The translations under genes and the position numbers were made by a program. Positions 1 through 39,217 of a stretch of DNA of 39,217 bases are shown here, piece after piece. Location: the NCBI GenBank assembly GCA_905479995.1, contig CAJQON010000041.1, positions 1-39,217 on the forward strand, given 5' to 3'. Position 1 is the stretch's first letter. The number at the start of each line of letters is the position of its first letter. The stretch comes from an uncultured Flavobacteriales bacterium (GTDB taxonomy: Bacteria > Bacteroidota > Bacteroidia > Flavobacteriales_E > Vicingaceae). Under the pieces are notes generated by a model. That model was not told where the DNA came from and did no database searches. It saw only the letters and a list, made by a program, of their open reading frames with translations.

Positions 1-3000
1 CAAAAACAGCACTACCTTGCTCTTGTCCTCTGTAAGTTCCATCCCATCCTTGGGTAATATCAGTGCTTTCAAACACCTTGTTTCCCCACCTGTTATAAAT
101 AATTAGTTTAACTGTTTCAATACCTTCACCTCTTACAAAAAGTATATCGTTTTCATTATCTCCATTAGGTGAAAACACATTAGGCAAGTAAATATGATAC
201 TCACAGTCGAGTTCAAAATCTTCTACACTAACATTATATGAGTTAGTACATCCATTGCTATCACCAACAATTACAGTATAAATTCCAAGACCAAGATTAG
301 CTATGCTACTATCGGTAGAACCTGTGCTCCAATTAAAAGTAAATGGTGGTGTTCCAGATGTGGTATTTAAACTGATGGCTCCAATGGCCTGCTCACAATT
401 ATCGTCAACTGTTGTAATGTTAACTGTAGGGCTAGGATTAATAATAACAGTTACACTTGCCGTATCTGGTAAACATGGAACGTTAGTAATGATGTAATTG
501 TAACTACCAGCTAAATCAACTAATGGATCAAAAATTCCTGTTCCAGAACTTAAAGCCGGTGACCAAACTCCACCAACATCTGCTGCTCCCAGTAAGGTAA
601 AAAGATCCATAGTGCCATTACCAGAACAAAATGAGGAGGTAGTATCTGCTCCGGCATTACCTGGTTGTACAATGGTAAGGTTAGTTGTAATAATAGAATC
701 ACAACCACTTACTGCACCTGCAATAAGAGTATCGATATATATTCCCGTAGTGTTATAAGTGTTGCCATTTACAGTGATGGAGAACCCAGTACATTCAACC
801 AAATTGGTAGTACTTGTAGATATTGGAACAATGGTCAAGTTGGTCGTTACAATTGAATCGCAACCGTTAGCTGCTCCTGCAATAATAGTGTCTGTATATA
901 TTCCTGTAGTGGTATAGGTATTACTATTTACCGTAATTGAAAAACCTGTGCACTCGGTAAAAGATTGTGAGGTGGTAGCCACAGGTATAATTGTAAGATC
1001 TGTGGTTACAATACTGTCGCAACCAAATTGATTTCCACTAATAATGGTATCGATATATACTCCTGTTGTGGTGTATGTATTACTGTTTATTGTAATGGAA
1101 TACCCTGCACATTCCGTAAGGATTGTATTACTTGAAGAGGTAGGGGCTATCGTTACGGTAGTGTAAACTGTATCTGCTAAATTGTAAACTGCATACGTTG
1201 TTGTTACTATAGGGGATGCCATATAGAAACTATCAGGATTTTGTAAAACGGTAGCTAATGCTAACGAATCTGCCCAGGTATAACCGGTAGTACTTCCTGT
1301 TGCAGTTAACAATATTGAATCACCTAAACATAAAGTAACATTAGGAGTTACACTTAAACCACAATTTAACGCAATCACATTAACAGTGTCAATATTAACT
1401 TGAGTTGGGCATACTGTTGTATCAGTTGCATAAAGTATGTATTGAGTTGTTCCCATAAAAGTGGTGTTAAAACTATCGGTTGTAGAGACTGGCGCTCCTG
1501 CTATTGTTGTCCAAACGTAACTACTGTAGCCAGCTGGAGCATTTAGGGTAACAGGCAATCCATTACAATCTGTTGTATCAGGAATTAAACTGGCAACAAT
1601 AGTGTCATTTGGAATCGCGAATAAACAAACATCATCTATCATGTACTTTGCTCCAAGACCCGGAGAACCTGTAGGGGTAATTGTTAAGTTAACATCTGCG
1701 GTAAATACTCCAATTGTTAAAAAGTTTTCTCCTCCCTGTGCTACAAATGTTCCTGTAATTTGAACCCAATTAGAATCTATTACAGTAGTTGCAACTGTAT
1801 TTGCTACTTGGGGAGTAGCTGTTATCATTGATCCTCCTGGAGATGGAGGAGCTAGATTAGTAAATAACATTCCAACACTATCATGAGTATAACCAGAACC
1901 ACTCTCAAGGGCTACATACATTGATGCTTCATAACATTGGCCAGCTACTAAAGTAGTATCTAATTGAACCTGAATATACTCTCTAGCATTTGCAAAGAAG
2001 TTGATGTAAGAGATAAACCCTGCATATGCATTTCCTGTATTTGATGGGATACTGTAGTTTCCACATAAATTATAGTAATCTGATGTTCCCGTAGCAGGTC
2101 CTCCTGTAACTGGTTTATCCCAATCTTGACAAGCAGTCATTTGCCCATTCCCTGTGGGGCAGAACAGTGTATCTTCAAAGCTAGGATTAGGAACTATATT
2201 ACCGATACAAGATACTGTAGGACATGCTGCTGTTGGAAAAGCATCCATCACATTACATATGCCTGTCCATGCGCTCCCAGTAGCAAGTGTAACTACGTTA
2301 GCAGTAAAATTGGCACCTATTCCTAAGACGTTTGGATTTAAAATAGCATTAACATTTGCCGAATTGCCTCCAGCAGGAGCATAAATTTTACCATCTCGTG
2401 CCAACTGCAATGCATTTGGTGTTGATGTTGAAATTTGAACCATATTTGTTGCAGGGTTCGGATTGTTTAAATCAATTTGATAGGTTCCATTTATTGAGGT
2501 AAATCCTCCTCCAGAGAAATATACAAATTGACTATTTGGGGAAAATGACAATCCTACATTTATGAGGGTACCAGCATCATAATTAGCGAATGTGGTAAAG
2601 ACTCCCGTAGAATTATCAAAATCAAACACTTCTAATTTAATTGGGTCAAAATTTCCAGTAAATGGTGGAATTTTACTTCCGATAAAAGCTAGTCTAGAAG
2701 CATCTGGTGCAAACTTCATCCCTCCAAACCCTTTTTTAGAAATACCTCCATTAGAAATTATAGGGTTTTGAACTCCAGCTGCAGTTACGAGGTAAGCATA
2801 TAGATTAGAATTGGTAGCTAAACTATCTTCTCTTCTTACAATTACCCAATAATCAACTCCGTTGCAATGTGGTGCAGCAGTAATTCGTTGTTCATACCAT
2901 TTACCTGCACTGGTATCATTAACTTGTTTTATTACTTGATCTCTTACCGCAACATCTCCATTTCCAAAGTTTAAACTCATATCAATTATGTGATAGGCAA

Positions 3001-3418
3001 AACCTCCGTATGGTGGTAACCAATTTGCAGGTGTAGGAGGAGCTCCTCCGTATTGAGCATCACCGACACTAAACATATAATATCTATTAGTATCTCCTGG
3101 ATCAGGCACAGAAATAACCCCTTGATAAGAAGAGTGACCACCACCAATTAAATTCATTCCATTTGCCATGGGTGTATGAGTAGCATCATAAACAGTATCG
3201 CTATTGGTGTAATAAAGTAGGTTACCGTTGTTTCTATTCGATACTGCATTAGAAGCTTCATTTGATACAGATGTAATTCCTGCAAAAGAAGTTGGTGGAG
3301 AAGTATTAAAATTTAAACCAGCTCCATAGCCATAAAACCAGTTGTTGTTAATTAACTGTTGACCCTCAACAAAATTTAAGGTTAAAGCAAGTAGTATGAA
3401 TATGCCGATTTTCTTCAT
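1..3418 (-). CDS. Giant secreted T9SS adhesin-like protein with SprB repeat and type-B C-terminal domain (C-terminus cut off)
   Basis: Read from ATG at 3418 to the window edge: 1139 codons without a stop. Residues 1-20 are a signal peptide ending VEGQ. Residues about 30-400 look like a beta-propeller-type region. About 405-600 begins NPSFED and ends IDDVCLF, resembling the carbohydrate-binding-like modules of CHU-type proteins. Ig-like segments follow, then three 53-residue tandem repeats (about 767-918), then a SprB-like repeat (about 996-1064, ending GIYTVIVGDSNGCT). The last visible part (from NVFSPNGDNENDILFVRG through IYNRWGNKVFE) is the gliding-motility/CHU_C domain that directs type IX secretion. 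By comparison with the complete homologous tail of the gene at 25432-28965, only about 20-25 residues are missing. Inferred role: cell-surface adhesin or gliding-type protein exported by T9SS; the ligand cannot be told. Confidence 0.9.
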   Translation of the reverse strand, partial: MKKIGIFILLALTLNFVEGQQLINNNWFYGYGAGLNFNTSPPTSFAGITSVSNEASNAVSNRNNGNLLYYTNSDTVYDATHTPMANGMNLIGGGHSSYQGVISVPDPGDTNRYYMFSVGDAQYGGAPPTPANWLPPYGGFAYHIIDMSLNFGNGDVAVRDQVIKQVNDTSAGKWYEQRITAAPHCNGVDYWVIVRREDSLATNSNLYAYLVTAAGVQNPIISNGGISKKGFGGMKFAPDASRLAFIGSKIPPFTGNFDPIKLEVFDFDNSTGVFTTFANYDAGTLINVGLSFSPNSQFVYFSGGGFTSINGTYQIDLNNPNPATNMVQISTSTPNALQLARDGKIYAPAGGNSANVNAILNPNVLGIGANFTANVVTLATGSAWTGICNVMDAFPTAACPTVSCIGNIVPNPSFEDTLFCPTGNGQMTACQDWDKPVTGGPATGTSDYYNLCGNYSIPSNTGNAYAGFISYINFFANAREYIQVQLDTTLVAGQCYEASMYVALESGSGYTHDSVGMLFTNLAPPSPGGSMITATPQVANTVATTVIDSNWVQITGTFVAQGGENFLTIGVFTADVNLTITPTGSPGLGAKYMIDDVCLFAIPNDTIVASLIPDTTDCNGLPVTLNAPAGYSSYVWTTIAGAPVSTTDSFNTTFMGTTQYILYATDTTVCPTQVNIDTVNVIALNCGLSVTPNVTLCLGDSILLTATGSTTGYTWADSLALATVLQNPDSFYMASPIVTTTYAVYNLADTVYTTVTIAPTSSSNTILTECAGYSITINSNTYTTTGVYIDTIISGNQFGCDSIVTTDLTIIPVATTSQSFTECTGFSITVNSNTYTTTGIYTDTIIAGAANGCDSIVTTNLTIVPISTSTTNLVECTGFSITVNGNTYNTTGIYIDTLIAGAVSGCDSIITTNLTIVQPGNAGADTTSSFCSGNGTMDLFTLLGAADVGGVWSPALSSGTGIFDPLVDLAGSYNYIITNVPCLPDTASVTVIINPSPTVNITTVDDNCEQAIGAISLNTTSGTPPFTFNWSTGSTDSSIANLGLGIYTVIVGDSNGCTNSYNVSVEDFELDCEYHIYLPNVFSPNGDNENDILFVRGEGIETVKLIIYNRWGNKVFESTDITQGWDGTYRGQEQGSAVF
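665..1117 (-). repeat. Three tandem 159-bp in-frame repeats in the adhesin gene
   Basis: The Glu-Cys codons that open each unit fall at 1114-1109, 955-950 and 796-791, so the period is exactly 159 bp (53 residues). Each unit has the pattern EC-G-SIT-N-NTY-TTG-Y-DT-I-G-GCDSI-TT-LTI, with paired Cys residues that could form a disulfide. The third unit diverges after about position 670. This is a protein-level repeat, not a mobile element. Confidence 0.9.
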
Positions 3419-3549
3419 GGTACTAAATTATTCGATGTTAAGCCCTTACACAATCTTAATTGTATATTCCATTTGTATTATAAATGACAATATTTTGTTG
3501 TATATTGCTGAATAACAAATCGGTACTGACATCAATTAATTGAATTATA

Positions 3550-5043
3550 ATGGCATCAACTCAACCAACATTTGAACTTATAAAGAGCCTTAGTAAAGGA
3601 GAAAAACGACTAGTAAGCCTAAATGCAGGGAAAACCAAAGGAGGAAAGAAATCCATTTACATTGAATTGTTCAATCTATTGGATAAGCAAAAAAACTATA
3701 GTCAAGAAAAAGTTTTAGCAGCTCCGATGGCTCTTAAAAAGAGCAGACTATCTAATATTTTAAATTACTTATCAAACTTAATTCTGGATAGTATTAGATA
3801 CCAAGATGATAATAAAAACATTGTTTCAGAATTGCAGTTAATATTATCTGATATTAATATTTATCAAGCAAAATTGATGCTAGGGGCGGCAAGTAAATCC
3901 ATTCAAAAACTAAAAAAATTAGCCTACAAATATGAGAAATACAATTACATTTTAGAGGCTATTAGGCTAGAGCGGAGATTGATGAAATACTCCAATGACA
4001 TTGATGAGTTTAAAAAAACGATTTCCTCAACTATAGCAGAAGAAAAAAAGCTTTTAAAAATAATTGATCAAGAAATAAAGTTAAATGAGCTGTTCTTTTC
4101 GATATATGCCATCTATCTAGAAATAGGCTCGGTTAGAACAACAGAGCAGCAGTTTGAATTGGATAAGGTAATTGCAAGCGACCTACTGAAGTCAAACTTT
4201 GAAGACTCCTCTTTTTTATCTAACCTACTAAGAATTAATAGTTTCATTATTTACAATGAAGTTTATAAAAATGAAAACGAGGCCTTAAACTATCGGCTAG
4301 AAATGGTAGACATGTTTGATCAAAATCCGCATTTTATTGAAGAGGATGTGGAGAACTACATTAGCTCCTTAAATAATTTATTGATAGGATTAAAAAATAC
4401 GAACCAGCACGAACTGTTTTTTAAATACTTAGACAATTTAAAAGTGGTAAATAAGAAAGTTAGAAATGGATTAGTAAATACAGTTAACGACATGGTTTTT
4501 GAGCGAGGGAGTGTGTTAGAGCTCGATTATTATGTTAAAAATAAACGATATGAAGATGGCGTAAACTTAAGTGAGGGAATACTTTTAGGAATTGAACTGT
4601 TTTCTAAGAGTATCACCAAGATGAGGTTGTTTTCAATTTGCCTGCAGTTGAGTTTTTGTTATTTGATGACGGAAGATTTAAAGAAGGCCAAGACATGGAT
4701 TAATAAGATTATTCATGTAAGTGATTTAAAGATGAGGAGAGATCTTTATTATGCGGGGCGGATCTTAAACCTATTAATTCACTTCGAATCCGACAACTTC
4801 GATTACTTGGAGTATGAAATTGAAGCGACCAAAAGAAAATTAGAAAAAAAGAATGTGTTGTACGATTATGAACGATTTATCATTAAAGAATTAAAGAGCT
4901 ACATCATTAGCGGAGAAAAAGATAAGCAGCAGTTTTATAAAAACTTTTTAAAAGCAATCAATGCTTTCTTAGCCGACAATAATTTAGAGAGTGACCCCAT
5001 TTATGGTTTCAATTTGATCGAGTTTGTAAGTTCTAAAATTTAA
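3550..5043 (+). CDS. Unrecognised 497-aa predicted all-helical protein
   Basis: I do not recognise a family. The protein starts MASTQPTFELIKSLSKGEKR, has no signal peptide and no clear membrane segment, and is rich in Lys, Glu, Leu, Ile and Asn, with helical pairs resembling TPR or other alpha-solenoid repeats (for example around residues 95-165 and 360-410). The first 60 residues are basic and resemble a small helical domain. It is a lone plus-strand gene, divergent from the adhesin at 3418 (131-bp gap), and is followed by a candidate RNA structure and a terminator. Cytoplasmic scaffolding or protein binding is a guess from fold type only. The start at 3550 is the first ATG and has no Shine-Dalgarno, as is usual here. 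Confidence 0.75.
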   Translation: MASTQPTFELIKSLSKGEKRLVSLNAGKTKGGKKSIYIELFNLLDKQKNYSQEKVLAAPMALKKSRLSNILNYLSNLILDSIRYQDDNKNIVSELQLILSDINIYQAKLMLGAASKSIQKLKKLAYKYEKYNYILEAIRLERRLMKYSNDIDEFKKTISSTIAEEKKLLKIIDQEIKLNELFFSIYAIYLEIGSVRTTEQQFELDKVIASDLLKSNFEDSSFLSNLLRINSFIIYNEVYKNENEALNYRLEMVDMFDQNPHFIEEDVENYISSLNNLLIGLKNTNQHELFFKYLDNLKVVNKKVRNGLVNTVNDMVFERGSVLELDYYVKNKRYEDGVNLSEGILLGIELFSKSITKMRLFSICLQLSFCYLMTEDLKKAKTWINKIIHVSDLKMRRDLYYAGRILNLLIHFESDNFDYLEYEIEATKRKLEKKNVLYDYERFIIKELKSYIISGEKDKQQFYKNFLKAINAFLADNNLESDPIYGFNLIEFVSSKI

Positions 5044-5141
5044 TATTAACAATCCCATTTCCGTCTTTATTTATTTCATCTTATTTGAGATAAGGTATTA
5101 AGTTAATTTAAAATTTAGACTAAGATTTCACAAGTTGAAAT

Positions 5142-5219
5142 GTTGGACAGAATGTTATGGGTGAGGTAAGGTGGGATAAGATAAAATAACCCAGTTTTCA
5201 TTCCGTCCAGACCGCCAAC
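5142..5219 (+). other. Possible structured RNA upstream of a terminator
   Basis: Nested complementary segments: GGACAGAAT (5145-5153) against ATTCCGTCC (5200-5208), with one mismatch; TGGGT (5158-5162) against ACCCA (5189-5193); and GTT (5142-5144) against AAC (5217-5219). All lie on the same strand as, and just before, the terminator at 5230-5259. It may be the 3' UTR fold of the 497-aa gene or a small RNA. No known RNA family recognised. Confidence 0.3.
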
Positions 5220-5229
5220 AAAAAGTGAA

Positions 5230-5259
5230 GCCTCAAGTAGTATACTTGAGGCTTTTTTT
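5230..5259 (+). terminator. Intrinsic terminator
   Basis: A perfect 10-bp stem (GCCTCAAGTA / TACTTGAGGC) with a 3-nt loop is followed by seven T residues. It ends transcripts coming from the plus-strand gene at 3550-5043 or from a small RNA in the gap. Confidence 0.9.
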
Positions 5260-5320
5260 ATGACTAATCTTCAACGTTTTAAGGGGAGTAAGTAATAAAT
5301 AATAGGATGTCTTTTAACTA

Positions 5321-5857
5321 TCAACCTTTTAATCCGCCTATCATTTTTACTTCGTTTTTCATGGTATTAAAATTGGGGGAATGTTTCATAACTCTTTCCA
5401 TTAATAGATTATACTGTTCTTGAGTTCCACTTCCTTTAACATTAAAAATAAACTTTAATTCTGGAAAACCAGGCTCAATAGTTTTGTCAATGCCTAAAAA
5501 ACCTCTTAAATCTAACTCTCCATCAATTTCTAATTGCAGTTGATTAACCTCAATGTTCATTAATGTTGCGCCTGTCATAAATGTTACCGCCATACAACCA
5601 GCAATTCCTCCTAGCATATATTCTGCTGGATTTGGAGCGCAATTAACGCCTAAAAGCTGAGTAGGTTCATCAATGGTAAACTCAAAATCTCTTACCAGTT
5701 TATGGCTTCCTAAAATCATGTTTTTAGTCTTAACCTTTGTTTTTGTACCACTTACCCAGTCTAAAATTACACCATAAGAAGCTTTTCCTTCAATGTTGTT
5801 TTCCTTTACTTCGTTAGCGTATTCACTAAGTCCTGCTATGTTTATATTGTTTAACAT
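5321..5857 (-). CDS. OsmC family protein lacking the second redox cysteine
   Basis: 178 aa, the length of OsmC/YhfA-type proteins. The segment NCAPNPAEYMLGGIAGCMAV carries the family's first conserved cysteine (Cys88), with an extra Cys73. The usual second cysteine (in an H-x-x-CP context near the C-terminus) is replaced: residues 159-160 are HS in KHSPNFNTM, so Ser160 stands in its place. Classic OsmC/Ohr proteins reduce organic hydroperoxides with a Cys pair; this one is more likely a one-Cys or non-peroxidase member. It is the last gene of a three-gene operon, 11 bp after the PLP enzyme, which suggests a role tied to sulfur compounds made upstream. That role is inferred. Confidence 0.88.
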   Translation of the reverse strand: MLNNINIAGLSEYANEVKENNIEGKASYGVILDWVSGTKTKVKTKNMILGSHKLVRDFEFTIDEPTQLLGVNCAPNPAEYMLGGIAGCMAVTFMTGATLMNIEVNQLQLEIDGELDLRGFLGIDKTIEPGFPELKFIFNVKGSGTQEQYNLLMERVMKHSPNFNTMKNEVKMIGGLKG

Positions 5858-5868
5858 TTTTCTATAGT

Positions 5869-7161
5869 TTAAAAAATTTGTTCAATTGCTTGTTCAAAAT
5901 CAGTTATTAAATCTTCTATATCTTCAATCCCAACAGATAGTCTAATTAAACCATCGTTTATTCCTATTTCCTTTTGTTGCTCTTTGGTTAATGATGCTTG
6001 TGATGTATTGTAAGGCAATGAAATTAAACTCTCAACACCACCTAAACTTGTAGCTTCCTTAGGGAGCTTTAAGGTTTTTAACAATGAATGAGCCTTAGCA
6101 TCTCCACCTTCAATTTCAAAGCTTATCATACCAGAATTCTTGCCTTTTAATTGTTTTTTAGCTAATTCATGTTGATTGTAAGATGCTAATCCAGGATAGT
6201 TAACTTTTTTAATTTTTGGGTGATCTTCTAAATAGGTCGCTAATTCTAATGCGTTGGCATTATGAGTTCTCATTCTCAAGGCAAATGTTTTTAAACTTCT
6301 TTCTAACATAAAACAAGCATGAGGGTCCATAGACCCTCCATTTTTTAACATTTGCGGCCAAATTCGATCTATTAATTTTCTCGAGCCAGAAACTGTTCCT
6401 CCAATTAAGTCGGAATGACCATTTAAATACTTTGTAGCAGAATTAACGACTAAATCAACACCTAAATTTAAGGGTTTAACATTGTATGGAGTTAAAAAAG
6501 TATTGTCAATAATTACTCTTAAGTTATACTTTTTGCCCAAGCTTACAATTTCTTCAATTGGAGCCATTTTTAACAATGGGTTTGTTAGGGCTTCAAAATA
6601 TAAAACTTTAGTGTTATCTTGTATTGCTGCTTCAATTTCCTCAATATTGGTAGGAGAAGTAAAGGTTACCGACATGCCAAAACGGTCAAGATCTTCATAC
6701 AAAAAATTATACGTTCCACCATATATGTCTCGTGATGATACAATGTGGCTTCCTTTATCTAATACGGCTAATAATGTAGAAGAAATAGCAGCCATACCCG
6801 AGGAAAATACGATAGAACTTTCCGCATTTTCTAAAGCCGATAGTTTTTCTTGAACGCTCCATTGAGATGGATTCCCATAGCGAGTGTATATCATTTCGTC
6901 TCGGCCTCTTCCTTCTTCTATTGCGTTATAAGACGATTCGTTTAGGTAAAATGTTGAGCATTGAAAAATAGGCGTACCCAATGCATTTGTATTCGGGTCG
7001 TCATATTGTCCGGCATGAACAGATTTAGTAGATTCATTAAACTCTACATACCTTTTTGTGGAAATTGCGGGGCCATCGGTTCTTTTACGTTTTAACTCAT
7101 CAAACCAAACGTCTCCAGACTCTCTTTTATCTTCTATTCCTTTAAATACTTTTTTCATCAC
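5869..7161 (-). CDS. PLP-dependent trans-sulfuration enzyme (cystathionine gamma-synthase/lyase, methionine gamma-lyase family)
   Basis: 430 aa of the Cys/Met metabolism PLP family. Visible motifs: YTRYGNP (92-98), the phosphate-binding SSGMAA (120-125), YGGT (147-150), the IIDNTF block (217-222), and the PLP-lysine motif SATKYLNGHSD with Lys244. The family cleaves or exchanges the gamma-substituent of homoserine-type amino acids (cystathionine, methionine, O-acyl-homoserine). At the position where many methionine gamma-lyases have Cys in YGCT, this protein has Gly149, which leans toward a cystathionine-type or generalist enzyme. An N-terminal extension of about 40 residues precedes the usual TKSVHAG start. 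The gene sits between the monooxygenase (13-bp gap) and OsmC, so catabolism of a sulfur amino acid is more likely than biosynthesis. Exact substrate unknown. Confidence 0.9.
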   Translation of the reverse strand: MMKKVFKGIEDKRESGDVWFDELKRKRTDGPAISTKRYVEFNESTKSVHAGQYDDPNTNALGTPIFQCSTFYLNESSYNAIEEGRGRDEMIYTRYGNPSQWSVQEKLSALENAESSIVFSSGMAAISSTLLAVLDKGSHIVSSRDIYGGTYNFLYEDLDRFGMSVTFTSPTNIEEIEAAIQDNTKVLYFEALTNPLLKMAPIEEIVSLGKKYNLRVIIDNTFLTPYNVKPLNLGVDLVVNSATKYLNGHSDLIGGTVSGSRKLIDRIWPQMLKNGGSMDPHACFMLERSLKTFALRMRTHNANALELATYLEDHPKIKKVNYPGLASYNQHELAKKQLKGKNSGMISFEIEGGDAKAHSLLKTLKLPKEATSLGGVESLISLPYNTSQASLTKEQQKEIGINDGLIRLSVGIEDIEDLITDFEQAIEQIF

Positions 7162-7174
7162 TGTTTATTTACTT

Positions 7175-8224
7175 TTAGTTTGAAAGGCTTTTATCTAAAA
7201 TGACATTGTTTAGGTATTCAGCATCTTTTTTAACTCCACCCAACGTTGCAGATCCTCTTGTGTATAGCCAAGGTAAACCTAAGTAGTATAGTCCTTCTAT
7301 GTCACTAATTCCTCTAAAGTTTTTTGGATAGTTATCTTTATCTAATGCTACATTTTCAATCCAATTAAAATTAGGCTTAAAACCTGTTGCCCAAATAATG
7401 TTTTTAATGGTGTTAATCTCTTTCTTTTCAAATACAATTTTATCATTACTTGCATCCAAAGATCTTCCAACGCACTCTACATTTGGTCTCTTAAATAAAG
7501 TTTTAACGTCAGTACCTATAATTGGCTGTGTACCTGTGCTTAATTTTTTGCCAATCCAAGAGTATTTATTTACACTTAAGAAGCCAATTTTTGAAAACCA
7601 CCACCAAAGTGTTTTTCCTAAAAACTCTTGAGGAATTGATGAGATGTTAGTGTTTCCTGAGAAGTAAACTTTATTACCTGTAGCAGCTATTTCATCTAAA
7701 ATTTGAACTCCAGAATCTCCAGCACCAACAACTAACGTGTCTCCTTTTTGTAATTGATTAGTGCTTTTGTAGTTTTCACTATGTATTTGAGTTACCTCGG
7801 GCGAAATTTTAGTATGAAAGCTTGGTGTAAATGGAGTGTGAAAAGGACCTGTGGCAACAATTACATTTTTTGCTTTATATGTTTTGTCCTCACTATCTAA
7901 AATAAAATAATCATCTACTTTTTTTAAGCCCTTTATCTTTTGATTAAAATCAATCGGAATTTTAAACTTTTCAGCGTATGATTTTAAATAATTGGCTACA
8001 TCGTATTTGTTTGCATAATACCCAGTAGGGTGAGGGAAGTCTAAACCAGGTAGGTTGTTGTATTCTGTAGCAGTAAAAAGCTGTAATGAATCCCATCGTT
8101 TTAGCCATGGAGCTCCAATTTCCTTATTCGCATCTAACACTAAAAAGTCTTTTTTGTTTTGTGTTAAATAATAAGAGATTGCCATTCCCGCTTGTCCTGC
8201 TCCAATTACAATAAAATCTATCAT
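7175..8224 (-). CDS. Flavin-dependent monooxygenase, CzcO/YdhS-like NAD(P)/FAD oxidoreductase
   Basis: 349 aa with two Rossmann nucleotide-binding motifs: GAGQAG (8-13) for FAD and GAGDSG (167-172) for NAD(P)H. Between them lies ATGPFHTPFTPSF (125-137), the linker typical of class B flavoprotein monooxygenases. It is shorter than trimethylamine or Baeyer-Villiger monooxygenases (about 440 aa or more) and matches the compact CzcO-like group. It likely inserts oxygen into a soft nucleophile such as sulfur or nitrogen. First gene of the operon with the PLP enzyme and OsmC, divergent from an Lrp-type regulator. The ATG at 8224 sits directly before the FAD motif, so the start is secure. Confidence 0.87.
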   Translation of the reverse strand: MIDFIVIGAGQAGMAISYYLTQNKKDFLVLDANKEIGAPWLKRWDSLQLFTATEYNNLPGLDFPHPTGYYANKYDVANYLKSYAEKFKIPIDFNQKIKGLKKVDDYFILDSEDKTYKAKNVIVATGPFHTPFTPSFHTKISPEVTQIHSENYKSTNQLQKGDTLVVGAGDSGVQILDEIAATGNKVYFSGNTNISSIPQEFLGKTLWWWFSKIGFLSVNKYSWIGKKLSTGTQPIIGTDVKTLFKRPNVECVGRSLDASNDKIVFEKKEINTIKNIIWATGFKPNFNWIENVALDKDNYPKNFRGISDIEGLYYLGLPWLYTRGSATLGGVKKDAEYLNNVILDKSLSN

Positions 8225-8331
8225 TTAATAAATGCTTTTGTCTGTAAATTTACATCTTAATAATCTTTAACTATATAGATGTGAGTTTTAAAAGAATATA
8301 AAACTGATTTTTTCATATTTTTTAGATTTAT

Positions 8332-8339
8332 TATCTTTG
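8332..8339 (+). promoter_or_regulatory. -7 promoter element of the Lrp/AsnC gene
   Basis: TATCTTTG is an exact match to the Bacteroidota -7 consensus TAnnTTTG, 45 bp before the ATG at 8385. No clear TTG at -33. It lies in the 160-bp divergent region that would also hold Lrp-binding sites and the promoter of the minus-strand operon, for which I see no clear consensus. Confidence 0.6.
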
Positions 8340-8384
8340 TGAAGAGTGTCGTAAAGCACTTTTTAGAATTTTTTTCTTTTAGCA

Positions 8385-8843
8385 ATGAATTTAGATAGTT
8401 TAGATAAACAAATATTGATGCTTTTACAGCATGATTCTTCTTTAAAAACAAAGGAAATAGCATCAAGTATTGGCTTGTCTATTACTCCAACTTATGATAG
8501 GATAAAGCGCTTAGAAAAGGAAGGTGTAATAAAAAAGTACGTAGCCATTTTAGATAAAAATGCTATTAACTATGCTGTTACAGTTATTTGTCATATAACA
8601 CTGCTTAAGCACGAAAGAAGCTTGTTAGCAAAATTTGAAAATGAAATTGGTAAAATAGATGAAGTTGTGGCGTGTTTTCATATTGCAGGAAATTATGATT
8701 ACATCCTAAAAGTTATTGTACCAGATTTAAATTCATACAGAGATTTTATTACCAACAAGATTTCTACTATAGAAAACGTAAGTAATGTGCACAGTTCCTT
8801 TGTTATGACAGAGGTAAAGAATGAAACAGCTCTGTTGCTGTAG
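8385..8843 (+). CDS. Lrp/AsnC family transcriptional regulator
   Basis: 152 aa, the standard length. The N-terminal winged helix-turn-helix (about 1-60) reads LDSLDKQILMLLQHDSSLKT, with TPTYDRIKRLEKEGVIKKY as recognition helix and wing. The C-terminal RAM domain (about 65-148) includes VACFHIAGNYDYILKV, the ligand-binding and oligomerisation core. These proteins sense amino acids. It is divergent from the monooxygenase/PLP enzyme/OsmC operon (160-bp intergenic), the usual arrangement for a local regulator, so it probably controls that operon and itself in response to an amino acid such as methionine or cysteine. That ligand is inferred. Confidence 0.93.
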   Translation: MNLDSLDKQILMLLQHDSSLKTKEIASSIGLSITPTYDRIKRLEKEGVIKKYVAILDKNAINYAVTVICHITLLKHERSLLAKFENEIGKIDEVVACFHIAGNYDYILKVIVPDLNSYRDFITNKISTIENVSNVHSSFVMTEVKNETALLL

Positions 8844-9010
8844 TCTTTTGTTTTAGCTGTTAAACGTAGTTTTGTGAAAATAACTGTTAATTGTACGCCA
8901 GAATAAATGGAGTTGACCTTGTTTTTAAATAAATGAGATATTTTTTCATTGGTAAATTATATTCTTTAATTGTTTTAATAGTAATGCTTTTCGTGCCCAG
9001 CCGATCCATA

Positions 9011-9124
9011 TTAATCGTTAGTTTGTCTGTCAAAAGCAACCACTTTGGTTACTTCTGCCCAGTTTTGGGCATTTAGGTTAGCAATTAGTAGGGTAGTAAT
9101 TAAAAGGGTAAAAAGGGTTTTCAT
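9011..9124 (-). pseudogene. Truncated start of a secreted FG-GAP-like protein gene
   Basis: The 431-bp gap 8844-9274 has no full gene. On the minus strand a 37-codon frame starts at 9124 with a good signal peptide (MKTLFTLLITTLLIANLNAQ), followed by NWAEVTKVVAFDRQTND and a TAA stop at 9013-9011. The mature start resembles the opening of FG-GAP repeat proteins of Bacteroidota (W-x-x-x-x-K-x-x-A-x-DR-x-x-ND-x-YG). Directly after the stop the same frame reads YGSAG, as if the stop replaced one codon of the NDxYGxS motif, and it stops again soon after. No further repeats or sorting domain are present. I read this as the remnant of a mostly deleted gene. 8844-9010 otherwise shows nothing I can name. 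Confidence 0.55.
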
Positions 9125-9156
9125 GGGGTTGTTTTTTACATGGATTAATAATCCTG

Positions 9157-9164
9157 CAAAAATA
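9157..9164 (-). promoter_or_regulatory. -7 element upstream of the gene remnant
   Basis: Minus-strand TATTTTTG matches TAnnTTTG, 33 bp before the ATG at 9124. No clear -33 TTG. The remnant may still be transcribed. Confidence 0.4.
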
Positions 9165-9230
9165 ATTCAACTTTTTTAAAGTAGGTGTTTTTGCCTATGC
9201 ACAAAACTTGCAAAAAAATTAAGAGCATAA

Positions 9231-9256
9231 AAAAAGCCCCGCAATTGCGGGGCTTT
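9231..9256 (-). terminator. Terminator of the thrS-infC-rpmI-rplT operon
   Basis: Stem GCCCCGC-AATT-GCGGGGC (9236-9253), followed on the minus strand by a run of T (the A-run 9228-9235 on the plus strand), 22 bp beyond the rplT stop. Confidence 0.93.
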
Positions 9257-9274
9257 CAGTACAAGTTAAGCTTG

Positions 9275-9622
9275 TTATTTCTTAACGGTATCAACTACTG
9301 CTTTAAAAGCTTCAGGATGATTCATTGCTAGGTCAGCCAAAACCTTACGGTTCAATTGGATGTCTTTTTTTGCAACTTCTCCCATAAATTTAGAGTACGA
9401 CATTCCGTGTTCTCTAACTCCTGCGTTAATACGTTGGATCCATAAAGATCTAAAGTTTCTTTTCTTTTGTTTTCTACCCGTATAAGCATAAACTCCAGCT
9501 TTTTCAACTGCGTTTTTAGATACGGTCCATACATTTTTTCTTCTACCAAAGTAACCTCTGGCTTGCTTCATTATTTTTTTTCTTCTTGCTCTTGAAGCTA
9601 CTGAATTTGTTGATCTAGGCAT
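9275..9622 (-). CDS. rplT: Large ribosomal subunit protein bL20
   Basis: 115 aa, the family's normal length. The basic N-terminus [20 protein letters not shown] and the blocks [11 protein letters not shown] and [13 protein letters not shown] are diagnostic of bL20, an early 23S rRNA-binding assembly protein. Last gene of the operon, just before a strong terminator. The 106-nt spacer to rpmI (9623-9728) is unusually long for this operon and contains small complementary stretches (on the minus strand TTAGT...ACTAA around CTC-ATAA-GAG), which could be an autoregulatory site for L20. That is only a suggestion, since L20 control is known in other bacteria but not shown here. Confidence 0.98.
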
Positions 9623-9728
9623 TTCTTTTTACGTTTTTTGGTAGTTAGTGCTCTTATGAGTCTTAAATACTAATTACCTGGTTTTGTACTATTAACTTGA
9701 CGTTAACCGATTTTTTTTAAAGGAGGAA

Positions 9729-9923
9729 TTATATTCCTAATTGTAACTTGATACTTTTCTCGTCTACTTTCGCAACAAGTCCAGATTTAGTTAAGTTACG
9801 CTTTTGTTTAGTCGTTTTCTTAGTTAAGATGTGACTTTTGTAAGCGTGTTTCCTTTTAATTTTTCCTGTCCCAGTTAATCGGAATCTTTTTTTTGCACTG
9901 GAGCCAGTTTTCATTTTTGGCAT
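9729..9923 (-). CDS. rpmI: Large ribosomal subunit protein bL35
   Basis: 64 aa, typical of bL35. [20 protein letters not shown] and the following basic stretch [20 protein letters not shown] are diagnostic. It lies 23 bp after infC and before rplT, the conserved infC-rpmI-rplT order. No Shine-Dalgarno upstream. Confidence 0.98.
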
Positions 9924-9946
9924 ACTATACTTAATTTAATTGTTTA

Positions 9947-10504
9947 CTATTTTTTCTTTTTTGGAGCTAAGTACATAAACATACGTTTACCATCCATTTT
10001 TGGAAGGGCTTCTACCGTAGCAATGTCGTCTAACTCTTGAGCTAATTTTAATAAAAGAATTTGACCTCTGTCTTTAAAGATAATTGTTCTACCCTTAAAA
10101 AATACAAAAGCTTTTACTTTAGCTCCTTCTTCAATAAACTTCCGAGCGTGCTTTGATTTAAATTCAAAATCGTGCTCATCCGTATTAGGTCCAAATCTTA
10201 TTTCTTTCAAAACAATTTTTTGAGCCTTAGCTTTAATTTCTTTTTGTTTCTTTTTTTGATCGTAAAGAAACTTTTTATAGTCAATAATTTTACAAACAGG
10301 AGGGTTTGCATTTGGAGAAATTTCTACTAAATCCAATTCTTGCTCTTCAGCAAATTTAAGGGCTTGATCAATAGAATATACGTCTGGCTCAACGCCTTCA
10401 GCAATTACTCTAACTTCTTTAGCGTAAATACGCCCATTAATTTTATGAGGGTCTTCCTTTTTTTGAAAGTTACGTTTTCCTCTATTTTGAAATCTCTTAG
10501 CTAT
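9947..10504 (-). CDS. infC: Translation initiation factor IF-3, starting at a rare AUA codon
   Basis: 185 aa from ATA at 10504-10502 (E. coli IF-3 is about 180). The N-domain begins [20 protein letters not shown] and [13 protein letters not shown]; the C-domain includes [20 protein letters not shown] and ends MYLAPKKKK. An in-frame TAA lies two codons upstream, and there is no ATG, GTG or TTG in the first 56 codons. The next usable codon (TTG at 10336) would delete the whole N-terminal part. The AUA is preceded by a strong Shine-Dalgarno (GGAGGA at 10517-10512). Rare AUU-type starts on infC are known in other bacteria, where IF-3 represses its own mRNA by rejecting non-standard starts; the same is inferred here. 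The gene begins 3 bp after the thrS stop, suggesting coupling. Confidence 0.95.
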
Positions 10505-10517
10505 GGCTTAATCCTCC
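10502..10517 (-). promoter_or_regulatory. Shine-Dalgarno and AUA start of infC
   Basis: GGAGGA (minus strand 10517-10512) lies inside the last codons of thrS (GCG GAG GAT TAA), about 7-8 nt before the ATA start. Strong Shine-Dalgarno sites are rare in this window, so this one probably compensates for the weak start codon. Confidence 0.8.
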
Positions 10518-12460
10518 GCTTTAGTTGTTGTTAAATTATTTTCTATTTCTTTATTTATCAAATCTGCAAACTCTTTATTGGTAAATGTACCTAAATCACC
10601 TTCTCCGTGCTTACGTACTGATAATGAGTCTGTTTCAATCTCTTTTTCGCCTATAATTAGCATGAAAGGTACTTTTTTAACCTCTGCATCTCTAATTTTC
10701 CTTCCTACTTTTTCATTTCTCTCGTCAACGAAGCCGCGAATATCGTAATTATTTAGCGAATTTAAAATGTTTTTCGCCTTTTCATTGTATTTTTCACTAA
10801 TTGGTAAAACAGCAACCTGATCAGGAGTTAACCAAAGTGGGAAGTTTCCTCCGCAATGTTCTATCAATACTGCTACAAATCGTTCCATAGAGCCGAAAGG
10901 TGCTCGGTGTATCATTACAGGTCTGTGCATTTCGTTATCACTGCCTTTGTACTCCAATTCAAAACGCTCAGGTAAATTATAATCTACTTGAATTGTACCT
11001 AATTGCCAGCTTCGTCCCAAAGCATCTTTTACCATAAAATCGAGCTTTGGCCCATAAAATGCTGCCTCACCATATTCTATTACTGTTTTCTCTATTTTTC
11101 CTTCAACAGCATTTATGATGGCTTGTTCGGCTTTCTCCCAGTTTTCATCACTACCAATGTATTTCTCTCTATCTTCTTTATCTCTTAAAGATATTTGAGC
11201 AGTATAATCGTCAAACCCTAAGCTGTTTAAAACGTAAAATACAATGTCAATAACTTTTCTAAATTCATCTTCTACTTGGTCTGGTCTACAAAAAAGGTGG
11301 GCATCATCTTGAGTAAACCCTCTAACTCGTGTTAATCCATGTAGTTCACCACTTTGCTCGTATCGATAAACTGTACCAAACTCAGCATAACGAACTGGTA
11401 AGTCTTTATATGACTTTGGTGAAGCTTTATAAATCTCACAATGGTGAGGGCAATTCATTGGTTTTAATAAAAATTCTTCACCTTCATGCGGAGTTAAGAT
11501 TGGTTGAAATGAATCTGCTCCATATTTTTGATAATGACCAGAAGTAATGTATAAGTCTTTGTGGCCAATGTGGGGAGTAATTACGGGTAAATAACCAGCA
11601 GTTGTTTGTGCCTTTTTAAGAAATTGTTCTAAACGCTCTCTCAGCATCGCACCTTTTGGTAACCACATCGGTAAACCTTGTCCAACTCTCTGTGAAAAGG
11701 TGAAAAGCTCTAATTCTTTTCCTAATTTTCTATGGTCTCTTTCTTTTGCTTTTTCAAGCAATTCTAAATATTCTGTAAGTAACTTTTGTTTTGGAAAAGA
11801 AATTCCATAAACACGTACCAATTGATTTTTTGTTTGATCGGCTCTCCAGTAGGCACCTGCAACATTCATTATTTTTACTGCTTTAACAATTCCTGTATTA
11901 GGAATGTGTCCACCACGACATAAATCTGTAAAGTCTGAATGGTCACAGAAAGTGATTTCTCCATCATTTAAGTTTTCTATCAGTTCTACTTTATATTCAT
12001 TTCCTTCAGCTTGGTATTTTGCTAACGCATCTGCTTTACTAACTTCTCTTAGGCTAAAATCAACCTTCTGACGAGCTAGGTCTAGGAAAGTATCTTCAAT
12101 TTTCTTAAAATCGGCTTCATGAATAGTATGTTCACCACAATCTACATCGTAGTAAAACCCGTTTTCAATTGCTGGTCCAATGGTTAGTTTAATGCCTGGG
12201 TATAATTTTTCTAGCGCTTGAGCTAAAATGTGTGCTGAAGAATGCCAAAAAGCTTTTTTTCCATCATCATCGTTAAATGTATAAAGGGTAACATTAGCAT
12301 CGGTGGTTATAGGTGTGGTAACTTCAACAGTTTTGTCATTTACTTTTGCCGAAATTACATTTCTAGCAAAACCTTCACTAATGCTTATGGCCACATCCAT
12401 TGCTGTGCTTCCTTTTGGAAGGTCTTTTACAGCGCCATCGGGTAATGTTATTTTTATCAT
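10508..12460 (-). CDS. thrS: Threonine-tRNA ligase
   Basis: 650 aa, full length. Domains in order: TGS (1-60, [20 protein letters not shown]), the editing domain with [12 protein letters not shown] and CRGGH, then the class II catalytic core with the zinc-site CPHHCEIY, motif 2 ([20 protein letters not shown]) and motif 3 ([11 protein letters not shown]), then the anticodon-binding domain ([19 protein letters not shown] onward). It charges tRNA-Thr and removes mischarged serine. First gene of the thrS-infC-rpmI-rplT operon. A -7 element lies 24 bp upstream. No T-box or operator-like tRNA mimic was seen in the 5' region. Confidence 0.99.
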
Positions 12461-12483
12461 TTTACAAACTTAAATTAAGCCTG

Positions 12484-12491
12484 CAAATTTA
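12484..12491 (-). promoter_or_regulatory. -7 promoter element of thrS operon
   Basis: Minus-strand TAAATTTG matches TAnnTTTG, 23 bp before the thrS ATG. No clear TTG at -33. Confidence 0.6.
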
Positions 12492-12601
12492 GTAAAATAT
12501 GTGTCGATATGGTATTTATAGGCTAAAAATATAGGCTGAGTTAAACAGATGAAATTGTATGTTTTAATGAGAGACGTTAGATTTAATATTTCTTTATAAT
12601 T

Positions 12602-12609
12602 TACCTTTG
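12602..12609 (+). promoter_or_regulatory. -7 promoter element of the YhbP-like gene
   Basis: TACCTTTG matches TAnnTTTG, 86 bp before the ATG at 12696. The -33 region has only TTAG. Confidence 0.5.
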
Positions 12610-12695
12610 AACGACTAAGACTAAGTGCTTAAAGATTTATACCTTCGTATTGCTTTTTGTATATCAATGTTTTACTAATAAGCAGGTAAGTGGTA

Positions 12696-13112
12696 ATGGA
12701 TGAAAATATTAAAATATATTTAAAGAATAATACCGTTTTTTCGATGGCTACGTGTGCTGAGGATAAACCGTATTCAGCGCCCTGTTTTTATGCATACGAT
12801 GAAGATTCTCAGTGCTTAATATTTTCATCAGAAAAACATACTCAACACATTGTAAATGCAATAAAAAACAATCAAATTTCAGGATCAATCTATACAGAAG
12901 TTAGTGAAGTGGCTCAAATTAAAGGAATACAATTTACAGGAACTTTTGTCATCCCAAATGAAAAAGAACATTATTATGGTGTTTACCAAAAACGTTTTCC
13001 TTTTGCTAAAGAGATGGTTGCGCCAATTTGGGCCATACAGCTTAATTGGATTAAAATGACGGACAATACTTTGGGGTTTGGAACCAAATTGGAGTGGGAG
13101 AGTGCTATTTAA
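12696..13112 (+). CDS. YhbP/UPF0306-like flavin split-barrel protein
   Basis: 138 aa from the ATG at 12696; an in-frame GTG two codons upstream is the alternative. The fold signature of the pyridoxamine-phosphate-oxidase-like barrel is visible (FSMATCAEDKPYSAPCFYAY, then the strand pair with SEKHTQHI). The C-terminal block IKMTDNTLGFGTKLEW closely matches the E. coli YhbP family. Such proteins may bind FMN or related cofactors, but the cellular role is not established. A lone plus-strand gene whose last 4 bp overlap, tail to tail, the hydroxylase gene. Confidence 0.82.
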   Translation: MDENIKIYLKNNTVFSMATCAEDKPYSAPCFYAYDEDSQCLIFSSEKHTQHIVNAIKNNQISGSIYTEVSEVAQIKGIQFTGTFVIPNEKEHYYGVYQKRFPFAKEMVAPIWAIQLNWIKMTDNTLGFGTKLEWESAI

Positions 13113-13987
13113 GCTGACTTACTAGTGGAAAATGCTTTTATAAAATTGACAATTGTCATCCATAAATCATAAACTAAACTCTTTTTATTGTAAGTATTAT
13201 CAGAGATTCCAAGTTCATTTACTTGTACTGGTTTATGATATGTGCTAAATAATCTATCCCAAAAGATAAAAGTGTTACCGTAATTTTTGTTAAAATGAGC
13301 AGGTTCAATAGAGTGGTGAATGCGGTGAGCTGCTGGAGAAACCAAGATGTATTTGCCTAATATGCCCCAAGAGCTCGTTAGGTTAGAGTGGACAAGTAGT
13401 TGGTGAACTTCTACTAGTATTTTTACAGCAATATAAGTTTGAATTGGTGCGCCTAACAAAATAAAAGGTATTACATCAAAAAATCGGGCAATAGACATTT
13501 CTAAAAAGTGCCCTCTGTATCGAGTTAATATGCTAAAACTAGTTGCAGAATGGTGAAAAGCATGAAGTTTCCATAGTGGTTTAATGTTATGGAAAACGCG
13601 ATGTCTCACATAGTTTTTAAGGTCGGATGCCAATAAAATGATGGTGAATTGTAATAAAGGACTGCTAATTAATTCAACTAAATTAAAGTGAATTGATTTT
13701 TGAATAAGTCCAACCAGGTAATAGCAAATTCCTAAAGAAATGAAAAAAGCAATAATGTTGTAAAGGTTAAAAATTTCTAACAACCAAAAGACAAGGTCAG
13801 TTCTAACACTCTTGTTAAATTGAATTACCTTTTTTAGAGCAGAATTTTTCCATCCAACAAAGAGAAGTTCAATGATAAAGACTGTAACAACAACTCCAAG
13901 AAACAATAAGGTGGATTGTGAATCAAAGGAATTAAAACCACTAATGCTGAGTAGTTTGTTTAAAATGTATTGAAAATTAAGGGTCAT
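13109..13987 (-). CDS. Sterol desaturase / fatty acid hydroxylase family membrane protein
   Basis: 292 aa with several membrane segments (about 28-45, 70-95, 105-122, 165-195). It carries the di-iron histidine boxes of the family: HRVFH (129-133), HAFHH (142-146) and HRIHH (221-225), plus NYGNTFIFWDRLF near the C-terminus. It probably hydroxylates or desaturates a lipid in the inner membrane using O2. Its start overlaps the racemase stop by one base (TAATG), so the two are translationally coupled. The substrate cannot be told; carotenoid, fatty-acyl or sterol-like lipids are all possible. Confidence 0.92.
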   Translation of the reverse strand: MTLNFQYILNKLLSISGFNSFDSQSTLLFLGVVVTVFIIELLFVGWKNSALKKVIQFNKSVRTDLVFWLLEIFNLYNIIAFFISLGICYYLVGLIQKSIHFNLVELISSPLLQFTIILLASDLKNYVRHRVFHNIKPLWKLHAFHHSATSFSILTRYRGHFLEMSIARFFDVIPFILLGAPIQTYIAVKILVEVHQLLVHSNLTSSWGILGKYILVSPAAHRIHHSIEPAHFNKNYGNTFIFWDRLFSTYHKPVQVNELGISDNTYNKKSLVYDLWMTIVNFIKAFSTSKSA

Positions 13988-14682
13988 TAACTACTTAGTA
14001 TAAAGTCTACAGCTGCTGCTGCATGAAGCTTTGTTGTGTCAAATATAGGGATAGTTATATCTTTAGCTGAAATCATTAGAGGGAATTCTGTACAGCCTAA
14101 AACCAACCCTTGAGCACCTTGGTCAATCATTTGTTCAAAGACAGTTAATACAAATTGTTTTGATGCAGGAATAATTTTTCCAAAAGTTAATTCTTCGTGA
14201 ATTATGCGATGAAGCTCGATTAAAGTGTCGTTATCTTGAGGAACAATTACATCAACATTATTTTGCTTAAAACGATCTGTAATAAAATTTTCTTTCATTG
14301 AAAATATAGTGCCGATAAATCCAACTTTTGAAATACCGTTCTCTTTAATATTTTTTGATGTAATGTCTGCTATATGAATAATTGGTTTACTTGTATTTGA
14401 AACAACTGTGTTGTAAACTTTGTGAGGTGTATTTGCGCAAAACATTAAAGCTTCGGCTCCAGCTAGGGTTAGTTTGTTTGCTCCATCAATTAGTTGTTCT
14501 GCAACCAAATCCCAATTGTTGTTTTTTTGATTTTGATGGATTTCATGTTGATTAAGGGTGTATACTAGAAGCGGGGGGTTGGTGTTGTTGCCGAAGTGTG
14601 TATTAATTGCAGTATTAATTAAGCTATAATACTCAACTGTTGAATGCCAAGATGTACCGCCTAATAATCCAAGTGATTTCAT
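13987..14682 (-). CDS. Aspartate/glutamate racemase family protein (YgeA/RacX-like)
   Basis: 231 aa. MKSLGLLGGTSWHSTVEYY and the C-terminal VLGCTEFPLM identify the cofactor-independent amino-acid racemase family, which uses two opposed acid/base residues. The second, Cys197, is present. The first motif is FCANTPHKV; position 83, which is Cys in aspartate racemases and Thr in YgeA-type enzymes as I recall them, is Ala83 here, with Cys82 next to it. The enzyme may therefore be altered in activity, or use Cys82. It lies 12 bp after the TonB receptor gene and overlaps the hydroxylase gene by one base, so the three probably form an operon. Confidence 0.88.
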   Translation of the reverse strand: MKSLGLLGGTSWHSTVEYYSLINTAINTHFGNNTNPPLLVYTLNQHEIHQNQKNNNWDLVAEQLIDGANKLTLAGAEALMFCANTPHKVYNTVVSNTSKPIIHIADITSKNIKENGISKVGFIGTIFSMKENFITDRFKQNNVDVIVPQDNDTLIELHRIIHEELTFGKIIPASKQFVLTVFEQMIDQGAQGLVLGCTEFPLMISAKDITIPIFDTTKLHAAAAVDFILSS

Positions 14683-14694
14683 AAAAAGGGTTGC

Positions 14695-17232
14695 TTAAAA
14701 TTCGAAGTGAAGTTTAAAATTAATTTGTCGAGAAGTTAGGTAATTTGGAACGGCATAGCTCCTTCCTGAAACATCTTTAATCCAAAGGTAAGAGATTACA
14801 TTGTTGATTTGCAATAAATTAAATACTTCGGCACTTGCCCAAATGTTTTTAAAGCCTTTCATTAGTTTTCCTTTCGATTCTTTTTCTTCACTTTTTAAGA
14901 GGTAAGAAAACCCTAAATCAACTCTTCGGTAAGCAGGCAATCTAAAAGTGGCTTTGTAACGATCTGTTGTTCCGGTTGGGCCAAAAGGTAAGCCAGTTGC
15001 ATAATACAAGGCAATGTGCATTTTAAGGCTTGGTAAGTTGGGTAAGTAATCTTGAAAATACAAAGCAAAATTAACGCGCTGATCAGATGGTCTAGGGATA
15101 TTTCCTGGGTAAACAATGTTGCTGTCTACAACCGTAGAGTTTGCAGTATAACCTGAGATAATAACTTCACCTTCACTATTCAAATACTCAGTGTATTGGT
15201 CGTCAACAAGGTCTTCTTCGGTTTTCATTACCGACATACTAAACCACGATTCTACACCTTTAACAAATTCACCGTTAATTTTAAAATCGGTACCAACGGC
15301 ATAAGCATTGGCATTGTTGGTTGCATGGTAGCGTATTCTAACGTTATCAACTTCGTAAGGAATAATGTTTTTCATTTGTTTGTAGTAAATGTCTGTTGTA
15401 AATTTAAAAGGCCTTCCCCAGGCTTCAAAATTATAATCAGAACCGGCTACAATTTGATAGGAGTGTTGTGATTTAATGTTTTTGTTAATGGAGCCATCAA
15501 AGCCTCTCATTTCTCTATAGAACGGTGGTTGGTAGTATACTCCAGCGGCAACCCTAAATAAATAGTCTCTATCCCAATTTGGTTGAAATGAAAAGGAGGT
15601 GCGTGGACTAAAAATAAACTCTTTGTTTAAATCCCAATAGGCACCTCTGCCTCCTAATGAAAATGTGTAATTAACTGAATCTCCTTCCCAAGCCCATGAA
15701 CGTTGTAAGTAAGAAGTGTAGCGATTACTGTTTAGTTCTACTTCAGATCTTAAAACCTCGCTTAGTTCTAATAAATCTGTTCCTTGGGCATTAGGATCAA
15801 CATAGCCAATAGAGTCTTGTGGGTTTGGAATGAAGTATCCTGCTGAATCAACATAGCCCCACTCGCTAATTCTATCTTTAATATATTCATGTTGGTATTT
15901 TACGCCCCAAAAAGTGGTGTGATTTTTCTTAATTACTTTTCCTTTGTGGGCAAAATTAACCACGTTGGCATCAAGTGTGTTTCTGGCATGATCTAAAAAT
16001 CCACCAACACCTCTGTTAAACTTTACATCACCAAAAGCAGATTGGCTCAAATCTCGTTCTAACTCGTCAATTCTATAAGCACCTTCAATGTCGTAGTTTT
16101 CATCTTCCAAAGAACTATAGGCAGAAGTTATAAATTTTAATTCTACACCTTCTTTTGGTGCAAAAGTATTGGTCCATGCGCCAAAGTAAGTTTGGTATTG
16201 ATCTACTTCTTTTCCATCAAAATATACGGTTAATTGCAAAGCTTCATTAATTGTTCCAAATTCTGTTTGTCTGGTAGCAGGAATAAACTGGTATTTATTT
16301 TGCGCAATATTTGATAAAAAGCCCATTTCCCACTTTTCGCTAATATCGTAAGTAAAGTAAGATTGAATATCGATAAATGAAGGTCTGTATTCTCCATCAG
16401 TGTCTAAGCTTTGTAAAACATATTGGTTGGATTTAAATCGGACTCCCATTAAGTAAGTAAAACGGTGGTTTTTGCTAGCACCTTCTATATGGGTTGCAGC
16501 ACCTTGCAAACTAGCACTAAAAGATCCAGCAAAATCTTCAGGTTCTTTATAAGTAACATCTAATACCGAAGACATTTTGTCTCCGTAACGCGCACCAAAC
16601 CCTCCGGCCGAAAACTGTATACCAGAAACCAAGCTAGAGTTAATAAAACTTAATCCTTCTTGTCTTCCTGATCTAATTAAAAAAGGGCGGTAAATCTCTA
16701 CATCATTAACATAAATAAGATTCTCATCAAAATTCCCTCCACGTACTGAATATTGAGAGCTTAGTTCATTGTTTGATGAAACACCTGGTAAGGTTTTAAG
16801 TAAAGCTTCAACATTTTCTGAAGGTCCTACAAAGTTTTGTGCCAATTTAGGGTCAATTAGAGTAAGTGTTCCAGATCTATTTCCTTCTTCTTCATGGGTG
16901 TAGTCGTCCATTGTGGTAGATCCCTGAACCATTTTAGGAGAAAAAGTGACTGTTTCGCCTGGTTTTAAATTAAAGTTTTGAGTTTTAGTAGGGTAACCGA
17001 TGTAGCTAATTCCAATGGTAATGTTTTGATTGGCAGGAACTTTTAAAGAGAATTTTCCGCTTTGATCACTTAATGTTCCTCCGGTTTTACCAACTATTGC
17101 AACATTGGCACTTTCTAAAGCTTTGCCTTTACTGTTTTTTAGTACACCAGTTATTGTAGCAGTTTGCTGGGCAGTTAAGCCAGCACTTGCTATAAGAAAT
17201 AATATGGTATAAACTGTTTTTTTTAAAGCCAT
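14695..17232 (-). CDS. TonB-dependent outer-membrane receptor with carboxypeptidase-like regulatory domain
   Basis: 845 aa. A signal peptide (1-21, ending GLTAQ) precedes a CarboxypepD_reg-like beta domain (about 23-105, TITGVLKNSKGKALESANVA), then the plug domain (about 120-240: LLKTLPGVSSNNELSSQYSV, RGGNFDENLIYVNDVE), then the 22-strand-type barrel ending in aromatic FKLHFEF. It imports a ligand across the outer membrane using TonB energy. It is not a SusC type: no SusD partner is adjacent. Transcribed toward the racemase (12-bp gap) and hydroxylase. Ligand unknown. Confidence 0.95.
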   Translation of the reverse strand: MALKKTVYTILFLIASAGLTAQQTATITGVLKNSKGKALESANVAIVGKTGGTLSDQSGKFSLKVPANQNITIGISYIGYPTKTQNFNLKPGETVTFSPKMVQGSTTMDDYTHEEEGNRSGTLTLIDPKLAQNFVGPSENVEALLKTLPGVSSNNELSSQYSVRGGNFDENLIYVNDVEIYRPFLIRSGRQEGLSFINSSLVSGIQFSAGGFGARYGDKMSSVLDVTYKEPEDFAGSFSASLQGAATHIEGASKNHRFTYLMGVRFKSNQYVLQSLDTDGEYRPSFIDIQSYFTYDISEKWEMGFLSNIAQNKYQFIPATRQTEFGTINEALQLTVYFDGKEVDQYQTYFGAWTNTFAPKEGVELKFITSAYSSLEDENYDIEGAYRIDELERDLSQSAFGDVKFNRGVGGFLDHARNTLDANVVNFAHKGKVIKKNHTTFWGVKYQHEYIKDRISEWGYVDSAGYFIPNPQDSIGYVDPNAQGTDLLELSEVLRSEVELNSNRYTSYLQRSWAWEGDSVNYTFSLGGRGAYWDLNKEFIFSPRTSFSFQPNWDRDYLFRVAAGVYYQPPFYREMRGFDGSINKNIKSQHSYQIVAGSDYNFEAWGRPFKFTTDIYYKQMKNIIPYEVDNVRIRYHATNNANAYAVGTDFKINGEFVKGVESWFSMSVMKTEEDLVDDQYTEYLNSEGEVIISGYTANSTVVDSNIVYPGNIPRPSDQRVNFALYFQDYLPNLPSLKMHIALYYATGLPFGPTGTTDRYKATFRLPAYRRVDLGFSYLLKSEEKESKGKLMKGFKNIWASAEVFNLLQINNVISYLWIKDVSGRSYAVPNYLTSRQINFKLHFEF

Positions 17233-17257
17233 TAAGCGGTTATCTATTAACGGGTTT

Positions 17258-17265
17258 CAAAAGTA
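17258..17265 (-). promoter_or_regulatory. -7 promoter element of the TonB receptor
   Basis: Minus-strand TACTTTTG matches TAnnTTTG, 25 bp before the ATG at 17232. No TTG at the right -33 spacing. Confidence 0.5.
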
Positions 17266-17397
17266 ACTAAAATTGAAACAATTTATTGTAGGAATATGAC
17301 CACTTGTATTTTTATTTTACCACTCATGTAATTGCCGGCTGTTTAGAAAATATATAATGGTTATTTTCGCTAGACTTAAAACGTTGAATAAAATAAA

Positions 17398-18759
17398 ATG
17401 AAGATGAAAAAAATATTAATAATGGCTGGCTTAAGTTTCGGAGTTCTTTCTGCAAACGCACAGGCTAGTAAAATTGAGTTTGAGCAATACAAACTTAAAA
17501 ACGGTTTGGATGTAATTTTACATGAAGATCATTCTACTCCAATAGTTGCCGTGACGGTATTGTACCATGTAGGTTCAAAAAATGAAGATCCAACAAGAAC
17601 TGGATTTGCTCACTTTTTTGAGCACTTGTTGTTTGAAGGTTCTGAGAATATAGGACGTGGAGAATACATGAAGTTAGTACAAAACAATGGTGGTATATTA
17701 AATGCCAACACTTCTTTTGATAGAACTTTTTACTTTGAAATTTTACCTTCTAACCAATTGGAGTTGGGTTTATGGTTAGAATCAGAAAGAATGTTGCATG
17801 CTAAAATTGATCAAAAAGGCGTTGAAACACAAAGAGAAGTAGTAAAAGAAGAATACCGTCAACGTTATGAAAATACACCTTACGGATCTTTTTTGCCTAA
17901 TCTTTTTAAAAGAGCTTTTGTTGAACATCCTTACCAATGGGTGCCAATAGGATCTTTAGAGCATTTAAATGCTGCAAAAATTGAAGAGTTTAGAGATTTT
18001 TATAAGAAATTTTACATTCCTAATAATGCAACATTATCTATTGCTGGAGATTTTGATAAAAAAGAGTTGAAAGCATGGATTAATAAATACTTTTCAACTA
18101 TACCTAAAGGAAAAGACATTGTTAGACCAACAATTGTTGAACCTAAAAAAATTGCTGAAATAAGAGATGTAATTGAAGATAACATTCAATTGCCAGCAGT
18201 AATGATGGGATATCATACTCCAGCACAAGGTTCAGCAGATGCTTATGCTGTTGATATGGTTGCTCAAATTTTATCACAAGGAAAGAGTTCTAGAATGCAA
18301 AAAAGCATTGTAGATGAGCAACAAAAAGCATTGTATGTTGGAGCGTTTCCTTTTCCAACAGAAGATCCAGGTATGGCTTTGATGTTTGGAATTACAAACA
18401 TGGGAGTATCGGTAGATGATTTAGAAGCTGCAATAGATGTTGAAGTTGCTAAAGTTCAATCTGAATTAATTAGTGATGAAGAATTTCAAAAGCTAAAAAA
18501 TCAAATTGAAAACGATATGGTTTCTGGAAATACTAAAATTGAAGGAATAGCAGAAAGTTTAGCCAATTATTCGGTTTACTATGGTGATGCTAATTTAATT
18601 AATACAGAAGTAGAGCGTTACAATAAAGTTACTAAACAAGATATTATGAATGCCGCTAAAAAGTATTTTACGAAAGAAAATAGAGTGGTATTACATTATG
18701 TTCCTAAAAAGGCCGAAGCACCAGCTAATGAGCCAGAAATGAAGGAAGAAAAAAAATAA
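17398..18759 (+). CDS. M16 family zinc peptidase, active subunit
   Basis: 453 aa. The signal peptide ends ANAQA; either Met1 or Met3 could be the start. The inverted zinc motif HxxEH is HFFEH (72-76), with the distal glutamate ligand in VVKEEYRQR (about 151-152). The later R/Y-type substrate pair typical of one M16 half is not obvious in this protein. This matches bacterial two-subunit M16 peptidases, where one chain carries zinc and the partner supplies substrate-binding residues. The partner gene follows 66 bp downstream. Exported, probably periplasmic, degrading small peptides. Confidence 0.95.
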   Translation: MKMKKILIMAGLSFGVLSANAQASKIEFEQYKLKNGLDVILHEDHSTPIVAVTVLYHVGSKNEDPTRTGFAHFFEHLLFEGSENIGRGEYMKLVQNNGGILNANTSFDRTFYFEILPSNQLELGLWLESERMLHAKIDQKGVETQREVVKEEYRQRYENTPYGSFLPNLFKRAFVEHPYQWVPIGSLEHLNAAKIEEFRDFYKKFYIPNNATLSIAGDFDKKELKAWINKYFSTIPKGKDIVRPTIVEPKKIAEIRDVIEDNIQLPAVMMGYHTPAQGSADAYAVDMVAQILSQGKSSRMQKSIVDEQQKALYVGAFPFPTEDPGMALMFGITNMGVSVDDLEAAIDVEVAKVQSELISDEEFQKLKNQIENDMVSGNTKIEGIAESLANYSVYYGDANLINTEVERYNKVTKQDIMNAAKKYFTKENRVVLHYVPKKAEAPANEPEMKEEKK

Positions 18760-18825
18760 TCGGATAACGCATTTATAATGGAGTTCATTCAGTTGAACAT
18801 TCATTAACTTATAAAATATAAAAAC

Positions 18826-20928
18826 ATGAAAAAAGTATTAGCAATCCTAATCGCAGCAACTATAACTTCAGGAGCTATGGCTCAAAAGTTAGATAGAAGC
18901 AAAAAACCGGTTGCAGCACCTGCACCTGAAATTAAATTAGGTAAAACTGAATCGTTTACCTTACCAAATGGCTTAAAAGTATTTGTGGTAGAAAATCATA
19001 AGTTACCTAAAATAGCTTATTCATTATCGTTAAATAACGACCCATTAGTGGAAGGGGAGATGGCAGGATATGTATCTGCTACAGGTCAGCTTTTAGAAAG
19101 AGGAACCACCAATAGAACGAAACAACAATTAGATCAGGAAATCGATTTTATTGGAGCGTCATTAAGTACAAGTTCTAATGGTGTTTTCGGATCTTCATTA
19201 AAAAAGCACCAAGACAAATTGTTAACCTTAATGGCTGATGTGTTGTTAAATGCAGATTTTAAACAAGAAGAATTGGATAAAATTAAAAAGCAAACAATAT
19301 CAGGTATTGCAACATCTAAAGATAGTCCGGATGCAATTGCTAGTAATGCAAGAGCTGCATTAATTTACGGAAAAGATCATCCTTATGGTGAAATTGCTAC
19401 TGAAGCTTCAGTTGAAGCAATTACTTTGGAAAAGTGTAAAGAATATTACAAAACTTATTTTAAACCAAATGTAGCTTATTTAGCTATTGTTGGAGATGTT
19501 ACTGTTGCAGAAGCAAAGCCTTTAGTAGAAAAATACTTTGGAGCTTGGGAAAAAGGAGATGTGCCAATAAGCAAGTACAGAACACCTGTTGCGCCAACAA
19601 AAACAAAAGTAGCTTTTGTACACAAAGAAGGAGCAGTTCAATCTGTAGTAAACATTACTTACCCTGTTAACTTAAAGAAAAATAGTCCAGATGTAATTAA
19701 AACTAGAGTAATGAATACCATTTTAGGTGGGGGTTCTACTGCTCGTTTGTTTATGAACTTAAGAGAAGGTCATGGATATACTTATGGAGCATATTCAAGT
19801 TTAAGATCGGATAAGTTGGTTGGTAGCTTTAATGCTAATGCCAAAGTAAGAAATGAAGTTACTGATAGCTCTATTACTGAGTTTATGGTTGAGTTAAATC
19901 GCATGATTAACGAAGATGTTACTGAGGAAGAATTGCAAGGCGTTAAAAATTACATGACAGGTACTTTTGCCTATACTTTACAAAGTCCTCAAACAATAGC
20001 GCAATTTGCATTAAGTATTGAAAAGTATAATTTACCAGCAGATTATTATGCTACTTATTTACAGCAGTTGGCAGCTGTTACTATTGAAGATGTAAGAGCA
20101 ATGGCAAAAAAATACATAAAGCCAGAAAACGCTGTTATTTTAGTAGTAGGAGATAAGGCAACTGTAGCTGATAAGTTAAAAGGCTTTGCATCATCTGGTG
20201 AAGTTGATTTTTATGACTCTTATGGTAACGATTATGTTGAACCATTAAAACCTGCTCCAGTAGGAATGACAGCAGAAAATGTAATTGACAAATTTATTGA
20301 GGCCAAATATGGAATGCCTGCTGGTAAAAAACTTGATAAGAAACTGAAGAAAGTTAAAGATGTTACTGTTAAGATGAGTGCTACTATTCAAGGGCAAACA
20401 ATAGATGTGACACGTTACAACAAAGCACCGAATAAATTTTCGATGGCCATGACTATGGGACCAATGGTAATTCAAAAACAAACGTTTGATGGAACTGTTG
20501 GTAAGGTTAGTGGAATGCAAGGAACTAGCGATATAGAAGGCGATGAGTTGGAAGCGCTAAAGAAAAGTTCTGTTATGCATGGAGAGTTGAAGTACAAAAG
20601 CAGCGGAAACAAATACGAATTGCTAGGAATTGAGCCAATTGAAGGAGCTGATGCTTACAAAATTGAAAAAACTGCTAGCAATGGAGATAAGTCTACCGAT
20701 TGGTACGATGTGAAAAGCAACTTACAAGTAAAATCATTAATGGTAAAAGATGGTGGAGAAGAAGCTGGTTCATTTACAATAGTATCTTTATTTTCAGATT
20801 ATAAAGTAGTAAACGGTATAAACTATGCACATAAAATAAAGCAAAGTTTTGGTCCACAAACTTTAGACATGGAAGTGAAGTCTGTTGAGCAAAATACCAA
20901 GCTTGGTGACGATATTTTTGAGCAGTAA
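18826..20928 (+). CDS. M16 family non-catalytic partner with C-terminal LolA-like domain
   Basis: 700 aa. The signal peptide ends GAMAQ. The region matching the zinc motif of the upstream protein (GFAHFFEHLL) reads GYVSATGQLL, so H, E and H are replaced by Ser84, Gly87 and Gln88: no catalysis. It keeps the R/Y pair segment LREGHGYTYGAYSS, which in heterodimeric M16 enzymes is provided by the inactive chain. After about residue 480 a further 220 residues not needed for M16 form a beta-rich region (TAENVIDKFIEAKYG ... DWYDVKSNLQVK ... DYKVVNGINYAHKI) resembling outer-membrane lipoprotein-sorting (LolA/LolB-like) folds. Followed by a terminator, so the pair forms a two-gene operon. Confidence 0.93.
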   Translation: MKKVLAILIAATITSGAMAQKLDRSKKPVAAPAPEIKLGKTESFTLPNGLKVFVVENHKLPKIAYSLSLNNDPLVEGEMAGYVSATGQLLERGTTNRTKQQLDQEIDFIGASLSTSSNGVFGSSLKKHQDKLLTLMADVLLNADFKQEELDKIKKQTISGIATSKDSPDAIASNARAALIYGKDHPYGEIATEASVEAITLEKCKEYYKTYFKPNVAYLAIVGDVTVAEAKPLVEKYFGAWEKGDVPISKYRTPVAPTKTKVAFVHKEGAVQSVVNITYPVNLKKNSPDVIKTRVMNTILGGGSTARLFMNLREGHGYTYGAYSSLRSDKLVGSFNANAKVRNEVTDSSITEFMVELNRMINEDVTEEELQGVKNYMTGTFAYTLQSPQTIAQFALSIEKYNLPADYYATYLQQLAAVTIEDVRAMAKKYIKPENAVILVVGDKATVADKLKGFASSGEVDFYDSYGNDYVEPLKPAPVGMTAENVIDKFIEAKYGMPAGKKLDKKLKKVKDVTVKMSATIQGQTIDVTRYNKAPNKFSMAMTMGPMVIQKQTFDGTVGKVSGMQGTSDIEGDELEALKKSSVMHGELKYKSSGNKYELLGIEPIEGADAYKIEKTASNGDKSTDWYDVKSNLQVKSLMVKDGGEEAGSFTIVSLFSDYKVVNGINYAHKIKQSFGPQTLDMEVKSVEQNTKLGDDIFEQ

Positions 20929-20945
20929 GAAAACCAATTAATTTA

Positions 20946-20983
20946 TAAAAAAAATCCCGTGCCTTTGGTGCGGGATTTTTTTT
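20946..20983 (+). terminator. Terminator of the M16 operon
   Basis: A-rich arm, ATCCCG / CGGGAT stem with wobble-paired inner TGCC-TTT-GGTG, then a run of eight T. It lies about 20 bp past the stop at 20928 and may work in both directions. Confidence 0.92.
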
Positions 20984-21057
20984 GGTGTTAATTTAGTTGT
21001 ATTTCTGTCGAAGTAGAGTTGGTATTTTAATAATTTTGGAGAGAATACATTATGTAT

Positions 21058-21558
21058 TTAATTTATTCCGAAGGTAATTGAGAAACCAGGGAATACTGAT
21101 TTGAAGTTATCAATAAAGATTAATTCTCCTTTTATTTCGATGGTTTTAATAGATTTTATAAATGTTATTTTAAATGTGTTTTCTCCATAATAATTCCCAT
21201 GATTTTTAATTAAATAGCCAAAGCCAAGACCATTCCAGTCTTTTTCTTTTTTATTAAAAATCAAATATTCTGAAGAAATAAAAGTATTAATGAAGGTATT
21301 GAAATTATTATTCAAACCCTCCTCGAAAAAGTAGTTTATTTGAGTTCCTAGCCTAATTTTATATTTTTCTTCTTTCATTAATCTAAGGTCTAATTTAATA
21401 ATAGGACTAACCACATCTTTAACAACCTCACCTCCAATACCTCCTGTTATTCCAATCCACATGAATGACTTTTTATTTTCTAGGGAATCAACTTGAGCAT
21501 ATGAATTTATTGAAAGTGTTATTAATCCTATTAAGAAAAGAGCTTTAATATGTATCAT
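21058..21558 (-). CDS. Hypothetical exported protein, possible outer-membrane beta barrel
   Basis: 166 aa from the ATG at 21558; a longer frame would need a TTG start 7 codons upstream. The signal peptide MIHIKALFLIGLITLSINSY is cleaved after AQ. The mature part has alternating strands with aromatic residues (KSFMWIGITGGIGGEVV, LDLRLMKEEKYKIRLGTQIN, GLGFGYLIKN) and ends in FSITFGIN, in keeping with a small 8-strand outer-membrane barrel. No specific family recognised. A lone gene; 21580-21768 upstream holds only a TGCAC-AAATA-GTGCA inverted repeat. Confidence 0.65.
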   Translation of the reverse strand: MIHIKALFLIGLITLSINSYAQVDSLENKKSFMWIGITGGIGGEVVKDVVSPIIKLDLRLMKEEKYKIRLGTQINYFFEEGLNNNFNTFINTFISSEYLIFNKKEKDWNGLGFGYLIKNHGNYYGENTFKITFIKSIKTIEIKGELIFIDNFKSVFPGFSITFGIN

Positions 21559-21768
21559 AATTTTTTTGTTTTTCAACAATACTCGTTCAAAAAAATCGCT
21601 ATGCGAAATATGCTACTTGCACAAATAGTGCACAGAATAAGATGGGAGTATTTTTTTTACAAAACAGAAAATACAAAACATAGATATTGTTGAATCTTAG
21701 GTTTTGATGTGTATCACCAGATAGATACTTTAGGTTTTTAATTAATAATAAGAGGGGGCAGATTATTC

Positions 21769-22110
21769 TTATTTCAAATAGTTAATACATTCAACGTTTA
21801 AGTAGTTTGCAATGCCTTGGGCTACTTTTAACGTTTTTTTGAGCGATTTTGTTCTAGTCACTTCTATTCTTACTCCTTGTTTATTTCCTTGTAAGTAAAT
21901 AAAGTAAAGTTCCACTCCAATGCTAGATGTATTTACAACAGATATTCCTGTTGCCAAGCGTTTGCTCATGCCTCTTTTTGTAATAGAAACTTGTTTTATT
22001 TCAGGTAAAGGTTGCCATCCATCACTTAATAAAGGAATGCCTAGTATAGCGTACATTTTTTTGTACCTTTTTTCTTTTCTATCAATTACTATGTCTTTTC
22101 CTTTGTACAT
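21769..22110 (-). CDS. Hypothetical small protein, PH-like or membrane-associated
   Basis: 113 aa from ATG at 22110; a TTG at 22125, inside the OmpA gene's stop region, would add 5 residues. The sequence begins MYKGKDIVIDRKEKRYKKMYA, followed by GIPLLSDGWQPLPEIKQVSI and ends ANYLNVECINYLK. The pattern of an input strand, a GxW-PLP-x-x-x-V segment and a C-terminal helix looks like a bacterial PH-type domain found alone in many Flavobacteriia, but no function is known to me. It follows the OmpA gene with a short overlap or 7-bp gap, so it is probably cotranscribed as the last gene of the adhesin cluster. Confidence 0.6.
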   Translation of the reverse strand: MYKGKDIVIDRKEKRYKKMYAILGIPLLSDGWQPLPEIKQVSITKRGMSKRLATGISVVNTSSIGVELYFIYLQGNKQGVRIEVTRTKSLKKTLKVAQGIANYLNVECINYLK

Positions 22111-22117
22111 ATAAGTG

Positions 22118-24445
22118 CTATTCAATTATTATCTGTTTCACAATCTTATTGGGAATGGTATTGGTTAAAAACTCAACGGTACAAGTTTTTGGCGCATGCT
22201 CAGTTGGATTGAAGGTAAGTCGTAGGTTAAGTGGTTCCATACGAGGTATTTCTAATGCTGGTAAATCTATGGTGAAGCCTGGGCAACTAAAGGTTGCCGA
22301 AAATATTTTAAGTGGAGCATCGCCATTGTTTATTATTTTGAGCTGTTTTTCGGTTTGGCCTAATTCTAATTCAATAATAGAATCTCTAAAAGTAAGTAGC
22401 GGTAGTTTTTCTAGCTCGCTGCCATCTAATGCTGTTTGGTTAGTATCGGAAGCTTGTATGGCTATGATTTCTATTTTACGTTCTACCGCAGCACCTGGGC
22501 TATAAACCGAATTACGCTTGTCCTTAATGTCATCACTAATATTTTTTACAGATTGGTACTCTCCAAAAGGAACTTTTATAAACTCTAGTTTAGCTCCATT
22601 TTCGGCAGTTCCATTAATGTAAGGGAGTATTTGGCCATTGTTGTATTGGCTTAGGTAGTTAATTAAACTTGATACTCTACGTAAGGTTAGGTTTACGTTG
22701 TAATCGGATTTAGATAAAGGACTGGCAAACCCCTTAATGGTTAGGGTTATTGTTTTTCCTGCATCTAGTTCTTTAATTAATAGCGGAGTAAAAAGCTTTA
22801 AATCGCTCAACCCTTTGTCAATCTTTTCACTAAACAAATCTTCTATTTCCAATAAAGCATCTTCTTTATCTTCGCCTTTTAGGCCTTTGCTAAACTCTCG
22901 TTTGTATTCGTTGTATAAGCGCGTATAACCTTTGTAGGTTTCTAGATAATTAAACTCAGTTAAAGTATCTCTACTCCGTGGGTTAGGATTGTCATTATGA
23001 AAATATAGTCTAACCGGTAAGTAGCGGTTCAACTCTTCTAAAGTGGTGTATAGTGGTTTAACCGTATCAGGTATTTGATATTCCCAAATGTCGTTGCAAC
23101 AGGTTTCTCCTTTTTTGGTAAAAGAACCAATGCGATTACTTGTTATTAAAGCAGTTTTGTTTCTAATGTTGTAGTAAAAATCATTGGTACTGGTATTAAT
23201 TGGAAAACCCATGTTTTCTGGTTTTTCGAATTTAAGCAGGTCCGTTTTAGACTTAAATACATCAAAACCACCCAAGCCATAATGCCAATTGGAGCTAAAG
23301 TTTAAAACAGTGTCTTGGGCATTGTAAAAAGGAGTTATTTCATCTTCAATGGTATTAATAACATTTCCTGCATTGGCTGGAGCCATAAAATTTCCGTTTA
23401 CATCAGTTCTGGCATACCAAATGTCCATTTGTCCAATTCCTCCAGGTCGGTTAGAAGAGAAGAAGAGCATTTGTTTTCCATCTACCTCGGCAATAGAAGG
23501 CTGAGTAGTAGTGTAGCCCTCTATGTTTACTTTATTTACTTCGCGCGGGGTTTTCCATTCACCATTATCATAATCAATGGCAAAAATCTTACATAAAAAA
23601 TTTCTATCACAACGGGTATAGTAAAAGGTAGTTCCCGATGGATTTAAACAACCGTTTGCAATGTGGTAATTGGGTTCGTTAATTTTCTCTTCTAGTTTTT
23701 CATCGCTTTTCCAATTGTCACCTTGTTTACTTCCTTTAAATAATCTAACCAAGTATAACGAGGTATCTACAACAACATAGTCATCTTTCATTTTTTCATC
23801 TCTTAGCGAAGAAAAAATTACAGTAGTATCGTTAAGTAAAGTTCCGCCTAGTTCACTGCTGTATGTGTTAATAGAGTTTCCCAAATTTTTAATGTCGAGC
23901 GGTAAAGAGTCTCTACGAATTTCAATAGCTGCTTCGCACGATTTAATTTCGTTCATTATTTTTAAATAATAGTAGCCTTTTCTATCTCTCGAAAAATAAC
24001 GTTTAGCACGTTTAAACGATTTTTTTGCATCAGAATATTTTCCATTGTATTTCTGCATGGTAGCATGCCAGTATGGTGCCATTGGAAAATTACGGCCCCT
24101 ATCTTTTCTAAAAATATAATAGTATTTGGCTTCGGCTTTGGCATAATCGTTATAACCTCTTAATGCTTCAGCGTATTTAAAGGCAATATCTAAATAGGTA
24201 GAATCTAAATCTAAAGCTTGTTTGTACCAAATTGAAGCGCCATAAAAATCGCCATATTCTGCAATAAGTTTATCACCTGTTTTTACTAATTGTTTTTGAT
24301 TTTGAGCACTAATATTGATAACGCCAAGGAGCATCACTATCGTTATTGCGAATGTAGTGAAACGAAATGAAGCAATCTCATTAATGTAGAGAGTACTTCG
24401 TTTCAATACGCTTTTATCATATTTTATTAAATGTAATCTGGACAA
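22118..24445 (-). CDS. TPR/PD40/OmpA-family envelope protein; 5' end rewritten by a palindromic insertion
   Basis: 775 codons from a TTG at 24445. Order: signal-peptide-like stretch ending NISAQ (about residue 48), TPR-like helices (about 50-175), PD40 beta-propeller repeats (about 190-470), OmpA C-like domain (about 545-668, IKGFASPLSKSDYNVNLTLR) and a terminal Ig/Hydin-like domain (about 678-775). This architecture accompanies T9SS adhesins and PorP/SprF proteins (PorE-like peptidoglycan anchor). The 5' end is odd: ATG at 24420, 6 bp after the sprF stop, reads MIKAY then TGA because of the 68-bp element at 24341-24408. Removing it gives MIKAIVMLLGVINISAQ in frame, a normal signal peptide. 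Expression now needs TTG 24445 or another rare start, so the gene may be impaired. Confidence 0.85.
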   Translation of the reverse strand: MSRLHLIKYDKSVLKRSTLYINEIASFRFTTFAITIVMLLGVINISAQNQKQLVKTGDKLIAEYGDFYGASIWYKQALDLDSTYLDIAFKYAEALRGYNDYAKAEAKYYYIFRKDRGRNFPMAPYWHATMQKYNGKYSDAKKSFKRAKRYFSRDRKGYYYLKIMNEIKSCEAAIEIRRDSLPLDIKNLGNSINTYSSELGGTLLNDTTVIFSSLRDEKMKDDYVVVDTSLYLVRLFKGSKQGDNWKSDEKLEEKINEPNYHIANGCLNPSGTTFYYTRCDRNFLCKIFAIDYDNGEWKTPREVNKVNIEGYTTTQPSIAEVDGKQMLFFSSNRPGGIGQMDIWYARTDVNGNFMAPANAGNVINTIEDEITPFYNAQDTVLNFSSNWHYGLGGFDVFKSKTDLLKFEKPENMGFPINTSTNDFYYNIRNKTALITSNRIGSFTKKGETCCNDIWEYQIPDTVKPLYTTLEELNRYLPVRLYFHNDNPNPRSRDTLTEFNYLETYKGYTRLYNEYKREFSKGLKGEDKEDALLEIEDLFSEKIDKGLSDLKLFTPLLIKELDAGKTITLTIKGFASPLSKSDYNVNLTLRRVSSLINYLSQYNNGQILPYINGTAENGAKLEFIKVPFGEYQSVKNISDDIKDKRNSVYSPGAAVERKIEIIAIQASDTNQTALDGSELEKLPLLTFRDSIIELELGQTEKQLKIINNGDAPLKIFSATFSCPGFTIDLPALEIPRMEPLNLRLTFNPTEHAPKTCTVEFLTNTIPNKIVKQIIIE
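24341..24410 (-). repeat. REP-like palindromic element inserted in the signal-peptide codons of the OmpA gene
   Basis: About 68 bp forming an imperfect hairpin. Minus-strand pairs: TATTG/CAATA at the ends, AAACGAA/TTCGTTT, GAAG/CTTC, and CTC/GAG near the loop. The wording (GAAGCAATCTC ... and CGTTATTGCGAA on the plus strand) matches the widespread 'attgcgaa...gaagcaatctc' palindrome family that I know from several bacterial genomes. It is flanked by CG on both sides. Its length (68) is not a multiple of three. No second copy was noticed in this window. Confidence 0.7.
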
Positions 24446-25428
24446 GCTCTGTATCGTTTAATTTCAGGTTTAAAACGGTCGATAATGTATATAATAGCAA
24501 ATTCAAATCCACCTCGGTAATTACTAGCCACGTTTAATGATGAGAGGTTAAGGTCATAACTTATTCCAAAATGGAAATCGGCATAATCCATACCAACAGT
24601 AAAATAGGTAGCATCTGAATTTCGATACCAGATACCAGCATATAAAGCCTTATAGTTTCCATTGTTTAAGTGGTATTTTCCTTGTCCACCTACTATAACT
24701 TCTTGGTAGTTGTGTTGTTTTTGAAATAGTATACTTGGCAAAACGTCTATTTTGTCTGATACAGCAAATAAAGCATTGGTGTGAAGGGTAAAGCGTTGAT
24801 GTAATGGGATGTTTTCGCTAAAAAAAGATTGTTGAGGTGTAAGAAGGTTGTGCATGGCAAACCCAGCCGACACTTCTTTTCGTTGGGCTATTTTGTAATT
24901 CCAGCTAACGCCACCATGCAAATTAAAGTAGGTGCCACCTGTATTGCCGAAGTTTTCGCCATTACCTAAAGTTGCATCGTAAAAACTTCCATTGTATTGG
25001 TTGTCAAACTGTAATTCATCGTAATTAATGCTGCGTTGTGTAAAAACAGGTTGAGCTCCAATTTTAATGCTGTGTGACGAATCTAATCGAATGGTGTAAG
25101 ATCCTCCAATACCTATTTGTAAAGTACTAAAGTCAGAATCTCCGGCTTTGTCGTTGTAAACAGATAAACCAGCACCAATATTGCTGTTTAAAATGTTATT
25201 AGCATCGGCACTTAAGCCAAAGGTAGAGTAGGGTGCAGTTACTGAACTCCATTGGGTACGTTGGTTGGCTACAAAGCGGTAATCGCCATTAAAAGCACCA
25301 ATTAATCCGGGGTTCAAGTTTAGAGGAGAGTTATTGAACTGCGAGAAATGAATGTCTTGAGCTACAATTGAGCTAGTACACCCAAAAATTACTGCAATCA
25401 ATGCTATTTTTAATAATCTCCTGTTCAA
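24427..25428 (-). CDS. PorP/SprF family T9SS outer-membrane protein
   Basis: 333 aa. The start is TTG at 25428, 3 bp after the adhesin stop; it gives MNRRLLKIALIAVIFGCTSS, a good signal peptide cleaved after IVAQ. No ATG offers a sensible alternative. The mature N-terminus DIHFSQFNNSPLNLNPGLIG is the family hallmark, followed by a barrel (HGGVSWNYKIAQRKEVSAGF ... GISYDLNLSSLNVASNYRGG). PorP/SprF proteins sit in the outer membrane and help secrete or attach the adjacent type-B adhesin. Here the adhesin gene precedes it and an OmpA protein follows, the usual three-gene set. It is expected to work with the 1177-aa protein. Confidence 0.95.
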   Translation of the reverse strand: MNRRLLKIALIAVIFGCTSSIVAQDIHFSQFNNSPLNLNPGLIGAFNGDYRFVANQRTQWSSVTAPYSTFGLSADANNILNSNIGAGLSVYNDKAGDSDFSTLQIGIGGSYTIRLDSSHSIKIGAQPVFTQRSINYDELQFDNQYNGSFYDATLGNGENFGNTGGTYFNLHGGVSWNYKIAQRKEVSAGFAMHNLLTPQQSFFSENIPLHQRFTLHTNALFAVSDKIDVLPSILFQKQHNYQEVIVGGQGKYHLNNGNYKALYAGIWYRNSDATYFTVGMDYADFHFGISYDLNLSSLNVASNYRGGFEFAIIYIIDRFKPEIKRYRACPDYI

Positions 25429-25431
25429 TTT

Positions 25432-28400
25432 TTATCTTATTACTGTTACGTTACCTTTCTTAAAGTAATCTTGGCCATCTACACACTTAATGTCTATATG
25501 GAAAACAAATACGCCTGGATCGACAAATTGTCCTTTGTATGTACCATCCCAACCAATACTCTGTTTATCAGTCTCAAAAACCAACTCTCCCCATCTGTTG
25601 TATATCTTTAAAACCATAGACTCAACATTTTGTCCACGAACAAATAAAAGGTCATTTTCATTGTCTTGGTTTGGAGTAAAAGCATTTGGTATAAAGACAT
25701 CTGGTTCACCGCAGTTAATTTCAAAAGCATAAATGGTTACAGTTCGTGAAAAAGTACATCCACTGCTAATTTCGGTTAAAACTACTGTGTAGGTTGTAAC
25801 CGATGGAGGAAGAGGTGATGCAATAGGATCGGATATAGTAGCATTGTTTAAGTTAAAGAAAGGTGCCCATTGGTAAGTAAAACCAGTATTTGGTAAGACA
25901 TGGAGTTGTGTTGTTTCTCCGCTATATAATGAATCTTTATCTGCCCAAACTTGAATGTTGTTGCCATTGAAACCAGAAACAACAATTTGTGCGGTGTCGG
26001 TTGTTATACAGCCAAATGAATTGGTAGCTATTACGGTATAAGTTGTGGTTGTTGCTGGGTTAACAATAGGACTTGCTGTATTGGCACCACTAACAATAGA
26101 GCTTGTTGGTGACCAACTATACGTTAATGGGTAGTTGGAATGGTTTGTTAAAGCAATAGTTGTTTGGTCTCCCGAGCAGGTTGAAGTATCTCTTGCTGTA
26201 ATATTAAAGCCAGTATAATTTACTAAGAAGCTATCAATTGCCGAGCAAGGGCCGTTACTGGTCATAACATAAAACCAAGTGGTGTCGGTTACCGAAACAA
26301 ATAAGCTAGAGTCGGTAAGGTTAGGATTTAATGTGTCGGTAAATTGGTTGTTGCTCGACCAAATAAAGAAGGTTGGGTTTCCTGTTGTGTTCACAAATAA
26401 AGTAGCCGTGTCACAAGTTGTTAATGTGTTTCCTCCGTTAACCGTAATAGGAGGCGCAACAGTAATGGTTTGAAATGCAGTATCAACCGTATTACAAATA
26501 GAATCGGTAATGATTAAAGTTACGTTATAAGTTCCTGGAAGGGTATATGTTTTTACAGGGTTAAATATTAAAGAAGTGGTATCGTTTCCACCAAAATCCC
26601 AAAGGTAAGAGTCGCTAGAACTACTAGAGTTACTAAAGGTTACTGTGAGTGGAGCACATCCTTGAAAATTATCTACAGAGAATTTTGCTTTAGGTACAAT
26701 TTCAAAATCGAACTTAAAAATACCGTTATTACACCCGGTACTGTTGTTAACTTGAGACCAAGCGCCAGTAGTAGTAGGAAAATCATCGTTGTTTTGACAG
26801 CCAGCACAAACAGATTGGTATACAATACCATTTTTATCAAATCGACTAGTTCCTCCATCAACATGTTCTTGACTTTGATTTCCTCCAAAGTAGGTTCCGT
26901 ATAGCATGGATTGAGCATCTCGTTCTAATACAAATAAGTAAAAGTTAAAACCATCACCTGAGTTGGGTTGAAATCCACCATTGGCAAGAGATGTTGTAGG
27001 CATACCTGTCATGGCTGAGCCACCTAAAATGTTTCCTCCCCACCCGCTAACATATACATTTTCACAGCGGTCAACTAAAAATGCAGAAGGTGAAAATTCA
27101 GTAGCAACAGTTCCATTACCAAATAAAGTAGAATAATCTATCGTAGTTAAGTTGTTGTTAATTCGTTGGATAAATTGCCCACTACCAGGGTTTGAGTAAG
27201 TAGCATTAGAAATTGGGAAAGCTCCTTGAGTTTGCCCCACAGTATAAATACTTCCAAATCGATCTACTTCTATAAAATAGCTTTGGTCATAAACAGCTGT
27301 TCCCATAAAAGTAGCAGCAAGTATGCTAGAACAGTTGCTGTCAATTTTAGCGATGTAGCCATCAGCTTTTCCTCCCTGAAAAGTTGGTGTAATAGTTCCT
27401 GGAGTTGCAGGAAAATCATTAGAAGTAGTTCCGCCACATACGTAAACAATTTTATTGGTGTCTACCTTTATAGAATAACCAGCATCAGCATCAGTTCCTC
27501 CGAGGTATGTTGCCCAATCTAAGTTGGTTAAATTATTATTAAAGCGCATAATAACAGCATCTTGATGTCCATCTAAAGTATTGTCGAATCCATTAGGGGT
27601 GGGGAAATTACTAGACATTGTAGAGGAGTTAACATAACAGTTTCCATAGATATCTAACATGATCTCTCCTCTAAATTGATCGCTATAATTATTCATTAAA
27701 GAATCATAATCTACAAATGGATTCCCTGTTAAAATCGCTTTATGATTCATGCCATCATTGCCTGAACCGCCAATAAATGTAGAAGCTAAAAGTGCTGTTC
27801 CGTTTGAATTAAATTTAGCAATATAAATATCAGTACCATTATTAAAAAGAGTACCAGTGTTAGCTGAAAAATCTAAATAACTACCACCGTTGTAACTTGT
27901 GTCATAAGCAGTAGGTGTTACGGGAAAATCAATAGAGCTAGTAACACCAAACAGGAAGAGTTCATTGTTTTCGTTTGCAATAATGCTGTTAACAGTTTCC
28001 GTTTGAGTACCTCCTAAATAGGTTGAATATATGAGGTTGGCACCAGTAGAATCGTAACGAGAAATTACAACATCTGTGATACCTGCACCAGCAGTACCAT
28101 TAAAAATAGTATCATAAGCGCCAAGTGAAGTTGGGTATCCAGTACTATAAGCTGTACCACCTGCAAATAAACTACCATCATAACCATAGGTGGCTGTCAT
28201 CCCAAAATTATTGGCAAAAGAACCCGAAAAGCTCGAGAAAATTAATGTAGGGTCAATTATTAGTGGGTACTTTTTTTTGTAAGATTTTAATAATTTAAAA
28301 GAGATCGTATTGTTCTTTAATACAAACTGGCATGGAACCTCAATTTTAATTCCATCAATTTCTTGATAGGCATAAGGTTTCTGTTCAATAATTTCGTTAA

Positions 28401-28965
28401 TAGAAGTTGTTATATGCAAATTTCCTTCACTATCAATTTTAATGTTGTCTATACCATCGTATAAGAATTTCACATCTTTAACATTTCCTCCCGGATTAAC
28501 AATTACGTCATATTTAAGCTTGCTACCTAAGCTATATAAGGCTAGGTCAATGTTGTTGTATAAATTATTGTAATGAATTTGTTGGTAGGATAATACATTG
28601 CTTTTCCAATTTTTAGGGTCTTTGCCGTAGTAAAAGTTAGTATAATCACTAAAGCTATTTTTGCTGGCTACAGAAACATTAGAGTTAGCCTGAACAAATT
28701 CCATTTTAATGGCATGATACTTTAGCTTTTCGCTTTGTTCAGTTCTATGATGATCATGAAAATGAAACACATCGGCATTGTAAAAATTGTAGGTAAAAGA
28801 ATTTTTTTCAATAAACATGGCTCCATTGCCTAAGTTAGCTTTATATAAAAATGGAGTAGACCATTGTCCTTCGTTTTTGGTAAACCTTATGCCTTCATTG
28901 CCAGCAAAACTGCTTGCAGTTATAAAAGAGCAAAGGAATATGAGTGTAAAGTGTTTAAGGTTCAT
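25432..28965 (-). CDS. Large secreted T9SS protein: DUF7948-like domain, SBBP propeller, PKD and type-B C-terminal domain
   Basis: 1177 aa with signal peptide (ends ASSFA). Residues about 25-245 match the N-terminal domain often starting 'F-x-KNEGQW' (FTKNEGQWSTPFLYKANLGN). About 250-745 are SBBP/beta-propeller repeats (STYLGGTQTETVNSI, ATYLGGTDADAGYSI, GTYFGGNQSQE). A PKD domain lies at about 758-834 (GCAPLTVTFSNSS, YLWDFGGNDT). Ig-like segments rich in Cys follow, then the complete CHU_C type-B sorting domain (about 1083-1177: VFIPNAFTPNQDNENDLLFV ... KKGNVTVIR). It should be exported by T9SS and held by the SprF-like and OmpA-like proteins encoded downstream. Role is likely adhesion; ligand unknown. 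ATG at 28965. Confidence 0.94.
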   Translation of the reverse strand: MNLKHFTLIFLCSFITASSFAGNEGIRFTKNEGQWSTPFLYKANLGNGAMFIEKNSFTYNFYNADVFHFHDHHRTEQSEKLKYHAIKMEFVQANSNVSVASKNSFSDYTNFYYGKDPKNWKSNVLSYQQIHYNNLYNNIDLALYSLGSKLKYDVIVNPGGNVKDVKFLYDGIDNIKIDSEGNLHITTSINEIIEQKPYAYQEIDGIKIEVPCQFVLKNNTISFKLLKSYKKKYPLIIDPTLIFSSFSGSFANNFGMTATYGYDGSLFAGGTAYSTGYPTSLGAYDTIFNGTAGAGITDVVISRYDSTGANLIYSTYLGGTQTETVNSIIANENNELFLFGVTSSIDFPVTPTAYDTSYNGGSYLDFSANTGTLFNNGTDIYIAKFNSNGTALLASTFIGGSGNDGMNHKAILTGNPFVDYDSLMNNYSDQFRGEIMLDIYGNCYVNSSTMSSNFPTPNGFDNTLDGHQDAVIMRFNNNLTNLDWATYLGGTDADAGYSIKVDTNKIVYVCGGTTSNDFPATPGTITPTFQGGKADGYIAKIDSNCSSILAATFMGTAVYDQSYFIEVDRFGSIYTVGQTQGAFPISNATYSNPGSGQFIQRINNNLTTIDYSTLFGNGTVATEFSPSAFLVDRCENVYVSGWGGNILGGSAMTGMPTTSLANGGFQPNSGDGFNFYLFVLERDAQSMLYGTYFGGNQSQEHVDGGTSRFDKNGIVYQSVCAGCQNNDDFPTTTGAWSQVNNSTGCNNGIFKFDFEIVPKAKFSVDNFQGCAPLTVTFSNSSSSSDSYLWDFGGNDTTSLIFNPVKTYTLPGTYNVTLIITDSICNTVDTAFQTITVAPPITVNGGNTLTTCDTATLFVNTTGNPTFFIWSSNNQFTDTLNPNLTDSSLFVSVTDTTWFYVMTSNGPCSAIDSFLVNYTGFNITARDTSTCSGDQTTIALTNHSNYPLTYSWSPTSSIVSGANTASPIVNPATTTTYTVIATNSFGCITTDTAQIVVSGFNGNNIQVWADKDSLYSGETTQLHVLPNTGFTYQWAPFFNLNNATISDPIASPLPPSVTTYTVVLTEISSGCTFSRTVTIYAFEINCGEPDVFIPNAFTPNQDNENDLLFVRGQNVESMVLKIYNRWGELVFETDKQSIGWDGTYKGQFVDPGVFVFHIDIKCVDGQDYFKKGNVTVIR

Positions 28966-29038
28966 AGTAACAGTAAATTTACGTATAAATGATAGCTAAT
29001 CAAAATAGACATTATTGATATATAAGTGACGTATTTTC

Positions 29039-29069
29039 TTGTTAGATTGTGTTATTCTAGTTACTTTTG
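29039..29069 (+). promoter_or_regulatory. Promoter of the LuxR-type regulator
   Basis: -33 TTG (29039-29041), 20-bp spacer, -7 TACTTTTG (29062-29069): a full match to the Bacteroidota housekeeping promoter. The expected start (about 29075) is covered by a 6-bp inverted repeat, ATTCTA-TT-TAGAAT (29071-29084), possibly an operator. Confidence 0.75.
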
Positions 29070-29099
29070 AATTCTATTTAGAATCAATCTAAATAAAAA

Positions 29100-29732
29100 A
29101 TGATAGATATATTAATTGCAAATAACAATCAAATTGCTGGAGAAGGGATTAAAACCATTCTTCAATCAAAGATGGGTAACCGTGTTTTGGGGATTGTTAA
29201 TTCTACCGAAGAGTTAAAGCGTCAATCAAAACGTTATTTCCCTGACTTAGTTGTTATAGATTACGAGCCTGACTGTTTTGGGGTAAGTGCTATCAAAGAA
29301 ATAAAAAAGATATATAAAGACACCAAAATTTTAGCGATTACAGATTCTTTACCGAAGTCTACTGTTCATTCTGCCTTAAAAAATGGTATTGATAGTTATT
29401 TGTTGTCGGATTGCGATAAGCCAGAAATAATGGAAGCGATTGCAGATACTATAGAGGGTAAGCAGTTTTATTGTGGAATGGTGATTGACATTTTATCAGA
29501 ACACAATGAATCAGAAGAAAATGGTTGTGCTGGTATTTCTCTTTCCGAAAGAGAGATTGAAGTGATAAAGTTAATTTCTGATGGTTGTACCAATAAAGAA
29601 ATAGCAGATCAACTCTTTTTAAGTACCCACACGGTAAATACCCATCGTAAAAATATTATGCAAAAATTAGGTATTAAAAACACTGCAGGTATTGTTATAT
29701 ATGCTGTTAAAGAGAACATCGTTAAAACATAA
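29100..29732 (+). CDS. LuxR/NarL-type response regulator with degenerate receiver domain
   Basis: 210 aa: a receiver domain (1-125) and a LuxR helix-turn-helix (148-210, LSEREIEVIKLISDGCTNKE, LSTHTVNTHRKNIMQKLGI). Asp54, the phosphorylation site, is present (VVIDYEP). The acidic pair that binds Mg2+ (normally DD after the first strand) is Asn8-Asn9, and the conserved Lys after the fifth strand is Ser103 (SYLLSD). Such receivers usually cannot be phosphorylated normally and may respond to dimerisation or a ligand instead. No histidine kinase is adjacent. It stands 133 bp before the porin, on the same strand, so it may regulate the porin cluster; this is inferred. Confidence 0.93.
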   Translation: MIDILIANNNQIAGEGIKTILQSKMGNRVLGIVNSTEELKRQSKRYFPDLVVIDYEPDCFGVSAIKEIKKIYKDTKILAITDSLPKSTVHSALKNGIDSYLLSDCDKPEIMEAIADTIEGKQFYCGMVIDILSEHNESEENGCAGISLSEREIEVIKLISDGCTNKEIADQLFLSTHTVNTHRKNIMQKLGIKNTAGIVIYAVKENIVKT

Positions 29733-29762
29733 TCCCTTATTAAATTATCTTTTTTTTAGTAA

Positions 29763-29782
29763 AATACCACATTTGTGGTATT
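29763..29782 (+). promoter_or_regulatory. Inverted-repeat operator next to the porin promoter
   Basis: AATACCACA-TT-TGTGGTATT, a perfect 9-bp inverted repeat with a 2-nt centre. It overlaps the -33 TTG (29781-29783) of the porin promoter. No T-run follows, so it is not a terminator; a dimeric regulator site is the likely reading. Confidence 0.6.
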
Positions 29783-29811
29783 GTTCAAAGTTTATAACAC
29801 ACCTACATTTG
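29781..29811 (+). promoter_or_regulatory. Promoter of the porin gene
   Basis: -33 TTG (29781-29783), 20-bp spacer, -7 TACATTTG (29804-29811), matching the Bacteroidota consensus. Expected start near 29818, leaving about 47 nt before the ATG at 29865. Confidence 0.75.
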
Positions 29812-29864
29812 TCTTGTTATTTAAAATGAATCTAAATAACGTAAAAAAAGAAATAATAGGAGAA

Positions 29865-31076
29865 ATGAGAAAAGAGATTTTAAGTTTAGGAATGTGTATG
29901 ATGGCAGGAATATTATCGGCACAAGTGGTGGGAACAGATACAACAACAAATGCACCGATGAATTCGGCACAGAATATACTTTCGGGTAATAGAGGAAAAA
30001 CGATTACGATTGGTGGTTATGGACAAATAGATTATAACCAACCGATGAATGATACGGCAAGTGCAAATGGGAAGTTGGATGTACACCGAATGGTAATTTT
30101 TATGGGATACAAGTTTAACGATAGAGTGCAGTTTGTTACTGAAGTTGAATTTGAGCACATTAAAGAAGTGTATGTAGAACAAGCCTTTATTAACTATAAA
30201 ATATCTACACCATTTAACTTTAGAGCTGGTTTAATGCTAATTCCGATGGGAATTATAAATGAGTACCATGAACCAACAACATTTAACGGTGTTGAACGAC
30301 CAAACTTGGATGGTAAAATTGTGCCAACTACTTGGAGAGAAATAGGAGCTGGATTTACAGGGACATTGGACGGCTTATCATTAAAATATCAGGCGTATGT
30401 AGTAAATGGTTTTTTAGGATATGATGGAGGAAGTAAGTTAAGAGGATCTGATGGATTTAGAAAAGGGCGTCAAAAAGGTGCAGAATCAACTATTAGTAGT
30501 CCAAATTTTTCTACTAAAGTAGATTTTTATGGAATTAAAGGCTTGAAAATTGGAGCTGCAGCATATTTAGGAAAAACGCAATCGAGTTTATTTAATGGTT
30601 TGCCAAACAACGATACTTTAGGTTTGGCAGCTCAAGCAGATTCATCTGTAGTTGGAATGAATATGTTTGGTTTAGATGTACGATACCAATATAAGGCATT
30701 GCAATTAAGAGGGCAGGTGATAAAGACTGCTATTGCTAATTCTCAAGAATACAATTTATTTACTGGTAGTGATTTAGGTTCGTCAATGTTAGGATATTAT
30801 GGTGAAGTTGGATATGATGTATTGAGTATTTTTAATAAAGATGCCAAAGAAAAAGTAATTCTTTTTGGAAGGTATGAATTTTACGATACACATGATGCTA
30901 CAGAAGGATTATTAGATCAAAATAGCTCTTATGCTAGAACAGATATAACAGTTGGTGTTACTTATAAGGTAAGTCCAGGAGCAGCATTTAAAGCAGATTA
31001 TCAAATTTTTGATAATAAGAAAAAAGGAAATACACCTTCAAACCAGATTAATTTTGGTGTTGGTGTGTGGTTTTAG
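29865..31076 (+). CDS. Outer-membrane porin (OprP/OprO-like)
   Basis: 404 aa from the ATG at 29865. I chose it because a Shine-Dalgarno (AGGAG, 5 nt before it) and a signal peptide (MRKEILSLGMCMMAGILSAQ) fit; the upstream frame to 29775 would begin inside the promoter. The mature protein has GGYGQIDYNQP, VHRMVIFMGYKFNDRVQFVT, and the block GVERPNLDGKIVPTTWREIG seen in Bacteroidota phosphate-selective-porin-like proteins. It ends with the terminal Phe (INFGVGVWF) typical of barrels recognised by BamA. It is a passive outer-membrane channel. The nearby FMN-binding and membrane proteins suggest a link to an envelope redox system, inferred from position only. Confidence 0.92.
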   Translation: MRKEILSLGMCMMAGILSAQVVGTDTTTNAPMNSAQNILSGNRGKTITIGGYGQIDYNQPMNDTASANGKLDVHRMVIFMGYKFNDRVQFVTEVEFEHIKEVYVEQAFINYKISTPFNFRAGLMLIPMGIINEYHEPTTFNGVERPNLDGKIVPTTWREIGAGFTGTLDGLSLKYQAYVVNGFLGYDGGSKLRGSDGFRKGRQKGAESTISSPNFSTKVDFYGIKGLKIGAAAYLGKTQSSLFNGLPNNDTLGLAAQADSSVVGMNMFGLDVRYQYKALQLRGQVIKTAIANSQEYNLFTGSDLGSSMLGYYGEVGYDVLSIFNKDAKEKVILFGRYEFYDTHDATEGLLDQNSSYARTDITVGVTYKVSPGAAFKADYQIFDNKKKGNTPSNQINFGVGVWF

Positions 31077-31095
31077 TTAATAACCTTAGTTTTAC

Positions 31096-31125
31096 GGCCT
31101 GCTAATTTATTAGCAGGCCATTTTT
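31096..31125 (+). terminator. Terminator or attenuator after the porin
   Basis: Perfect 10-bp stem GGCCTGCTAA / TTAGCAGGCC with loop TTTA, then ATTTTT. It lies only 12 bp before the next ATG (31137), so it probably limits read-through into the FMN-binding gene rather than isolating it. Confidence 0.85.
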
Positions 31126-31136
31126 GGATTTACGAT

Positions 31137-31661
31137 ATGAAGAAATTTTTATTAATAGTAGCAGTGTCTGGGATTTTATTCTCTTTTGATTTACCTAAGA
31201 ATGCACTAAAAAAAATGGATAAAACTTTGGCTAGTCTATGGCCTGAGCAAGTTGTATCTAAATCGGAAATAGTTTTAAATCAAACACAGCAAGATAAACT
31301 GTCTTTTAATTTAGGGAGTAATACATTGTTTAAGTTATCAACTAAAAATAATCCGGTAGCTTACATGTATTTGTCGGAAGCAAAAAGTAAGATTAGTAAT
31401 TTTGATTATATGGTTATCTTTAAAGAGGATTTATCCATATTAAAAGTTAAAGTATTGGTTTATCGAGAAGAATATGGTGGTGAAATTGGAAGTAACCGAT
31501 GGTTAAAACAATTTATTGGAAAATCTAATCCAGAAAAAATGCAGTTTGGACATGATATTCAAAATATATCTGGAGCAACTATTTCTGCAAGAAATATAAC
31601 GCATGATGTAAAAAAGACGACATTAGAAATTATAGAGCTCAAGAAGAAAGGAATGATTTAA
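31137..31661 (+). CDS. Exported FMN-binding domain protein (RnfG/NqrC-like)
   Basis: 174 aa with an N-terminal signal sequence (MKKFLLIVAVSGILFSFDLP). The region 72-160 is the FMN-binding domain: AYMYLSEAKSKISNFDYMVI, then EIGSNRWLKQFIGKS, and the flavinylation motif SGATIS (145-150), in which Ser150 would carry covalent FMN through a phosphoester bond. The flavin is normally attached by ApbE, which is not in this window. It likely acts as a periplasmic electron carrier. The gene is 2 bp before the next membrane protein gene, so the two are cotranscribed. Confidence 0.88.
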   Translation: MKKFLLIVAVSGILFSFDLPKNALKKMDKTLASLWPEQVVSKSEIVLNQTQQDKLSFNLGSNTLFKLSTKNNPVAYMYLSEAKSKISNFDYMVIFKEDLSILKVKVLVYREEYGGEIGSNRWLKQFIGKSNPEKMQFGHDIQNISGATISARNITHDVKKTTLEIIELKKKGMI

Positions 31662-31662
31662 A

Positions 31663-32154
31663 ATGCAATTGCACGGAAAAATACAAGAGTTACCAAAACC
31701 TGCTAAGCTATTAGTGGGCTTTTTTATTTTAACCCTAAGTTTTGGATTTTATACCGGATTATTTTTTGTAAATGAGAACACAGAGTCAACAGTAAGTGGA
31801 GTAGAGGAGCATTATTTAGGGAATGAAGCGGATGAGGATGCGCTTGAAATGAAGTTTAAAAAAGCAGAGAAAGAGATAATTACCACAGTACATAATCATG
31901 TAACGAGTATGTCTATTATCTTTTTATTATTAGGTAGTATTTTGTTGTTAACCTCTATACCGAAAGGGTTGAAAAAGTTTTTAATAATAGAACCATTTAT
32001 CTCAATATTACTCACCTTTGGAGGGATATGGGTTTTGTGGTCAGGAGTGTTATGGTTTAAATACATTATTATGTTTTCGGGAATGTTATTAACGCTCACA
32101 TTTACCACATCAGTTGTATTAATTCTTATTCAATTGTTTAAGAAAAACGCTTAA
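31663..32154 (+). CDS. Hypothetical four-helix membrane protein
   Basis: 163 aa with about four membrane helices: about 15-38, 83-102 (IIFLLLGSILLLTS), 108-128 (FLIIEPFISILLTFGGIWVL) and 131-158 (FKYIIMFSGMLLTLTFTTSV). A polar, acidic loop (about 39-75, including EEHYLGNEADEDALEMKF) follows the first helix. His residues sit just before helix 2 (TTVHNHVTSMS), where a haem or metal could be bound, but no family motif shows this. It begins 2 bp after the FMN-binding protein, so a functional pair is likely, perhaps passing electrons from the membrane to the exported flavoprotein. Not recognised otherwise. Confidence 0.7.
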   Translation: MQLHGKIQELPKPAKLLVGFFILTLSFGFYTGLFFVNENTESTVSGVEEHYLGNEADEDALEMKFKKAEKEIITTVHNHVTSMSIIFLLLGSILLLTSIPKGLKKFLIIEPFISILLTFGGIWVLWSGVLWFKYIIMFSGMLLTLTFTTSVVLILIQLFKKNA

Positions 32155-32158
32155 GTAA

Positions 32159-32326
32159 ATGAGTACTGGAGTTATTGCCGCTATTTTTATTACAGACCTT
32201 GTTATTGCTTACTTAATTGGTAACTATCAAAGAAGTAATGGTTATACCTTTCGCAAGAGTTTTATTGGAGCTTTAATTGGAATGATTGGCCTCTCACTTT
32301 TGGTAATTAAAGCGTTTAGCGAGTAA
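32159..32326 (+). CDS. Small 55-aa two-helix membrane protein
   Basis: The ATG at 32159 is 5 bp after the preceding stop, and the frame ends TAA at 32324-32326. Helix 1 is about 4-20 (GVIAAIFITDLVIAYLIG), a polar basic turn follows (NYQRSNGYTFRKSF), then helix 2 (about 36-51, GALIGMIGLSLLVIKAF). The layout, helix-basic turn-helix, is common among tiny Bacteroidota membrane proteins. It is probably cotranscribed with the FMN-binding and four-helix proteins; no function known. Confidence 0.6.
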   Translation: MSTGVIAAIFITDLVIAYLIGNYQRSNGYTFRKSFIGALIGMIGLSLLVIKAFSE

Positions 32327-32330
32327 CTGC

Positions 32331-32723
32331 TTATTTTTTAAATACGTAATAACGCATCAATAAAAAGTTGTAAGACCAAGCAATTAAGATGGCTGTGATA
32401 ACTTTAGATCCGTTGGGTGGAAAACCAGCCAAATCAGTTAAGAGATAAACAAAAATAGTGTTTAGTATAAGGCTTCCTGCTGAAACGATAGTATACCTAA
32501 CAATTTGATTTTTTAAGCTATTTTGAGCTCCAGAAAAAGCCCAGGTGGTAGAAATTACAAAATTAGCAACAGCTCCAGCAATAGCAGCTGCAATGTTTGA
32601 ACTAACATACCATATTCCTAATCCATAAGTTAATAAATTAAATACGCCAAAATCGACTAAGGTTGCTAAAAATCCAGCAATTTGATGGCGAAATAAATTG
32701 TATAGCCAAAAGTCCTTTTTCAT
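32331..32723 (-). CDS. GtrA-like membrane protein
   Basis: 130 aa, the usual size. Four hydrophobic helices; FRHQIAGFLATLVDFGVFNL at the start and WSYNFLLMRYYVFKK at the end are the GtrA family signature. GtrA proteins are linked to moving polyprenyl-linked sugars across the membrane or to cell-surface polysaccharide synthesis. It begins 7 bp after the PgpA-type phosphatase, so it is the last gene of the inositol-lipid cluster and could help flip or decorate a lipid head-group. That role is inferred. Confidence 0.9.
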   Translation of the reverse strand: MKKDFWLYNLFRHQIAGFLATLVDFGVFNLLTYGLGIWYVSSNIAAAIAGAVANFVISTTWAFSGAQNSLKNQIVRYTIVSAGSLILNTIFVYLLTDLAGFPPNGSKVITAILIAWSYNFLLMRYYVFKK

Positions 32724-32730
32724 TTTGTTT

Positions 32731-33195
32731 TTAGATAAACCTGATAATGATTAAGAGGACGATGTTTCCATAAATTCCAGCCAACATATCATCGGCCATT
32801 ACTCCTAAACCTCCTCCTAAATTTTCCATTTTGCGAATACCTAAAGGTTTGGCAATATCAAAAAAGCGAAATAACACAAAACCAATTAATAAGTTAAGCC
32901 ATGTAAACGGAACAAATAACATGGTAATCCACATTCCAATAACTTCATCTATCACTATTTTTTGAGCATCTTTTCCCCAATCTTCTTCCAATCTGTTGGC
33001 GGCAATAATACCTAAAATGGTGGTTACTGTAATTAAGGTAATAAAAAGTAGAGGAGTAGTAGTGGTAGAAATAATGTCGTATTTCTCAAATAGCCACAAA
33101 GCAATACAAGCTAAAATTGCACCAGCAGTTCCTGGAGCAAATGGAGAGTATCCAGCACCTAAAGCAGTGGCAAAAGCTTTGTAAATTGTTTTCAT
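32731..33195 (-). CDS. PgpA-type lipid phosphatase (phosphatidylglycerophosphatase A family)
   Basis: 154 aa from ATG 33195 (MKTIYKAFATALGAGYSPFA). A longer frame would translate through the terminator at 33208-33239, so I reject it. Family motifs: GAGYSPFAPGTAGA, DEVIGMWITM and FDIAKPLGIRKMENLGGGLG...DDMLAG. PgpA removes phosphate from a phospholipid head-group precursor. In this cluster the likely substrate is phosphatidylinositol phosphate, by analogy to the Bacteroides inositol-lipid cluster, where a PgpA-like protein is assigned that step. Phosphatidylglycerol phosphate remains possible. Confidence 0.88.
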   Translation of the reverse strand: MKTIYKAFATALGAGYSPFAPGTAGAILACIALWLFEKYDIISTTTTPLLFITLITVTTILGIIAANRLEEDWGKDAQKIVIDEVIGMWITMLFVPFTWLNLLIGFVLFRFFDIAKPLGIRKMENLGGGLGVMADDMLAGIYGNIVLLIIIRFI

Positions 33196-33207
33196 GGTGT
33201 AAAAATA

Positions 33208-33239
33208 AAAAAAGGCTGTTGAAACAACAGCCTTTTTTA
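33208..33239 (-). terminator. Terminator after myo-inositol-phosphate synthase
   Basis: Stem GGCTGTTG-AAA-CAACAGCC flanked by an A-run and T-run on the two sides, so it works in either direction. It lies between the synthase and PgpA genes and would lower read-through to pgpA and gtrA. Confidence 0.9.
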
Positions 33240-33254
33240 TCAAATTTTAATCGA

Positions 33255-34568
33255 TTATGCTTCTTCGTAATCTAAACCTAAATGAGTAATTAAATCTTCA
33301 CCTTGTAAATGACGTAAAGTGTTTTTTAATTTCATTTCTTGTTTAAATATATCGTGTAGTGGTTGCATTTCTTTAGTTGGTGTTTGAGGTGCCTTAAAGT
33401 AAAATGATAACCATTCTTGAATGCCACCCATGTTAGCCCTAGAAGCTAAATCTAAAAAGATAGCTAAATCTAAAACTAGTGGTGCAGCTAAAATAGAATC
33501 TTTACATAAGAAATCTACTTTAATTTGCATTTTGTAACCTAACCAACCAAAGATATCAAGGTTGTCCCAACCTTCTTTATTATCACCATGAGGTGGGTAA
33601 TAGTTAATTCTTACTTTGTGATAAAGATCTTTGTATAAATCTGGATTTTTTTCCGGCTCTAAAATACTGTCTAATACACTTAGTTTAGACATCTCTTTTG
33701 TTTTGAAACTTGCTGGATCATCTAATACTTCTCCATCTCTGTTTCCTAAAATGTTAGTAGAAAACCAACCAGCAATACCTAATGATCTTGTTTTTAACCC
33801 TGGAGCTAAAATTGTTTTCATTAAGGTTTGACCAGTTTTAAAATCTTTACCACAAATTGGTACATTTTGACTTTTAGCTAAATCTACTAAAGCAGGAATA
33901 TCGGCCGAAAGGTTAGGAGCACCATTTGCATAAGGTACACCTTCCATAATTGCAGCGTAAGCATAAAGCATGCTCGATGGAATGTTTTCATCGTTGTTAC
34001 GCATTCCTTCTTCTAAAGCTTCAATTGTTTGATGAACTGCAGATTCTTCAATATAAACCTCTGTAGATCCACACCAAACCATTACCAATCTATCACAATT
34101 GTTAGCAGCTTTAAAATCTCTAATATCTTGTCTTAACTGATCAGCTAACTCCATTTTGTTAGCGCCAGTTTTAACGTAAGTTCCTTCTAATTTAGTAACG
34201 TATTTTTTATCAAAAACAGCTCTCATTGGCTTAATAGCTTCCAATTCTGGCTTTAATTGTTCTAGTAAATAACGATCTAAAACAGCAGCGTGAGATGCTG
34301 ATTCGTAAACGTTTTCTTCAAATAAATCCCAACCACCAAAAGCAACTTTACTTAAGTCAGCTAAAGGAATAAAATCCTTTATTAAAGGCGTATTGTCTTC
34401 TGTTCTTTTTCCAATTCTAATTGTTCCCATTTGAGATGTAGAACCAATTGGTTTAGATATTCCTTTATTTACGGCATGTACACCAGCAATTAAAGTTGTA
34501 GCAACAGCTCCTAATCCAGGTAATAAAATACCCAATTTACCGTCAGCACTAGCTATATCTTGTTTCAT
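33255..34568 (-). CDS. Myo-inositol-1-phosphate synthase
   Basis: 437 aa, the normal length for this family. It starts with the NAD-binding segment LGILLPGLGAVATTLIAGV; other visible blocks are WCGSTEVY, PICGKDFKTGQTLMKT and VDFLCKDSILAAPLVLDLAI, all characteristic of the Ino1 family. It converts glucose-6-phosphate to myo-inositol-3-phosphate (1L numbering) using NAD+. Genes for inositol-lipid assembly flank it. It has its own -7 element and terminator, so it may be transcribed alone as well as in the cluster. No similar gene elsewhere in the window. Confidence 0.96.
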   Translation of the reverse strand: MKQDIASADGKLGILLPGLGAVATTLIAGVHAVNKGISKPIGSTSQMGTIRIGKRTEDNTPLIKDFIPLADLSKVAFGGWDLFEENVYESASHAAVLDRYLLEQLKPELEAIKPMRAVFDKKYVTKLEGTYVKTGANKMELADQLRQDIRDFKAANNCDRLVMVWCGSTEVYIEESAVHQTIEALEEGMRNNDENIPSSMLYAYAAIMEGVPYANGAPNLSADIPALVDLAKSQNVPICGKDFKTGQTLMKTILAPGLKTRSLGIAGWFSTNILGNRDGEVLDDPASFKTKEMSKLSVLDSILEPEKNPDLYKDLYHKVRINYYPPHGDNKEGWDNLDIFGWLGYKMQIKVDFLCKDSILAAPLVLDLAIFLDLASRANMGGIQEWLSFYFKAPQTPTKEMQPLHDIFKQEMKLKNTLRHLQGEDLITHLGLDYEEA

Positions 34569-34604
34569 ATTGTATGTGTTTTAATTTCGTTTTTTTTAAG
34601 ACGA

Positions 34605-34612
34605 CAAATATA
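34605..34612 (-). promoter_or_regulatory. -7 promoter element of the inositol-phosphate synthase
   Basis: Minus-strand TATATTTG matches TAnnTTTG, 36 bp before the ATG at 34568. No -33 TTG. Confidence 0.55.
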
Positions 34613-34683
34613 GTAAATACTATAAGTATTAGCTTGTTTTTAATTAACTATTAATGTTAAGTCTTGTTAAGAATTTGGCTTTC

Positions 34684-35244
34684 TTATTTTATGATTTTCT
34701 CATAAGCTAATTTTCCCGTTTTAAGGTCTCGTCCAAAAAGCTCCATAGATAGCACTTCCTGAATGGTTTTTGTATCGTCAACCATTAAGTAGATGCGGTC
34801 TAGATGGGATAATTTTCCGTCAATTTTAGTAGCTACTTGCGGTCCTCCATTTTTATTTTGTGTTGCAAATAATTGCTTGTTTTTCATTGCAATTAGACTA
34901 AATATGTAGCTATTTTCTTTTGTTTCAGAAGCTTTTACTTTAAAGTCGAAGGCAAATGTTTTTTCTAACCAACCTAGTTTTTTCTTTCTTCCATCTTCTT
35001 GGTATCTTCTCCAAAAAACTTCAATAGGGTCTTTTGGGTTAATTGTTCCATCATCCAAAATATTTAATGCATAAACAATGGCGTTTGGATTGGTATTTTT
35101 ATGAATGTAAAAAAGTACATTTTTGTCATCAGGAATTGTTCTATCCTCAAATACAAACAATCTTTCTTCGCCAGTTTGGGCATTAAGCTGGGTTGAATAA
35201 GAAATGACTGTTAAGAATAGTATTAGCGAAATCTTATTGAGCAT
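34684..35244 (-). CDS. Exported DUF4833-like protein
   Basis: 186 aa with a signal peptide (ends TQLNAQ). Core blocks: VLFYIHKNTNPNAIVYALNI, NPKDPIEVFWRRYQEDGRKK and LGRDLKTGK-type end (ELFGRDLKTGKLAYEKI). The family is periplasmic and uncharacterised; I believe it often accompanies inositol-lipid genes in Bacteroidota. Its first 11 bp overlap the end of the CDP-alcohol phosphatidyltransferase gene, so it is translationally linked to it. It may help handle the lipid product in the envelope, but no enzyme motif is visible. Confidence 0.75.
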   Translation of the reverse strand: MLNKISLILFLTVISYSTQLNAQTGEERLFVFEDRTIPDDKNVLFYIHKNTNPNAIVYALNILDDGTINPKDPIEVFWRRYQEDGRKKKLGWLEKTFAFDFKVKASETKENSYIFSLIAMKNKQLFATQNKNGGPQVATKIDGKLSHLDRIYLMVDDTKTIQEVLSMELFGRDLKTGKLAYEKIIK

Positions 35245-35944
35245 TGTCTCTTTTGTTTAACTCAATTCTACAATGGTTTAATCGTTGAAAAGCAGTGTAA
35301 TTAGACATGATAGAAACAAAAACGAGCGGTAATGTAAATACCGAAATAGATTCAAATAGTGTGAATGATTGATCTAAGATTTTAAACGAAAACGCACCAG
35401 TAAAATAATAGGTAATGCCACAAAACATGGCGGCTGCACCAATGGTAACAACTCTAGCTGGTCGTTGCATCATTCCAACACTACAATCAATACCTAAGCC
35501 TTCAGCTCTAGATCTGGTATAGCTAACCATCATAGATCCAATTAAGGCAACAAAAGCAAATAAAGAGCTTAAAAAATAATCTTGAGAAATTAAGTAAAAA
35601 CAAATACCAAAAAACATAATTAATTCACTGTATCTGTCCATAACCGAATCATAAAAAGCTCCAAAAGAGGTAGACATGTTTCCAATTCTAGCTAATCTTC
35701 CGTCCATCATATCAAATAAACCAGCAATTAAAATGGTAAAACCTCCCCAGCCAACATAAGTCATGTCGCTTCTAAATTCTGGGTCTTGCTCGCCACCAAT
35801 AATAAAAATTACTGCAGCAACAATGTTAAGAATAACTCCAAATGAAGTAATCATGTTGGGGGTAATACCAACTTTAGCAAAAAGCTGTATAAGTGGGTTT
35901 AGTATGTTGTAAATTATGAGTTGAGCCTTACTTTCTCCTGCCAT
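35234..35944 (-). CDS. CDP-alcohol phosphatidyltransferase, probable phosphatidylinositol-phosphate synthase
   Basis: 236 aa with about six membrane helices. The catalytic motif D-x2-DG-x2-AR-x8-G-x3-D-x3-D is complete (DMMDGRLARIGNMSTSFGAF followed by YDSVMD, about residues 77-102). The enzyme swaps CMP on CDP-diacylglycerol for an alcohol or phospho-alcohol. With inositol-phosphate synthase and a PgpA-type phosphatase in the same cluster, the likely acceptor is inositol phosphate, giving phosphatidylinositol phosphate. The sequence alone does not exclude glycerol-phosphate or other acceptors. First gene of the cluster; the stop overlaps the DUF4833 start. Confidence 0.9.
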   Translation of the reverse strand: MAGESKAQLIIYNILNPLIQLFAKVGITPNMITSFGVILNIVAAVIFIIGGEQDPEFRSDMTYVGWGGFTILIAGLFDMMDGRLARIGNMSTSFGAFYDSVMDRYSELIMFFGICFYLISQDYFLSSLFAFVALIGSMMVSYTRSRAEGLGIDCSVGMMQRPARVVTIGAAAMFCGITYYFTGAFSFKILDQSFTLFESISVFTLPLVFVSIMSNYTAFQRLNHCRIELNKRDNAQ

Positions 35945-35982
35945 GGTTGTTATTTGATTAGCTAGTATTGCACTAACAGTGC

Positions 35983-35990
35983 CAAAATTA
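35983..35990 (-). promoter_or_regulatory. -7 promoter element of the inositol-lipid cluster
   Basis: Minus-strand TAATTTTG matches TAnnTTTG, 38 bp before the CDP-alcohol phosphatidyltransferase ATG. No -33 TTG. Confidence 0.5.
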
Positions 35991-36070
35991 GGTAAAACTT
36001 AAGATGTATGTTCTACTTAAAATAATATCTTTTCAGTATTAGATTGTTAGAAACTAACTTAAAATAAACA

Positions 36071-36078
36071 TATCTTTG
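36071..36078 (+). promoter_or_regulatory. -7 promoter element of ychF
   Basis: TATCTTTG exactly matches TAnnTTTG, 20 bp before the ATG at 36099. The nearest TTG (36044-36046) is 24 bp upstream, slightly far. Confidence 0.6.
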
Positions 36079-36098
36079 GGGCTTCAAAAAATATAATT

Positions 36099-37196
36099 AT
36101 GGCTTTAAAATGTGGTATAGTTGGGTTGCCTAATGTTGGTAAATCTACATTGTTTAATTGTTTATCTAATGCAAAAGCACAATCGGCAAATTTTCCGTTT
36201 TGTACAATAGAACCTAATGTAGGTGTTATTACTGTGCCAGATGATCGTTTGGAAAAATTAGAAAGTTTGGTAAATCCAGAACGTGTTTTACCTACAACAA
36301 TTGAAATAGTTGATATTGCTGGATTGGTAAAAGGAGCTAGTAAAGGTGAGGGTTTGGGGAATAAATTTTTGGCCAATATTAGAGAAACAGATGCCATTAT
36401 TCATGTGTTACGTTGTTTTGAAGATGATAATGTGGTTCACGTTGATGGAAAAGTAAATCCGATTAACGATAAAGAAGTAATTGACTTTGAGTTGCAATTG
36501 AAAGATTTAGAAACCATTCAGAAAAAGATGGATGGTTTAAAACGGAAAGTAAAAACAGGTGATAAGGCTGTAGTAAAAGAATATGAAGTTTTAGAGCGTT
36601 ATGAAAAAGCTTTGGAAGCTGGAGAGTCTGCTCGAACGGTTGACGTAACTGATGAGGAAGCTATCTATGTATATGATTCTCATTTATTAACTAATAAGCC
36701 TGTATTATATGTTTGTAACGTTGATGAAGGATCTGTGGTAGATGGAAATGAGCACGTTGAAGCAGTTAAAGCTGCTGTGGCCAATGAAAATGCTGAAGTT
36801 ATTATGATTGGTGCTCAAATAGAGGCTGATATTGCAGAGTTAGAGACTTACGAAGAGCGTCAAGAGTTTTTACAAGACATGGGCTTAAAAGAAGCTGGTG
36901 TTAACGTATTGATTAGAGCGGCTTATAAATTGTTAAATTTAGATACTTACTTTACTGCCGGAGTAAAAGAGGTAAGAGCTTGGACTATTAGTAAGGGGAT
37001 GACAGCTCCTCAAGCAGCAGGAGTAATTCACACCGATTTTGAAAAAGGTTTTATTAAAGCGGAAGTAATTAAGTACAATGACTTTGTTGAGTTGGGTTCC
37101 GAAGCAGCGTGTAAAGATGCTGGTAAGTTAGGAGTAGAAGGGAAAGAGTATATTGTGGAAGATGGAGATGTAATGCATTTTAGATTTAACGTTTAA
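36099..37196 (+). CDS. ychF: Redox-regulated Obg-like ATPase YchF
   Basis: 365 aa, the normal length. The P-loop GLPNVGKST (8-16), DIAGLVKGASKGEGLGNKFL and the N-x-x-E-type base site NVDE (ATPase rather than GTPase specificity) are present, followed by the coiled-coil part and the TGS domain (ends VEDGDVMHFRFNV). It binds ribosomes and hydrolyses ATP, with roles in stress response. Tail overlaps the TrmH-type gene by 11 bp. Confidence 0.98.
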   Translation: MALKCGIVGLPNVGKSTLFNCLSNAKAQSANFPFCTIEPNVGVITVPDDRLEKLESLVNPERVLPTTIEIVDIAGLVKGASKGEGLGNKFLANIRETDAIIHVLRCFEDDNVVHVDGKVNPINDKEVIDFELQLKDLETIQKKMDGLKRKVKTGDKAVVKEYEVLERYEKALEAGESARTVDVTDEEAIYVYDSHLLTNKPVLYVCNVDEGSVVDGNEHVEAVKAAVANENAEVIMIGAQIEADIAELETYEERQEFLQDMGLKEAGVNVLIRAAYKLLNLDTYFTAGVKEVRAWTISKGMTAPQAAGVIHTDFEKGFIKAEVIKYNDFVELGSEAACKDAGKLGVEGKEYIVEDGDVMHFRFNV

Positions 37197-37869
37197 TATT
37201 TTTTTCAAAATCTGCTATAATTAAATCGCTGCTTTTAATCACTTTTTTTGCCCAATCAGTTAATTGATCTGTTTTTTCTTCTTCAGTCATTTGCCAGTTT
37301 ATGTCTGAATCTTTCAGTCGAGAACTTACTTCATATAGACATATTGCAGCAGAAACAGATATGTTTAAACTTTCAGTAAACCCGTGCATTGGTATTTTTA
37401 CAAAACCATCTACATTTTCCATTGCAATATCAGATAAGCCTAGTTGTTCTGTTCCAAACATTATGGCTGTTTTTTCTTCAAGTGGTAAGTCTTTTATTAA
37501 ACAATCGTTAGTGTGTGGAGTAGTGCCATAAACCTTATACCCTTGAGCTTTTAGTTTGTTAATACAATCAAGTGTGTTGTTTTCTTTTTCGTTGTGCTTA
37601 ATGAGGTTTATCCATTTTGAAGCACCATGAACCACTCTGGGATTTACATTGTACTCGTTATCGTTTTCGATAACATGAACGTCTTGAATGCCAAAAATAT
37701 CAGCAGATCGAAGAACAGCGCTCGCATTTTGCGGTTGAAAAATGTTTTCTAAAACAACTGTAACATGTTTGGTACGTTCGTTTATTATTTTTTCAAATAA
37801 TTCGTTTTTGTTTTCAGAAATAAAACCTAATAAGTATTCTAGGAGTTTTTGTTTGTCAACTAAGCTCAT
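37186..37869 (-). CDS. SpoU/TrmH-type tRNA/rRNA 2'-O-methyltransferase
   Basis: 227 aa from the ATG at 37869 (MSLVDKQKLLEYLLGFISEN); a longer frame starts upstream inside the promoter region and lacks support. SPOUT motifs: ENIFQPQNASAVLRSADIFG, MFGTEQLGLSD and IPMHGFTESLNISVSAAICL. The C-terminal extension after the SPOUT core matches tRNA (Gm18) methyltransferase TrmH. It transfers methyl from SAM to ribose. A -7 element lies 5 bp before the start, so the mRNA is nearly leaderless. Confidence 0.92.
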   Translation of the reverse strand: MSLVDKQKLLEYLLGFISENKNELFEKIINERTKHVTVVLENIFQPQNASAVLRSADIFGIQDVHVIENDNEYNVNPRVVHGASKWINLIKHNEKENNTLDCINKLKAQGYKVYGTTPHTNDCLIKDLPLEEKTAIMFGTEQLGLSDIAMENVDGFVKIPMHGFTESLNISVSAAICLYEVSSRLKDSDINWQMTEEEKTDQLTDWAKKVIKSSDLIIADFEKNIKR

Positions 37870-37873
37870 TGTG

Positions 37874-37881
37874 CAAAGATA
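37874..37881 (-). promoter_or_regulatory. -7 promoter element of the TrmH-type gene
   Basis: Minus-strand TATCTTTG matches TAnnTTTG and ends 4 bp before the ATG at 37869; transcription would start about at the ATG. Confidence 0.6.
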
Positions 37882-37965
37882 AAAAAAATAGATTCTGTTT
37901 TTTAACAGGATTAACTCAACAAACTTTTTTGTGTAAAGAATAAAACAATGTTTCATTAAAATAAA

Positions 37966-37993
37966 AAAGGCTTTCCGATTTCGGAAAGCCTTT
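37966..37993 (-). terminator. Terminator of hup
   Basis: AAAGGCTTTCCGA-TT-TCGGAAAGCCTTT, a 13-bp stem with A- and T-runs, 25 bp past the HU stop. It also shields the TrmH-type gene from upstream read-through. Confidence 0.92.
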
Positions 37994-38017
37994 AATAAAA
38001 TTTTGATCAAATAAACC

Positions 38018-38290
38018 TTAGTTTACTGATTTAGACAATGCAGCACCTGCTTTAAATTTAGCTACTTTTTTAGCTTTAATTTGTATTGCAGCACCTGTTT
38101 GTGGGTTTCTACCTGTTCTTGCGCTTCTTGCAGAAATAGACCAAGTTCCAAATCCAATTAAAGAAACTTTGTCACCTTTTTTTAAGGCTCCTGTAATGTT
38201 TCCTGTTACTGACTCTAATGCTCTTTTTGCATCAGCTTTTGATAAATTAGCATCTTTTGCCATTGCATCAATTAATTCCGCTTTGTTCAT
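38018..38290 (-). CDS. HU family DNA-binding protein
   Basis: 90 aa, standard HU length. MNKAELIDAMAKDANLSKAD forms the dimerisation helices; VSLIGFGTWSISARSARTGR and NPQTGAAIQIKAKKVAKFKA form the beta arms that bend DNA. A nucleoid-associated protein. It has a full promoter and a terminator, so it is a single-gene transcript. A specific paralogue name is not justified. Confidence 0.97.
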   Translation of the reverse strand: MNKAELIDAMAKDANLSKADAKRALESVTGNITGALKKGDKVSLIGFGTWSISARSARTGRNPQTGAAIQIKAKKVAKFKAGAALSKSVN

Positions 38291-38340
38291 TTTGTTGTGG
38301 TTTTTAGTTAAATATTAGTATTTCTTCTACTAACTGATAA

Positions 38341-38370
38341 CAAATATAGACGAATACGTAGTTTTTGCAA
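38341..38370 (-). promoter_or_regulatory. Promoter of the HU gene
   Basis: Minus strand: -33 TTG (38370-38368), 19-bp spacer, -7 TATATTTG (38348-38341), a good Bacteroidota promoter. The -7 ends 50 bp before the ATG. Confidence 0.75.
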
Positions 38371-38461
38371 GTTTTGACCTCGAAAAAGGTAGGAATTGTT
38401 GATAAATAGGGATATTTGTTAATAACTATACCTGAAAACCTTGCTATGAGCGGCTTATGGC

Positions 38462-38869
38462 TTATTCGTTTTTAAGAGTTTCAAAAACCCTGTCTTTGCC
38501 ATGAAATGCTGGAGCTTGTATTGATATTACCTTTATAGGATTTTTACTAGTAACCTCTAAAGAATGGAAGGTGTTTTTTGGAATTCGGAAATAGTCGTTT
38601 GGTTTTATCTTATGTTTTTTTTCTCCAATAATCATGTTGCCATTTCCTTCAATTATATAAATAACCTCGGCATGACTTTCGTGTTTGTGCGATTTTACAT
38701 TCTTTTTTATCCAAATAACAAATGAGGTAGAGCTATTGTCTCCATCTAAGCGCTGAATATGTATATTATCATATTCAGCGTTAGGAGTAATGTTTTTTAC
38801 GTCTGTTATGTTTTGAGCATAAAGTGATGGAGAAAACAGAGCAATAAGAAATATGACGCAAAACCTCAT
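38462..38869 (-). CDS. Exported cupin-domain protein
   Basis: 135 aa with signal peptide MRFCVIFLIALFSPSLYA. The cupin fold shows as the first metal motif HKHESHAEVIYIIEGNG (H, H and E ligands) and the second motif (IPKNTFHSLEV). A secreted cupin could be a dioxygenase, isomerase or sugar-binding protein; the sequence does not decide. The start shares one base with the stop of the cyclodeaminase gene (TAATG), so they are coupled, but a shared pathway is not evident. Confidence 0.85.
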   Translation of the reverse strand: MRFCVIFLIALFSPSLYAQNITDVKNITPNAEYDNIHIQRLDGDNSSTSFVIWIKKNVKSHKHESHAEVIYIIEGNGNMIIGEKKHKIKPNDYFRIPKNTFHSLEVTSKNPIKVISIQAPAFHGKDRVFETLKNE

Positions 38870-39217
38870 TAGATGTTTGCGTTAAAAGTAGCTATGGCTT
38901 CTTGTTCTATTGCAATGGTTTTTTGATAGATGTCTTCAGCTTTGGCAACTATGTTTTCAGCAAAAGCTCTATCTTTTATGTCTTTTGCATTTATTTTAAC
39001 GTTAAAATAAGCTCCAGTAACAGCCGTTTTAGCACAAAGAATACCAACAGCAGAATCTGATAAAGAAGTTTGCATACCGTCTTTTAGCATGGCTTGTGAT
39101 ACTTCCATAGAATTAAAGGCAGTTTCCATAACTTTAAATGGAACTTCAGTCGCATATTTGGTTGCTTCTTCAATTGCTTCAGCTCTCGCTGCTTTTTCTT
39201 CAGCAGAGTTTTTAGGC
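38869..39217 (-). CDS. Formimidoyl-tetrahydrofolate cyclodeaminase / cyclohydrolase family (N-terminus outside window)
   Basis: The frame is open to the window edge. The visible part runs PKNSAEEKAARAEAIEEATK, then VPFKVMETAFNSMEVSQAML, then TSLSDSAVGILCAKTAVTGAY and ends IATFNANI. The pattern of helices and the segment SDSAVG are typical of the C-terminal half of the cyclodeaminase family, which converts 5-formimino-THF to methenyl-THF in histidine breakdown or one-carbon metabolism. The cupin gene follows with a one-base overlap. Confidence 0.85.
   Translation of the reverse strand, partial: PKNSAEEKAARAEAIEEATKYATEVPFKVMETAFNSMEVSQAMLKDGMQTSLSDSAVGILCAKTAVTGAYFNVKINAKDIKDRAFAENIVAKAEDIYQKTIAIEQEAIATFNANI

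Follow-up and report, generated by a model that had tools for sequence, protein, structure and literature searches.

A conserved porin, FMN-binding protein and four-helix membrane protein unit: a probable Fur-controlled module for reductive iron uptake in marine Bacteroidota

Iron management in Bacteroidota has been called largely unknown (PMC9478572). PepSY-like iron-reduction clusters combine a flavinylated extracytosolic protein with ApbE and a membrane partner; Fur repression has been reported for them in Shewanella and Caulobacter, and some include a TonB receptor or the ferrous transporter VIT1 (PMC8238504). The locus described here resembles these clusters in its predicted flavinylated protein, ApbE and membrane partner, but the clusters mostly use a DUF2271 substrate and a three-helix PepSY-like protein (PMC8238504), whereas here an FMN_bind protein is found with a 163-residue membrane protein (M163), a porin and FeoAB. 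The DUF4405/FezC cytochromes are likewise small membrane proteins linked to flavinylation or iron, and FezC has been proposed to make haem sites through dimerising; they carry several central histidines (PMC11334425), unlike M163, which has just two invariant ones, spaced two residues apart, and does not match them in sequence. In cyanobacterial reductive uptake of inorganic iron, as in the model proposed below, porins admit ferric species, which are reduced in the periplasm and imported by FeoB, although the reductase is the terminal oxidase ARTO (PMC7676907) rather than a flavoprotein. RnfG/NqrC-type proteins share the FMN_bind domain, which here lies outside any six-subunit ion pump. Among the literature matches listed (titles and abstract openings, subscription papers lying outside the search), no porin-FMN_bind-M163 unit was described and the word DUF6607 was not found.

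Gene order and conservation of the unit

In the window, the whole stretch of 39,217 nucleotides that was analysed, the sequence-only reading had placed a regulator, an operator, a porin, a flavoprotein and membrane proteins in one unit, and every part was found in its place (Table 1). The grouping of porin, FMN protein and M163 is conserved across Bacteroidota, Flavobacteriaceae genera such as Maribacter, Cellulophaga and Lutibacter being among the carriers: the FMN gene adjoins M163 in 73 of 80 named loci and 36 of 37 phylum loci, and the two genes touch or nearly touch in 109/117, these and all other locus and genome counts being inflated by shared descent. The expectation that the porin and FMN-binding genes would be conserved neighbours was borne out. 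Among 46 genomes of the family, 13 have both the FMN protein and M163 and 30 have neither. The 55-residue membrane protein that had been added to the series is encoded there, but it is not part of the core, since it was found in only 2 of 14 related loci.

Table 1. Features of the locus and their positions in the window.
Feature	Position	Strand	Remarks
Fur-box-like site, regulator gene	29076..29094	+	ATTTAGAATCAATCTAAAT; gene start 5 bases on
Regulator gene	29100..29732	+	NarL/FixJ type; GerE and Response_reg domains both above Pfam cut-off
Palindrome, probable operator, -33 region	29763..29782	+	exact AATACCACATTTGTGGTATT
TAnnTTTG promoter element	29804..29811	+	TACATTTG; in 10/11 upstream regions
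Fur-box-like site, porin operon	29819..29837	+	ATTTAAAATGAATCTAAAT; 16/19 against the box of PMC5609570
Porin	29865..31076	+	predicted 16-strand barrel
Terminator-like hairpin, porin/FMN gene gap	31096..31119	+	
Exported FMN_bind protein (174 aa)	31137..31661	+	SGATIS at 31569-31586
M163 (163-aa four-helix membrane protein)	31663..32154	+	HNH at 31891-31899
55-aa membrane protein	32159..32326	+	outside conserved core

The surroundings of the unit include genes for iron import. feoA-feoB lies directly 3′ of M163 in three of the 80 named loci (L049, L061 and L064), and FeoB adjoins the porin in L090 and L152. A strong FeoB_N match, judged solely by best E-values below 1e-38, was missing in 3 of the 38 genomes with M163; at E 0.001 this profile is useless as a presence test because 395/395 genomes match, presumably through related GTPases. 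In L073, M163 sits behind an imelysin and a TonB receptor. DUF6607 takes the place of the porin in L149, L029 and L059, with a TonB receptor adjoining in L059, and HmuY is present in L149. HmuY profile matches in L059, L068, L071 and L080 were set aside, as they may reflect a shared secretion tail, and a neighbour resembling HmuY in L029 had no HmuY match in Pfam. In the named loci, neighbours such as IMPDH (62/80) and an HMG-CoA-lyase-like protein (56/80), neither of them known to be connected with iron, adjoin the unit more often than ferritin (13/80) or feo does.

Fur-box-like sites and the linked regulator

Control had been attributed to the regulator and its operator. That arrangement stands, but the regulator is not alone, as two Fur-box-like sites are also present, both missed by the sequence-only reading. 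The site before the regulator gene matches ATTTANAATNANTCTAAAT exactly and the published flavobacterial Fur box at 17 of 19 positions, and a like site precedes the regulator gene in 10/10 homologues examined, this locus included. The site before the porin is retained in 11/11 upstream regions of the family and, as expected of a member of a Fur regulon, lies at the promoter of the porin operon. These boxes would be bound by Fur in this organism, judging from their sequence.

Of 67 named loci, 63 have a box before the porin, a count that depends on the start codons chosen (L035 scored 12 through an early start, yet has a 16/19 box), compared with 11 of 335 shuffled porin upstream regions. It was found in 24 of 34 phylum loci, a set with no shuffled control, the other ten having no recognisable box before the porin and some of them being AT-rich. 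Boxes before neighbouring families were few: 7/62 for IMPDH, 2/54 for the HMG-CoA-lyase-like protein, 1/40 for a LysE-like protein and 2/13 for ferritin. The exact pattern occurs at five places in this genome, next to the regulator, the porin operon, feoAB, suf and an operon for multihaem cytochromes. Weaker matches are uninformative, because the pattern with up to two mismatches was matched 45 times against 21 for a control pattern; these mismatched matches were examined in part, several lie inside genes, and none was counted.

Boxes also accompany variants of the unit. In four loci where M163 stands alone (L088, L103, L110 and L112) a box precedes it, and in L073 the best site directly before M163 reached just 11/19. 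In five genomes with M163 apart from the FMN gene, the latter follows a DUF6607 relative that is accompanied by a divergent receptor relative; boxes of 15-16/19 precede M163 (4/4 tested) and the DUF6607 relative (5/5).

The palindrome that had been read as an operator at the porin promoter is exact and adjoins the -33 region; matches with up to two mismatches are expected at 0.03 per shuffled window, and AATACC-N8-GGTATTG is retained in 11/11 upstream regions of the family and also in L030. The promoter is presumably of the Bacteroidetes type, with TACATTTG as its -7 element. The phospho-receiver motif of NarL/FixJ regulators comprises an acidic pair and a lysine. By alignment, the receiver of this regulator departs from it, with N8-N9 in an altered pocket and serine at the usual lysine position, while D54 is retained; three cysteines are conserved among its homologues.

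Properties of the porin, the FMN protein and M163

Translation of the porin most likely starts at the ATG at 29865 rather than at an upstream GTG or ATG. Its model, built from 29871 and hence without the first two residues, has the 16 long strands of a general porin (pLDDT 82.5), and Foldseek matched it to general porins, in keeping with the identity first given to it. The window's porin exceeded the cut-off of no Pfam family, Porin_O_P (PF07396) included, and its profile retrieved nothing from the PDB at E 1; the homologue in L178 does pass Porin_O_P (27.8 against 20.9 bits).

The FMN protein passed FMN_bind (PF04205) with 28.9 bits against a gathering cut-off of 22 and, as had been noted, bears SGATIS. 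It therefore contains the ApbE-substrate core [S/T]-G-A-[S/T], as SGAT, and [S/T/A]GAT was found in 111/111 homologues, 12 of them with AGAT. The full ApbE motif is D-x-x-[S/T]-G-A-[S/T], in which swapping the Asp had only minor effects (PMC12052999); in the window's protein a Gln lies three residues before the Ser and an Asp five before, a departure from D-x-x. Its best PDB sequence match was RnfG (E 0.0018). A first scan of genome contigs for the FMN protein brought up no relative, and a match in G012 was dropped because it falls in an unrelated reading frame. This genome encodes a second FMN_bind protein above the cut-off, perhaps NqrC. ApbE, whose absence would have told against the earlier proposal, is encoded in this genome and in all 38 genomes with M163, compared with 222/357 of the remaining genomes (Fisher p 7e-8). 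In 9 of the 37 phylum loci its gene follows M163 directly, and Pfam confirmed all six checked ApbE genes in or near the unit. The FMN protein would be flavinylated, as its motif suggests.

M163, already described as a four-helix membrane protein with a VHNH segment, is predicted to form a four-helix bundle (mean pLDDT 91.7 for the best model, 78.2-83.7 for the other four). H77 and H79 are invariant in 121/121 sequences and are its only conserved histidines. Searches of Pfam (13 M163 members, E 1) and NCBIfam (81 members, E 0.01) assigned no family, and these members matched no profile for PepSY, MsrQ, NapH, NqrB/RnfD, DsbD or DUF4405. Foldseek returned nothing at E ≤0.001 (best E 2.1), a PDB search with the M163 profile nothing at E 1, and VIA-align gave Z up to 9.5 with vinculin-type and other helical bundles, which is below that tool's telling level for bundles. 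The homologue in L183 had no match among plasmids. L030 has a tandem-duplicated homologue; inspected by eye, its repeats each retain one of the two histidines, the first in one repeat and the second in the other, an arrangement that fits a dimer.

A probable reductive route for iron and its alternatives

The probable periplasmic redox role proposed earlier stands, and the Fur boxes and the feo linkage now make iron its very probable acceptor. The locus probably serves the reductive uptake of iron under the control of Fur, and we infer the following route. When iron is scarce, Fur would leave both boxes and the regulator and porin operon would be expressed. The porin would admit small ferric species or chelates to the periplasm, where the exported FMN protein, with the flavin that ApbE would attach to T148, the Thr of SGAT, would reduce Fe(III) to Fe(II). 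The Fe(II) would then enter through FeoAB, the genes of which likewise have this box beside them. M163, in the inner membrane, is likely to be the electron donor. It would return the FMN protein to the reduced state with electrons that most likely come from the quinol pool, by way of a centre on the invariant His-x-His, which lies where its second helix ends on the periplasmic side; it may do so as a dimer. With iron as the acceptor, expression should respond to iron and not to oxygen or to respiratory acceptors.

Iron acquisition could hold while M163 is a partner, an anchor or a handler of metal or haem and another system reduces the FMN protein. The His-x-His with an acidic loop, the boxed M163-alone loci with the FMN gene elsewhere, the absence of any known electron carrier among the family and fold matches of M163 and the second FMN_bind protein are all compatible with this, yet the co-occurrence of the two proteins, the spacing of their genes and a common form of the unit with no membrane component besides M163 speak against it, and we regard this alternative as doubtful. 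A ferric siderophore or haem might take the place of small ferric species as acceptor, as the TonB receptor and DUF6607 of the variants and the HmuY of L149 would suggest; this is unlikely, since the common form has a porin, with the fold of a general porin, and no receptor. An iron-sparing role, in which the flavoprotein would take over the electron-transfer task of a cytochrome under iron starvation with an acceptor other than iron, is compatible with the Fur boxes and with a suggestion that flavinylation may suit iron-poor settings (PMC8238504); it leaves the porin, feoAB, DUF6607/TonB and imelysin links unexplained and is improbable. The reading first proposed, a respiratory transfer of electrons to an external acceptor, has parallels in FMN_bind proteins that serve respiration elsewhere (PMC8238504) and in the relationship of the FMN protein to RnfG, but is set aside as a main role, and is very improbable, because of the Fur boxes and the feo linkage, no terminal reductase having been seen beside the unit among the loci listed.

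Within the reductive uptake reading, we tentatively propose that M163 represents a minimal membrane electron carrier of a new class: a dimer of four-helix subunits in which H77 and H79 alone may bind haem or another centre and which would oxidise menaquinol and feed a flavinylated ferric reductase, completing with the porin, the flavoprotein and FeoAB a siderophore-free reductive route of iron uptake in Bacteroidota. If so, M163 would extend the list of membrane components of extracytosolic flavinylation (PMC8238504, PMC11334425), and a single-operon route that combines a porin, a flavinylated reductase, a membrane protein not described before and sometimes a ferrous importer would make siderophore-free uptake directly testable in Bacteroidota.

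Conservation of the porin, FMN_bind and membrane protein genes

The window is one contig (C41) of a 3.1 Mb genome; among named genomes, those closest to it are MAGs of Vicingaceae and Flavobacteriales. The sequence-only reading had proposed that a regulator, an operator, a porin, a flavoprotein and membrane proteins form a redox module here, and the porin, FMN_bind and 163-aa membrane protein (M163) genes have indeed remained neighbours in relatives: M163 adjoins the FMN_bind gene in 12/12 of the closest loci, and the porin lies upstream in 11/12, one of these being truncated where its contig stops. The gene for the 55-aa protein was found in 2 of 14 loci. Among 46 family genomes, 13 encode both the FMN_bind protein and M163 and 30 encode neither; two match for the FMN_bind protein alone (the match in G007 is accompanied by a longer tandem M163 homologue, the other is spurious), and one has only an M163 fragment containing stops.

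Features of the operon and its surroundings in the window
Feature	Coordinates	Strand	Position
Large DUF7948/SBBP/PKD protein, type IX secretion tail	25432-28965		divergent from regulator
NarL/FixJ-type regulator	29100-29732	+	first in series
Palindrome, exact	29763-29782		before porin
Core of GTTATTTAnAATnAnTCTAAATA block	29819-29837		before porin
Porin	29865 (most likely ATG start)-31076	+	after regulator
Hairpin with T tail	31096-31119		between porin and FMN_bind gene
FMN_bind protein, 174 aa	31137-31661	+	after porin
M163, membrane protein, 163 aa	31663-32154	+	after FMN_bind gene
Membrane protein, 55 aa	32159-32326	+	after M163

Profile searches with M163 identified relatives in 38 of 395 genomes of a Bacteroidota sample, our own genome counted, and 272 stretches in named genomes, the best 80 of which were retained as named loci (ten of them, L035-L044, overlap loci L018-L027 of the family genomes). 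Within these best 80 of 272, the FMN_bind gene is adjacent to M163 in 73 and present anywhere in the locus in 74, while a porin is present in 71, ferritin in 13 and ApbE in four; the corresponding counts among 37 phylum loci are 36 adjacent, 37 anywhere and 34 with a porin, and part of the misses of unit genes in such counts are due to contig ends. The commonest other neighbours among the best 80, IMPDH (62/80) and an HMG-CoA-lyase-like gene (56/80), are taken as old synteny. Relatives of the DUF7948/SBBP/PKD protein adjoin the unit in several loci of the genus. The hairpin lies in a 60-base gap, over which the folding energy is -18 kcal/mol, and a high ratio of porin to reductase may be set by it; perfect stems of at least 8 occur in this gap in 9/67 named loci, six of these belonging to L036-L042. 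No porin-FMN_bind-M163 unit was recognised in the literature searched.

Probable flavinylation and the predicted four-helix membrane protein

A GAT motif with the target Thr is conserved in all 111 FMN_bind homologues from 117 loci. The flavinylation motif published in PMC12052999 is D-x-x-[S/T]-G-A-[S/T], and its opening Asp is replaced by Gln in our 174-aa protein. One ApbE gene, for which the sequence-only reading had suggested looking elsewhere in the genome, is encoded there, away from the operon; since a second FMN_bind protein also scores above cut-off and ApbE stands apart from the operon, finding ApbE is not in itself proof that it acts on the 174-aa protein. Stronger support comes from in-operon ApbE in relatives (ApbE is present in 15/37 phylum loci, immediately 3′ of M163 in nine) and from the phylum association, ApbE being found in 38/38 genomes with M163 versus 222/357 others (Fisher p 7e-8, genomes not independent). 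A NusG domain II protein sits between M163 and ApbE in one locus (L178, 7500-8231).

M163 matched no Pfam family above cut-off and gave only stray weak matches in NCBIfam, and its AlphaFold model, a four-helix bundle, matched no solved structure at E 0.001. Invariant in 121 aligned sequences are G53, H77 and H79; the two histidines sit close to where the second long helix begins, and would face the periplasm if the positive-inside rule holds. In the homologue of locus L030 two units stand in tandem; judged by eye, H77 is kept in the first repeat and H79 in the second, an arrangement that would fit an M163 dimer and was seen in this single protein. That locus (8440-11218) comprises porin, FMN_bind gene and the 317-aa tandem homologue, with a Fur box (18/19) and the palindrome upstream. 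M163 is the sole membrane component of the common unit, so the simplest reading is that it would be the electron donor.

Fur-box-like sites and the regulator

Alignment of 11 family regions upstream of the porin revealed the palindrome, a TAnnTTTG element (10/11) and the block GTTATTTAnAATnAnTCTAAATA (11/11), the core of which agrees at 16/19 positions with the box ATTTAGAATTATTCTAAAT. In PMC5609570 that box was predicted for the Fur protein of Riemerella, and EMSA on four promoters served to test it. Counting as a box any match of at least 15/19 to ATTTAGAATTATTCTAAAT within 200 bases upstream, the porin is preceded by one in 63/67 named loci, compared with 11/335 shuffled porin upstream regions, 7/62 for IMPDH, 2/54 for the HMG-CoA-lyase-like gene, 1/40 for a LysE-like gene and 2/13 for ferritin; the phylum count is 24/34, the shuffled control covering named loci only.

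In our genome the pattern ATTTANAATNANTCTAAAT has five exact matches, all intergenic; allowing up to two mismatches raises the count to 45, versus 21 for the reversed pattern. With neighbours identified by Pfam, the five places lie upstream of feoA-feoB, of an A-type Fe-S scaffold gene and sufB (another gene divergent), of a multihaem cytochrome and iron-sulphur protein pair (C31:14238-14256, a 141-aa gene divergent), of the regulator and of the porin operon. Because of these neighbours, ATTTANAATNANTCTAAAT is likely the organism's own Fur box. The cytochrome and iron-sulphur pair looks by eye like alternative complex III, and its perfect pattern suggests a respiratory complex under iron control.

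The regulator itself has a Fur-box-like site 5 bases upstream of its start, with similar sites before 10/10 homologues read. Its receiver keeps D54 but is altered at N8-N9 and is missing the usual Lys, and three cysteines are conserved across ten aligned homologues, one of these homologues at 37 per cent identity (the orthologue in family genome G041 is without the third); it is possibly a redox or iron sensor of its own. NarL-type regulators of this kind, with a Fur-box-like site in front and an altered receiver pocket, also lie in L029 (858-1505) and L236-L238. The palindrome noted in the sequence-only reading is present exactly. Three genomes that also carry the palindrome before the porin have their regulator orthologue at a site apart from the operon: G044 (73 per cent identity), G041 (51) and G007 (48). 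With one mismatch allowed, the palindrome occurs in 11/67 named loci, nine of these in L035-L044; the presence of the regulator thus seems linked to that of the palindrome. NarL sites consist of heptamers in a 7-2-7 layout, and the palindrome, two TACC heptamers so arranged, reads as a candidate NarL-like site. Its only other exact copy in the genome (C5:777-797) adjoins a 124-aa gene with no Pfam match; also beside this copy (C5:759-797, L224) are a Fur-box-like site and a reading frame for 50 aa rich in Lys and Cys.

Iron-related neighbours and a possible route of uptake

In L049, L061 and L064, feoA begins about 2 bases past M163 and is followed by feoB on the same strand, and FeoB adjoins the porin in two more loci, divergently in L090 and on the upstream side in L152. 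Pfam confirmed the assignments for L049, L090 and L152, and feo linkage totals 4/80 named loci (best 80 of 272) and 1/37 phylum loci. An ABC solute-binding protein upstream of the porin in L154, L156 and L160 (by Pfam for the first two) might, at a guess, bind iron. DUF6607 takes the porin's position in L149, with HmuY and ferritin, in L059, with a TonB receptor, and in L029. Five M163 loci (L073, L088, L103, L110 and L112) are without the FMN_bind gene; in 5/5 of these genomes that gene is found at another site, where it follows a DUF6607 relative and a relative of the L059 receptor is divergently oriented. In L073, an imelysin, an HTTM protein and a TonB receptor precede M163. Boxes of 15-16/19 were found upstream of M163 in 4/4 tested loci without the FMN_bind gene, the 200 bases upstream of M163 in L073 scoring only 11/19, and of 15-17/19 in 7/8 regions upstream of DUF6607 genes, where L029 fails with 11.

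By sequence, M163 falls outside the known carrier classes. As modelled, the unit would operate in the manner of the PepSY-type flavinylated iron systems (PMC8238504) and of cyanobacterial reductive uptake, with its porins and FeoB (PMC7676907). Relief of Fur would come first, followed by entry through the porin, reduction by the flavoprotein, with M163 as the putative donor, and import by FeoB.
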